Below are positions 1 through 44,987 of a stretch of DNA of 44,987 nucleotides, piece after piece. The notes beneath the pieces were generated by a model, which worked only from the letters and a program-made list of their open reading frames with translations, was not told the origin of the DNA and did no database searches. The translations under genes and the position numbers were made by a program. Each line of letters begins with the position of its first letter. The first letter of the stretch is position 1. This stretch comes from Clostridia bacterium (GTDB taxonomy: Bacteria; Bacillota; Clostridia; Oscillospirales; SIG627): positions 1 through 44,987 of the forward strand of contig JAFSID010000031.1 in NCBI GenBank assembly GCA_017439965.1, read 5' to 3'.

Positions 1-125
1 CGTAGGGCTACGATTTCGCTATTGCTTCTTCTCTCCCACACCTCACGGTGTGAAACTTGCAAGGTGCTTTTGAGTTCGTCGGTAACTACGCCTCGGTGGA
101 CTTTCACCACAGAGCATTGATATGC
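1..125. other. unassigned hairpin-rich segment at left edge
   Basis: No gene is recognised. The segment contains short perfect hairpins: CGTAG/CTACG at 1-12, CACACC/GGTGTG with a four-base loop at 37-52, and GGTG/CACC at 95-108. A reading frame is open on the plus strand from the edge to a stop near 120, but it has no start or ribosome site in view and a low-complexity Leu/Ser/Thr composition, so I do not call it a gene. It may be the edge of a dispersed intergenic element; this is inference. Confidence 0.3.
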
Positions 126-138
126 CCGTCATACGCAA

Positions 139-166
139 AAAAAGAGCAGAAATTCTGCTCTTTTTT
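139..166 (-). terminator. rho-independent terminator after SPFH gene
   Basis: An 11-bp near-perfect stem (AAAGAGCAGAA / TTCTGCTCTTT) is flanked by A-runs and T-runs on both sides. It lies three bases beyond the stop of the SPFH gene. It could work in both directions. Confidence 0.85.
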
Positions 167-168
167 AT

Positions 169-1272
169 TTACTCCGTTCTTTTACCGACGAGTCCCGAAA
201 GAAGCGTCACAAGGTCGGTATTGCCGTTGAGATTTATGCTTCCTACGTTTTCGCAGATGCGCTCGATAAATTCAAGCTCCTTGAGCTTATAAAGAGTCGC
301 ATTTTCCTCCATAAGCTTTGCCGTATTGAGAAGAGAGCGTGTGGAGGCAACCTCCTCACGACGCGCGATAACGTTAGCCTGCGCGCGCTTTTCAGCGACG
401 AGCACGGTATTCATTATCTCACGGATCTCACCAGGCAAAATCAAATCCTTGACACCTGCTCCCGTAAACTCGACGAATTGACTTATCTCGCAGGACTTGA
501 GAGAGTCAAAGACCGCCTTTGACGCCATATCCTTGCTCTCAAGAAGCTCGTCAAGTCTGTGTGCGCCCACGTAATCACGAAGGGCAAGCTGAGCCGTGAG
601 GTAGATTGCCTCCTCAAAGCTATCGTGACTTGAAACGAGTCCGACAGGGTCGGTTACGCGATAGGTGTAAACGAGGTTTACACGAACGCTCACCTTGTCA
701 AGCGTGAGCATCTCCTGACCGTTTATCTCCTCCTTGACGGCACGGGTGCAAACGGTTAAGGTATCAACCCTCGAAGCGCTGTTCCAGAAGTAATACACGC
801 CCGAATCAAGCACACGCTGAAATTTTTGGTCAATATAAAGCAAAGACTTGTGATACTCGGGCACTATGATTTCCCTGTAAAGAAAAGAGGGTATCATCGG
901 GAAGATATAACTCGGCACGCTTCCGTCAACCTCGGTTTTGGAGATATCAACCGTCTGAAAGGTGTGAGTATCGAAAACACTCCAGAAGGCGTGCTTACCC
1001 GTGGTAAGAAGCTCACGGAATGCGCCGTTGACGAAGTGGAGAGCATACTCACGGTCTCCCATCTCAACGGTCGTTGCCGAGGCGTTTACCTCGGGGTCTG
1101 CAAGAAGAGTATCGAGAGTACACATCTCAGGATGTATCTCGTTGCACAAATCAAGGGTCTTTATTACAGTATTACCCCATTCGGTATATACTCCTGCCTT
1201 AAGCATCTTGACGTATCTGCCTCTCTTGAACAAAAGTCCTCTCTGGTTGTCTGCTATAACTATTCTTTTCAT
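169..1272 (-). CDS. SPFH/Band 7 (slipin-like) domain protein
   Basis: A 367-residue protein related to the SPFH (stomatin/prohibitin/flotillin/HflKC) superfamily, which builds ring-like scaffolds, usually at membranes. The core (about 170-290) shows the family pattern: a beta-rich part with TVCTRAVKEEINGQEMLTLD, then VYTYRVTDPVGLV, and an Ala/Arg/Glu-rich helix (VAEKRAQANVIARREEVAST, about 300-320) that suggests coiled-coil oligomerisation. There is no N-terminal membrane segment, so it would be soluble or peripheral, unlike classic slipins. The start is supported by AAGGAGG eight bases upstream of the ATG. It appears monocistronic. The family assignment is good; the cellular role is unknown. 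Confidence 0.8.
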   Translation of the reverse strand: MKRIVIADNQRGLLFKRGRYVKMLKAGVYTEWGNTVIKTLDLCNEIHPEMCTLDTLLADPEVNASATTVEMGDREYALHFVNGAFRELLTTGKHAFWSVFDTHTFQTVDISKTEVDGSVPSYIFPMIPSFLYREIIVPEYHKSLLYIDQKFQRVLDSGVYYFWNSASRVDTLTVCTRAVKEEINGQEMLTLDKVSVRVNLVYTYRVTDPVGLVSSHDSFEEAIYLTAQLALRDYVGAHRLDELLESKDMASKAVFDSLKSCEISQFVEFTGAGVKDLILPGEIREIMNTVLVAEKRAQANVIARREEVASTRSLLNTAKLMEENATLYKLKELEFIERICENVGSINLNGNTDLVTLLSGLVGKRTE

Positions 1273-1295
1273 AATATGTAATCCTCCTTAAAGGT

Positions 1296-1460
1296 AAAAA
1301 ATTCGGTGGCTGACCGTGAAGGGTAACGGTTGAAAAATTTAGTATACCGAAGGAAAGACGGTTAACTCATCAACGGATGAATTAAAGCACCTGACCTTGC
1401 AGTATGCGGTATCCTTTTTCAAGCAGGGTCACCGACCCGTGTCAGCCGTCAGGGTTAAAG
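1296..1460 (-). other. structured leader region of the SPFH gene (unassigned)
   Basis: Non-coding stretch upstream of the SPFH ribosome site. Nested complementarity is visible: GGCTGAC (1308-1314) with GTCAGCC (1441-1447), CCTGAC (1390-1395) with GTCAGG (1448-1453), a GGGTC/GACCC hairpin at 1426-1438, and CATC/GATG at 1368-1379. The two long pairings share adjacent 3' arms, so they could form a multibranch leader. No riboswitch class is recognised. Confidence 0.35.
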
Positions 1461-1499
1461 CTTTTGGTAAAAATCAAAATTTAGTGATACAATTTCACT

Positions 1500-1640
1500 T
1501 TTTTCATAACGGGGAGTCGAACCCCTCCGCATAAGAACGGATAACCCTTTGCAAGCTCCACTCCGGAACACACGAGCGGTATAACCGAGTGCGCCGCGGT
1601 GAGAAATACACCTGCCACAAGCTTCGTTTGCATTCACATT
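1500..1640 (-). other. unassigned structured element with tRNA-like T-arm
   Basis: On the minus strand a GGGG-TTCGACT-CCCC hairpin (about 1510-1524) has the exact loop of a tRNA T-arm. It is preceded directly by a TCCG/CGGA hairpin, and CGGT/ACCG pairs near 1577-1587. No matching acceptor stem or CCA end is found, so I do not call a tRNA. A 60-codon ORF crosses it (1455-1637) but its Arg/Ser/Gly/Cys-rich composition looks like translated structured DNA. It could be a tRNA relic, a small RNA or a dispersed repeat. Confidence 0.35.
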
Positions 1641-1668
1641 TTACCAAACGGGGATAATATTATCACGG

Positions 1669-1695
1669 AAAAAAAGCTGCGAAAACAAAGCGGCT
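1669..1695 (-). terminator. second terminator-like hairpin downstream of WYL genes
   Basis: On the minus strand AGCCGC pairs with GCAGCT (six pairs, one G-U) and is followed by a run of seven T. It lies 45 bases downstream of a stronger terminator and may back it up. Confidence 0.55.
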
Positions 1696-1704
1696 GGCAA
1701 TTCA

Positions 1705-1742
1705 TAAAAAAATGAGGCTTAAGTCATATGACTTAAACCTCA
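1705..1742 (-). terminator. rho-independent terminator of the WYL operon
   Basis: A 15-bp stem (1713-1727 with 1728-1742, one C/A mismatch) with almost no loop is followed on the minus strand by a T-run. The stem includes the stop codon of the WYL gene. Confidence 0.8.
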
Positions 1743-2648
1743 AATTTTTATGCTCATTTGCTTTTTCAAGCGGTCGATTATAAGCTCACGGAAGCTCTGT
1801 GGCTCCACCACCTCAACGAAAGGACCGAAGCGGAGAATACGGATGACCATCTCGGTTTCATCGTCAACGCTGTAATTGACACGCACGGTATAATCACCGT
1901 TGTCAAGCCTTTCTGCGTACTTCTCAAAGTGCGCGAAGTGAAGCATACATCTTTCGAGAGCGTTGCGCTCGTCACGGATACGGAGAGTGACCGAGCAGGT
2001 CTCGGGAGGAGATATTTTTTCACGGATGGGCGGAGAACCCTTTACCGCAGTTACCCTTAAAACTCTGTTGAGATTAAAGGTGGTAAGACTGCGTGAGCCA
2101 CGGGCAATAAGTCGGAATTTATCGTCCTTCTCGGAATACTCAAGCCTTTCGGGTAAAACGCAGAATACGACCTCGTCACCGTGACGGCTCAGATAGGTTA
2201 TACGAAGAGGAGTATTTTCACGAAGTCCCTTGAGTATATTTCTGAAGCGTATTATATATCCCTCGTCCTCAAAATCGTCTCCGTCAAGATACTTATCGTA
2301 CACAAGATAATCCTCCGACGTGAAGAGAGGCTCAACCTCCTCAAGACCCTCTATCTCAATTCCGAAAAGCTTTACGCGAGGATCAAGCATTACAGCCTTA
2401 AGCCAACGCTTCTGCAAAAGAGTTAACGGAAGAGTGGGCTTATTTTTAATCGGGGTTTCAAGGCTTGGTGTGATAATCTGCCATTTACCGCTCCTGAGTG
2501 ACGGGAGCACCTCTAAAACGCTTTCGGAAAAAGCCTTGTCACACACAGCCTCACGAAGCCTTTTCTCGTCACGCTCACCGCTGATTACAAGCGTTATTAT
2601 TTCGGCAACGGCGTTATAATAGGCAGAATAAAGCTCGCTGAAAATCAT
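1740..2648 (-). CDS. WYL-domain protein (second of a pair)
   Basis: A 302-residue WYL-family protein. The WYL-type beta core is around 135-215 (RITYLSRHGDEVVFCVLPERLEYSEKD, then FRLIARG and FNLNRVLRVT), and the C-terminal WCX-like extension ends with FGPFVEVVEPQSFRELI. WYL domains in bacterial regulators bind nucleic acid or small ligands, and many WYL proteins answer DNA damage or control defence genes. No N-terminal winged helix is evident, unlike standard members. The ATG overlaps the stop of the upstream WYL gene by four bases (ATGA), so the two are translationally coupled and probably work together, as in PafBC-like pairs. The target is unknown. Confidence 0.8.
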   Translation of the reverse strand: MIFSELYSAYYNAVAEIITLVISGERDEKRLREAVCDKAFSESVLEVLPSLRSGKWQIITPSLETPIKNKPTLPLTLLQKRWLKAVMLDPRVKLFGIEIEGLEEVEPLFTSEDYLVYDKYLDGDDFEDEGYIIRFRNILKGLRENTPLRITYLSRHGDEVVFCVLPERLEYSEKDDKFRLIARGSRSLTTFNLNRVLRVTAVKGSPPIREKISPPETCSVTLRIRDERNALERCMLHFAHFEKYAERLDNGDYTVRVNYSVDDETEMVIRILRFGPFVEVVEPQSFRELIIDRLKKQMSIKI

Positions 2649-3889
2649 TCCTCATCACCTCCCAAGCCGTAAAGACGATAGGTTTCACGAAGGTCATCGC
2701 GGAAGCGGTTTTCAAGCGTTCTGTTTGAAAACTTGATTGAGGTTATACGGCAGACGAAGGAGCGTATCCACGGCAAAAGCTCTCCCGTGTCAAAGACGGT
2801 TGCAGAAAAGCGGTAGTGATTATCATCCACCTTTTCCACAGTGCCAAGTCTCTTTTCACGCTCAAGGCGGTTGACGATATACTCCTCGCCGTCACCTACG
2901 AAAACGGTAAACTCCACCGTTTCAAGATACCTATCGGACTTGGAGCAATTGACTCCCCACATATAGCGACGGGATTTTTCAAGAAGTTCTCGGTAGTTAT
3001 CAAAGCTCGGACATTTATCCCCTATCTCAACCTCGGCAAGATAGTCCACTCTCCAGCTCTTTATACGTCCGTTATTCAAATCAAAGGCAAGAAGGTGCTG
3101 TCTGCCCGTCTGCACGCTGATAAACACCCTTAAGGGCACTATATAAATCTTACACGGAAGCTCTGAGTGACGGGAGTAATTCACGGCGGTGACGGTGCGT
3201 TTCGTGTGCATAGCCTCAAAGAGACGCACAAGAATATCGCTGTCAAGGGCTGAGGTTATATAATGGTGCTTAAAAGACACCTTATCGGCGTTGTCGGGAT
3301 ATTTATCGAGCAAAAACGAGCCTACGGCACCGCAGGGCATAACCTCCGAAAAGAAGTGTATTCCGTCACAGCTTTCGGGAAGGAGAGTCTCGGGTGAGCG
3401 GAAGTAGAGATTGCTCTTGCCCGACCTTTCCGTGCAGATAATTCCCTCGTTGATATACTCTCGAAGCTTTTTTCTCACCGTAGACTCGTCAAAGAGCATC
3501 GGGCTTGAAAAGGCGGAAAGATACGCATCAAGTCCGTCGAGTATCTCCGGGAGAGTCATTTTAATCTCGGGTGACGACAAGAGGTCAAACAGTATAAAAT
3601 GCAGAGTGATATCCTTATCGGTAAAGCTTTTTGTCTTAAGCCCCTTATAGAGAGGATTGTGGGCAGAGACACGGCTGTCGATGGATATAAAGGCGTTTTT
3701 GCCGTCACGGGTACGGATAAAGCCCATATGGTCACCGAGCCAGCTTTCAATTCGCCGTCTCTCGTCATCGTAGGAGCGGGCGCTTTTCGAGTCGTACTCC
3801 GACCGACTCTTGAAGCCGTAAACGTAAAACTCACGCATATACGAGCGCACCTTTTCAAAATTCTTTACAAGCTCACGGTATTCCGACAA
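2645..3889 (-). CDS. WYL-domain transcriptional regulator (first of a pair)
   Basis: A 414-residue protein with a helical N-terminus (about 1-170) that includes a possible winged-helix segment (LPEILDGLDAYL...DESTVRKKLREYINEGII, about 112-152) and a central WYL-like domain (about 225-290, TVTAVNYSRHSELPCKIYIVPLRVFI, HLLAFDLNNGRIKSWRVDYL). A WCX-like C-terminal region follows. The start is TTG at 3889, chosen because AGGAGG lies seven bases upstream; the next Met (residue 18) has no such site. It is co-transcribed with the second WYL gene. DNA-binding regulator is the likely role; the signal and targets are not visible. Confidence 0.78.
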   Translation of the reverse strand: MSEYRELVKNFEKVRSYMREFYVYGFKSRSEYDSKSARSYDDERRRIESWLGDHMGFIRTRDGKNAFISIDSRVSAHNPLYKGLKTKSFTDKDITLHFILFDLLSSPEIKMTLPEILDGLDAYLSAFSSPMLFDESTVRKKLREYINEGIICTERSGKSNLYFRSPETLLPESCDGIHFFSEVMPCGAVGSFLLDKYPDNADKVSFKHHYITSALDSDILVRLFEAMHTKRTVTAVNYSRHSELPCKIYIVPLRVFISVQTGRQHLLAFDLNNGRIKSWRVDYLAEVEIGDKCPSFDNYRELLEKSRRYMWGVNCSKSDRYLETVEFTVFVGDGEEYIVNRLEREKRLGTVEKVDDNHYRFSATVFDTGELLPWIRSFVCRITSIKFSNRTLENRFRDDLRETYRLYGLGGDEE

Positions 3890-3919
3890 AATATCACCTC
3901 CTATTACAAGTCTTTATAT

Positions 3920-3925
3920 ATTATA
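3920..3925 (-). promoter_or_regulatory. candidate -10 box for WYL operon
   Basis: A perfect TATAAT on the minus strand lies 31 bases before the TTG start. No good -35 hexamer is seen 17 bases upstream, so an extra activator or an upstream transcript is possible. Confidence 0.4.
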
Positions 3926-3940
3926 AAATCAGTGAACAAT

Positions 3941-4030
3941 TCAGATGCCACTTGTTTTTATGCACTCAACATAAAGAATACCAAAATCATCATTATAACG
4001 AAAATAGGAATAGGCATTTATTAAACTCAT
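3941..4030 (-). CDS. possible 29-aa small protein upstream of WYL genes
   Basis: A 29-codon ORF begins with ATG preceded by AAGGTGG at a five-base spacing, which is a good ribosome site for so short a frame. The product starts MSLINAYSYFRYNDD and ends ECIKTSGI; it matches nothing I know. In the next frame 3958-4017 encodes a 19-residue, almost wholly hydrophobic peptide (MPIPIFVIMMILVFFMLSA) without its own clear ribosome site. The frames overlap, so at most one is likely real. It sits between the hairpin array and the WYL pair. It could be a leader peptide, small membrane peptide or chance. Confidence 0.35.
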   Translation of the reverse strand: MSLINAYSYFRYNDDFGILYVECIKTSGI

Positions 4031-4068
4031 ATAAACCACCTTTCCAATACTCTTGTTATTCTTTTTTG

Positions 4069-4278
4069 TCGATATGCAATCTTCGATTGCTCGATATTTT
4101 TACTTCGTAAAATCGATATGTTTTTCGCATTCGCTTAAAACTCGATATGATATAAATCTCGTTGCCGTAAGGCAACATATCGAGTTCGTCAGAACATATC
4201 AAGTCATTTATGACATATCGAAAATCTCGAAAGAGATTTATATCGCTGATTTCATCTTCGATGAAATCATTATATCAC
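4069..4278. repeat. hairpin-ladder array (eight hairpins with 7-nt linkers)
   Basis: Eight perfect or near-perfect hairpins abut 7-nt linkers. Left half: linker TCGATAT at 4069, 4091, 4113 and 4142, with hairpins at 4076-4090, 4098-4112 and 4120-4141 (the third degenerate). Apex: GTTGCC/GGCAAC with GTAA loop at 4161-4176. Right half: linkers ATATCGA or close variants at 4177, 4196, 4215 and 4240, with hairpins at 4184-4195, 4203-4214, 4222-4239 (GAAA loop) and 4247-4269 (10-bp stem). Left and right linkers are reverse complements in nested order, so the whole can fold into stacked four-way junctions. It contains no gene, lies after a terminator, and its function is unknown. Confidence 0.85.
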
Positions 4279-4298
4279 ATTGTTTTTCTTTTTTCAAC

Positions 4299-4327
4299 AA
4301 AAAAAGAAGGGCTCAAAATGAGCCCTT
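4299..4327 (-). terminator. terminator of the histidine kinase operon
   Basis: AAGGGCTC (4307-4314) pairs perfectly with GAGCCCTT (4320-4327) and is followed on the minus strand by a T-rich tract. It lies five bases after the kinase stop codon. Confidence 0.9.
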
Positions 4328-4331
4328 AAAA

Positions 4332-5618
4332 TTATTTGTGAATGACAATTCGTATACTGAACACGCCGTCCTCTATCTTATAGTCAACCACCGCGTTATG
4401 CTTCTCGCAAAAGGCAACGGTCGAGCGTACTCCTATTCCGTGACCTACCTCACGGTTGACGGGAGCGCCTCTGGAATCAATCTCAACCTCACCCTCAAAG
4501 GGATTGCTTATAGAAAAAATAAGCTGAGGAGACTGAATGCATTTACACTTGATATATCTCTTCTCCTCGGGAAGATTCTCGCAGGCAATAATTGCGTTTT
4601 CAAGCGCGTTTGCGATAACTACCGAAAGCTCCTCGGGAGGAACGGGCAGAGTCTGTTCAAGAGAGAGCGAATGCTCAACGCGTATTCCCTTCTCAGTAGC
4701 AAGACCGATATAATAGCTGAACACCGCATCAAGAACGGTATTGACACAGTAGCGCTCGTGAATGGGAGTCTCAAGAGCCTCCTCTGTCACGTTGGCAATA
4801 TACTCACGGGCACTTGACAAGTCGTCCTTTTGAAGCATCATATCAATGGTCTGAAGTCGGTGACGGAGATTATGCCTTTCAAAGCGTACTCTTTTATCTG
4901 CCTCGGTCATATGTGAGATGCGTCTTTGCATATGGTTTGACTGAAGTATCCACAGCTCCTCTCGGAATCTTGCTTCGTTAAGCTTCAACTGATTAAACAA
5001 AAGCAAAAAGATGTTTATGTACATAAGACTCATAAGGAAAATAAAAATCAAAAGAGTCGGCATATCCTCAGGTCTTTCGGTTATTGCCGTCGGAAAAGCA
5101 TTCAGATAAATAAAGACGGTATAAAAAACAATAGCCACAAGGGTAAAGAGCCCCCAACCGACTGTAACGCTTTCCTGGATTTCAAAATACACACGCCTGT
5201 ATTTTTTGACAGATGCGATTTCAATAATCAAAAAGCCGAAAACTCTTATCAAAAACATCAAAACGTTAGTATTGGGAGTAATATAGTAATTCAAAACTGA
5301 CGAAAGAATAATTAAAGCGGCTGAAACCGTATCAACAAGACAGAAGGTAAAGAAAAAGCGAAAATCACGAAGACTTGAAATAATATAAAAGAATATAAAG
5401 GTCGGCAGCACAAGAGTGAGCAGCATAATCTTGCCGTATACGCCAGCACCGTAGACGGTAAGAATTATCATATTTGCCGCAATTATGGGCAAAATAAAAA
5501 TGCAGGAAAGAAGCACCGTTTTTTTAACGGGATACTTAGACCTGAAGAAAACGAGAAAAATTACGGCAGTGTGTATAAGAGACCAATACGCAGAGCTGAG
5601 TCTTAAAATTTCACTCAC
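4332..5618 (-). CDS. GHKL sensor histidine kinase (AgrC-like)
   Basis: A 428-residue membrane kinase. Residues 1-210 contain about six hydrophobic segments; the cytoplasmic part has the dimerisation/phosphoacceptor motif ERHNLRHRL (candidate His249) and a GHKL ATPase domain with N-box (NALENAIIAC) and G-box (GHGIGVRSTV). The truncated ATP-lid form is typical of the HPK10/AgrC group, which senses extracellular peptides in Firmicutes. Its ATG overlaps the stop of the response regulator gene by four bases. No AgrB/AgrD genes adjoin it, so the ligand is unknown. Confidence 0.88.
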   Translation of the reverse strand: MSEILRLSSAYWSLIHTAVIFLVFFRSKYPVKKTVLLSCIFILPIIAANMIILTVYGAGVYGKIMLLTLVLPTFIFFYIISSLRDFRFFFTFCLVDTVSAALIILSSVLNYYITPNTNVLMFLIRVFGFLIIEIASVKKYRRVYFEIQESVTVGWGLFTLVAIVFYTVFIYLNAFPTAITERPEDMPTLLIFIFLMSLMYINIFLLLFNQLKLNEARFREELWILQSNHMQRRISHMTEADKRVRFERHNLRHRLQTIDMMLQKDDLSSAREYIANVTEEALETPIHERYCVNTVLDAVFSYYIGLATEKGIRVEHSLSLEQTLPVPPEELSVVIANALENAIIACENLPEEKRYIKCKCIQSPQLIFSISNPFEGEVEIDSRGAPVNREVGHGIGVRSTVAFCEKHNAVVDYKIEDGVFSIRIVIHK

Positions 5619-6349
5619 TTTTTATCTACCTCCGTCCAATAGTCAAGCCAAGCAGTCAACACATCTGAATAGGACTTTTTCGGAAGGTGAAGCTCGGTGT
5701 CAATTACGTTAAAATTAGCCACATCCTTCTTAACGGCTTTTACGTAATGAAGATTTAAAACGTAGCTTGCTCCGCATCGGCAAAAGCGAGGGTCGTTAAG
5801 AATCGGCTGTATAGACTCCGCGAAGGAAACTCTCTGCTGATTGCAGCGAATGACCTCGCCGTTCGTCATATGATAGCAAACGCGTCTGTCGGAAAACTCA
5901 ATGTATACGATTTTATTAAACGGAACAAGCTCAACTCCTTCAGCGGTCTTGGCGGAAATAAACGAGGTGCGCTTGATACCAACGTCCTCAAAGACTTTGT
6001 CAAGCACCTCAAAAAGCTTCTTCTTATCAATCGGCTTGATAAGATAATTAAAAGCTCCGACCGAATATGCTTCAACGGCAAATTCACGGGTGCTCGTCAA
6101 AAAGACGATGGGAGCTACCACTCTCTTCTCACGAAGCACGGTGGCAACGTCGATACCCGTCATATCAGGCATTACAACGTCAAGCAGATATACGTCAAAC
6201 GTAGCTCCGTTTCCCAAAAGGTCATACGGGGAGGTGAAAATATGCAGGCTTATATCGAGCTCGGAATGAGCGTCGCGGTACTCCCTTATCAGAGAAGCGG
6301 TAGCTTCAAGATAAATTTGCTCATCATCTAAAATGGCTATATCAAGCAC
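5615..6349 (-). CDS. LytTR-family response regulator (AgrA-like)
   Basis: A 244-residue protein with an N-terminal receiver (LDIAILDDE acidic pair, phosphoacceptor Asp57 in YLLDVVMPD, conserved Lys in LIKPI near 110) and a C-terminal LytTR DNA-binding domain (about 140-240; IVYIEFSDRR, RCGASYVLNLHYVKAV). The start is GTG at 6349, seven bases after GGAGG; a longer frame to 6451 runs across the promoter and is rejected. It pairs with the downstream GHKL kinase as a two-component system. LytTR regulators bind direct repeats upstream of targets; none is identified here. Confidence 0.9.
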   Translation of the reverse strand: MLDIAILDDEQIYLEATASLIREYRDAHSELDISLHIFTSPYDLLGNGATFDVYLLDVVMPDMTGIDVATVLREKRVVAPIVFLTSTREFAVEAYSVGAFNYLIKPIDKKKLFEVLDKVFEDVGIKRTSFISAKTAEGVELVPFNKIVYIEFSDRRVCYHMTNGEVIRCNQQRVSFAESIQPILNDPRFCRCGASYVLNLHYVKAVKKDVANFNVIDTELHLPKKSYSDVLTAWLDYWTEVDKK

Positions 6350-6385
6350 GGCATTACCTCCTTTTTTGATGTAAATAACTATATT

Positions 6386-6414
6386 ATTATAACATATTTT
6401 TTTATCACTTACAA
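6386..6414 (-). promoter_or_regulatory. promoter of the LytTR/GHKL operon
   Basis: TTGTAA (complement at 6409-6414), 17-bp spacer and a perfect TATAAT (complement at 6386-6391) on the minus strand, 37 bases upstream of the GTG start. Confidence 0.8.
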
Positions 6415-6438
6415 CCGCGCAAGCTTGCATTTTATGTG

Positions 6439-6486
6439 AAAAAATGGACATTATCCGTGAAATTTGGGGATAATGTCCATTTTTTG
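6439..6486 (-). terminator. terminator of the HTH-PfkB gene
   Basis: A 16-bp perfect stem (6441-6456 with 6468-6483) is bordered by A-runs and T-runs on both sides. It starts within four bases of the stop of the HTH-PfkB gene. Confidence 0.9.
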
Positions 6487-7692
6487 TTATTTTCTGTATT
6501 CCTCAATAAGCCTTAAAATTTCGTTTTTCGGTCTCATTCCGTCCACCGAATTTACCTCGAAAAGATTGCAGGTAGCGGAGCCTGTAGCAAACTCAAGCAT
6601 ATCGCGGTCGGAAAAGCCGTTGTATATTGCGTAGAGACATCCTGCGCAAAAGGCATCTCTCGCACCTACCCTTCCCTTAATGAGAGAGGAGGGGATATCG
6701 AAGGACTCGACCTCACATACGGCACCGCTGTGACAGTCAAGTGAGAAGCTTGCCTCTCGGCTATGAACTACCACCTTATCCGAAACTCCCGCCTCAGCCA
6801 TTTTGCGCATTGCGAGAATTACGTTGTCACGGTCAATACTTCCGTCGGGAAGCCTTGGGTCAAGAGACCATATAGTACACGCCTCGATTTCGTTCATTAT
6901 AGCGTAATTGGTATATTTTAGCGCAGGCACTATACGGCTCTTATAATCGGCGGTGCTGTCGGATACAACGTCGATTGAGGTCTTGATGCCCTTGTCCTGC
7001 ACCCACTTCAAAAGCCTTGCCATAACCGTGCCGTATTCACCGTCGTCGGCATCAAGCTTATCAAGTAGCAAGATATAGCCGATATGGAATATATCACAGC
7101 AGAGAGAATTGACGTTTATATCCTCAAGTGAAAGCTCGGCGTTTGCTCCCTTCTTATGAAAGAAGGTACGCTCGCCCGACGGCATACTCATAACGTCGCA
7201 GAAGCTTGTGCAGGTCTTGTCGGAATAGGATATTCCGTCAACGTTAACGCCTGCCCGTCTCAGCTCGGAGACGATAAAGCGTCCGTATTCGTCGTTGCCT
7301 ACCTTACCTATTGCGCTGACGGGCAAGGCTCTGTCGATACGCGCAAGGTCGATTGCGGTATTGGGCACGCATCCGCCGACCGCATTCGTGATATCCGAAA
7401 CGTAGGTGAGCATCCCCATTTTTGGATAAAGGTCAATGCTTTTTACTATATCGGCAATGAGATTACCCGCAACGGCAATTCCTCGCCTGACACCCGTCAT
7501 AAGATAGTCAACGCTAACACCGAAAAACGAGGCTATCACGGAAAAAAGAGTTACGTCGGGAAAGCCCTGCCCGTTTTCCCATTTACTCACTGTCTTATCA
7601 CTCACTCCAAGCCTTACGGCGAGGGCAAGCTGTGTCATTCCCGCACCCCTGCGAAGCGTGGCAATCGTTTTTCCAAACGTTACTGCATCCAT
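6487..7692 (-). CDS. XRE helix-turn-helix fused to PfkB-family sugar kinase
   Basis: A 401-residue fusion. Residues 1-65 form a Cro/CI-type HTH (MTQLALAVRLGVSDKTVSKW, then GQGFPDVTLFSVIASFFGVSVDYL). Residues 75-401 form a PfkB/ribokinase-type kinase with the GG motif (AVGGCVPNTA), sugar-lid region and C-terminal anion-hole motif. That motif reads VGARDAFCAG instead of GAGD (Arg345 replaces the second Gly; catalytic Asp346 kept). ATG at 7692 is chosen over GTG at 7701 because AAGGGG lies eight bases upstream of it. It is probably a regulator that senses a sugar through its kinase domain, or an autoregulated kinase. No sugar genes adjoin it. Confidence 0.85.
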   Translation of the reverse strand: MDAVTFGKTIATLRRGAGMTQLALAVRLGVSDKTVSKWENGQGFPDVTLFSVIASFFGVSVDYLMTGVRRGIAVAGNLIADIVKSIDLYPKMGMLTYVSDITNAVGGCVPNTAIDLARIDRALPVSAIGKVGNDEYGRFIVSELRRAGVNVDGISYSDKTCTSFCDVMSMPSGERTFFHKKGANAELSLEDINVNSLCCDIFHIGYILLLDKLDADDGEYGTVMARLLKWVQDKGIKTSIDVVSDSTADYKSRIVPALKYTNYAIMNEIEACTIWSLDPRLPDGSIDRDNVILAMRKMAEAGVSDKVVVHSREASFSLDCHSGAVCEVESFDIPSSLIKGRVGARDAFCAGCLYAIYNGFSDRDMLEFATGSATCNLFEVNSVDGMRPKNEILRLIEEYRK

Positions 7693-7792
7693 ATAAAGCA
7701 CCCCTTTCGTCTTTAGTCTATTTTAGCACCAAAAGTGTCTTGAGTAAACCGATTTTTAATAGATATTTTTACGCAGTCTTACAAAAAAGAAG

Positions 7793-7832
7793 CGGAGAAA
7801 CTCTACGGTAAGTAGAATTTCTCCGTTTTTAT
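7793..7832 (-). terminator. terminator after rubredoxin
   Basis: CGGAGAAA-CTCTAC (from 7793) pairs with GTAGAATTTCTCCG (to 7825) around a five-base loop, with one mismatch. T-runs flank both ends. It serves the rubredoxin gene on the minus strand. Confidence 0.85.
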
Positions 7833-7869
7833 CTTGTTTTCCGAACAAATTCGGACGAATGGTAGAGCC

Positions 7870-8025
7870 TTAAGCCTCGCTGAATTCGGACTTACCTACG
7901 CCGCACAAAGGACACTCAAAGTCCTCGGGAAGCTCGTCAAAGCTTGTGCCGGGCTCAATTCCGTATTCCTCGTCACCGAGCTCCTCGTCGTATTCCCATC
8001 CGCAAACGTCACATACGTACTTCAT
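7870..8025 (-). CDS. rubredoxin
   Basis: A 51-residue rubredoxin with both metal knuckles: C5-x2-C8-G (VCDVCGWEY) and C38-x2-C41-G (FECPLCGVG), plus the [15 protein letters not shown] stretch diagnostic of the family. The length and 29-residue spacing are standard. It is a one-electron carrier. AAGGAGG lies seven bases before the ATG, and the gene starts 22 bases after the flavodiiron gene, so it is the likely soluble electron donor to that enzyme during oxygen or nitric oxide reduction. Confidence 0.95.
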
Positions 8026-8047
8026 AAAAATATCCTCCTTATAAAAA

Positions 8048-9838
8048 TTATTTTATTTCTTCAAAATCTGCAGCTCCGTGCTTACACCAGGGACAAACGA
8101 AGTCCTCGGGCAAGGGAGTATCCTCGTAAACGTAGCCGCAAATCTTACAAACGTAGCCCTTCTTACCCTCGGTATCGGGACGGGGCTTAACGTTGTTTTG
8201 ATAATAGGTATAGGTCATAGTCTCCTTGTCGGAAACGACACGGGACTCAACCACCGAGCAAATAAACATTCCGTGAGTGTCAAGGTCAACGTACTGCTCA
8301 ACCTCGAGTGACACGAAGGCGTTGATGTATCTGGGAAGAACGACAAGCCCGTTGTCAGAGCGAAGAGGCGTGCAATCGGCAAACTTGTCAACGTTTCGTC
8401 CACTTACGAATCCGAACTGCTCAAACACCTTGAAGGGAGCGTCTACCGTAAGACAGTTGATGTTCATCTTGCCCGTCTGCTTGATGATATGGTGAGAATA
8501 ATTCTCTTTATTTATGGTTACTGCAATACGGTTGGGAGTATTTGTAACCTGAGTAACGGTATTAACAATAAGTCCGTTATCCTTCTTGCCGTCGTTGGAG
8601 GTTATAACGTAGAGACCGTAGCCAATCTTGAAGAGCGCGGTCATATCGTTCTTATTCTCCTCGCCGTCGCGCATTGCCAGCCACTCGCGAGTAAGCTCGT
8701 CTGCGAGGGCGTTAAGCTGCGAGGTGCTTTCCTCGTTGAGCGCAGACATGATCCTCACGCTGTTTTCGGCAAAGGTAAGATTTTTACAGCCCTCAAGCAT
8801 ACCCCTCATAACCTTAGCGGCAAGAGGCGCCCAGCTTCCGTTTTCGATAAGCGCAACGGTGCGGTTAGAATAATATCGTTCGGTGAGGTGGTTTATAAAC
8901 TCACGCATAAACGGGAATATCTCCGCGTTATAGGTTGTGGTTGCAAGAACGAGCTTGCTGTAACGGAAGGCATCCTCGACAGCCTCTGCCATATCACAGC
9001 GCGCAAGGTCGTTGACAACGACCTTTGGACAGCCGTTTGCACGGAGCCTCTCGGCAAGTCTTTCAACAGCCTTACGGGTGTTACCGTAAACCGAGGTGTA
9101 GGCTATAACGATGCCGTCCTCCTCGGGCTGATAGCTCGACCAGGTATTGTAAAGGTTTATATAATATCCGAGATTTTCGGTAAGCACGGGACCGTGGAGA
9201 GGGCATATCTTCTCAATATCGAGCCCCGATGCCTTTTTGAGAAGCGCCTGCACCTGAGCGCCGTACTTTCCGACGATTCCGATATAATAGCGTCTTGCCT
9301 CGCAAGCCCAATCCTCCTCTACGTCAAGCGCTCCGAATTTTCCGAAGCCGTCTGCCGAGAAAAGCACCTTGTCAAAGCTGTCATACGTCACGATAACCTC
9401 GGGCCAGTGTACCATGGGCGCGGTAACGAAGGTGAGAGTATGAGTGCCGAGCGAAAGGGTGTCTCCCTCCCCTACGACGATTCTGCGGTCGGAGAAATCC
9501 GTACCGAAGAAATTCTTCATCATACCGAAAGCCTTAGCCGAGGAAACGATCGTTGCATCGGGATAAGCCTTGGCAAAATTCATAACATTAGCCGAATGGT
9601 CGGGCTCCATATGCTGAACGACGAGATAGTCGGGCTGTCTTGAGCCGAGAGCCGTCTGGAGATTGTCAAGCCATTCGTGAGTGAAGTTCTGGTCCACCGT
9701 ATCCATAACGGCAATTTTTTGGTCAAGAATAACGTAGGAATTATACGACATTCCGTTGGGAACAACGTACTGACCTTCAAACAAATCAATACGGTGGTCG
9801 TTGACTCCGATGTATTTAATATCCTTTGTAATATTCAT
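8048..9838 (-). CDS. flavodiiron protein fused to flavin reductase and rubredoxin domains
   Basis: A 596-residue cytoplasmic enzyme. Residues 1-250 are the metallo-beta-lactamase-like diiron domain with H76-x-E78-x-D80-H81 and HWPE and HGP motifs. Residues 253-395 are flavodoxin-like ([15 protein letters not shown] loop). Residues 410-545 are a flavin-reductase-like domain. Residues 559-596 are a short rubrerythrin-type rubredoxin with two CxxC pairs only 14 residues apart. Such enzymes reduce O2 to water or NO to N2O. ATG at 9838 is preferred because AAGGAG lies seven bases upstream. The gene is followed by a free-standing rubredoxin. A strict anaerobe's oxidative or nitrosative defence is the likely role. 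Confidence 0.93.
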
Positions 9839-9867
9839 TTTGAGACTCCTTGTATTAATATATGCAT

Positions 9868-9896
9868 ATTCTACCATTTATTCCTTGAAATATCAA
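9868..9896 (-). promoter_or_regulatory. promoter of flavodiiron-rubredoxin operon
   Basis: TTGATA (complement at 9891-9896), 17-bp spacer, TAGAAT (complement at 9868-9873) on the minus strand, 30 bases before the flavodiiron ATG. Confidence 0.7.
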
Positions 9897-9903
9897 TAGG
9901 AAT

Positions 9904-10926
9904 TTAAAAACATTTTCCGTCACGGCAATCCTCTGCGCTACTGCCTCTCCAGCAAAGCTCGTTGGGACACTGCTTCATTTCAAAGAAGCCTGCGATATTC
10001 GAGGTCGTGGTCTGAGCAATGTTTTCAAGAGCCTCCTCGGTCAAGAACGCCTGATGGGAGGTTACGATGACGTTGGGCATTGAAATAAGGCGCGCAAGCA
10101 CCTCGTCGTCCATAATGTGACCCGACTTGTCCTCGAAGAAAAGGTCGGACTCCTCCTCGTAAACGTCAAGACAAGCCGCACCGACCTTGCGTGACTTGAT
10201 TGCCCCAAGGAGCGCCTCGGCGTCAACCAGCGCGCCTCGGGAGGTGTTGATGATAACCACTCCGCGACGGCACCTTTCAAGGCTTTCCGCATCAATTATA
10301 TGATAGGTATCATCCGTCAAGGGACAGTGAAGAGAAATGATATCACTCTCGGAAAAGAGCCTGTCAAGCTCAACGTATTCAACGCCTTCAATGCTTGCAG
10401 GATACTTATCATAGGCAAGCACCTTCATTCCGAAGCCTCGGCAGATGTCAATAAACACGCGACCTATCCTACCCGTACCAATGACTCCGACGGTCTTTCC
10501 GTGAAGGTCAAAGCCCGTGAGTCCCGAAAGGCTGAAGTTATAGTCACGGGAGCGTATATACGCCTTGTGAATACGGCGAATTGACGTGAGAAGAAGCGCC
10601 ATTGCGTGCTCAGCTACCGCATAGGGCGAGTATGCAGGCACTCTCAAAACGTGAATTTTACCGAAGGCGTGCTTTACGTCAACGTTGTTAAAGCCTGCGC
10701 ATCTGAGGGCAATAACCTGAGCGCCGAACTCACAAAGGCGGTCAATTACCGCAGCGTTCACGGTATCGTTAACGAATACGCAAACTCCGTCGTAGCCCTG
10801 CGCAAGCTCGACGGTATCCTCGCAGAGCTTTGTTTCAAAGAACTTGTATTCAATTCCCATTTTCTTGCCGTACTCTTCAAAATAGCGCACGTCGTAGGGC
10901 TTTGTATCAAAAAATGCTATCTTCAT
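9904..10926 (-). CDS. ldhA: D-lactate dehydrogenase / D-2-hydroxyacid dehydrogenase
   Basis: A 340-residue NAD-dependent dehydrogenase, full length for the family. It shows the substrate-domain start (KIAFFDTKPYDVRYF), the substrate-binding Arg region (ALRCAGFNNVD), the Rossmann motif GVIGTGRIG, the NTSRG-type motif (VIINTSRGALVD), the catalytic Glu region and the His near the C-terminus (VTSHQAFLTEEAL). It most resembles fermentative LdhA, which converts pyruvate to D-lactate. An unusual tail carries two Cys (EDCRDGKCF). It follows the MBL gene after 10 bases and is probably the third gene of that operon. Confidence 0.9.
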   Translation of the reverse strand: MKIAFFDTKPYDVRYFEEYGKKMGIEYKFFETKLCEDTVELAQGYDGVCVFVNDTVNAAVIDRLCEFGAQVIALRCAGFNNVDVKHAFGKIHVLRVPAYSPYAVAEHAMALLLTSIRRIHKAYIRSRDYNFSLSGLTGFDLHGKTVGVIGTGRIGRVFIDICRGFGMKVLAYDKYPASIEGVEYVELDRLFSESDIISLHCPLTDDTYHIIDAESLERCRRGVVIINTSRGALVDAEALLGAIKSRKVGAACLDVYEEESDLFFEDKSGHIMDDEVLARLISMPNVIVTSHQAFLTEEALENIAQTTTSNIAGFFEMKQCPNELCWRGSSAEDCRDGKCF

Positions 10927-10936
10927 TTTTACTCCG

Positions 10937-11605
10937 TTATATATTTATTTCGAGTCCGTCATAAGCCACCTGAACGCCATGCTCTTCCAGAGCCTCGGCT
11001 GTTGTCTTATGGTCGGAATGATGCTTTTTTGAAAGGTGTGAAATGAATATCTGCGAGGCAGTCTTCTTCAGAACTGACGCCATTTCGACTATCATCCCAA
11101 GATTATTGTGCTCGAAAATGCCCGCGTAAAAGTCAAAGCCGTAGGTGGCATCAAGCACTATTGTGTGTACCCGTCTGTCAACGAGCATATGAAACACGTC
11201 GGGCATAAGCCACGCGCCGTCAAGCCCGTAATACAGCTCGTTTTTACCGTCGGAAATCAGGAAGTGAGTGGTATAAGCCACCGCGTGATTACCCTTGAGA
11301 GCGGTAACGGTATAGTCTCCTACCGTTTTAGTCTCCCCGATTTTAAAGGAAATAAACTCCGCGCCCGTTTTTTCAAGCTCGGAAACCGCATCACTTGAGA
11401 AATGGTCCTCGTGAGCGTGTGTATTGATGATATATTTTATACGTCCTCTGTCACAGCCGAAGGTGTCAAGAGCCTCAAGACATTGCGGATTAGGGTCAAC
11501 AAGCAAGACTCCGTCGATAATTGCCGACGAGCATCTGCGCAAAAATCCGTCCTCCGTTGCACTGCTCCAATCAGCACCGCCCGTGCCTAAAAATTTAAGC
11601 CTCAT
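10937..11605 (-). CDS. metallo-beta-lactamase-fold hydrolase (copy 2)
   Basis: A 222-residue MBL-fold protein. The zinc motif HxHxDH is intact (NTHAHEDHFSSD, about 62-71), as are the downstream His (KGNHAV), Asp (YYGLDGAWLMPD) and terminal His (FISHLSKKHH). It resembles PhnP/cyclic phosphodiesterase-like members by pattern, but the substrate is unknown. It is clearly paralogous to the gene immediately upstream (both start with MRL/MKL-FLGTG-ADWS) and overlaps it by four bases, so the pair arose by tandem duplication and is co-translated. Confidence 0.82.
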   Translation of the reverse strand: MRLKFLGTGGADWSSATEDGFLRRCSSAIIDGVLLVDPNPQCLEALDTFGCDRGRIKYIINTHAHEDHFSSDAVSELEKTGAEFISFKIGETKTVGDYTVTALKGNHAVAYTTHFLISDGKNELYYGLDGAWLMPDVFHMLVDRRVHTIVLDATYGFDFYAGIFEHNNLGMIVEMASVLKKTASQIFISHLSKKHHSDHKTTAEALEEHGVQVAYDGLEINI

Positions 11606-12276
11606 ATTTCTCTCTCCAATCCGTCAAATGTCGTGTCAACGCCAAGAGCCTTACCGAAGGCATCGGTAACCTCACGGGTCGGGAAATACTGCTTTGCATA
11701 GTGGTTGATGCAGAAGCGCTTGACGTAGGGCTTAAGCGCACCGACCAGCTCACGAATCATACCGAGGTCGTTATGCTCGATAATACGGATATCACCCAAA
11801 ACGTCTCCGAGAGTGCCGTCGAGTATTGCGTAATCGACCCCCTTCTTTACAAGCCCGTAGGACTCGTCGGGCATAAGCCAGGAGCCGTCAAGTCCGTAGA
11901 AAAGAATCTTTTCACCGTCGGAAATAAAGAAGTGTGCCGTCTCTATCTTGCCGTGATTTGCAGGATAGGCTTCAATAAAATACTTGCCGACCTGCTTCTT
12001 GTCACCAGCCTTGAAATCAATGAACTCAGCGCCATTCTCAACAAGCGCGTGAAGGCTATCCTCGTTGTAATGATCACTGTGACGGTGAGTGTTTATAACG
12101 TATTTAATTCCCTTCATATCAACGCCGAAGGTCCTTATCGCATCAAGGACGTGAGGTCCGGGGTCAATAAGAAGCGTGCCGTCGATAAGAGTGGAGGTAA
12201 AGCGTCTGTATTCAGGGTCAGGCTGTACCTCAAGACTCCAATCTGCCGCACCCGTTCCCAAAAATAAAAGCTTCAT
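11602..12276 (-). CDS. metallo-beta-lactamase-fold hydrolase (copy 1)
   Basis: A 224-residue MBL-fold protein with the zinc motif NTHRHSDHYNED, a metal Asp in FYGLDGSWLMPD and a C-terminal His (CINHYAKQY). It is the first gene of an apparent three-gene operon with its paralogue and a D-lactate dehydrogenase. AAAAAGGAG lies before the ATG and a strong promoter 30 bases upstream. Phosphodiesterase or phosphonate-type hydrolase is a family-level guess only. Confidence 0.82.
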   Translation of the reverse strand: MKLLFLGTGAADWSLEVQPDPEYRRFTSTLIDGTLLIDPGPHVLDAIRTFGVDMKGIKYVINTHRHSDHYNEDSLHALVENGAEFIDFKAGDKKQVGKYFIEAYPANHGKIETAHFFISDGEKILFYGLDGSWLMPDESYGLVKKGVDYAILDGTLGDVLGDIRIIEHNDLGMIRELVGALKPYVKRFCINHYAKQYFPTREVTDAFGKALGVDTTFDGLEREI

Positions 12277-12305
12277 AAAAAATCTCCTTTTTAGTTATCA
12301 CCGCA

Positions 12306-12334
12306 ATATTATCACACAACAAAATTATTGTCAA
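12306..12334 (-). promoter_or_regulatory. strong promoter of the MBL-MBL-ldhA operon
   Basis: Perfect TTGACA (complement at 12329-12334), 17-bp spacer and TAATAT (complement at 12306-12311) on the minus strand. Confidence 0.85.
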
Positions 12335-12355
12335 GAATATTTTAAGCACTCCGCC

Positions 12356-12913
12356 TCAATATAAAATTATTCCCAAAACCGCTGAGAAAATTATAAGCGC
12401 AATCGGTGACGCATTTTTCTTTTTCAGCCGTTTAAAAACCGCTGCGACGGCGGATATGAGAAGCAGAATTACGATTCCCTTATAATCGAAGAGGCTTTTG
12501 CTATGAGTATTTACAAGCACTGTGTTCGCCATCAGAACGGCGGTTGCCAGAACGAGACCTACGACGCAGGGACGCACTCCGATAAGAAAGCCTTGAACCG
12601 CAGGATATTTCAAGAGATTTTTGATAAGAGCTGAGATTATAAGAATTATTATAAACGAGGGAAGCACCACTCCGAAAGTTGCAAAAAACGCGCCGAGCAT
12701 ACCGCCCTGAGTCGAGCCGACGAAGGTTGCCATATTGACGGCGATGGGACCCGGAGTTGACTCGGATATCGCTATCATATTAAGGAACTCCTCCTCACTC
12801 ATCCAACCGCTTGAAAGTATCTTCTCGTTGATGAGCGATATCATTCCGAAGCCTCCGCCAAAGGATAGAGCGCCTATTTCAAAAAAGGTTAAAAATAGCT
12901 TTAAGTAAATCAT
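12356..12913 (-). CDS. chromate transporter family half-protein (second)
   Basis: A 185-residue ChrA-type membrane protein, a single CHR domain with about five or six hydrophobic segments. Family hallmarks are LSFGGGFGMI near the N-terminus and ESTPGPIAVNMATFVG. Short CHR proteins occur as gene pairs whose products probably form the inverted-topology equivalent of one long ChrA. The natural substrate in gut anaerobes is unknown; chromate is unlikely. The gene overlaps the upstream half by four bases. Confidence 0.88.
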   Translation of the reverse strand: MIYLKLFLTFFEIGALSFGGGFGMISLINEKILSSGWMSEEEFLNMIAISESTPGPIAVNMATFVGSTQGGMLGAFFATFGVVLPSFIIILIISALIKNLLKYPAVQGFLIGVRPCVVGLVLATAVLMANTVLVNTHSKSLFDYKGIVILLLISAVAAVFKRLKKKNASPIALIIFSAVLGIILY

Positions 12914-13479
12914 TTTTTCCTCTCCCCGTGAAGTCTTGCGATAAGTTGATAGACTATTCCTACCGCACCGCAGAGAAGTATGAACAAAACGGTTGAAAAG
13001 TCCCGTGACAAAAACGAGCAGACGAGCATTACGATTACGGTTGCCGAAACGATAACCGTATTAAAAAGTGAAAGCTTTAAGCTTTTAAGCATTTTAACAC
13101 CTGCGGAAATGATGAGATAGACCACGCATACCTGAACACCGCGGAAGGCACTTGCAACGACGGGATAATTCAAAAGACCGTCGAGAAAGACGGATATAAT
13201 ATATATTATAACGAAGGACGGAATGCATACGCCGACGGTTGCAAAGGCAGAGCCCAAAAAGCCCGACACCTTATAGCCGATATAGGTTGCGCAGTTTATG
13301 GCAATGGGGCCCGGAGTCGATTCGGCAATTGCCACCATATCAATAAACTCCTCCTTCTCCATCCAGCCTCTTTTTGAAACGAACTCATTTTCGAGAAGGG
13401 CAAGCATTGCATATCCTCCGCCAAAGGTAAAAAGCCCGATTTTAAACATTGTAAAAAATAAATTAAGAGCCTTTTTCAT
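12910..13479 (-). CDS. chromate transporter family half-protein (first)
   Basis: A 189-residue CHR-domain membrane protein with FTFGGGYAMLALLE and ESTPGPIAINCATYIGYKV, the same hallmarks as the downstream gene. ATG at 13479 is chosen because GGAGG lies upstream; a longer frame to 13566 lacks a ribosome site and covers the promoter. It pairs with the downstream half and is divergent from an AraC regulator, which may control it. Confidence 0.88.
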   Translation of the reverse strand: MKKALNLFFTMFKIGLFTFGGGYAMLALLENEFVSKRGWMEKEEFIDMVAIAESTPGPIAINCATYIGYKVSGFLGSAFATVGVCIPSFVIIYIISVFLDGLLNYPVVASAFRGVQVCVVYLIISAGVKMLKSLKLSLFNTVIVSATVIVMLVCSFLSRDFSTVLFILLCGAVGIVYQLIARLHGERKK

Positions 13480-13499
13480 CCTGACACCTCCAAGGGATA

Positions 13500-13532
13500 A
13501 TTTTACCACAAGTCTTGTTTTTTTGCAAGAAA
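13500..13532 (-). promoter_or_regulatory. promoter of the chromate-transporter pair
   Basis: On the minus strand TTGCAA, a 17-bp spacer and TAAAAT lie about 20-50 bases upstream of the ATG. It is back to back with the AraC promoter, so one regulator could act on both. Confidence 0.6.
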
Positions 13533-13572
13533 AAACGCTGTACAAGGCACTTTTATATTCATTCATCCTATA

Positions 13573-13601
13573 TTGACATTTTTTGGATTATAGTGTATCA
13601 T
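13573..13601 (+). promoter_or_regulatory. promoter of the divergent AraC gene
   Basis: TTGACA (13573-13578), 17-bp spacer and TATCAT (13596-13601). Confidence 0.7.
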
Positions 13602-13667
13602 AAATTCAAAGTATAGCAAGAATTAATTTGACATAAAATAGCACGGTATTGACAAGAGGTGAATTTT

Positions 13668-14498
13668 TTGAACAACTTATCAAATTACGAAAATATACAT
13701 TTTGCAGAGACCGATTTCCCGATAAGATTCATTTGTCCCAGCACGCCTGATTTTTCCCTGCTTGCTCATTGGCACGAGCAGTACGAGCTTCTTTTTATGA
13801 CCGAGGGAACAAGTGAATTTTTTTGCGGAGGCAGGATAATCAAGACAAAGCCCGGTGACCTCATCGTTTCCAATCCGTCGCAGGTGCACGGATTTCACTC
13901 GCAGGATGGCATACGCTTTTATGGCTTCATAATTTCCAAGAGATTTTTTGCCGACGTTAACCTTGACAATGACGTGTTTATCTCCCCTTACATACAGGGC
14001 GACGAAACAATCAAGGAGCACTTTGAAGCTTATTACAATGAGTTTATCACAAGAGAAAGAGGATACGATATGCTCCAGAAGAGCATCGTATATTCACTGT
14101 TTGCGTATCTTGTAAAAAATTATCTCGTTGAAAACAATATGAGTGAGGAGAAGAAATCTCAGCACCTGAAGAGGCTTAAGACTATATTCTCCTACATCGA
14201 GAGTCATTACAACGAGGAGGTAAACGCAAATACACTTGCAAGGCTTACCTACGTTACCGAAAGCTATTTCTGTCGCTTCTTCAAGAAGCTGACGGGTATG
14301 ACGGTGGCAAGCTATCTCTCCGAGCTGAGAATAAAAAAGGCGTGTCATATGCTTGAGGAAACCGAGTCGGGAATATCCGCAATAGCCGAGAAGGTCGGCT
14401 TCGAGGATGCAAATTATTTTACCCGTCTTTTCAAGCGCATAATCGGTATGACACCGTCGGCATACCGAAAAGCCAATAGAAAAAATAAAGGAGCCTGA
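13668..14498 (+). CDS. AraC-family transcriptional regulator
   Basis: About 276 residues. The N-terminal cupin-like sensing domain has the HWHEQYELLFMTEG motif and KPGDLIVSNPSQVHGF; the C-terminal double HTH has AFLTY-like YVTESYFCRFFKKLTGMT and AEKVGFEDANYFTRLFKRIIGMTPSAYRK. Such proteins usually sense a sugar or derivative. TTG at 13668 is preferred because AGAGGTG is six bases upstream; GTG at 13659 would overlap that site. It is divergent from the chromate-transporter pair and convergent with the TRAP permease. Confidence 0.88.
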   Translation: MNNLSNYENIHFAETDFPIRFICPSTPDFSLLAHWHEQYELLFMTEGTSEFFCGGRIIKTKPGDLIVSNPSQVHGFHSQDGIRFYGFIISKRFFADVNLDNDVFISPYIQGDETIKEHFEAYYNEFITRERGYDMLQKSIVYSLFAYLVKNYLVENNMSEEKKSQHLKRLKTIFSYIESHYNEEVNANTLARLTYVTESYFCRFFKKLTGMTVASYLSELRIKKACHMLEETESGISAIAEKVGFEDANYFTRLFKRIIGMTPSAYRKANRKNKGA

Positions 14499-14511
14499 CG
14501 GCTCCTTTTGT
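14488..14511. terminator. bidirectional terminator between AraC and TRAP permease
   Basis: GGAGCC (14490-14495) and GGCTCC (14500-14505) form a perfect stem whose loop contains the AraC stop codon. T-rich tracts lie on both sides. Confidence 0.75.
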
Positions 14512-16449
14512 TTATGCAATTATCTTTTTTCTTCCAAGGAACTGCAATACAACGGCGATTGCAACGAGTCCGAGACCGATAGAGTCGGTAACGAGACCCG
14601 GATAAATGAGAAGAAGTCCGCCTACGGCGCTCATTATCCTCTCATACCACTTCATACGGGCTACGAAAAAGCCCTCAAGGGAAGCGGATACGGCGAATAT
14701 ACCAATGAGAGAGGTTATACAAATGAGGATTACCTCGCCAACCTCGGTGTCGATAAAGAGCATTGCGGGATTGAGTGCGAATACGTAGGGCACGATAAAC
14801 GCGCCGATTGCAAGCTTAGTGGCGGTAAAAGCGGTCTTCATCGGGTTTGCCTGAGCGATAGCCGCGCCCGCGTAAGCCGCAAGGGCAACGGGAGGAGTCA
14901 GGTCGGCAACGATACCGAAATAGAATACGAAGAAGTGCGCCGCAATCATAGGCACGCCCATCTGAACGAGAATGGGAGCGCAGGTTGCCGCCATAATACA
15001 GTAGTTTGCGGTTGTGGGAACACCCATACCGAGCACTATACAGCAAAGCATTGTCAGGAAAAGCGCAATTATGGTCTGATTGCCTGCAAGAGCAACGATA
15101 CCGTTGAAGAGCAGATAAGCAAGACCCGTCGAGCTGATAAGACCTGCGACGATACCTGCAACACCGCAGGCTGCCGCTACCGTTATCATACCCTGACCGC
15201 CTGCCGCAAGAGCCTCAAGAATCCTCTTGGGAGTAATTCTGTGCTCCTTGTTGAAAAGGCTTACCACGATTGCAACGACGATTGCAATTGCAGCGGCGTA
15301 TGCAATTGAACGGGTGGAGGTTCCTACGAGGTAAATGAGAAGCACAAGCGGAAGAAGGAGATAAAGCTGCTTCAAAAGAGGCTTGAGTCTGGGAAGCTCC
15401 TCACGGGTAAGACCGCGGAGCCCCTCCTTCTTTGCCTCAAGGTGTACCGTAATGAATACTCCTGCAAAATAAAGGATAGCGGGAAGAATAGCTTTAACTA
15501 CGATATTTGAATAAGGCACGCCTACGGTCTCTGCCATAAGGAATGCCGCCGCGCCCATAATGGGAGGCATTATCTGACCGCCCGTTGAAGCCGCAGCCTC
15601 GGCAGCAGCCGCAAATTCGGGCTTATAGCCCGTACGCTTCATCAAGGGAATAGTAACCGCACCCGAGCCAACGGTGTTGGCAACAGATGAGCCGGAAACC
15701 ATACCCTCAAGCGCGGATGCAACAACGGCAACCTTTGCAGGTCCGCCCGAAAAGCGTCCGACGAGAGCGTTTGCAATCTTGATAAAGAAGTCCGCGATAC
15801 CCGTGCGCTCAAGGAATGCACCGAAAATTATAAACATTACGATGTATTTTGAGCAGACGTTTATGGGCGTTGAGAGGATACCCTCCTTGGAATAGAAGAG
15901 TACACGAACGTTTTCGGTAATTCGCGCGAAGAAGTCGGGATTGGTTGAGCCCCACACAAGCGCGTATACAAGCAATACGCCTGCAACGATAAGTATGGGA
16001 AGACCTACGCTTCTGCGACAAAGCTCTGCAAGACAGATAATGCCGACTATACCGATAAACACCTCAAGGGTTGTTATCTTATAGCGCGCAACTATCTCAA
16101 GCGCGTTGAAGGAATAATAGAGAAAGGCTGCAGTACCGCCAAGCATAAGCACGACGTCGTACCACGGAATATAATTTACCTTCTGAATGCCCTTTTTTGC
16201 AGGGAATACAAGGTAGCCTATGAACATAATAAACGCCACGAAGGACGTAAGACGAAGCTCGTCAAGCCAGGTAGCCCAGAGAGTTACGTATACGCAAAAG
16301 AGCGAAAAGGCGGCAAGAATACAGGTGACGACAATTTTAGGTACGCCCTCCCATACTCTCGTATTCGACTCGCGGTCGTATTTTTTCATAACCGCATCGA
16401 CGTCCATCGGCTCTATCACGTCGGAAGCTTTTTTCTTAAAAAGTGCCAT
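14512..16449 (-). CDS. TRAP transporter fused permease (4TM+12TM, TAXI type)
   Basis: A 645-residue membrane protein in which the small DctQ-like and large DctM-like TRAP subunits are fused, as is usual for TAXI-TRAP systems. Multiple hydrophobic segments start near residue 40. The DctM part shows the family's Gly-rich stretches (FSGGPAKVAVVASALEGMVS, SVANTVGSGAVTIPLMKR, ASTGGQIMPPIMGAAAF, GMGVPTTANYCIMA). TRAP carriers import organic acids with a sodium gradient. A hairpin precedes it, and the binding-protein gene lies upstream in the same operon. The substrate is not evident. Confidence 0.93.
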   Translation of the reverse strand: MALFKKKASDVIEPMDVDAVMKKYDRESNTRVWEGVPKIVVTCILAAFSLFCVYVTLWATWLDELRLTSFVAFIMFIGYLVFPAKKGIQKVNYIPWYDVVLMLGGTAAFLYYSFNALEIVARYKITTLEVFIGIVGIICLAELCRRSVGLPILIVAGVLLVYALVWGSTNPDFFARITENVRVLFYSKEGILSTPINVCSKYIVMFIIFGAFLERTGIADFFIKIANALVGRFSGGPAKVAVVASALEGMVSGSSVANTVGSGAVTIPLMKRTGYKPEFAAAAEAAASTGGQIMPPIMGAAAFLMAETVGVPYSNIVVKAILPAILYFAGVFITVHLEAKKEGLRGLTREELPRLKPLLKQLYLLLPLVLLIYLVGTSTRSIAYAAAIAIVVAIVVSLFNKEHRITPKRILEALAAGGQGMITVAAACGVAGIVAGLISSTGLAYLLFNGIVALAGNQTIIALFLTMLCCIVLGMGVPTTANYCIMAATCAPILVQMGVPMIAAHFFVFYFGIVADLTPPVALAAYAGAAIAQANPMKTAFTATKLAIGAFIVPYVFALNPAMLFIDTEVGEVILICITSLIGIFAVSASLEGFFVARMKWYERIMSAVGGLLLIYPGLVTDSIGLGLVAIAVVLQFLGRKKIIA

Positions 16450-16477
16450 TAATACCTCCTGATTATTTTACGCAAGA

Positions 16478-16507
16478 AGATTGGCTGCAAAACTTTGCAG
16501 CCAATCT
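16478..16507 (-). promoter_or_regulatory. intercistronic hairpin between TRAP binding protein and permease
   Basis: A perfect stem (16478-16489 with 16496-16507, 12 bp) sits in the 82-bp gap after the binding-protein stop. It lacks a proper T-run, so it is more likely an mRNA-stabilising or partial-attenuation element that lets the binding protein be made in excess of the permease. Confidence 0.7.
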
Positions 16508-16531
16508 CCGAATGCTTGAATTGATTGCCGA

Positions 16532-17494
16532 TTACTTGCTTTCTACGGTGATACCCTTTTCAGCAAAGTACTTAGCAGCGCCCTTGTGGAAGGGAGCGGT
16601 CATACCCTCGGTAGCATTCTCAAGGCTGAGCTCAGCGCCCTTAGCGTGAGCGGTGGTAATAGCCTCTGCGTTATCGAAGATAGCCTTGGTAACTGCATAT
16701 ACGTCATCCTCGGAAGCGGAGGTGGAAACGATGAGAGTTGCCTTTACGGTAACGGTGGTAACGTCGTTTTCCTGACCCTCGTAGGTGCCTGCGGGAATGT
16801 CGTAGGTGGTGTAGTAGGGAGATTCAGCCATAAGCTTTTCTGCAACAGCGCCGTCAACGGGAACGAGGTATGCATCAGTAGTGGTGCAAAGCTCCTGAAT
16901 TGCGGGAGTGGGAGCGCCTGCTACGATGAACGCCGCGTCGATCTTGCCGTCCTTGAGAGCGTCTGCGGAATCGCCGAAGGACTGATACTGGGGCTGAATG
17001 TCAGCCTCGGTAAGACCTGCTGCGCCGAGAATGTCGATAGCGTTGAAGTAAACGCCCGAGCCTGCGGCACCGATGGAAACCTTCTTACCTGCGAGGTCTG
17101 CAACGGACTTGATAGCAGGGTCCATAGTAACGAGCTGAACTGCCTCTGCGTAGAGACCGCCGATTACACGGAAGGAATCGAGAGCGCCCTCGGTCTCGAA
17201 GGAGCGAGTGCCTGCGTATGCATATGCCATAACGTCGGACTGAACTGTACCGAGCTGATAGTTACCAACGTCGATACCGAGAATGTTAGCCTTAGAGCCG
17301 TCGGTGGATACAACGTTTACGGTGATGCCCGTTTCGGTCTTGATCTGGTTGCCGAGTATTCCGCCGTAGCCGTAGTAGGTACCCTGAGTACCGCCCGTAC
17401 CCATAGTCATAGTGGTAGCCTCACCGCTTGTGCAGGAAACGAGCGCAAGAGTGAGAACTGCAAGAAGCATAAGAACAGAAATAATGCGTTTCAT
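16532..17494 (-). CDS. TAXI-family TRAP substrate-binding lipoprotein
   Basis: A 320-residue extracytoplasmic binding protein. It has a lipoprotein signal with lipobox LVSC (Cys21) and the TAXI start MGTGGTQGTYYGYGG followed by LGTVQSDVMAYAY. The segment AGKKVSIGAAGSGVYFNA is typical of the family. It captures an organic acid and delivers it to the downstream fused permease. GGAGG precedes the ATG; a good promoter and two palindromic operator candidates lie upstream. Confidence 0.93.
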   Translation of the reverse strand: MKRIISVLMLLAVLTLALVSCTSGEATTMTMGTGGTQGTYYGYGGILGNQIKTETGITVNVVSTDGSKANILGIDVGNYQLGTVQSDVMAYAYAGTRSFETEGALDSFRVIGGLYAEAVQLVTMDPAIKSVADLAGKKVSIGAAGSGVYFNAIDILGAAGLTEADIQPQYQSFGDSADALKDGKIDAAFIVAGAPTPAIQELCTTTDAYLVPVDGAVAEKLMAESPYYTTYDIPAGTYEGQENDVTTVTVKATLIVSTSASEDDVYAVTKAIFDNAEAITTAHAKGAELSLENATEGMTAPFHKGAAKYFAEKGITVESK

Positions 17495-17544
17495 TGAATT
17501 GTCCTCCTATTGTTTGGAATTATTTCCAAATCTTTAATTTAATA

Positions 17545-17580
17545 TGTAGATATTATACACAAATTATTAAGCTTTTGCAA
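17545..17580 (-). promoter_or_regulatory. promoter of the TAXI-TRAP operon
   Basis: On the minus strand TTGCAA, a 17-bp spacer and a perfect TATAAT are found about 55-85 bases upstream of the binding-protein ATG. Confidence 0.75.
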
Positions 17581-17604
17581 GAGAAAAATGAGGTCAAACG
17601 CAAG

Positions 17605-17649
17605 ATTGTATACAATTATACAAAAATACAGGTGTGGATTGTATACAAT
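17605..17649. promoter_or_regulatory. twin palindromic operators (ATTGTATACAAT x2)
   Basis: The perfect 12-bp palindrome ATTGTATACAAT occurs at 17605-17616 and again at 17638-17649, 33 bp centre to centre (about three helical turns). The TTGTATACAA core matches operators of GntR/FCD-type regulators of organic-acid genes. The sites lie upstream of the TRAP promoter, which suggests activation or looping. No GntR gene is in the window. Confidence 0.75.
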
Positions 17650-17666
17650 TGCACAAAGCCCACAAC

Positions 17667-17704
17667 AAAAATTAAGGTCTGCTTACAAAAAAGCAGACCT
17701 TTTA
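17667..17704 (-). terminator. terminator of the HAD gene
   Basis: AAGGTCTGCTT (17674-17684) pairs perfectly with AAGCAGACCTT (17691-17701). On the minus strand it is followed by AATTTTTG. Confidence 0.8.
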
Positions 17705-17728
17705 CGAAAGCCGAAGCTAACTAAAATA

Positions 17729-18181
17729 TTAAGCGTTAAGAATTTTAACCGTTTCCTCGGCGTTTTCCGAGTCGAGAGCACGGAAGCTTGCCACCTTTAC
17801 GAAATGCCCACGCAGATAAGGAGCGTCAAGGAACATATCGTCAAGCACGGCAAAGGCTTCGACCTCATTCCCGTCAAGCCAGAGCCTTATCTCCTCCGCT
17901 CTGTCTATATTAAGCTTGGGAATTTTATCGAAAATCTCAATGCCGTAGGATGCAAAAATCTCATTCATCTGACGTCCCGTTGCATCGAGACCGTCCTCGG
18001 TCTTACTCCAATGACCTCTCCAAGAGGTTGAAAGAACGATTTTAGCACCCGTTCTGTCAATAATCGACTTAAGTATTTCCATTTTGGATGGGTCAAGAAG
18101 CACGCCGTCCTCATTCTGATTTTCGCGCGCGTATCTGTCGGAGCACAAAACTCCGTCAAAATCAATAAACAGTACCTTCAT
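17729..18181 (-). CDS. HAD-superfamily protein (HAD_SAK-like)
   Basis: A 150-residue protein with the HAD motifs: I, FIDFDGVLCSD (nucleophile Asp8 in DFDGV); II, IVLSTSWRG; and IV, AFAVLDDM. The STSWR motif is typical of the small HAD family named from Swiss-Army-knife RNA-repair proteins, which also includes stand-alone phosphatase-like proteins. There is no fused nuclease or ligase. The gene is three bases downstream of the CE15-like esterase and probably in the same transcript. The substrate is unknown. Confidence 0.8.
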   Translation of the reverse strand: MKVLFIDFDGVLCSDRYARENQNEDGVLLDPSKMEILKSIIDRTGAKIVLSTSWRGHWSKTEDGLDATGRQMNEIFASYGIEIFDKIPKLNIDRAEEIRLWLDGNEVEAFAVLDDMFLDAPYLRGHFVKVASFRALDSENAEETVKILNA

Positions 18182-18184
18182 AAT

Positions 18185-19372
18185 TTAAATCGGAACGTGA
18201 TATTCACGAAACTCCTTTTTGCCGAATTTTTCGTCGAGATAGCTGATATATCTCTGCCAATCGTATCTTGACAGATAGTGAAGATCGTCACGAAGATGGT
18301 AGGAGATATGTCCCTCGGTAAAGTGGTCGTCCACCTCGGGCAAGCGGTCGGGACATACGAGTCCGCGAAGTCCGAAAAGCTCCCACGCGCTTGAAGCGTG
18401 ATAGCTTGTGAGATATTCACCGATAGGGTCTGCACCGATGTCAAGCCTTGCCGAGCCGACGAGCAGATATCTCGGTGCGATGAGTGCAAGAAGCATTGCC
18501 TGGTCAAAGGGCTTTTCGTCCTCAAGCCCCACGAAGCGTCTGTGATTCTCACAGAAGAAGTTCCAGCTTCCTGCTCTCTCGTAGTTATATACCAGCTCAC
18601 CCGTCGTATGCTTGGAGGATGACGCACCGCCCTGACCTGAATTATTTGAAATTGCCGCCGCAAAGCGTTCGTCCTGAGCGGCACACCAGAGCGCAGTTTT
18701 ACCGAGCCTTGAATGACCGATTACCGCAACGTGCTCAACGTCGAGGTCCTCTGCCCTCTCGGACACAAGATAGTCCATTATACGACTTGCGCCGTAAGCC
18801 CACATTCCTACCTTGCCCCATTCGTCCCCTTTTCTGTTTTCGGGAGTTTTGAAGTAAGCGCCGATGCCGTTGGTAAAGTCACCGCCTATATTATCATTTA
18901 CAAGGTCCTTATAATTGACCACAATGACCGCCCATCCCGCATCTAAAATCTCCTCAAGAGGAGTATACTTTTCAGGCACTTGATTAAATGCAATATGCAG
19001 GAATACGTTAGGTCTTACAACCTTATACGGAATATGTATGGTTATCGGAAAGGTACATACGCCCATTCCGTCAATTTCAAAATTAATATTAACCTTTTGG
19101 TAAAGCGCCTTACCCGCAACCCAGTTTATTGCACTTTCGACAACATCTCCCCACACTCTGTCGGGCTTTCGGGGAGTTCTTCCAAAGCAATATTTTTCGA
19201 GAAGCTCAAGCATTTCAGCCCGTCTCTCTTCCCAATTTTCAAGCGTCACGGGAGTACCGTCATTCATTTCAAGGACGGGTAAATATCCTCTTTCGGCAAT
19301 CATCTTATCTCTCGTCATATTTTCCTCAAGGACGGGTAAATATCCTCTTTCAGCAATCGTCTTATCTGTCAT
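18185..19372 (-). CDS. CE15-like glucuronoyl esterase / alpha-beta hydrolase
   Basis: A 395-residue alpha/beta hydrolase without signal peptide. The nucleophile motif is GHSRLGKTALW, and the acid/His region is near the C-terminus (DHFTEGHISYHLR). The GxSRxGK pattern is characteristic of CE15 glucuronoyl esterases, which cut ester bonds between lignin alcohols and glucuronoxylan. The start ATG at 19372 follows AAGGGGTG. The first 38 residues contain a tandem duplication of a 19-residue block (IAERGYLPVLE occurs twice). Intracellular location suggests it acts on imported oligosaccharides. Confidence 0.78.
   Translation of the reverse strand: MTDKTIAERGYLPVLEENMTRDKMIAERGYLPVLEMNDGTPVTLENWEERRAEMLELLEKYCFGRTPRKPDRVWGDVVESAINWVAGKALYQKVNINFEIDGMGVCTFPITIHIPYKVVRPNVFLHIAFNQVPEKYTPLEEILDAGWAVIVVNYKDLVNDNIGGDFTNGIGAYFKTPENRKGDEWGKVGMWAYGASRIMDYLVSERAEDLDVEHVAVIGHSRLGKTALWCAAQDERFAAAISNNSGQGGASSSKHTTGELVYNYERAGSWNFFCENHRRFVGLEDEKPFDQAMLLALIAPRYLLVGSARLDIGADPIGEYLTSYHASSAWELFGLRGLVCPDRLPEVDDHFTEGHISYHLRDDLHYLSRYDWQRYISYLDEKFGKKEFREYHVPI
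19269..19367. repeat. tandem 57-bp duplication at the esterase 5' end
   Basis: A 42-bp block at 19269-19310 recurs at 19326-19367 with two mismatches, period 57 bp (19 codons, in frame). The inner copy keeps its own GAGGA site and ATG, so both copies can start translation. Confidence 0.9.
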
Positions 19373-19382
19373 AATACACCCC

Positions 19383-20240
19383 TTAAAATTCAATAGTGTA
19401 AAGGTTTCCGAGATTGTCGGAATAATAGCATACGCCCTTATAAAAGTCGATAAGCTCGGGCTCGATGTCAATACCGTAATCGGCAAGCCTTACGCAAAGC
19501 TCTTCACGCTTTTCATCACACGAAATAACGCGGATAGCGGCGGGAGCCTTCTGACTGTTGGTAAAGCCCTCAGTGGAGTACACCTTGCCACCGTAGGCAC
19601 AAGCGCCCTGAACGTAATTGTGATAGGGCACGTCGAAATACTCGATAATATCCTCGGGAGTCAATACTGTATGCTTGATACCGAATTCGTCATCCGTCTG
19701 CCACTCGGCAAAGGGAGGAAGTCTGAACGAGAAGTATCTTGAGCTTTCCGCCTTATCACGCATATTGAACGCCCAATAAAGACCTGTGTCACGGTCAATT
19801 GCAAAATTGCCGAAGGGTCTTACGTCCTCGTCACAGCTACCCCAAAGAGTATAATCGTCAACAAAGCCTATCTCCACCATACCGACAAGAGTGGTTTCAA
19901 ACTCGTTTCCGTTTCTCACAAGGCGGTAAACGAGACAAACGCCCTTGAGCTTGCGGGGACTTGCGGCGTAGTTATTATATACGTTTGAATAAAGGAGCGG
20001 AAATTCGTCACCCTCTGCATAGTATTCGTTTGAAAATACGACCGCATTGCTATGAGGACGAAGCTCGTCTATTCTGTCAAGATAAAAGGTGGAAAGCGCC
20101 TCAACAGGCTCTCCGTTTGCGTGCACCTTATCCATTGAATAAACTCCGCAAGAGCCGTCGGAATCAAAGCGGAAGAGATATCCGTTCCATATTGCGCCGT
20201 CCTGACCAAGCTTTATTTTAGAAATGAGATTTATTTTCAT
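19383..20240 (-). CDS. unknown protein, probable beta-rich fold
   Basis: A 285-residue protein that I do not recognise. The sequence is rich in aromatic and acidic residues with regular turn-forming stretches (GAIWNGYLFRFDSDG, GNFAIDRDTGLYWAF, YGGKVYSTEG, CYYSDNLGNLYTIEF), which suggests a beta-propeller-like fold. There is no signal peptide or membrane segment. ATG at 20240 is chosen because GGAGG is six bases upstream. It lies 10 bases upstream of the esterase and is likely in the same operon (unknown-esterase-HAD). Confidence 0.6.
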   Translation of the reverse strand: MKINLISKIKLGQDGAIWNGYLFRFDSDGSCGVYSMDKVHANGEPVEALSTFYLDRIDELRPHSNAVVFSNEYYAEGDEFPLLYSNVYNNYAASPRKLKGVCLVYRLVRNGNEFETTLVGMVEIGFVDDYTLWGSCDEDVRPFGNFAIDRDTGLYWAFNMRDKAESSRYFSFRLPPFAEWQTDDEFGIKHTVLTPEDIIEYFDVPYHNYVQGACAYGGKVYSTEGFTNSQKAPAAIRVISCDEKREELCVRLADYGIDIEPELIDFYKGVCYYSDNLGNLYTIEF

Positions 20241-20254
20241 AAATGCCTCCGTTT

Positions 20255-20295
20255 TTCGCTTTTTATACAATTGTACTATGCCGCGGTACAAAAGT
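20255..20295 (-). promoter_or_regulatory. promoter region of the unknown-esterase-HAD operon
   Basis: On the minus strand TTGTAC, an 18-bp spacer and TATAAA are seen. The palindrome TACAATTGTA overlaps the promoter and could be an operator. Confidence 0.5.
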
Positions 20296-20302
20296 CAAGT
20301 GA

Positions 20303-20340
20303 ATAAAAAAATTCCCGAAGGAATAATCCTTCGGGAATTT
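20303..20340 (-). terminator. terminator of the repeat lipoprotein gene
   Basis: AATTCCCGAAGGA pairs perfectly with TCCTTCGGGAATT around four bases (20310-20339) and is followed on the minus strand by seven T. Confidence 0.9.
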
Positions 20341-20345
20341 CTCAA

Positions 20346-21149
20346 TTATAATGCTTCAACAAGTGTGATTGCGGTGATGTGGGGGTTCATACCCTCGTAC
20401 CAGTAAAGGAACGCCTCAACGTCAACCATTTCACCGCCTACGAGACCGCTTACAGTCTTGTAAACGTCGGTTTCGGGATCGGTGAGATAACGCTCAACGC
20501 AGAAGCTGAACTTCTGTCCGCCGTAAAGAAGGTTAACGTAGATATCGTCACCGGGCTCACCGTTCTTGAACTCAATGGAGTCAACGGTCATACCCTTGAA
20601 GGTAACGAACTCGTTCTGATGCTTGATCATTTCCTCGGGAGCGAAAAGAAGGTCGGTTGCATCAAATGCTTCAGCAACGTATGTATCTCCACCCTCAACG
20701 AACTCGAAGGTGCCTTCCATAACCTCAACCTCGCCTGCCCATTCGCCCTTGGTACCTGTTACGCGAATCTTAGTACCGGGAACGAGCTTTGCAGCGTCCT
20801 CCTCGGAGCAAGCAAGCTCATAGAGGAAGTAAGCGCCATCGGGGCTCTGGCAATATACTGTAATCTTGTTGTCCCACCAGGACTGATTTGCCTGAACGTA
20901 GGTCTCGATAACAACCTCGGAATCAAGAGCTGCTGCCATATATTCCTCGTGAGTCATAACCTTAGCAGGATCAACTGCAGGCTCCTCAACAACGGGATCG
21001 TCTGCGGGCTCCTCAACAACGGGATCGTCAACGGGGTTTTCAACAACGGGATCGTCAACGGGGTTTTCAACGTTTTCTTCGGGCTCATTGCAAGCGGCAA
21101 ACGCCATAACGAGCATAAGAGCGAGAAGAACTGCAAGAATCTTTTTCAT
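20346..21149 (-). CDS. lipoprotein with acidic Pro/Val repeats and OB-like domain
   Basis: A 267-residue exported lipoprotein. The signal ends with the lipobox FAAC (Cys20). Residues 24-57 are a linker of 9-residue repeats (NPVDDPVVE and close variants, about 3.5 copies). The rest has an OB-fold-like pattern (ITVYCQSPDGAYFLYEL, LVPGTKIRVTGTKGEWAGE, FEFVEGGDTY). The repeats likely act as a spacer through the cell wall. The ATG at 21149 follows AAAAGGAG. Function unknown. Confidence 0.75.
   Translation of the reverse strand: MKKILAVLLALMLVMAFAACNEPEENVENPVDDPVVENPVDDPVVEEPADDPVVEEPAVDPAKVMTHEEYMAAALDSEVVIETYVQANQSWWDNKITVYCQSPDGAYFLYELACSEEDAAKLVPGTKIRVTGTKGEWAGEVEVMEGTFEFVEGGDTYVAEAFDATDLLFAPEEMIKHQNEFVTFKGMTVDSIEFKNGEPGDDIYVNLLYGGQKFSFCVERYLTDPETDVYKTVSGLVGGEMVDVEAFLYWYEGMNPHITAITLVEAL
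20980..21071. repeat. 27-bp in-frame tandem repeat in lipoprotein gene
   Basis: About 3.5 copies of a 27-bp unit encode VVE-NP-VDDP blocks. Two of the copies are nearly identical at DNA level, so copy number may vary between strains. Confidence 0.8.
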
Positions 21150-21257
21150 TCTCTTTCTCCTTTTAAAATAAAAAATAAAATGATTCAACCGAACCTTTCG
21201 GCTTATACAATATTATACATATTATTTTTCAAAAATCAATAGATTTTGAACAGAAAA

Positions 21258-22838
21258 TCACTTGTTTTTGCGTTTCTTTGCAGAAAATGTGACATAAATT
21301 GCCATTGAAAGCCATATAAGTGCCAATGAAGTAAGCAAAACTCTCGAGCCCGTCGGAAGCTCTCCGAGTGTAAGCTTGCCCTTTGAAGCGGAAATCTGGT
21401 CGAGTCGGTAAAGGGAAATTACCTCATCATAAAGTGAGTCAATATACTCGGAGTCAACCGTATCTCCTCTCCTTGCCGTCTTATTGACGTTCTCGATAAG
21501 CTCGCCTGCGGCGTTTCTGAGAGACGCCGAGCCGTTAAAGACGGGAGTGACGAAGGTATTCTCGGTGTTATCAAGAAGCAGCTTGACCGCGCGGAGCTTT
21601 ATATCGTAATAAAACTCGTTATCCTCACCCTCACGGGAGAGATAATCACGGTATTCCTCGCTGTTTTGCGCCTTGGTGGTTACGGGAGCATAGCCCTCGG
21701 TCTGCGAGTAAGCAATCTGCACCTCGTTCGTAAGCATAAACTGACAAAAGAGCCAGGATGCCAGAACCTCCTGCTCATCCTCCTTGTTGAACACGCACAT
21801 AGAGGGTCCCTGAGAAATCATTCTCGGGTTTGACGGGTCGTGCTGAGGCACGGTCATCACCTCGGTGTCAAAGCGGACGAGCTTTTCCTCGGCAATGTCA
21901 ACCAGAGGCGCGTCACTTCCCATCCAGGTAGCGCCTGCCGTTGAGTCTATGGCAAATATGCACTGACCTGCGTTGAGAAAGTTTGCAGGATAACCCGCGC
22001 GCTTGAAGGTGTTGAAGGCTCTCGTTCCCGAATGCTTGGATATTTCAAGAAGAAACTCCTTTGCTTCGTCGTTGAAAAGCTCTATTTCGCCGTGAGGTGT
22101 GGAGTATCCCGCATCCTGCTGATACATTGCGTGTATCATCATATTGTCGGTGGATTTGTAAATAATGGGAATCATCGTCTTCTGACCGTTGACGATGAAA
22201 TTGCCGTCGGCATCCTGCTCCATAGCCTTCTCGGAGACCTTCCAGATAAAGTCCCAGGTAAGCGTTTCGGGAAGAGTGAAGCCCAATTTTTCAACGAAGG
22301 TGCGGTTGACGTAGCAGGCTTCGGTTGACCTCATAAACGGCACTGCATAATAGCTTCCGTTAAATTCACATTCACCGATAAACTTCGGAATAAGCTCGTC
22401 AAAGGTGGGAGAGTCAAATCTCACCTCGCTTCCGCCGAGTCCGTACTTCTTGTGTGAGAACAGCTCGTCGAGTGCAAGCACTGTATCCTCTCCCGTGAGA
22501 TAGGTTGCAATGTGGTCGGGATAGGTTATGCACACGTTGGGAGTCGTATCGGTGGAAATGTTGGTTATAACGTCGTTGTAGATTTTGCCGTAGTCGGTAT
22601 AAAGCTTGAGGTTGACCTTGATATTCGGGTAAAGAGACTCAAACTCTGCAATCGCATCCTTGTAAATACCGACCTGAGTCATATTCGTATCGTTCTTTGC
22701 CCAGAAGGATATTTCGTAATTACGGGAGGTATCAAGCTCCTCGGGAATCTCAAAGCTCTTCTTCTCACGCGCGCCGTGGCAGGAGACGAGAGTGAGCAAG
22801 GTAAGGCAAAGAAGCGCAAGTGACAAAAATCTCTTCAT
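21258..22838 (-). CDS. carbohydrate ABC transporter binding lipoprotein with C-terminal anchor
   Basis: A 526-residue family-1 extracellular solute-binding protein. Lipobox LVSC (Cys20) is followed by ISFWAKNDTN and FESLYPNIKVNLKLY, and AVPFMRSTEACYVNRTFVEKLG lies mid-protein. It is about 80 residues longer than usual. The tail (about 494-526) has LPTGS, a hydrophobic stretch LLTSLALIWLSMAIYVTF and a basic end AKKRKNK, so it may be held at both ends. It binds a sugar or oligosaccharide for the permeases encoded upstream in the same operon; the start overlaps the permease stop by four bases. Confidence 0.88.
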   Translation of the reverse strand: MKRFLSLALLCLTLLTLVSCHGAREKKSFEIPEELDTSRNYEISFWAKNDTNMTQVGIYKDAIAEFESLYPNIKVNLKLYTDYGKIYNDVITNISTDTTPNVCITYPDHIATYLTGEDTVLALDELFSHKKYGLGGSEVRFDSPTFDELIPKFIGECEFNGSYYAVPFMRSTEACYVNRTFVEKLGFTLPETLTWDFIWKVSEKAMEQDADGNFIVNGQKTMIPIIYKSTDNMMIHAMYQQDAGYSTPHGEIELFNDEAKEFLLEISKHSGTRAFNTFKRAGYPANFLNAGQCIFAIDSTAGATWMGSDAPLVDIAEEKLVRFDTEVMTVPQHDPSNPRMISQGPSMCVFNKEDEQEVLASWLFCQFMLTNEVQIAYSQTEGYAPVTTKAQNSEEYRDYLSREGEDNEFYYDIKLRAVKLLLDNTENTFVTPVFNGSASLRNAAGELIENVNKTARRGDTVDSEYIDSLYDEVISLYRLDQISASKGKLTLGELPTGSRVLLTSLALIWLSMAIYVTFSAKKRKNK

Positions 22839-23698
22839 CCCTTCGTACCTCCTCTCGAAACGCCCTCCATAATCTTCCGTCTGAAGCAGAGGAAAAGGAT
22901 TATAAGCGGAACGGAAATGGCAACGACAGCCGCCATCATAGCAGGGATATTATCTCTGCCAAAGCCGTTTTCACGAATCTCCTGAATGCCGTTTGACACA
23001 AGGAAGTACGCCTGCTCGTCGGTGACGAGTCTCGGCCAAACGTATGAGTTCCAGCACTCGATTACCTTGAGCACCGTAACGGTTACGACGGTAGGCTTAC
23101 AGATGGGCACCATTACCTTCACAAGATAGCGAAGGTCGGAGGTGCCGTCAACCTTTGCGGCGTAATAAAGCTCATCGGGAATCTGTGAAAAGTTTTCCTT
23201 TAAAAGATAGATGTAAAATACCGAGGCAACGCTTGGCAGAATAAGACCCATAAAGGAGTTGCGCATATCGAGGCTCGTGACTGTGACGTAATTGGTAATC
23301 ACCACAAGCTCGGAGGGTATCATCATAAGTGAGAGAAACAGCGTGAAAACGAGGTTTTTGCCCTTGAACTCAAGACGGGAAAAGGCAAATGCGGCAAGCA
23401 CGGTCACAACCAGCATTATAGCGGTAGTGCCGAGGGTAAAAATAATCGTATTCACGAAATAATCTGCAAGAGGCACTGCGGTAAACGCCGTTTTATAATT
23501 CTCAAGCGTGGGTGACAAAACGTAGAGAAGCGGAGTCCACTCGGAATTGTACGCGCCGTATTCCTTAAGGGAGGTTATCACCATCCAGTAAAACGGAAAA
23601 AGCACCGCAACAGCCCAGACTGCAAGCAGAATATAAACGAAGGTTTTTTGAATACGCTTTTTCACAAGAGCGTTTTTTTCAATTTTTTCGTAATCCAT
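22835..23698 (-). CDS. carbohydrate ABC transporter permease (MalG/UgpE type)
   Basis: A 287-residue inner-membrane permease with six hydrophobic segments. The start FVYILLAVWAVAVLFPFYWMVITSLK is typical of CUT1 second permeases, and the EAA loop reads ELYYAAKVDGTSDLRYLVKVMVPICKP-like near 190. It pairs with the other permease gene 10 bases upstream and overlaps the binding-protein gene by four bases. GAGG lies before the ATG. Confidence 0.93.
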   Translation of the reverse strand: MDYEKIEKNALVKKRIQKTFVYILLAVWAVAVLFPFYWMVITSLKEYGAYNSEWTPLLYVLSPTLENYKTAFTAVPLADYFVNTIIFTLGTTAIMLVVTVLAAFAFSRLEFKGKNLVFTLFLSLMMIPSELVVITNYVTVTSLDMRNSFMGLILPSVASVFYIYLLKENFSQIPDELYYAAKVDGTSDLRYLVKVMVPICKPTVVTVTVLKVIECWNSYVWPRLVTDEQAYFLVSNGIQEIRENGFGRDNIPAMMAAVVAISVPLIILFLCFRRKIMEGVSRGGTKG

Positions 23699-23708
23699 AT
23701 CGACCTCA

Positions 23709-24602
23709 TCAGTTATAGTGTACGTGCTTCTTGGACACGAGAAGGTTAATGCAGGTTATGGTCAAAACGATAGCAAAGAGGATAATTGCGGCGGCGGACG
23801 CATAGGAGGGATAGCCACCCGAATTTCCGTAAAGCATATCGTAAACGTAGCCGACGATAGTGTTCATTTCAGCGGCGTTAAGGTCTACTCCAAAGAGTGC
23901 AACCGCATCCGAATAAGCCTTGAACGCTCCGATAAAGCCCGTTATAACGAGGTAAAAAAGTGTGGGAGAAATCATCGGGAGAGTTATTTTGCGAAAGACT
24001 CTCCACTTGGGCGTGCCGTCGATTCGTGCGGCGTTGTAATAGGTTTCGTTTACCGAGGCAAGAGCCGAGGTGAGAATAAGCACCTTGAAGGGCATTACGA
24101 CCCAAATAGTATAAATACAGAGCACCGTCATTTTTGCCCAATACGGTCCTGCGATAAAGTCAACAGGCTCAACTCCGAATACTCCGAGCACGGTATTTAC
24201 AAGACCCGGAGTGTAGGGGGTCTGATTAAAGAGTATCATAAACACGAGACCTACGGCAAGTGTATTGGTGACGTAGGGAAGAAAATAGACGGTCTGGAAA
24301 AGGTTGCGGAGCTTCTCAATTGAGGAGAGGGCAACCGATATTGCAAGAGAGAAAATTGTGGAAAGAGGCACTGTAACTCCGACGAGTATGAGGGTGTTTT
24401 TGAGTGCCTTCAGAAAATACGGGTCGTGAAGCACGTAGGAATAGTTATATCCGCCCGTACCGAAATAGGTCTGAGAGGCAAAGTTGTAGCCCTCCTCAAA
24501 GGAATATATGAGCACGTCTATCAAGGGATAGACGAGAAACGCTCCTATAAACACGAAGGCGGGTAACAGATACAGCCACGCCTTAAGGTTGTTGTTTTTC
24601 AT
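23709..24602 (-). CDS. carbohydrate ABC transporter permease (MalF/UgpA type)
   Basis: A 297-residue CUT1 permease. Hydrophobic N-terminus (AWLYLLPAFVFIGAFLVYPL), further membrane segments and an EAA loop (NAARIDGTPKWRVFRKITLP) that contacts the ATPase. ATG at 24602 is preferred since GAGAGGTGG is just upstream; the longer frame to 24683 would overlap the ATPase gene by 71 bases. It is encoded 10 bases after the ATPase. Confidence 0.93.
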   Translation of the reverse strand: MKNNNLKAWLYLLPAFVFIGAFLVYPLIDVLIYSFEEGYNFASQTYFGTGGYNYSYVLHDPYFLKALKNTLILVGVTVPLSTIFSLAISVALSSIEKLRNLFQTVYFLPYVTNTLAVGLVFMILFNQTPYTPGLVNTVLGVFGVEPVDFIAGPYWAKMTVLCIYTIWVVMPFKVLILTSALASVNETYYNAARIDGTPKWRVFRKITLPMISPTLFYLVITGFIGAFKAYSDAVALFGVDLNAAEMNTIVGYVYDMLYGNSGGYPSYASAAAIILFAIVLTITCINLLVSKKHVHYN

Positions 24603-24612
24603 ATTCCACCTC

Positions 24613-25692
24613 TCAAAGCGTGAGCTTGTTGCCCGATTTGTCAAAGACGAAAAGCTTTGAGGGCTTGATATCAAAGCGTACACGGTCGGTGGAAATAACG
24701 TTATCCGAGTCGATTATAGCGCGGAGTGTCGGAGTATGAGCCGAGGAGTGTGTAGCAACAATGCTGACGTCACGTCCCATTACCTCAACCCGAGACAGCT
24801 CGCAGGTGAGCACTCCGTTATCGGAAAGCTCAAAGCCCTCGGGACGAATGGCAACGTCAACCTCGCAGTTGTCAAGAGAGGTGTCGAGGATAGCCTCGTC
24901 TCCTATATAAAGCTTACCGTCACGCACCTCACCGTTGAAAACGTTGATGGGAGGCGTACCGAGGAATTTTGCAACGAAAAGGTTTGCAGGGCTGTCGTAA
25001 ACCTCCTGTGGCTTACCGACCTGCTGAACGACGCCCTCACGCATTACTACGATGAGGTCGGAGATGGACATTGCCTCCTCCTGATCGTGAGTTACGAAAA
25101 CGGTGGTTATACCCGTCGAGCGCTGAATACGTCTTATCTCCTCTCTCGTCTGCAAGCGGAGTCTTGCATCAAGGTTCGAAAGAGGCTCGTCAAGGAGAAG
25201 AATTTTAGGCTTCTTGACGAGGGCGCGGGCAATTGCGACTCTCTGCTGCTGACCGCCCGACAGCTCGGAGGGTTTTCGGTCCATAAGCGTGTCTATCTGC
25301 ACAAGCTTTGCCGTTTCAAGAGCCATTTCGTTCATCTCGGCGCGCGTGAGCTTATCCTTACCGCGACGGTTTTCAAGCGGAAAGGTTATATTCTGTCTTA
25401 CCGTGAGGTGAGGATAGAGAGCGTAATTCTGGAATACCAGACCCACTCCTCTGTTTTCGGGAGGAAGTCCCGTTACGTCGTCGTCTCCGAAAAATATCTG
25501 TCCGTCTGTTGCCTTGAGAAGTCCCGACAGAAGATTCAATACGGTTGACTTACCGCAGCCCGACGGACCGAGAAGTCCGATGAGCATACCATCCTCAATG
25601 TCGAGAGTGACGTTATTTACGGCTATTACCTCATCCCCCTTTTTATTACGGCTGGGGAATTTTTTCGTTAAGCTTTTTAAGGTTACCTTCAT
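24613..25692 (-). CDS. carbohydrate ABC transporter ATPase (UgpC/MsmK type)
   Basis: A 359-residue ATPase. Walker A GPSGCGKST, signature LSGGQQQR, Walker B ILLLDEPLSNLD and H-loop VTHDQEEAM are intact. The C-terminal TOBE-type regulatory domain (about 240-359) is typical of CUT1 sugar importers. It is the first gene of the ATPase-permease-permease-binding protein operon, which is unusual because shared MsmK-type ATPases are often unlinked in Firmicutes. AAAGGA lies ten bases before the ATG. Confidence 0.94.
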   Translation of the reverse strand: MKVTLKSLTKKFPSRNKKGDEVIAVNNVTLDIEDGMLIGLLGPSGCGKSTVLNLLSGLLKATDGQIFFGDDDVTGLPPENRGVGLVFQNYALYPHLTVRQNITFPLENRRGKDKLTRAEMNEMALETAKLVQIDTLMDRKPSELSGGQQQRVAIARALVKKPKILLLDEPLSNLDARLRLQTREEIRRIQRSTGITTVFVTHDQEEAMSISDLIVVMREGVVQQVGKPQEVYDSPANLFVAKFLGTPPINVFNGEVRDGKLYIGDEAILDTSLDNCEVDVAIRPEGFELSDNGVLTCELSRVEVMGRDVSIVATHSSAHTPTLRAIIDSDNVISTDRVRFDIKPSKLFVFDKSGNKLTL

Positions 25693-25761
25693 TGCGTGAA
25701 AATCCTTTCGTTTCCTTCAACTATTCGTTGACTCAAATGAACGATATATCTTATCTTAACC

Positions 25762-25790
25762 ATTATATACCATTCATTATTATTTTTCAA
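25762..25790 (-). promoter_or_regulatory. promoter of the sugar ABC operon
   Basis: TTGAAA (complement at 25785-25790), 17-bp spacer, perfect TATAAT (complement at 25762-25767) on the minus strand, about 70 bases before the ATG. Confidence 0.8.
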
Positions 25791-25801
25791 GGCTTAAAGG
25801 C

Positions 25802-25827
25802 AAAAAACACGCCGAAGCGTGTTTTTT
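25802..25827 (-). terminator. terminator of the third MBL gene
   Basis: AAAAAACACGC (25802-25812) pairs with GCGTGTTTTTT (25817-25827) around CGAA. It is five bases after the MBL stop and symmetrical, so it can work both ways. Confidence 0.88.
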
Positions 25828-25832
25828 GAAGT

Positions 25833-26585
25833 TTATATATTAAACTCAAGCCCGTCGTTTGCGAATACTATCTTTTGCTCGGGAAGCATCTTCATAAGGT
25901 CGTAGGCAGAATGCTGACGGATATAGGTAGAATAGTGATTGATGACGACCTGACCTATATTGTCTCTGTCCTTAAGGAGCGGATAATACTTATCGGGTGC
26001 CCAGAAATGAGCAAGCTCTAAAATCGCAAGGTCAAAGCCACGGTCAAACTCCTCAAGAGGAAGGTCGTAAAGCACGTCACCGTTAAGAGCGACGGGCGAG
26101 CCGAGGTCTCCCGAAAAATAAACTCTCTTACCCTCAGCCTCAAGTACGTAGGAGAAGGACTGAGCAATGTGAGAGGTTCTGTACGCCGCAAGCCTTATAA
26201 CGCCGTCGTCGTAAACGAAGCCGTCGTCAACGTGTCCGAATTTGAACTCACGCATTGCGTGACCGTTGCACTCAAGCCAGCATTTAATCGCTTCAACAGT
26301 CTTTTCGGTGTCACCAGGAAGATAAAACTCTGTATCCGCCTTGGTATAATACCAATTGCAAAGGTCAATAAAGGAAATAAGCCCGTTGGTATGGTCTCCG
26401 TGCATATGGGTGACGAAGCACGCCTTGACCCTCTCCGGACGGATACCGCGTGTCGCAAGCTGTTCAATGGACTGTGTGCCCATATCAATAAAATAACGCA
26501 CCTCCCCAAGCTCAACGAGTATCGACGAGCACCGTCTGTTCTCCTCGGGAAAGCCGTGTGACGAGCCAAAAAATACTATTCTCAT
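25833..26585 (-). CDS. metallo-beta-lactamase-fold hydrolase (RNase Z/PhnP-like)
   Basis: A 250-residue MBL-fold protein: MRIVFFGSSHGFPEENRRCSS start, zinc motif VTHMHGDHTNGL (about 66-73), RTSHIAQSFSYVLEA and FSGDLG (metal Asp) and a C-terminal INHYST. It is distinct from the two tandem MBL proteins in the 11-kb region. Phosphodiesterase activity on a small molecule is the usual guess. ATG at 26585 is chosen because GGAGG lies upstream. It is monocistronic. Confidence 0.82.
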   Translation of the reverse strand: MRIVFFGSSHGFPEENRRCSSILVELGEVRYFIDMGTQSIEQLATRGIRPERVKACFVTHMHGDHTNGLISFIDLCNWYYTKADTEFYLPGDTEKTVEAIKCWLECNGHAMREFKFGHVDDGFVYDDGVIRLAAYRTSHIAQSFSYVLEAEGKRVYFSGDLGSPVALNGDVLYDLPLEEFDRGFDLAILELAHFWAPDKYYPLLKDRDNIGQVVINHYSTYIRQHSAYDLMKMLPEQKIVFANDGLEFNI

Positions 26586-26617
26586 TATTACACCTCCGTT
26601 TTTTATAACATAGGAAA

Positions 26618-26642
26618 TTGCACGCGGAATGTGTGCAATTGC
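26618..26642. promoter_or_regulatory. inverted repeat upstream of MBL gene
   Basis: TTGCAC (26618-26623) and GTGCAA (26633-26638) form an inverted repeat with nine bases between. A second palindrome, GCAATTGC, overlaps its right arm. It lies 33 bases upstream of the MBL start and could be an operator. Confidence 0.5.
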
Positions 26643-26691
26643 ATGTTCAAAAAAAGTCTTCCTTAAATTTGTGAGCTTTGCGAACATCAGT

Positions 26692-26712
26692 TGCCGAAGG
26701 CGACTTTTTTAC
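26692..26712 (+). terminator. isolated terminator-like hairpin on plus strand
   Basis: GTTGCC-GAA-GGCGAC (one G-U pair) is followed by six T. No plus-strand gene precedes it. The stem resembles the apex hairpin of the array at 4161-4176. It may end a small transcript or be a degenerate copy of the same element. Confidence 0.4.
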
Positions 26713-26785
26713 ATTTTATCATTTTCAATGATACCCTTATACATTAAATTTGTCAAGAATTATCTCAAATTTATCCTATCCCCTC

Positions 26786-26814
26786 TTGACAAAGCGGATT
26801 TGACGTGGTACAAT
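26786..26814 (+). promoter_or_regulatory. promoter of the sdpRI-like operon
   Basis: TTGACA (26786-26791), 17-bp spacer, TACAAT (26809-26814). Confidence 0.85.
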
Positions 26815-26816
26815 GC

Positions 26817-26843
26817 ATTTAACAATTAAGTTAAATGTTAAAT
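26817..26843. promoter_or_regulatory. candidate ArsR-type operator
   Basis: ATTTAAC (26817-26823) is the inverted partner of GTTAAAT at 26830-26836, with another GTTAAAT directly following. It sits between the -10 box and the ribosome site, an ideal place for self-repression by the ArsR-family product. Confidence 0.7.
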
Positions 26844-26854
26844 AAGGAGGGCTT

Positions 26855-27133
26855 ATGGGACTTCAAAATACTTTGCGCGCGCTTGCCGACCCGATAAGGC
26901 GTGATATTTTAAATATGCTCAAATCGGGCAGAATGTCGGCAGGTGAAATATGCGAGCGCTTTGACGTGACGGGCGCGGCGATATCCCGTCACCTGTCCGT
27001 CTTAAAGGAGGCGGACCTCATCCGTGACACCCGCGAGGGTAAATTCATTTACTACGAGCTCAACGCCTCGGTGCTTGAGGAAATTTTGCTGTGGGTCAAC
27101 GACCTGAAAGGAGAAAGCAATGCTGAAGAATAA
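26855..27133 (+). CDS. ArsR/SdpR-family transcriptional repressor
   Basis: A 92-residue winged-helix protein with LRALADPIRRDILNMLKSGRMSAGEIC and the recognition helix VTGAAISRHLSVLKEADLI; the wing is TREGKFIYYELN. There are no Cys pairs for metal sensing, which fits the SdpR autorepressor group. AAGGAGG lies before the ATG, the operator-like repeat overlaps the promoter, and the stop overlaps the SdpI-like gene by 14 bases. Confidence 0.88.
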   Translation: MGLQNTLRALADPIRRDILNMLKSGRMSAGEICERFDVTGAAISRHLSVLKEADLIRDTREGKFIYYELNASVLEEILLWVNDLKGESNAEE

Positions 27134-28193
27134 CAGATTAACCCTTATACTCACCTCTATCGTGACTCTTTTGCCCATACCGATAGGGCTTCTCGTTCAC
27201 AAGCTTTTGCCAGACACGATGGCAATACACTGGGGTCTCAACGGCGTGGCAAACGGCTTTGCGGGAAAGAATTTTGCCATATTCGTGCTACCTCTTATAC
27301 TGCTCGCATTTCATTGGATATGCACGCTTTTCACCGTATGGGACAACAAGAGGCGTGAGCAAAGCCCGAAGGTCATCCGTATGGTGCTCTGGATATGCCC
27401 CGTCATTTCCCTTTTCACCTCCTCCTTTATATATCTCAGCGCACTCGGTATAACGGGCGGTATATCGGCAATAACGCTTGTGATGATTGGTATAGTATTT
27501 ATCGTCATAGGCAACTATCTGCCCAAGACCCGTCAAAACCGTACCATCGGTATTAAGATAAGCTGGACTCTCGGTAGTGAGGCAAACTGGAACGCAACTC
27601 ACAGAATGGCGGGCAAGCTTTGGATGATATGCGGACTCGTAATGCTTTTTTCGGCACTTCTTCCCTTGAAGCTTTCCTTGACCCTGCTTTTTGCGGTTAT
27701 TCTTGTGGCGGTAATCATTCCCGTAATCTACTCCTACCGTTTTTACAAAAGAGAGCTTGCCGAGGGTAAGAACCCCGAATTGCCAAAAGCGACAAAGAAA
27801 TCACTTATCGTATCTCTTATAATGTCAGTCCTTGTGATAATCGTGGTTATTCCGCTTCTCTTCACGGGTGATATACGCTATGTGCAGGGAGAAAACGAGC
27901 TTATGATAGACGGCTCGTTCGGTAACAAGACCTACGTTGAGTACAGCGAGATTGAAAGCGTTGAGCTTATCGAAAACGCCGATTTCGGAGTGCGTGAATA
28001 CGGCTTCGGCTCGCCAAGGCTTTTGATGGGACGGTTCAGAAACGACGAGTACGGAGGCTATTCCCTTTACGCCTACGCCAAAAATCACGTTGCGATAAAG
28101 CTGACTCTCAAGGGCGGAATACTCGTTATCAACCACGAAACGAGAGATAAGACGGTCGAGCTTTTCGAGGGATTAAAAAACAGAATTGACTAA
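27120..28193 (+). CDS. SdpI-family membrane protein with PH-like C-terminal domain
   Basis: A 357-residue membrane protein. The N-terminal part begins with the DUF1648 pattern (LPIPIGLLVHKLLPDTMAIHWGLNGVANGFAGK) found in SdpI. The middle has the SdpI core (IVIGNYLPKTRQNRTIGIKIS, WNATHRMAGKLW), with about seven hydrophobic segments. The C-terminal about 100 residues resemble a bacterial PH domain. In Bacillus, SdpI gives immunity to the SDP toxin and sequesters SdpR. No sdpC toxin gene is nearby, so it may protect against neighbours' toxins. Confidence 0.88.
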   Translation: MLKNNRLTLILTSIVTLLPIPIGLLVHKLLPDTMAIHWGLNGVANGFAGKNFAIFVLPLILLAFHWICTLFTVWDNKRREQSPKVIRMVLWICPVISLFTSSFIYLSALGITGGISAITLVMIGIVFIVIGNYLPKTRQNRTIGIKISWTLGSEANWNATHRMAGKLWMICGLVMLFSALLPLKLSLTLLFAVILVAVIIPVIYSYRFYKRELAEGKNPELPKATKKSLIVSLIMSVLVIIVVIPLLFTGDIRYVQGENELMIDGSFGNKTYVEYSEIESVELIENADFGVREYGFGSPRLLMGRFRNDEYGGYSLYAYAKNHVAIKLTLKGGILVINHETRDKTVELFEGLKNRID

Positions 28194-28199
28194 GAAAAG

Positions 28200-28240
28200 A
28201 GCTGTAAAAACTCGAACTGAGTTTTTACAGCTTCTTTTTA
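28200..28240. terminator. bidirectional terminator between sdpI-like gene and larA
   Basis: AGCTGTAAAAACTC (28200-28213) pairs perfectly with GAGTTTTTACAGCT (28219-28232) and is followed by a T-run. It separates convergent genes. Confidence 0.85.
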
Positions 28241-29506
28241 CTTTACTATAACCGAAACTCCGTCGGGTATTGCGGTAACCGTCGGATTATCGCCTCCGAC
28301 GAGTTCTTTTGCAAGGCGAAGAGCCTCGTCAAGCGAGTGTGCGGGAAGCATATGCATTTCCTCAACCGTCTTGTCGGGCATTTCGGAAACGTAAATTATC
28401 CTTGCGCGCTTCAAAATTCGAATAATTATCTGGGTCATCCACTGGTCAGGAAGTGTCTCGCCTCTGCCTCGTGACAAAAGCTCCCTCTCGGTTTTCATAA
28501 TATCCCTCTCGTCAGCCATCTGGTGATAGAAATGGTCACCTCCGATGCCATCGTTTGAACGGGCAAGCATAATAATAATTCCGCCCTCGCGTACGCAAGG
28601 CTCTGCGGCAGTCATACCCTTGACCGACTGATAAACGTTCTGGTCGAGCGGATAGCCTCCGTTCGTGGTAATGACGATATCAGCCTGAACAGCTCTTGCG
28701 CCGCACATTTCCGAGAGAAACTCAACGCCCTTGGCGTGAGCCGATTTAAAACTACCCGCGGTAGCGTAGATAACCTTCTTATCGGCGTTAAGCACGACGT
28801 TTACGATATACGCAAGACCTGCGCTTTCCGCCGCCCACAGCATATCGTTATGTATTGGATTATTCTCAAGTATACCCGTTCTTGCAAAGGGACTCGCGAT
28901 AAACTCGGAGCAGTGATTTGCAAGCACGGTCGAGCGGGAGCAAATACCGGGAAGAACGCTCTTTCGTCCACCCGAAAAGCCTGCAAAAAAGTGAGGCTCA
29001 ATAAAGCCCTCGGCAACGAGCAGGTCGGCGTTTTTTGCAATTGAATTTATCTCACACGGGCTACCCGACGGAAGAGTGCCGATATTTACAAGCTTCTCCC
29101 TCTCGTCGCAATCGTGTACGTATATTTTCTCGTTTGCAACGATATCCTCGCCGAGCTTTGATACAAGCTCCTCCCTCGTCGTACCTCTGTGACAGCCCGT
29201 TGCGATAAGAATAGTAATATCTGCATCGGGATTTCCCTCTCTTATCTCGGAGAGCATCTGAGGTATTATGAGCTTACTCGGTACGGGACGGGTATGGTCG
29301 GAGGCAATTATAACCACCCTCTTCTTACCGCGCGCAAGCTCCGAGAGTCTCGGAGAATCAACGGGGTTTGCCATTGCCTCATCAACGAGCGCCTTTTCGG
29401 AAAGCGTCGGAGTATATTCGTTGATACCCGATTCAAGCACTCCTACAAGCTCCTCGCCGAAATTATATTCAAGATAGCTCTTGCCAAACGGAAATTTTAT
29501 ATTCAT
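28238..29506 (-). CDS. larA: nickel-dependent lactate racemase family (LarA-like)
   Basis: A 422-residue LarA-family protein. Residues match known Lactobacillus LarA features with a constant offset of two: Asp70 and Arg73 (SDHTRP), His106 (TGCHRG), His172 and Lys182 (PHFFAGFSGGRKSVLPG) and His198 (ANHCS). These include the catalytic histidines, the Lys that carries the nickel-pincer cofactor and the nickel ligand. Family members racemise or epimerise 2-hydroxyacids, so lactate is not certain. The cofactor genes larB, larC and larE are not in the window. The ATG overlaps the stop of the ECF S-component gene by four bases. Confidence 0.87.
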   Translation of the reverse strand: MNIKFPFGKSYLEYNFGEELVGVLESGINEYTPTLSEKALVDEAMANPVDSPRLSELARGKKRVVIIASDHTRPVPSKLIIPQMLSEIREGNPDADITILIATGCHRGTTREELVSKLGEDIVANEKIYVHDCDEREKLVNIGTLPSGSPCEINSIAKNADLLVAEGFIEPHFFAGFSGGRKSVLPGICSRSTVLANHCSEFIASPFARTGILENNPIHNDMLWAAESAGLAYIVNVVLNADKKVIYATAGSFKSAHAKGVEFLSEMCGARAVQADIVITTNGGYPLDQNVYQSVKGMTAAEPCVREGGIIIMLARSNDGIGGDHFYHQMADERDIMKTERELLSRGRGETLPDQWMTQIIIRILKRARIIYVSEMPDKTVEEMHMLPAHSLDEALRLAKELVGGDNPTVTAIPDGVSVIVK

Positions 29507-30012
29507 TTGTTTACCCTTTCATAAGCCTTTACAATAAGCGGTATAAGTATAAGCTGAATTACAATTCCGAGGAGTGCGTCAACAAAGCCTCCCGTAATAA
29601 AGGCGGCAAGTCCAAAGCTCTTGCCCGCAATTCCCAAAAGGACCGCCTTGGCAATACCCCAGACGATTCTGCCCGAGAGCATTGCAAGAATAAGAGAAAG
29701 ATACTTCCTACGGGTCTTGGAATAAACAATACCCGAAACCGCGCCGTAGGTCATAAGCTCAAGCGCCATCCACACGGCGTTGGGATAAAGAGGAGGCATT
29801 GAAAAAATGAAAGAGCGTATAAAGGGCAGAAGAAAGCCCACCGCACCTCCGTATGACGCAGAGCAGATAAATCCGCAAAGAAGCACGGGTATATGCATCG
29901 GCAAAAGGGTATCCCCTATCTCCTTTATCTGTGACGTCAGCATCGGAAGAACTATTCCGACAGCCAACAGCATTGCGGATAACACAAGGCGTTTTATTCT
30001 CTGTTTTTTCAT
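29503..30012 (-). CDS. ECF transporter S component
   Basis: A 169-residue membrane protein with about five to six hydrophobic helices. The pattern LVLSAMLLAVGIVLPMLTSQIKEIG, LPMHIPVLLCGFICSASYG, SMPPLYPNAVWMALELMTYG is typical of ECF S components for vitamins. The vitamin is not certain. No energising EcfA/EcfT genes are nearby, as usual for group II systems. It is translationally coupled to larA, so its substrate may relate to the nickel-pincer cofactor or to the 2-hydroxyacid. Confidence 0.85.
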   Translation of the reverse strand: MKKQRIKRLVLSAMLLAVGIVLPMLTSQIKEIGDTLLPMHIPVLLCGFICSASYGGAVGFLLPFIRSFIFSMPPLYPNAVWMALELMTYGAVSGIVYSKTRRKYLSLILAMLSGRIVWGIAKAVLLGIAGKSFGLAAFITGGFVDALLGIVIQLILIPLIVKAYERVNK

Positions 30013-30033
30013 ATCATCACTCCTTACCGTTTA

Positions 30034-30062
30034 ATTCTAACATACATACCGCATTTTTACAA
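30034..30062 (-). promoter_or_regulatory. promoter of ECF-larA operon
   Basis: TTGTAA (complement at 30057-30062), 17-bp spacer, TAGAAT (complement at 30034-30039) on the minus strand. Confidence 0.7.
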
Positions 30063-30082
30063 TATATAACAAAAAAATATCA

Positions 30083-30130
30083 AGAAAAAAAGGAGATGTA
30101 AAAGCCTTTCGAGGCATTACATCTCCTTAA
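30083..30130 (-). terminator. terminator of the 30-34 kb catabolic operon
   Basis: AAGGAGATGTAA (30090-30101) pairs with TTACATCTCCTT (30117-30128), with an inner GCCT-TTCG-AGGC hairpin. It is followed on the minus strand by a long T-run. Confidence 0.9.
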
Positions 30131-30136
30131 GCTATG

Positions 30137-31030
30137 TTATATACCGAGAAGCCTCTCGGCATTTTTATGAGTGATTGCCTCATATTTTTCATCACTCAAG
30201 ACACCCGACCTATGAAAATCGGAAAGCAAATTAATAAGAAGCTGTTCGGGGACCTCTGCAAAGCAGATATCCGTACCGAACATTATTCTGTCCCAGAACT
30301 CGTTCATAAAGCGTCCCGCAAAGTCAATATCTCGCGTCATTGCGTAATAACCGCTACCTGCGGAAAGGTCTACCCAGAGGTTTTTATGCTCACGCATAAG
30401 GCGGACAACAGCACCCTCCCTCTCGATAGGAGTCGTGAGATAGGAGAAACGGCTCTCGCCCTCTCGGAGTGTACCAAGCTCCGACCAGAAGGCAGGTCCG
30501 TGACCAATGAAAACGAGATTCGGAAACCTCTCAAGGCATTTATCAAGCTGAGGGAGACCCTCGTCGTCGTAAATTCCGTAAGCCTTATTTTTCATACCCG
30601 ACAGGTCGAAGAGAAGCGGAAAGGAGGCGTTTTCACAATGGTGAAAAAGGTTTTGCATTTTAGGGTCAAGAAACTCCATATTCGGCAAAACCTCACCCAT
30701 ACCGCGACAGCCCTGACGCTTGTAAAAATCAATGAGAAAGCCAAGGTCGGAATCACTTGAGTTCCACACGACTCTCGGGTCAAGGTTACAAAACGGGATA
30801 AATCTGCCGTTTGAGCTGTTGGCAAACTCGATGACCTCTCCTACCGACTGAGGCACGTAAACCTCCGCGTTAACGAGAGGGACTATTACCGCTCTGTCAA
30901 TACCGAGACTGTCGTGAAGACGGATAAGCTCCTCACCGTTAGGGAATATAAGCTTAAATTCGTCCTTTTCCTTATCGTAGGATAACGGATAAGGATATTT
31001 ATACATATGCGCGTGAATATCAATAAGCAT
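30137..31030 (-). CDS. amidohydrolase-2 family protein (copy 1)
   Basis: A 297-residue TIM-barrel metal hydrolase. Metal motif DIHAH (His6, His8), the barrel strands FCNLDPRVV and GCRGMGEV, IGHGPAFW (metal His) and the terminal FGTDI (metal Asp) are present. Related enzymes hydrolyse or decarboxylate small organic acids and lactones. The gene starts one base after the Gfo/Idh gene stop. A paralogue lies three genes upstream in the same operon, so the two probably act on successive or alternative intermediates. Confidence 0.83.
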   Translation of the reverse strand: MLIDIHAHMYKYPYPLSYDKEKDEFKLIFPNGEELIRLHDSLGIDRAVIVPLVNAEVYVPQSVGEVIEFANSSNGRFIPFCNLDPRVVWNSSDSDLGFLIDFYKRQGCRGMGEVLPNMEFLDPKMQNLFHHCENASFPLLFDLSGMKNKAYGIYDDEGLPQLDKCLERFPNLVFIGHGPAFWSELGTLREGESRFSYLTTPIEREGAVVRLMREHKNLWVDLSAGSGYYAMTRDIDFAGRFMNEFWDRIMFGTDICFAEVPEQLLINLLSDFHRSGVLSDEKYEAITHKNAERLLGI

Positions 31031-31031
31031 T

Positions 31032-32027
31032 TTACTTCACTCCGTTCAAGCGGTAAACATCTTCGATTATTTTGAGAGCTTTTCTCGATTCCTCGGCAGT
31101 AACGAGAAGCTCCTCCTTGCCGTTCACAGCGTTTATAAAGTTTTGATACTGAGCCTTATGATTATCATATGGCATTGCCATCGGGTCAGAGGAGGTTGCG
31201 GAGGCAATGCTCTTATTGTCGATAAGAGTCTCGCCATCAACGAAAAGCCTTTCTATGCTACCCTCGGTGAGAATAAGATGACCTTTCGTTCCTATAATCT
31301 CCATTCGTCTTGCAAAGCCGGGATAGGCGCAGGTGGATGCCTCTATAACACCCTCGGCACCGTTGTCAAAGGAGAGGAGCGCAACCGCAACGTCCTCGGC
31401 TTCAATGCTGTGATAGGATGCCTTGGCAACCGAGGCTCTGACCTTAGCGTTTCCTACGATATATAAAAACAGGTCAACACCGTGGAAGCCCTGATTTATA
31501 AGTGCCGCACCGCCATCAATCGCCTTGGTGCCTCTCCAATTACTGCTTGCGTAATAAGACGGGTCTCTCCAGTATTTCATATATAAGTCGCACATCACGA
31601 GCTTTCCGAGCACACCGCTTTGTACGATATCGTGAGCCTTCTTTATATCGGCGGAAAATCTGAACTGGGACATAACCGTAAGCTTTACCGAGCTTTCTCG
31701 ACAAGCGTCGATTATTCTGTCAACGTCCGAGGTGGATATTGCAAGAGGCTTCTCGCAAACGATATGCTTACCCGCCCTTGCCGACGCAATTACGGCTTCT
31801 GCGTGGTAACCGCTCGGAGTACATACAGAGACCGCGTCAAGCTCCCCGTCAGCAAGCATTTCCTCAAGGCTTTGATATACCTTACCGCCGTGCTTTTTCG
31901 CAAACGCCTCGGCTCTTTCAAGGTTGATATCGCAAACGCCGAGAAGCTCTGCACCGTCAAGCTCGTTTACGGATATGGCGTGAAAATCCGACGCCATACC
32001 CGTACCGAGTATACCGAATTTAAGCAT
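31032..32027 (-). CDS. Gfo/Idh/MocA-family oxidoreductase
   Basis: A 331-residue NAD(P)-dependent sugar dehydrogenase. The Rossmann loop is GILGTGMASDF, the family EKP motif is CEKPLA and the catalytic-region motif is GFHGVDLF. Such enzymes oxidise sugar or cyclitol hydroxyls to ketones. The start ATG at 32027 overlaps the end of the DegT gene by eight bases; longer frames lack a ribosome site. Tight coupling with a PLP aminotransferase suggests oxidation and transamination at the same carbon. Confidence 0.88.
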   Translation of the reverse strand: MLKFGILGTGMASDFHAISVNELDGAELLGVCDINLERAEAFAKKHGGKVYQSLEEMLADGELDAVSVCTPSGYHAEAVIASARAGKHIVCEKPLAISTSDVDRIIDACRESSVKLTVMSQFRFSADIKKAHDIVQSGVLGKLVMCDLYMKYWRDPSYYASSNWRGTKAIDGGAALINQGFHGVDLFLYIVGNAKVRASVAKASYHSIEAEDVAVALLSFDNGAEGVIEASTCAYPGFARRMEIIGTKGHLILTEGSIERLFVDGETLIDNKSIASATSSDPMAMPYDNHKAQYQNFINAVNGKEELLVTAEESRKALKIIEDVYRLNGVK

Positions 32028-33345
32028 TTTCCGTTCCATACCATCTACCGCCTTGCTTTTTATCGGCGTCGGTTTCAAGAAGCTGTTCGTGATTTTCCAC
32101 AACCTTGCGGTACGCCTTTGCGTAAAGCTCGATAATCTCCTTGTCAAAGTGCTTGAACCAGGGCGCTGAGCAACAGAAGATAGTCTCCGACCTCTCACAC
32201 TTACCGTCATCCTCTCTTACGTCACGCTCTGCGTACTCTATTCTTGAGGGCACGCCCGAATTTCTGAAGTCAAAATCCTTGAAGAAGGCGTGAGTGTGGA
32301 GACAGAAGTTTGCTCCCTCCCAACATCCCTTAAAGCCTTCGGCACGGACTGCCTCGCAGAATTTTTTGACCGAAAGGCCGTGAAGCTCGTCTGGATTATA
32401 GTAGCAATGAGGAATATAGTAGCCACCCATATGCGAGCCCTCAGCCTCGTTTACGCGGAGAGGATGAAGACCCGGAAGGTCGGAAATGAGGTCGTAGAAG
32501 TAATTGACCGCACGTCTTATCTCCGCAGTACGCTCGTCATAATACTTGAGCTGAACTCTTGCAAGAGCCGAGCAAAGCTGATTTGCACGTCCCTTGATAC
32601 CGCCGAGCGCAATGTGAGAATAGGGCTTAAGCTCCTCACATTCCTTTATGTAATTCTCGTTGTTTCTCTCATAGTGACCGAATGCCATTGCTCTCTCGTA
32701 GCAGATTCTGTCGTCGGTTACGAGCATTCCGAGCTCACCTGCCGCAAAGGACTTCATACTCATCATAGACATTGCCGCAACGTCACCGAAGGTACCTACC
32801 TTACGTCCCTTGTACATAACGCCGTGAGCGTGAGACACGTCCTCAATTACCTTGAGATTATATTTTTTCGCAATGGGCATAATTTTATCCATATCGCAGG
32901 GATATGACATATAGTGAACGACCATTATCGCCTTCGTCTTTGGAGTGATACACCTTTCAAGGTCCTCGGGGTCAAGGCTTAAGTGCTCGTCAATGTTACA
33001 AAAAACGGCAGAAGCACCGAAGTTGATAGCCTGAGAAACGCTTCCCCAATAGGTTTTCGTAGGACAGATTATCTCGTCGCCCTTGCCAAGTCCTACGGCG
33101 TACATTGCGGCGGTCAAGGCCGCAGTACCGTTACAGAAGGCAATTGCGTACTCTCTGCCCTGCCACTCGGCAAACTCGTCCTGAAACTGTGCGGTAATAT
33201 CCGTACCCGAGAACTTATTGTTTCGTATAACGTCGAGGGCTACCTCCTCATCCTCCTCGGTGATAATAGGCCATTTAAAAAGTGATGCGGGGATTTTTTC
33301 GGCATCTATAACGGGAGTGCCTCCGAGTAACGCGAGCTTTTCCAT
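32020..33345 (-). CDS. DegT/DnrJ/EryC1/StrS aminotransferase
   Basis: A 441-residue PLP enzyme. PLP-binding features are NGTAALTAAMY (phosphate site), CPTKTYWGSVSQA, Asp169 in VIEDVSHAHG and the Schiff-base Lys198 in MSMMSMKSFAAGELG. These enzymes transfer an amino group from Glu/Gln to keto-sugars or keto-cyclitols (StsC, AHBA synthase-like branch). In a catabolic operon it may run in reverse, removing an amino group. AAGGAG lies before the ATG. Confidence 0.88.
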   Translation of the reverse strand: MEKLALLGGTPVIDAEKIPASLFKWPIITEEDEEVALDVIRNNKFSGTDITAQFQDEFAEWQGREYAIAFCNGTAALTAAMYAVGLGKGDEIICPTKTYWGSVSQAINFGASAVFCNIDEHLSLDPEDLERCITPKTKAIMVVHYMSYPCDMDKIMPIAKKYNLKVIEDVSHAHGVMYKGRKVGTFGDVAAMSMMSMKSFAAGELGMLVTDDRICYERAMAFGHYERNNENYIKECEELKPYSHIALGGIKGRANQLCSALARVQLKYYDERTAEIRRAVNYFYDLISDLPGLHPLRVNEAEGSHMGGYYIPHCYYNPDELHGLSVKKFCEAVRAEGFKGCWEGANFCLHTHAFFKDFDFRNSGVPSRIEYAERDVREDDGKCERSETIFCCSAPWFKHFDKEIIELYAKAYRKVVENHEQLLETDADKKQGGRWYGTENA

Positions 33346-33358
33346 AATAATATTCTCC

Positions 33359-34264
33359 TTATTCCAAATTAATCTTAAGCAGGCTTATTGCGTTTTCTCT
33401 TGCAATTTTGCGCCATACATCAGGCTTGAGCATTCCGTCGGCGTACATTTTTCTCAAGAACTCATCCATAAGATACTGGTGAGTGTTAAGAGTGGCGCAC
33501 ACGTCACAGCCGTAGAGAATTCTGTCAGCAAATTCGTTCAAAAATTTCTCGGCAAATTCAGGGTCACGGGAAAGAGCGTTCCAGCCGCTACCCGCGGAAA
33601 TATCGCACCAAAGATTCGGGTATTCACGCAAAAGCTTTGAAATTCTTCCTTCGGTAACCTTACCCTTTGGAGCACCGCCTCTCTCGTTCTCGGGACAGTC
33701 GTTTGAAATCTCAGCCCAGAAAACCTGGGAATGTCCGATAAAGTTGAGTCTCGGATGCTTTTTGAGCATTTTTTCAAGCCTCGGAAGTCCCGCCTCGTCA
33801 ACGAGTCCGTAGCTTCCTCCGAATTTCGTGTGAAGGTGAAACAGGACGGGCATCTCAAATTCCTCGGCGTAGGACAGCATATTGTCAACGCGAGGGTCGT
33901 CAAAATAAAGCTGACAGGTGACCTCACCCACACCCTTTGCGCCAAGCTTCTTATAATGCTTGAAAAGGGGTGAAAGGTCGGTCTTATCACCGTTTGACAA
34001 GGCTCTCGGGTCTATATTGCAAAACCACAAAAAACGGTCGGGATACTTATCTGCGGCAAACTTCGCAGACTCTGAGGTCATAGGGGTCATCTGTCCCTCG
34101 GCAGCACTGATAGGAAGTATAACTCCTTTTTCAATATTGAGCTTATCGTATATCTCAATCATTTCCTCGGCAGAGCAAAAACGTCCCTGCCATTTACAAT
34201 CCGGGGCATATTCGGGGAATGCCGTGATGTGTGAATGTATATCTATTCTTTTTATGCTATCCAT
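33359..34264 (-). CDS. amidohydrolase-2 family protein (copy 2)
   Basis: A 301-residue TIM-barrel hydrolase with metal motif DIHSH (His10, His12), FCNIDPRALSN, GAKGVGEV, FIGHSQVFW and YGCDV. It aligns along its length with the 30-kb amidohydrolase. The start ATG at 34264 follows AAAGGAG; the frame reaching 34417 crosses a promoter and terminator and is rejected. It is the first gene of the 34.3-30.1 kb unit. Confidence 0.83.
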   Translation of the reverse strand: MDSIKRIDIHSHITAFPEYAPDCKWQGRFCSAEEMIEIYDKLNIEKGVILPISAAEGQMTPMTSESAKFAADKYPDRFLWFCNIDPRALSNGDKTDLSPLFKHYKKLGAKGVGEVTCQLYFDDPRVDNMLSYAEEFEMPVLFHLHTKFGGSYGLVDEAGLPRLEKMLKKHPRLNFIGHSQVFWAEISNDCPENERGGAPKGKVTEGRISKLLREYPNLWCDISAGSGWNALSRDPEFAEKFLNEFADRILYGCDVCATLNTHQYLMDEFLRKMYADGMLKPDVWRKIARENAISLLKINLE

Positions 34265-34286
34265 TGATACATCTCCTTTCGATGAT

Positions 34287-34315
34287 ATTTTAGTCCATAA
34301 AAAAATAAAAATCAA
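34287..34315 (-). promoter_or_regulatory. internal promoter for amidohydrolase-DegT-Gfo operon
   Basis: TTGATT (complement at 34310-34315), 17-bp spacer and TAAAAT (complement at 34287-34292) on the minus strand. The -35 region lies inside the AraC terminator stem. Confidence 0.65.
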
Positions 34316-34337
34316 TGGAGTACATTGATTTTTATTT
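34300..34337 (-). terminator. AT-rich terminator of the AraC-led part of the cluster
   Basis: A perfect 15-bp stem (34303-34317 with 34323-34337) is followed by a T-run on the minus strand. It includes the AraC stop codon, so the upstream transcript is at least partly ended here. Confidence 0.7.
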
Positions 34338-35189
34338 GGACAATATTGCTCGGTCCTTATTCGGTGAATGACCGTATTTCTTTTTGTAGCAACGGGAAAA
34401 GTAAGCGGCATCCTCAAAGCCGCACTGAGCGGCGATTTCGGAAATACTCTTGCTTGTGGACCGCAAAAGCACCCCCGCTATCTCAAGTCGGTAGCCGTTG
34501 CGATACTCCACCGCGCTCATTGAGGTTGACTGCTTGAATATCCTACAGAAGTGACACTTACTCACACCGCAAGCCTCGGCAAGCTCGTCGATGGAATGCT
34601 CCGCACCGCAATCCTGACGGATAAGGCGTATTGCGGGGTAAACTATCTCATAATAACGAATACTCTTGTCACTCGGCATTATTGCGGGCGTCGGCGCTTT
34701 GAAATCACGCAGAAGCAAAACGAAAAGCTCAAGCACAAGCGCCGTTACCGCCCTTTGATACCCTTCGCGCATTTCGGTCATCTCAAGCACTATATCCTTT
34801 ATAGTCCTTGCAATTCTGCCGTCACGGACAAGCGTTTCAAGTCTTGCCCTCTCCTTTGTAAACAGATAGCGCAGATCCAAAAAGCCCTCTCCCATTCCGT
34901 CAAAAAAGTCCAAGCTTATCATAAGAAGGTGATACCTTCCCTTTTCCTCGGCATAATTAACGGTGGAGTGAAACTCGTACGGATTTATGACCACGATATC
35001 CTCGGGCTGAGTGACGAGGCTCTCCCCTCCGATATGGAGGGTAGAGCTTCCGTCGATAAAATACTTTATCTCTATATCCTCGTGAAAGACCTCGGAAAAA
35101 TCGTCGATGGCATCAATGCGCGACACCTTATCAGGCTCGACCTTGATTCTGAAGCTTTCCTCGTCGTAACGGATATTATTATATTTCAC
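34332..35189 (-). CDS. AraC-family transcriptional regulator (pathway-specific candidate)
   Basis: A 285-residue regulator. The N-terminal cupin-like domain has IEIKYFIDGSSTLHIGGE and PEDIVVINPYEFHSTV; the C-terminal HTH pair has CGVSKCHFCRIFKQSTSMSAVEYRNGYR and AAQCGFEDAAYFSRCYKKKYGHSPNKD. It is embedded at the end of the upstream transcript (three bases after the TIM-barrel gene) and directly before the promoter of the amidohydrolase-DegT-Gfo unit. It is therefore the obvious candidate activator of that promoter. Confidence 0.88.
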   Translation of the reverse strand: MKYNNIRYDEESFRIKVEPDKVSRIDAIDDFSEVFHEDIEIKYFIDGSSTLHIGGESLVTQPEDIVVINPYEFHSTVNYAEEKGRYHLLMISLDFFDGMGEGFLDLRYLFTKERARLETLVRDGRIARTIKDIVLEMTEMREGYQRAVTALVLELFVLLLRDFKAPTPAIMPSDKSIRYYEIVYPAIRLIRQDCGAEHSIDELAEACGVSKCHFCRIFKQSTSMSAVEYRNGYRLEIAGVLLRSTSKSISEIAAQCGFEDAAYFSRCYKKKYGHSPNKDRAILSK

Positions 35190-35192
35190 AGC

Positions 35193-35957
35193 TTAGCCAA
35201 GCGTGTTGAGATAGTCGATACAGCGCTTGATCTCTTCAAGACCCGTTGGGTCAAGTCCCTCGGACTCAACCACCATAATAACGCCGTTCTTTTCAGCCCA
35301 CTCCTTAACGGCGGCAACGGGTGCCTTACCGCTACCGAGAGAAAGACCGATGACGTTAGAGTGAACGTCGTCATAGCGCTTCTTGTCGTCTGCGGAGGGT
35401 ACTCCGTCCTTTAAGTGAATCACCTTGATTCTGTCACGGTGTGCCTCAAGGTAAGAAATAACGTCAATGCCTGCGTTAAAGAGCCAGAAGGTGTCTATCT
35501 CAAGCTCTGCGTCTGTTTTTTCGATTATCTCATTTTCAAAAACAATTCCGTCGGAAGTGGGGAAAAACTCTTTTGAATGGTTGTGATATCCGAAGCGGAT
35601 TCCGTTCTCGCGGAGCTTCCTTGAGGTCTCGTTAAAAAGCTTTATAAGGTCTTCCGTCTTTTCGGGAGTAGACCAATCGCATCCGGGTACGATAAGATTG
35701 TCACATCCGATTATCTTGTGATAGCGTATGGTTTCGTCAAGCTTGTCGGGAGCAATGAGTCCAACGCCCGTATGAGTACCCGAGCATTTGAGCCCGAAGG
35801 TATCAAGCCATGTCTTTATCTGCTCGGGAGTATAGTCGAAGAAGCCTGCAAACTCAACGTACTTGTAGCCCATTTCGGCAACTTTTTCGAGCGCCATTCT
35901 CATTGAATCCTTGGTTATGTCTCTTATAGAGTACATCTGTATTCCGTATTCTGCCAT
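35193..35957 (-). CDS. TIM-barrel sugar isomerase/epimerase
   Basis: A 254-residue xylose-isomerase-like TIM barrel (AP endonuclease 2 superfamily). It has YGIQMYSIRD, KYVEFAGFFDYTP, SGTHTGVGLI, GYHNHSKEF, LEIDTFWLFNAG, and VIHLKDGVPSAD (metal ligands). Members include IolE/IolH, hydroxypyruvate isomerase and tagatose/ribulose epimerases; the substrate is not evident. It lies between an M20 peptidase and an AraC regulator in the catabolic operon. Confidence 0.85.
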   Translation of the reverse strand: MAEYGIQMYSIRDITKDSMRMALEKVAEMGYKYVEFAGFFDYTPEQIKTWLDTFGLKCSGTHTGVGLIAPDKLDETIRYHKIIGCDNLIVPGCDWSTPEKTEDLIKLFNETSRKLRENGIRFGYHNHSKEFFPTSDGIVFENEIIEKTDAELEIDTFWLFNAGIDVISYLEAHRDRIKVIHLKDGVPSADDKKRYDDVHSNVIGLSLGSGKAPVAAVKEWAEKNGVIMVVESEGLDPTGLEEIKRCIDYLNTLG

Positions 35958-35978
35958 CTTTTTTTACCTCTTTATTTA

Positions 35979-37160
35979 TTATTTATTTAAAAATTTTAAA
36001 GCCGTTGCAACGTATGAGGCAACACCCTTCCACAAGACCTTTTCGTCAACGTCGAAGGCGGGGTTGTGGTTTGTCTCAACTATATTTTTATCGGGATTGT
36101 TGGTGCAGAGAAAATAGTAAACGCCGGGGATTCTGTCGGTATAGTTTGCAAAATCGTCCGAGCCCATTAAGGCTGACGGCGTTTCGGTGATTATCTCCTC
36201 ACCGAGTATTTCCTCGGTAGCCTCTCTCACAACCTCCGCAAGCGCCTTATCGTTCATAACCGTTGAAGAGCCTCGGCGTAAATCCACCTCGCACTCACCT
36301 CTGAAGGCGTGCGCTATGCTCTCGGCAACCGTCCGAAGCCTCTCGCCCATAAAATTGCGAAGCTCGACGCTCTGCACTCGGATACTGCCCTTTATAACGG
36401 CGGTCTCGGGAATAGAGTTATGGTCAACGCCTGCCGTAAGACCGCCGAAGCTTAACACGGCGGCGCTTCCCGCGGGAAGCTCACGCGCGTTTATTTCCTC
36501 ACAGCCGTTGACGATTCGTGCGGCAATGAGTATCGGGTCAACCCCCTTGTCTGTAAACGCCGAATGAGTGCCCTTGCCTCTCACCGTAATCGTAAACTTA
36601 TCCTTACCTGCGCTCACGGGTCCCGATTTTACGACGATTTTTCCGTTTGTAAGGCTCTCGCCTGCAAGGTTGCCGACGTGAAGCGCGCATATTGCATCAA
36701 CGCCGTCAAGTGCGCCAAGCTTAAGCATTGCCTTAGCGCCCGTGCCCGTCTCCTCGCCCGATTGAAACAGAAGCCTCACTCTTCCGCAAAGCTTGTCACG
36801 GTGACGGCTTAAAAGCTTAGCTGTGACGAGAAGCATCGCGGTATGAGCGTCGTGTCCGCAGCCGTGCATCTGTCCGTCTATCTCGGAGGAGTATTCAAGC
36901 CCCGTTTTTTCCTCAATATGAAGAGCGTCCATATCGGCGCGGAAGGCAATAGTCTTACCGTCCCTTCCTCCGCATATATCGGCAATCAAGCCGTCCTCCT
37001 CGGGATTGAGCGTATAGGAGACTCCGATTGAATCAAGATAATCGCAAACGATTTTTCTCGTCCTCGGGAGACTGCCTGCAATCTCGGGACAGCGGTGAAG
37101 CTGTCGGCGAAGGCTTATAAGCTCGTCCTCAAGCTCCTTGATTTCATTTACAATAGTCAT
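35979..37160 (-). CDS. M20-family amidohydrolase (hippurate hydrolase-like)
   Basis: A 393-residue M20D peptidase/amidohydrolase. The metal and catalytic motifs are intact: MHGCGHDAHTAM, QSGEETGTGA, ALHVGN, the dimerisation domain VRGKGTHSAFTDKGVDP and the late His in ETNHNPAFDVD. Family members remove acyl groups from N-acyl amino acids or amino sugars. Its ATG follows directly on the GNAT stop codon, with GGAG inside the end of that gene. It may deacylate an N-acyl intermediate of the pathway. Confidence 0.88.
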   Translation of the reverse strand: MTIVNEIKELEDELISLRRQLHRCPEIAGSLPRTRKIVCDYLDSIGVSYTLNPEEDGLIADICGGRDGKTIAFRADMDALHIEEKTGLEYSSEIDGQMHGCGHDAHTAMLLVTAKLLSRHRDKLCGRVRLLFQSGEETGTGAKAMLKLGALDGVDAICALHVGNLAGESLTNGKIVVKSGPVSAGKDKFTITVRGKGTHSAFTDKGVDPILIAARIVNGCEEINARELPAGSAAVLSFGGLTAGVDHNSIPETAVIKGSIRVQSVELRNFMGERLRTVAESIAHAFRGECEVDLRRGSSTVMNDKALAEVVREATEEILGEEIITETPSALMGSDDFANYTDRIPGVYYFLCTNNPDKNIVETNHNPAFDVDEKVLWKGVASYVATALKFLNK

Positions 37161-37685
37161 TTATTTCACTCCGCGTTTTACAAAATATACGGTATCAATT
37201 CCCTCTCCTCTGTCATTTTCAATCACCTTCAAAATATCAAAGCCGAGTCGGGAAAGGATTTTAGTGTGAGCCGCATTCGTTGACCACGTGCGAGTATAAA
37301 CGCATCTATCGGGGTAGGCGTTGAAAAGCTCCCCGTACATTATCTGTGTCAGTCCCTTGCCTCTGCCCTCGGGCTTTACGATGAGAGTGGAGAGGTACAC
37401 GTTGGGGACCTCCGTCACGGTATCCGTCAGATAATTCTCACGGTAGGACATAAACGCCACAAGCTCACCGTTTTCCAAGGCTACCGCTAACCGTTGCTTT
37501 TTCATTTCCTCAAAATAGAGGAGTATTCCCTCGGGAGTCGAAGCGTTTCCGACAAGGCTTGACTGTGTGGTCGAGCTCCTTGACGAAAGAGGCGGAACAA
37601 ATTCACCGTCAGCCCTTTTCAGCATTTCGAGTATTTCGGGAAAATACAGCTCACTATCGCTCTTTGTAAGTATTTTTATTTCCAT
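37161..37685 (-). CDS. GNAT-family N-acetyltransferase
   Basis: A 174-residue acetyltransferase. Motif A is VYLSTLIVKPEGRGKGLTQ (acetyl-CoA pyrophosphate loop RGKG), followed by TWSTNAAHTKILSRLGF (motif B). The start ATG at 37685 is preferred because AAGGAG precedes it, and it overlaps the upstream esterase gene by 10 bases. The acceptor is unknown; acetylation of an amine in the same pathway as the M20 enzyme is possible. Confidence 0.83.
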   Translation of the reverse strand: MEIKILTKSDSELYFPEILEMLKRADGEFVPPLSSRSSTTQSSLVGNASTPEGILLYFEEMKKQRLAVALENGELVAFMSYRENYLTDTVTEVPNVYLSTLIVKPEGRGKGLTQIMYGELFNAYPDRCVYTRTWSTNAAHTKILSRLGFDILKVIENDRGEGIDTVYFVKRGVK

Positions 37686-38698
37686 TGAAGCTCCTTTATT
37701 TTGTCGGCAACTCTTCTTGAAAGAAGCGTTTTTGTAGGCGGATGAATATTGTCGCTCTCGCAGACGTCGGCGCATTTGACCGTTACGACGTTATTGGTCA
37801 TACCTTGAACTCTGAGTTGTGCCTCCTGCACTCTTGCCCATGCCTCAAGGTCTCTTGACGGGTCGTTCTTAGGACGGAAGTCGGCTATCTGAATTACGTA
37901 GAACTGAAGACCTTCGTCCTTGAAGGCATCGCGCCATACTCTGATAAGCTCGCAAAGCTCACGGTCGTAAACGTAGGTCTCCTCGCCTGCCGAATCCGAC
38001 TCGCCCTGATACCAGATGACACCGCTTAACGAAAACGGGAACACCTGACGGAGCTGTTTTTCGTAAAGCATGCCGTTCTTATTCCACTTCTGATATGGCT
38101 CGTAGTAGTGGTTATACCCTTTTTTATCCGCGGGAATATCAATACCAATCTTCTCAAACGTGCCCTCGGGCACCCAGCTTTCGATAATTGACGCACCCTG
38201 ATTACAGTTGATAATACCTACCGCAACGCCTTTGTCACGGGATATGTCCATTCCTGCAAGGTAACCGATCGCCGTCCAATTATAAACGGTATCCTTATCA
38301 GCCTTGACCCATCCGTCCTCGGCGGTGAAAAGAGGATTCTTCGTAATCTTGTCAACCTCGAAAATGCGGAGAGCCTCGTTGGACTCATACGACTCCTTCG
38401 GCGTGTTGGTCTCGGAAAGCCTCAGCTCTATATTCGACTGACCTGCGCAAAGAAGCACCACTCCGACAAAAATATCGTCAAGCACTGTCTCAACGCCGTT
38501 GCTTATAAGCTTCAGCGTATAGGGACCGCCGTAGTTCATCGGCGGAAGCTCGGTATACCAGAAGCCGTTTTCACAAACGATATCACGGGTCTGTCCCGCA
38601 AATTCAAGTATACCGCTACCCTCTCCCTCTCCGTAAATACGGATGGGCTTGTTTGCGGCAAAAACAGTATGTGATGAAAATATTCTGTTAAATTTCAT
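37676..38698 (-). CDS. sialate O-acetylesterase-like SASA-domain esterase
   Basis: A 340-residue esterase with an N-terminal beta domain (about 1-80) and a SASA catalytic domain: nucleophile in CAGQSNIEL, GVIWYQGESDS, and a C-terminal DNIHPP motif with the catalytic Asp/His. Family members remove O-acetyl groups from sialic acids, xylan or other sugars. No signal peptide is present. It is three bases downstream of the SGNH gene, consistent with coordinated deacetylation of an imported sugar. Confidence 0.85.
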   Translation of the reverse strand: MKFNRIFSSHTVFAANKPIRIYGEGEGSGILEFAGQTRDIVCENGFWYTELPPMNYGGPYTLKLISNGVETVLDDIFVGVVLLCAGQSNIELRLSETNTPKESYESNEALRIFEVDKITKNPLFTAEDGWVKADKDTVYNWTAIGYLAGMDISRDKGVAVGIINCNQGASIIESWVPEGTFEKIGIDIPADKKGYNHYYEPYQKWNKNGMLYEKQLRQVFPFSLSGVIWYQGESDSAGEETYVYDRELCELIRVWRDAFKDEGLQFYVIQIADFRPKNDPSRDLEAWARVQEAQLRVQGMTNNVVTVKCADVCESDNIHPPTKTLLSRRVADKIKELQWK

Positions 38699-38701
38699 AT
38701 A

Positions 38702-39346
38702 TTAAAGCCTTTCAATCTCTGTTCCAATAACGTCTGCAAGTATAGCGTGACCTGCATCGTTCGGATGAAGTCCGTCGGGCATAAGAGCTTTATCCCATGC
38801 ATCAATCGGATTTATACCGAAAAGGTCAATTACAGGATACCCTCTTTTTTCACAAATAGCCTTGATTGCTGCGACGTAATCCGCAAGAATTTTCCCTTCG
38901 GGGCGTGAAGGGTTGTTCTCATCCTTTCTGTGAATCGGTGTCAAAAAGATTTTCTGTGCATTCGGAAAATCCCTTTCAAGCCTGTTTATCAAGGAATTGA
39001 GTCCTCCGCAGAAGGAGTAAATGTTATCGTCATTTATATCGTCGACGTTCCCGAAAACCGCATCACCGTAGCCGTAATCGTTAGTACCGCCGAAAACCAC
39101 AATGACGTCCGTATCTCTCGGCATAATCTCCGCGCGGATTTCATAAGTGAGGTCGGAGGGTGTTTCGTGTACTGTCGGTGCGGTCTGACGCGCAATTCTT
39201 GTACCGGGCACACCGTACGGTATTGCATAAGCAAGGTTATATTTTTTAGCAATAATCTGATGGAAGCGTTTGTCCATACATGACGTACAGTTTCCCGACG
39301 TAATACTGTCTCCTAAGAAGCAAACCTTTTTTCCTTCAATTTTCAT
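38702..39346 (-). CDS. SGNH/GDSL hydrolase
   Basis: A 214-residue esterase. Block I FLGDSITSG (catalytic Ser), block III FGGTNDYG and block V DGLHPND (catalytic Asp and His) are all present. It is cytoplasmic. It is the second gene of the operon starting at 39994, likely a carbohydrate O-deacylase. Confidence 0.88.
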   Translation of the reverse strand: MKIEGKKVCFLGDSITSGNCTSCMDKRFHQIIAKKYNLAYAIPYGVPGTRIARQTAPTVHETPSDLTYEIRAEIMPRDTDVIVVFGGTNDYGYGDAVFGNVDDINDDNIYSFCGGLNSLINRLERDFPNAQKIFLTPIHRKDENNPSRPEGKILADYVAAIKAICEKRGYPVIDLFGINPIDAWDKALMPDGLHPNDAGHAILADVIGTEIERL

Positions 39347-39358
39347 TTTATTTTCCCC

Positions 39359-39994
39359 TTAAATCCCAACGGGCTTATCAGTGTGAAGCATCTCACGGTA
39401 AACGAGCCTCTCTTCAAGTCCGATTGCAGAGGAAAGGCAGGAAACAACCTGATTGGTAAATGCCTCGGTACCTATTGGAGTGTAATAATGAACGGTATCG
39501 GAATGGGCCTCCTCGGGAAGCCTTACCGAAACGGCGTGAAGGTCGTCAACCTCAAAGCCGTGCTTTTTCACTATCTCAACGGCAACTCTGTTATATTCCA
39601 CAATATCACTGTTACGTCTTTTAGCATCCTCCGACATTCTCTCCTCCTGAACAGAGGTGGAGGTAGCAAAGATGAATTTAGCATTCGGGAAAAGCCTTTT
39701 GAGTCTTATACATACACGGTCGATATAATACGCGTAAATGTCAATCGGTGTTTGAACGTCCTCTCCGTAAAGGCGGAGATTATCCCAAAGCCCCGCATTC
39801 CAGTGAACTACGTCGTACTCCTCACCCTTCAAGCCGCACTGGGTTATCCAATACGGAAGGGTTCTTAAAACGTATGCGGCAAAGCGACAGTTTTCCGCAG
39901 GGAAATATACGTTAGCATATCCCTCAAGGGTCTCCTTAACGGATTTATCGTAGCCAATTCTTATAGAGTCTCCCAAAAGCAATATATTTTTCAT
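39359..39994 (-). CDS. SGNH/GDSL hydrolase (divergent)
   Basis: A 211-residue esterase-like protein. Block I is LLGDSIRIGYDKSV; the Asn-bearing block is VHWNAGLWDN rather than GxND; and the C-terminal Asp/His pair is in HSDTVHYYTPIG. The pattern is typical of a divergent SGNH branch near glycosidase genes. The start ATG at 39994 follows AAAGGTG. It is the first gene of the operon. The weakly conserved block III leaves the substrate uncertain. Confidence 0.8.
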   Translation of the reverse strand: MKNILLLGDSIRIGYDKSVKETLEGYANVYFPAENCRFAAYVLRTLPYWITQCGLKGEEYDVVHWNAGLWDNLRLYGEDVQTPIDIYAYYIDRVCIRLKRLFPNAKFIFATSTSVQEERMSEDAKRRNSDIVEYNRVAVEIVKKHGFEVDDLHAVSVRLPEEAHSDTVHYYTPIGTEAFTNQVVSCLSSAIGLEERLVYREMLHTDKPVGI

Positions 39995-40027
39995 AATTAT
40001 CACCTTTTTATCAAAAATTCCGTTCAA

Positions 40028-40056
40028 ATTTTATCACACAAGAAAAGAAAAAGCAA
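40028..40056 (-). promoter_or_regulatory. promoter of the esterase-led catabolic operon
   Basis: TTGCTT (complement at 40051-40056), 17-bp spacer and TAAAAT (complement at 40028-40033) on the minus strand. The -35 box sits in the downstream arm of the upstream terminator. Confidence 0.65.
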
Positions 40057-40076
40057 GTCTTTTTGACTTGCTTTTT
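40048..40076 (-). terminator. terminator of the GH39 pair
   Basis: AAAAAGCAAGTC (40048-40059) pairs perfectly with GACTTGCTTTTT (40065-40076). It starts five bases after the second GH39 stop. Confidence 0.88.
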
Positions 40077-40080
40077 AGAC

Positions 40081-41391
40081 TTACGCGTTAAATTCTATAA
40101 GAATTACCATATTGTTTCCGATGGTCTTAACCTCGGGAGACCAGGAAAGAAGTCTCTTGGAGTCGATAACGTACCAACGAGCACCGTCAAGGTTGACCCC
40201 TTCAAGCTTTAATTCCTGCTCCATTCCCGAAATATTTGATATCATAAGAGCGCCCTTACCGTTTTTTACTGCGGCGGATACGTATATTCCATTGGTGTCA
40301 CAGGTATTCTCAACCTCATTTTCAAGCTTACGCAGGAAGTTGAAGGCGGCAAAGGAATAATATGCGTGAAGTGTGGGCTTTGAGGTAAACGGGTCGAAAA
40401 AGGCGCAATAGCTTCCCTGAAGTCTGCCCGCATCGTACATTGCGGCAAGGGATATCGCAGGGCGTGACTGCATTGCAAGCATCATTGCAGCCGCCTCGGC
40501 AGAGTGATGTGCGGTACCTCTCTCGGTATGGAAGGGGTTCCACTCGTTGAGGTGTATTTCAATATCACCGTATCCGTATTCCGCAACGGTTTTACAGATA
40601 TAATCGGCTTGCATACAGGTTGCCGCCGTATCGGCATAGCAATGCCAGGAGTAAAAATCAATGGGACAGTTATGCTCCTTGATATACTTCCAGAAGCCGT
40701 GAAAAAACTTTATGTAATGCATCTGCATCTCATAATCGGGACGGTTTTTATCAATCTCCTTATAGCCCGCCGAAACGCTGATGGATGCATAGCCGCCAAC
40801 CTTGATATTCGGGAAGCGAGCCTTGAGACGCTTGGAGGTTATATCGTAAAGTATGTAATACTCCTCGGGAGTGCCGTTCCACAGCTGTGACACACGTCCG
40901 CCGTCATCGGGCTCAGCCCATATTTCCCAATACGTTATACCAAAGTGATAACCGTCTGCCCAGCCCTCGTTGTAGTGTGCAACTATATGCTCGCATATCT
41001 TCGCCCACTTTTCAAAATCACGTGGAGGTGATATCGTATAGGATTTTATCTCGGCGTTATTCTCAATCGTTACACCGAGTCTGTAATATGGCTCTATTCC
41101 ATTCTCCACAAGAGCCTTGAGAAGCGCATCTGTAAAGGTAAAATCGTAGGATGCGGGGTCGTCAACGTCTGCGTCGAAATCTCTGAAAATGTTGGGAATA
41201 TCAACAAACTTTCCTCCGCCGAAAACACCTCCGACGTCGTGGAGACGGGAATACGGAACACCTATTTCGGTAAGATAATGAAAATTACCCGAAATATTTT
41301 TTCCAAGTCCTCCTACGGGTGGTTGTCCAACTGCGTTCATAGGCTTGATTTTGCCAATCACGTGACTCGTATCAATCTTAATAACGGCCAT
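40081..41391 (-). CDS. GH39-like glycosidase (second copy, altered active-site motif)
   Basis: A 436-residue clan GH-A glycosidase related to GH39 beta-xylosidases. The barrel starts KPMNAVGQPPVGGLGKN, the acid/base motif region is YWEIWAEPDDG (Glu160), and the nucleophile Glu is in HLNEWNPFHTERG. The residue before the acid/base Glu is Ala159, whereas GH-A enzymes nearly always have Asn there, as does the upstream paralogue. A short C-terminal beta domain follows. No signal peptide, so it acts on internalised substrate. The gap to the upstream copy is 15 bases. Confidence 0.83.
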   Translation of the reverse strand: MAVIKIDTSHVIGKIKPMNAVGQPPVGGLGKNISGNFHYLTEIGVPYSRLHDVGGVFGGGKFVDIPNIFRDFDADVDDPASYDFTFTDALLKALVENGIEPYYRLGVTIENNAEIKSYTISPPRDFEKWAKICEHIVAHYNEGWADGYHFGITYWEIWAEPDDGGRVSQLWNGTPEEYYILYDITSKRLKARFPNIKVGGYASISVSAGYKEIDKNRPDYEMQMHYIKFFHGFWKYIKEHNCPIDFYSWHCYADTAATCMQADYICKTVAEYGYGDIEIHLNEWNPFHTERGTAHHSAEAAAMMLAMQSRPAISLAAMYDAGRLQGSYCAFFDPFTSKPTLHAYYSFAAFNFLRKLENEVENTCDTNGIYVSAAVKNGKGALMISNISGMEQELKLEGVNLDGARWYVIDSKRLLSWSPEVKTIGNNMVILIEFNA

Positions 41392-41406
41392 ATGATTTAT
41401 CCTCCG

Positions 41407-42714
41407 TTATGCATCAAATTCTATCAAAATTACAGTATTGTTTCCGATGGTCTTAACCTCGGGAGACCAGGAAAGAAGTCTCTTGGAGTCTATAACGTAC
41501 CAGCGAGAGCCGTCAAGGTTAATTCCTTCAAGCTTTAGTTCCTGCTCCGCCTTTGATATGTTCGAAATCATCAAAGCACCCTTGCCATCCTTAACCGCCG
41601 CAACCGCATAAACGCCGTTTGTGTCGCACTCAAGCACAACTTGATTTTCAAGCTTGCGCAGGAAATTAAAGGCGGCAAAGGAATAATATGCGTGAAGTGT
41701 GGGCTTATTCGTAAAGGGGTCAAAAAATGCGCCGTAGGTTCCCGAATTTAACCTCGCATCGTAAATCATAAGCATTTGCATCTGAGGCTTGTTCTGCATT
41801 GCAAGCATCATTGATGCAACCTCCGCACCGTGATGTGCGGTGCCTCTCTCGGTATGGAAGGGATTCCACTCGTTGAGATGGGTCTCAATATGTCCGTAGC
41901 CGTATTCCGTAAGGCACTTATGAATATAGTCTGCCTGAAGAAGAGCGCTCGCAGTATCGGCGTAGGTATGCCACGAATAGAAGTCAATGGGCGCACCCGT
42001 TTCCTTGATATGCTTCCAGAAGCCGTGGAAAAAGTCAATGTAATAAAGAAGCTGTTCACAGTCTGGGCGACGAGTTACGTCCATATAGCCTGCATCAAGG
42101 CAAATTGAAGCGTAGCCGCCAACCTTTATATATGGAAATCTCGCCTTGAGTCTCTTTGCGGTGACCTCGTAAAGCTTATAGTATTCCTCTGCCTTACCGT
42201 TCCACATAGCCGACTGTCTTGCACCGTCATCGGGCTCATTCCATATTTCCCAATACTCGATATTCATATGATAGCCGTCTGCCCAGCCCTCGTTGTAATG
42301 TGCAACTATATGCTCGCATATCTTCGCCCACTTCTCAGGGTCGGACGGAGGATTGATGCGGTATATCTTTATCTCCGCATTGTTCTCAATGGTAACGCCA
42401 AGTCTGTAATAGGGCTTGAGACCGTTCTCTATCATAGCGGTTAAAAGAGCGTCGGTAAAGGTAAAATCGTAGGATGCGGGGTCGTCAACGTCCGCTTCGA
42501 AATCCCTGAAGATATTCGGAATATCAACGTACCTTCCGCCGCCGAAAACACCTCCAACGTCGTGGAGACGGGAATACGGAACACCTATTTCGGTAAGGTA
42601 ATGAAAATTACCCGAAATATTTTTTCCAAGTCCTCCTACGGGCGGTTGTCCAACTGCGTTCATAGGCTTGATTTTGCCTATCTGCTTTTGAGTGTTTATT
42701 TTAACAGTAGCCAT
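41407..42714 (-). CDS. GH39-like glycosidase (first copy)
   Basis: A 435-residue clan GH-A glycosidase, the paralogue of the downstream gene (most of the first 120 and last 130 residues identical by eye). It has the canonical YWEIWNEPDDG (Asn159-Glu160) and HLNEWNPFHTERG (nucleophile). Xylosidase or similar exo-glycosidase activity is likely, with specificity not predictable. It is cytoplasmic. A strong promoter lies about 55 bases upstream. Confidence 0.85.
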   Translation of the reverse strand: MATVKINTQKQIGKIKPMNAVGQPPVGGLGKNISGNFHYLTEIGVPYSRLHDVGGVFGGGRYVDIPNIFRDFEADVDDPASYDFTFTDALLTAMIENGLKPYYRLGVTIENNAEIKIYRINPPSDPEKWAKICEHIVAHYNEGWADGYHMNIEYWEIWNEPDDGARQSAMWNGKAEEYYKLYEVTAKRLKARFPYIKVGGYASICLDAGYMDVTRRPDCEQLLYYIDFFHGFWKHIKETGAPIDFYSWHTYADTASALLQADYIHKCLTEYGYGHIETHLNEWNPFHTERGTAHHGAEVASMMLAMQNKPQMQMLMIYDARLNSGTYGAFFDPFTNKPTLHAYYSFAAFNFLRKLENQVVLECDTNGVYAVAAVKDGKGALMISNISKAEQELKLEGINLDGSRWYVIDSKRLLSWSPEVKTIGNNTVILIEFDA

Positions 42715-42764
42715 AATACTTCCTCTATTATCAATTTTTTACCCATTTGGGCTTCATCAAGGTC

Positions 42765-42793
42765 ATTGTAGCACATTCATCCGTCATTGTAAA
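42765..42793 (-). promoter_or_regulatory. promoter of the GH39 pair
   Basis: TTTACA (complement at 42788-42793), 17-bp spacer, TACAAT (complement at 42765-42770) on the minus strand. The decamer TCATTGTA occurs twice here, 23 bases apart, once at each hexamer. Confidence 0.75.
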
Positions 42794-42825
42794 CCCTTCT
42801 TTTAACGAAATAAATTCGTAAAGGC

Positions 42826-42863
42826 AAAAAAGTCCCCTTCATCTTGATTGGATAAAGAGGACT
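42826..42863 (-). terminator. terminator of the nucleoside-hydrolase operon
   Basis: AGTCCCCTTCATC (42831-42843) pairs with GATAAAGAGGACT (42851-42863) with two mismatches or wobbles, and is followed on the minus strand by six T. Confidence 0.8.
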
Positions 42864-42878
42864 GTTGTTACGATTGCT

Positions 42879-43787
42879 TTAACCGATAAGCTTGTTCATC
42901 AAATCGGTCATAAGAGCGTCACGCTTGACGTAATAAACGTACCGCTCGGGAAGGGCGTCGGGGTATTCCTCATAGAGATTATCGTAGGTGGGCATCGGAG
43001 TGGGGATAATTCTTGAGTCCATAAACCTGTCAGAGTCGTTGAGAAGCCAGGCAACCGCAACTACGTCCCAGATAACACGGGTCCACGCAGTACCGCTCGC
43101 ATACCTCTCTGCCGTCTCAACGGTATAGTCTGCAAGGTGGTCGGCAAGCGGACTCTTGCCCTTGAGCCAGTATTCAATTTCGGGCTTTGACAGAGCAAAG
43201 GCGCTCACGACACCCTTGCAGGGAAGATGAACGAAGGGCACACCGCTACCCATTACCACTCTTGCGGCGGCTATATCCTGATACATATTAAACTCTCTCG
43301 TGTCACGGTAATGGAGAGCGTGACCGCCAAGCCATACGACGACGGTATTTTCCGCAACCTCGGGATTTAAAAGTATTGCCGAGGCGATATTGGTTATAGC
43401 GCCGATAGCCACGACGTAAAGGGGATTTTCGGGAGAATAGTCCTTCACCCTTTCGGCAAGGTCGCGCGCCGCAGCGGATACAACGGGAGTCTGCTCGTTT
43501 TCAAGAAACGTCTCCGAGCCACGAAAAACCTCTACCCTCTCGTCAAGAAGGGCGAGAAGCTTTATAATTTCGTCATAGCTTTTCTCCATTCCGTCACCCG
43601 CGCTTTTTGAAATTGAGTTGAGAAACGGAGCGGCGTATAACGCCTTACAGCAAAGCTTTTCCTTCGACCTTAAAAGATAGGCAATTGCAAACTGGTCGTC
43701 AACCTCGTTATAAGCATCCGTATCAAGCACCACGTCAACCTTGCCGACGGGTACGGATAAATTCTCAAGTCTCTGTTCAAGCGTCAT
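42879..43787 (-). CDS. inosine/uridine-preferring nucleoside hydrolase family protein
   Basis: A 302-residue nucleoside hydrolase. The calcium-binding Asp cluster is LDTDAYNEVDDQFA, two residues longer than the classic DTDPGxDD. It also has GAITNIASA, the substrate-loop EFNMYQDIAAA and the late Asp in IWDVVAVAW. It splits nucleosides into base and ribose. It is two bases downstream of a ribokinase gene, so the ribose is probably phosphorylated at once. The variant N-terminal motif occurs in a less studied subfamily, so another N-glycoside is possible. Confidence 0.88.
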   Translation of the reverse strand: MTLEQRLENLSVPVGKVDVVLDTDAYNEVDDQFAIAYLLRSKEKLCCKALYAAPFLNSISKSAGDGMEKSYDEIIKLLALLDERVEVFRGSETFLENEQTPVVSAAARDLAERVKDYSPENPLYVVAIGAITNIASAILLNPEVAENTVVVWLGGHALHYRDTREFNMYQDIAAARVVMGSGVPFVHLPCKGVVSAFALSKPEIEYWLKGKSPLADHLADYTVETAERYASGTAWTRVIWDVVAVAWLLNDSDRFMDSRIIPTPMPTYDNLYEEYPDALPERYVYYVKRDALMTDLMNKLIG

Positions 43788-43789
43788 TT

Positions 43790-44683
43790 TTATTCTCCTT
43801 TTTCAAGTCGTTCATAAACCTCGGTAAACTCGGGGATTGACGGAGCGGCGCCCATTCGCGAGACCGCAATTGCCGATGCCATCGAGGCTGTTTTAAGCAC
43901 CGTCGGAATATCCTTGCCCCGTGAAAGCTCTGCTACGAAATAGCCCGTAAAGGTATCACCTGCCGCCGTTGTATCCACAGCCTCAGCCTTGAAGATTGGC
44001 TGATAATACTTCTCCTTGCCATCCGAGAAAACACAGCCGTCAGCTCCGAGAGTGAGCATCACCTTAAGCTTTGGATATTTTGAGCAAAGATAACCGATAC
44101 ACTCGTCGGGAGTATCAAGTCCCGTGATTGCCCTTGCCTCAACCTCGTTAAGTATAAGGTATTCAAGCATATTAAAGTCAATTTTATAAATCGTCTCGTT
44201 TATGGGCGAGGGATTGAGGATAACCGACATTCCCATCTCATACGCCCTCTCGACGATATATTCAACCTGACTTATTTCATTCTGCAAAAGGAGTATATCT
44301 CCCCTCTCAAAGCGCTCAAGCACCGAGTCAACGTAGTCACGTGTAACCGCAGCGTTTGAGCCTGCGTATAAGAAAATAGAGTTTTCTCCCTTTGCGCTTA
44401 CCTGAATTATTGCGTGTCCGTTTTTTGAGTCAACGCGTTTAATAAGAGAGGTGTTGACACCGCTTTCCGACATAACGTCAAGAAGCATATCACCATCAAA
44501 ACCTATACAGCCCGCGTGATAAATCTCAGCGCCCGCTCTTGCGGTGGCAATAGACTGATTGAGTCCCTTGCCTCCCGAAAAGACCTCAAGCTTATCTCCC
44601 ATCTCGGTCTCACCGACCTCAACTATATGGTCAAGCGAGTAAACGTAATCTATATTGCACGAGCCAAAATTAAGTATTTTCAT
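43790..44683 (-). CDS. rbsK: ribokinase-family sugar kinase
   Basis: A 297-residue PfkB-family kinase of ribokinase type: GSCNIDYVY start, the substrate motif FSGGKGLNQSIA, NPSPIN and LNEVEA, and the C-terminal anion hole DTTAAGDTFTGYF with catalytic Asp. It phosphorylates ribose at O5 or a related sugar. The operon with the nucleoside hydrolase points to nucleoside salvage. GGAG lies before the ATG. Confidence 0.88.
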   Translation of the reverse strand: MKILNFGSCNIDYVYSLDHIVEVGETEMGDKLEVFSGGKGLNQSIATARAGAEIYHAGCIGFDGDMLLDVMSESGVNTSLIKRVDSKNGHAIIQVSAKGENSIFLYAGSNAAVTRDYVDSVLERFERGDILLLQNEISQVEYIVERAYEMGMSVILNPSPINETIYKIDFNMLEYLILNEVEARAITGLDTPDECIGYLCSKYPKLKVMLTLGADGCVFSDGKEKYYQPIFKAEAVDTTAAGDTFTGYFVAELSRGKDIPTVLKTASMASAIAVSRMGAAPSIPEFTEVYERLEKGE

Positions 44684-44728
44684 ATCTTCTCCATATCCTC
44701 AAGCCGTACTTTGCCATAAAGTAATTAA

Positions 44729-44757
44729 ATTATACCACGGTTAGTATCAAATTGCAA
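44729..44757 (-). promoter_or_regulatory. promoter of ribokinase-nucleoside hydrolase operon
   Basis: TTGCAA (44752-44757), 17-bp spacer and a perfect TATAAT (complement at 44729-44734) on the minus strand. Confidence 0.8.
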
Positions 44758-44820
44758 CCTTTCAGCAAACAATCAGAGCTTCTTATTCGCAAATGCAAGC
44801 ATCCACGATATAATTTAACC

Positions 44821-44987
44821 GATACGGAGGAGCGCTGTAAGGGTATTTAAGCCGAAGGGAACCGAACACTTAACGCCGAGGAAAGCGCTTTTTGGTTTAA
44901 ATATCCCTTTGTCGCTTGAAATACGCAAAGTAATCCTTCGCTTCGCAGGAATATTTATCCTCAAAAATCATCTTTCCTCGGTTCGAG
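44821..44987. other. structured unassigned region at right edge
   Basis: Two long complementary pairings are visible. 44839-44853 pairs with 44894-44909 (15 pairs, one bulge, one G-U). 44876-44885 (CCGAGGAAAG) pairs perfectly with 44972-44981. The pairings cross, so they form a pseudoknot or exclude each other. On the minus strand GAGGAAAG precedes an ATG (about 44970) that opens only 24 codons (MIFEDKYSCEAKDYFAYF...). It could be a dispersed repeat, a small ORF or a structured RNA; I cannot name it. Confidence 0.4.

What the first reader, a model, noticed from the sequence alone, without database searches (positions are those of the whole stretch)
4069..4278. Hairpin ladder able to form consecutive four-way junctions
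Read base by base, 4069-4246 is a gapless alternation of 7-nt linkers and hairpins. Four linkers TCGATAT on the left and four ATATCGA-type linkers on the right are reverse complements in nested order around an apex hairpin (4161-4176). Nested pairing gives three stacked perfect four-way junctions, each with one left arm and one right arm, ending in the apex. The arm sequences all differ while the linkers are conserved, which suggests selection for architecture rather than for sequence. Loops are stable types (TTCG, GAAA, GTAA). An eighth arm and further ATATCAC follow outside, as if units are added modularly. No known repeat family I can name looks like this.
Basis: partly seen in the sequence, partly recalled or inferred. 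Interest (0 to 1): 0.92.

Follow-up and report, generated by a model that had tools for sequence, protein, structure and literature searches.

The report
Hairpin-ladder repeat matched to pentamer protein
This intergenic "ladder" of 7-letter repeats and hairpins is one copy of a scattered, apparently mobile bacterial element whose gene-carrying relatives encode a small ring-forming protein (PF05635), with each protein lineage having its own 7-letter repeat, and the same protein-plus-heptamer pairing recurs across several bacterial phyla.

Summary
Window 4069-4246 holds four left linkers (TCGATAT), four right linkers (ATATCGA-type) and three hairpin arms per side around an apex; DNA folding gives the nested ladder (0/200 shuffles fold as well). 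One correction: a 12-nt centre (4149-4160) separates the last left linker from the apex and pairs with arm b4.

The ladder is not unique. Among Clostridia I parsed 22 elements with the same 4+4 linkers and 3+3 arms. Arms covary (94-100% paired, against 57-73% with swapped partners for six of seven arm positions), and copies lie at unrelated sites.

The key result is a partner protein. PF05635 genes (four-helix-bundle "23S rRNA IVP", Avd-like pentamer) sit beside arrays of a 7-nt repeat. The repeat differs between IVP lineages and matches their tree (24 changes, the minimum; 0/200 shuffles). All eight ATATCGA-type IVPs found sit at ATATCGA ladders. In Gammaproteobacteria, cyanobacteria and Bacteroidota the heptamers are mostly contiguous.

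Best reading: the window copy is an IVP-less member of an IVP-heptamer mobile element family. IVP rings probably read heptamers on one strand, with hairpins looped out. Binding and transposition are inferred, not shown.

The parts
4069..4148 (-). Left half-module, in its own sense on the - strand: four linkers (4069-4075, 4091-4097, 4113-4119, 4142-4148) and arms a1 4076-4090, a2 4098-4112, a3 4120-4141
   Evidence: Sequence; same plan in 22 ladders with covarying arms
4149..4160 (.). Centre segment GATATAAATCTC, able to pair with 4233-4244 (3' half of b4 plus linker), alternative to the ladder
   Evidence: Used in the RNA MFE; covaries with b4 across 18 distinct pairs, 98.4% vs 86.6% shuffled, 0/1000
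4161..4176 (+). Apex hairpin b1 GTTGCC-GTAA-GGCAAC
   Evidence: Sequence and folds; b1 outer stem 100% paired in 16 distinct versions
4177..4246 (+). Right half-module: linkers 4177-4183, 4196-4202, 4215-4221, 4240-4246 and arms b2 4184-4195, b3 4203-4214, b4 4222-4239
   Evidence: Sequence; covariation
4247..4278 (.). Outer hairpin b5 (4247-4269) and fifth linker-like ATATCAC (4272-4278), which overlaps the -10 box on the - strand
   Evidence: Sequence
4269..4297 (-). Promoter-like TTGAAA-N17-TATAAT reading into the ladder towards the WYL-like gene
   Evidence: 11/12 consensus matches with TG before the -10; kept in G003; comparable promoters at only 6 of 25 right halves
3920..3950 (-). Promoter-like 31-mer TGGCATCTGAATTGTTCACTGATTTTATAAT outside the left end, recurring beside other ladders
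   Evidence: 6 places in 10 genomes; those in G000, G003, G083, G005 C5 and G016 C12 lie beside ladders
2645..3889 (-). Downstream gene, WYL-like regulator (neighbour, not part of the element)
   Evidence: PF13280 E 0.00029, just under its cut-off
4332..5618 (-). Upstream gene, GHKL sensor kinase (neighbour), ending in a terminator at 4327-4307
   Evidence: PF14501 E 1.6e-12; terminator scan

Best explanation
The ladder is a non-autonomous (protein-less) copy of a mobile repeat element whose autonomous relatives carry one small gene for a PF05635 four-helix-bundle protein (IVP, structurally like DGR Avd). SHOWN: each element is two inverted half-modules of four 7-nt linkers separated by covarying hairpins; IVP genes sit directly beside such modules or between them; the linker 7-mer follows the IVP lineage across host families; copies are dispersed, and different element families occupy the same tRNA-Gln site in congeneric genomes. 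INFERRED: an IVP ring (solved relatives 2RLD and 2GSC have five chains) reads about four tandem copies of its own heptamer on ONE strand. Each hairpin abuts its linkers with no unpaired base, so a folded hairpin brings successive linkers together just as in the contiguous heptamer arrays that flank IVP genes in other phyla. This explains why arms may have any sequence but must be hairpins, and why the linker is 7 nt. The ladder (left linkers paired to right linkers) would be the closed state; IVP-bound halves, or the centre-b4 pairing, the open state. The element then spreads with IVP as the recognition factor; the strand-transfer enzyme is unknown. The window copy was probably placed by an ATATCGA-type IVP, which is found in the same genus (G001) but not in this assembly.
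For: Covariation of arms and of centre with b4; fold z-scores of 22 ladders, median -4.85 RNA and -5.79 DNA. PF05635 genes adjoin ladders found by pattern alone (L092, L099, L105, L109, L285, L289, L295, L372). IVP tree against linker type: 24 changes = minimum, shuffled mean 39.2, 0/200; ATATCGA clade 100/100 across families and orders. Flanks of IVP genes against controls: a 7-mer with >=5 copies in 68% and 81% against 10%; direct-up/inverted-down enclosure 30% and 69% against 1%. Period-7 tandem repeats at 27/34 mostly gammaproteobacterial and 13/16 plasmid/phage IVP genes, against 5/90 controls. Dispersed near-copies with unrelated flanks in G005. Five or more linker families, and empty sites, at one tRNA-Gln locus. 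Fold match to 2RLD, 2GSC and Avd 4DWL/8UB7.
Against: No binding, transcription or transposition data. No target-site duplication or clean excision footprint was found. No ATATCGA-clade IVP in the (90.6% complete) own assembly: its three IVPs belong to other linker types. Linker labels on the tree were assigned by hand. Some IVP flanks show no clear array (L342, L344, L300). Adjacency of gene and repeats also fits autoregulation.
Confidence: 0.68

Rival explanations
1. Structured cis-regulatory leader RNA: the ladder is transcribed from the promoter at 4297-4269 as the 5' leader of the WYL-like regulator gene and switches between the ladder and the centre-b4 pairing to control expression.
For: Good promoter into the ladder, conserved alternative pairing, ribosome-binding sites after the left half in several loci.
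Against: Only 6 of 25 right halves have such a promoter; at several IVP genes the promoter lies between ladder and gene; downstream genes are unrelated; loop types favour opposite strands in the two halves; no Rfam match.
Confidence: 0.13
2. Ordinary MITE or REP-type element moved by a conventional transposase (IS200/Y1, RAYT) or by a reverse transcriptase; the IVP gene is only a passenger.
For: Small dispersed palindromic elements are usually moved in trans by transposases (established for MITEs and REPs).
Against: Y1_Tnp absent in 9 of 14 and RVT_1 absent in 11 of 14 ladder-bearing genomes; both absent in G000, G003, G005, G016, G038 and G039. No transposase gene recurs beside ladders while IVP does. 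Linker-IVP correspondence is not expected for a passenger.
Confidence: 0.09
3. The heptamers are double-stranded operators: IVP is a DNA-binding autoregulator and the arrays are its binding sites, copied around as a regulon.
For: Repeats lie next to IVP promoters; protein-repeat co-specificity fits a repressor as well.
Against: Linker spacing varies from about 15 to 31 bp in hairpin types and is 7 bp in contiguous types, so helical phasing is not kept, while hairpin closure is; ladders without IVP are dispersed far from IVP genes; five-fold four-helix-bundle rings have no known dsDNA-reading motif.
Confidence: 0.07
4. Functionless by-product: palindromes inserted or grown by template switching in heptamer arrays, preserved by mutation bias.
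For: Small palindromes embedded in heptamer arrays have been described in cyanobacteria (from memory).
Against: Fixed 4+4 plan, centre-b4 covariation and a conserved tandem G.A motif in arm a3 across linker families need selection.
Confidence: 0.03

Closest known systems
23S rRNA intervening sequences (IVS) with an S23/IVP ORF (e.g. Coxiella burnetii, PMC4990558)
   Same: PF05635-type protein; complementary ends enclose the gene; regarded as a selfish element
   Different: IVSs sit in 23S rRNA and have one continuous stem; here intergenic, multi-copy, repeats of 7 nt with hairpin arms and a lineage-specific heptamer; many copies lack the gene
Heptamer repeats of Beggiatoaceae/cyanobacteria/Bacteroidetes (TAACTGA, PMC4679880) and Xanthomonas/Nostoc (GGGAATC, GGGGAYT; PMC4692102), cyanobacterial STRRs
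   Same: 7-nt unit, dispersed, intergenic, few copies per array (mostly four in Xanthomonas), often convergent pairs
   Different: Published arrays are contiguous and no partner protein was proposed; the window element has hairpins between the units and a matching protein family
REP/REPIN elements with RAYT
   Same: Dispersed palindromic repeats with a cognate protein found in some genomes
   Different: REPs have a conserved hairpin sequence and a Y1 transposase; here the hairpins vary, the linkers are conserved and the protein is a four-helix bundle
Diversity-generating retroelement RT-Avd-RNA complex (8UB7)
   Same: The protein fold is that of Avd, which works on structured RNA
   Different: No template/variable repeats, and no reverse transcriptase in most of these genomes
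Small dispersed repeats of Nostoc (Elhai 2008, from memory, paper not held)
   Same: Hairpins embedded in tandem heptamers
   Different: SDRs are reported as conserved 21-27-nt sequences; here the arms nearly all differ and their number is fixed

Membership tests
IVP-heptamer element (as defined here) | 7-nt linker of a type that is matched by a PF05635 lineage | tested here: met
   ATATCGA linkers; ATATCGA-type IVPs form one clade, with members in the same genus and family
IVP-heptamer element (as defined here) | Own IVP gene in the element (autonomous form) | tested here: not met
   Window copy has none; own assembly has three IVPs of other types
IVP-heptamer element (as defined here) | Movement dependent on IVP | not testable with these tools
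   Needs an experiment
23S rRNA IVS | Inserted in a 23S rRNA helix | tested here: not met
   Lies between two protein genes
23S rRNA IVS | IVP/S23 ORF enclosed by complementary ends | tested here: not met
   Not in the window copy; met in relatives L289, L306, L340
REP/RAYT | Y1 transposase (RAYT) in the genome | tested here: not met
   PF01797 absent in G000, G003 and G005
REP/RAYT | Conserved hairpin sequence between copies | tested here: not met
   16-20 distinct arm sequences per position among 22 ladders
Diversity-generating retroelement | Reverse transcriptase | tested here: not met
   PF00078 absent in G000 and in 11 of 14 ladder genomes
Contiguous heptamer array (STRR type) | Head-to-tail 7-nt units without spacers | tested here: not met
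   Hairpins of 12-22 nt lie between the units
Known structured RNA (Rfam 15) | Match to a described family | tested here: not met
   No match at gathering score; only sub-threshold chance-type matches at E<=1

The most novel reading that the evidence does not exclude
PF05635 proteins define a bacteria-wide class of mobile repeat elements in which a ring-forming protein reads a lineage-specific heptamer on a single strand and the element moves without any known transposase, reverse transcriptase or recombinase of its own. Heptamer arrays described piecemeal in cyanobacteria, Beggiatoa and Xanthomonas, and 23S rRNA IVSs, would be other faces of the same class.
Probability: 0.42. Interest if true: 0.95.

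Novelty: categorically new. Interest (0 to 1): 0.88.

Why it matters
Dispersed heptamer repeats have been reported in cyanobacteria, Beggiatoaceae, Bacteroidetes and xanthomonads with no carrier or reader identified (PMC4679880: 'no mechanism is evident'; PMC4692102: generally not found with mobile elements), and PF05635/S23 proteins are selfish-element ORFs of unknown function. A repeat-to-protein code linking the two makes both questions directly testable with one small protein and synthetic oligonucleotides. The ladder itself would be a natural nucleic acid made of consecutive four-way junctions with freely varying arms.

Tried and rejected
Rfam at gathering score and at E<=1: nothing credible. 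DNA similarity of the ladder to phages: none. Target-site duplication from the 15-bp near-repeat 4053-4067/4280-4294: T-rich and not well kept in G003, so not claimed. Leader RNA as the general function: rejected as general because only 6 of 25 right halves have a promoter reading in. RAYT and RT as required helpers: rejected by absence in several ladder-bearing genomes, with the caveat that some assemblies are incomplete. Empty site via WYL homologues: those in G008, G012 and G023 are not syntenic, so uninformative; the tRNA-Gln site was informative instead. Linker covariation (TCGATAT/ATATCGA with GCGATAT/ATATCGC) is not used as proof of linker pairing, because homogenisation by a shared reader explains it equally. 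The contig-wide pattern scans contain many chance coding hits; only loci with hairpins between linkers were used. Literature searches for an IVP-heptamer link found none.

Full report
WHAT IS THERE. The described ladder is present. It has four TCGATAT linkers on the left, four ATATCGA-type linkers on the right, three hairpin arms per side and an apex hairpin, with an extra outer hairpin and a fifth linker-like ATATCAC beyond. The segment folds far better than dinucleotide shuffles as RNA (z -5.55) and as DNA (z -6.64), 0/200 each. The DNA-parameter optimum is the nested ladder; the RNA optimum instead pairs the centre with the 3' half of arm b4 plus its linker.

IT IS A FAMILY. A pattern of three linkers finds 7 overlapping hits in the own genome against 0 for the reversed control, and arrays in many relatives. 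Scans of public genome and virus contigs add further Clostridia MAGs and a few viral contigs. Parsed systematically, 22 elements share the plan of 4+4 linkers, 3+3 arms and a centre. Within each arm position most sequences are different (16-20 distinct of 22), yet the outer four base pairs are 94-100% paired. When 3' halves are dealt to other elements this falls to 57-73% (93% for the nearly invariant base of b4). The centre covaries with arm b4 (98.4% against 86.6%, 0/1000), for example GATATGAATTC with GAATTC..GAATTC-ATATC, and GATATAAATCCGC with AAATCCGC..GCGGATTT-ATATC. Twenty of 22 ladders have RNA z below -3 and 21 of 22 have DNA z below -3. Arm a3 carries a tandem G.A motif (GAGC-loop-GCGA), also seen by eye in ladders with other linkers.

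LOOPS. Read in the ATATCGA sense of each half, 56 of 125 distinct arms end in cGNAg or cGNNAg loops. GNYA (20) outnumber GNRA (12), and none of the left-arm loops has this form on the + strand. The two halves therefore seem built for opposite strands. GNYA being as frequent as GNRA fits DNA loop rules (from memory) better than RNA GNRA rules, but this is only suggestive.

MOBILITY. Solo and full copies recur within one genome at unrelated sites. In G005, copies of one solo family are 78-91% identical over 137-174 bp with different flanks. In L297, L293, L383 and L372 ladder modules are repeated around small genes, among them XRE-type regulators (by eye) and an IVP. At the 3' side of tRNA-Gln(CTG), G000 has an ACATCAC ladder with IVP, G003 an ATATCAC ladder with IVP, G005 an ATTTCAT ladder, G002 an ATATCAT ladder, G004 another family and G014 an ATATCAC ladder followed by an XRE-like gene; three other genomes (G011, G013, G025) have none. 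Linker types there were read by eye. Independent insertions are the simplest explanation.

THE PARTNER. Genes beside ladders include a recurrent 115-120-aa protein. It is PF05635/TIGR02436. Solved relatives are 2RLD and 2GSC (five chains each), and the predicted fold matches Avd of diversity-generating retroelements, 4DWL and 8UB7, TM about 0.8 (PMC10053308). In L289 the gene lies between two convergent half-modules. In L092, L099, L105, L109, L295 and L372 it follows on the left half, and in L285 (same genus as the window) it adjoins a right half of the window type. All eight ATATCGA-type IVPs found sit at ATATCGA ladders.

THE CODE. Looking the other way, from PF05635 genes in relatives (64 of 117 genomes), most have arrays of a 7-nt repeat, but of other sequences: ATATCAC, ACATCAC, ACTTCAC, AGCTAAA, ATTTCAT and others, often as a complete ladder in front of the gene. 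A maximum-likelihood tree of 57 IVPs needs only the minimum 24 changes of linker type (shuffled mean 39.2; 0/200). The six ATATCGA IVPs in it form a 100/100 clade although they come from different genera, families and orders. Linker labels were assigned by hand from the flanks, with register and strand reconciled by eye, before the tree was built; two small groups (ACATCAT, ATATCAT) are not monophyletic. The ATATCGA group does not depend on register choices.

GENERALITY. On plasmids of Nostoc, Planktothrix, Anabaena, Dolichospermum, Euhalothece, Bernardetia and Treponema, and on gut phage contigs, IVP genes are flanked by heptamers or ladders, mostly direct upstream and inverted downstream. 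In a draw of 369 genomes from the class of a Pseudomonas, 76 have PF05635. Of 34 flanks examined (mostly from that class, a few Bacteroidetes and a Desulfobacteraceae) 27 have period-7 tandem repeats against 5/90 control segments, with periods 6 and 8 at 10 and 3. A 7-mer with at least five copies occurs in 68% and 81% of IVP flank sets (relatives; plasmids and phages) and in 10% of control genes.

MECHANISM. Committed reading: an IVP ring binds about four to five tandem copies of its heptamer on one strand. A hairpin that abuts its linkers without unpaired bases lets linkers separated by 8-30 nt behave like contiguous heptamers. This single assumption explains the 7-nt unit, the free arm sequence with strict self-complementarity, the fixed number per half, the same orientation within a half, and the occurrence of hairpin-spaced and contiguous arrays in different IVP clades. 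Pairing of left with right linkers (ladder) hides the sites, and the centre-b4 pairing offers a second state. Shown: structure conservation, dispersal, protein-repeat correspondence. Inferred: binding, strandedness, ring wrapping, mobilisation in trans. Unknown: the enzyme that cuts and joins. Reverse transcriptases and Y1 transposases are both missing from several ladder-bearing genomes.

KNOWN RELATIVES. 23S rRNA IVSs encode the same protein family inside a stem of inverted repeats and are called selfish (PMC4990558). Heptamer repeats in Beggiatoa/cyanobacteria (PMC4679880) and Xanthomonas/Nostoc (PMC4692102; most arrays have four units, 70 convergent pairs in one strain) were reported without a partner. 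No paper in the searched library connects PF05635 with heptamers, but only openly licensed papers are held, so prior description cannot be excluded. I rate it categorically new because no described element family passes its membership tests; its parts (heptamers, IVP, small mobile repeats) are individually known.

THE WINDOW COPY. It lies between a GHKL sensor kinase gene and a WYL-like regulator gene, directly behind a good promoter (TTGAAA-17-TATAAT) whose -10 box overlaps an outer linker, and a second promoter-like 31-mer that recurs beside other ladders stands outside its left end. Transcription of this copy, and an effect on the WYL-like gene, are therefore possible but would be secondary. 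The orthologous site in G003 has the same ladder, with the mismatched linker ATATCAA as ATATCGA there.

Noticed in passing
L302, L307, L308, L313-L315, L317, L318, L320, L325-L327, L330, L332, L333, L341, L343, L344, L346, L348, L363: About 20 of 51 IVP loci have a tRNA gene close by: all five ACTTCAC elements lie downstream of a tRNA, while four contiguous-heptamer ones (L302, L308, L320, L333) lie just upstream of a tRNA-Leu. Possible insertion preference.
   Followed up: partly
L404 (G004:C32:30226-30488), L408, L409: The 3' end of tRNA-Gln (22 nt, exact in G004) is duplicated about 240 bp downstream, just before the ladder, as after integration of a tRNA-targeting element.
   Followed up: no
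L356 (Anabaena pANACY.01), L362 (Monoglobus plasmid 12), L357 and L361: IVP genes with their heptamers sit inside operons of other systems: between cas2 and cas1, between hsdS and hsdR, and between DUF1156 and Swt1/HEPN genes.
   Followed up: no
window 3920-3950 (-): 31-mer TGGCATCTRAATYGTTCACTGATTTTATAAT occurs only six times in ten genomes searched, at least five of them beside ladders; a promoter module that travels with the element?
   Followed up: partly
L009 (G000:C103), L376 (G000:C94), L287, L374, L375: Right-half-only copies with a distinct long arm ATATTTACTCGG..CCGAGTAAATAT recur in G000 and G003 behind a shared hairpin GAAAACCGC..GCGGTTTTC.
   Followed up: partly
window 3941-4030 (-): 29-codon ORF with a good ribosome-binding site (MSLINAYSYFRYNDDFGILYVECIKTSGI) between the ladder and the WYL-like gene, identical in G003 by eye.
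   Followed up: no
L383 (G005:C6), L297 (G031:C9), L409 (G014): XRE-like regulator genes sit between ladder modules or directly behind a ladder, like cassettes.
   Followed up: no
G445:C1 (genome reached through): Eleven weak PF05635 matches in a 1.5-Mb genome, ten of them full length with near-equal scores: a possible multi-copy family of its own.
   Followed up: no
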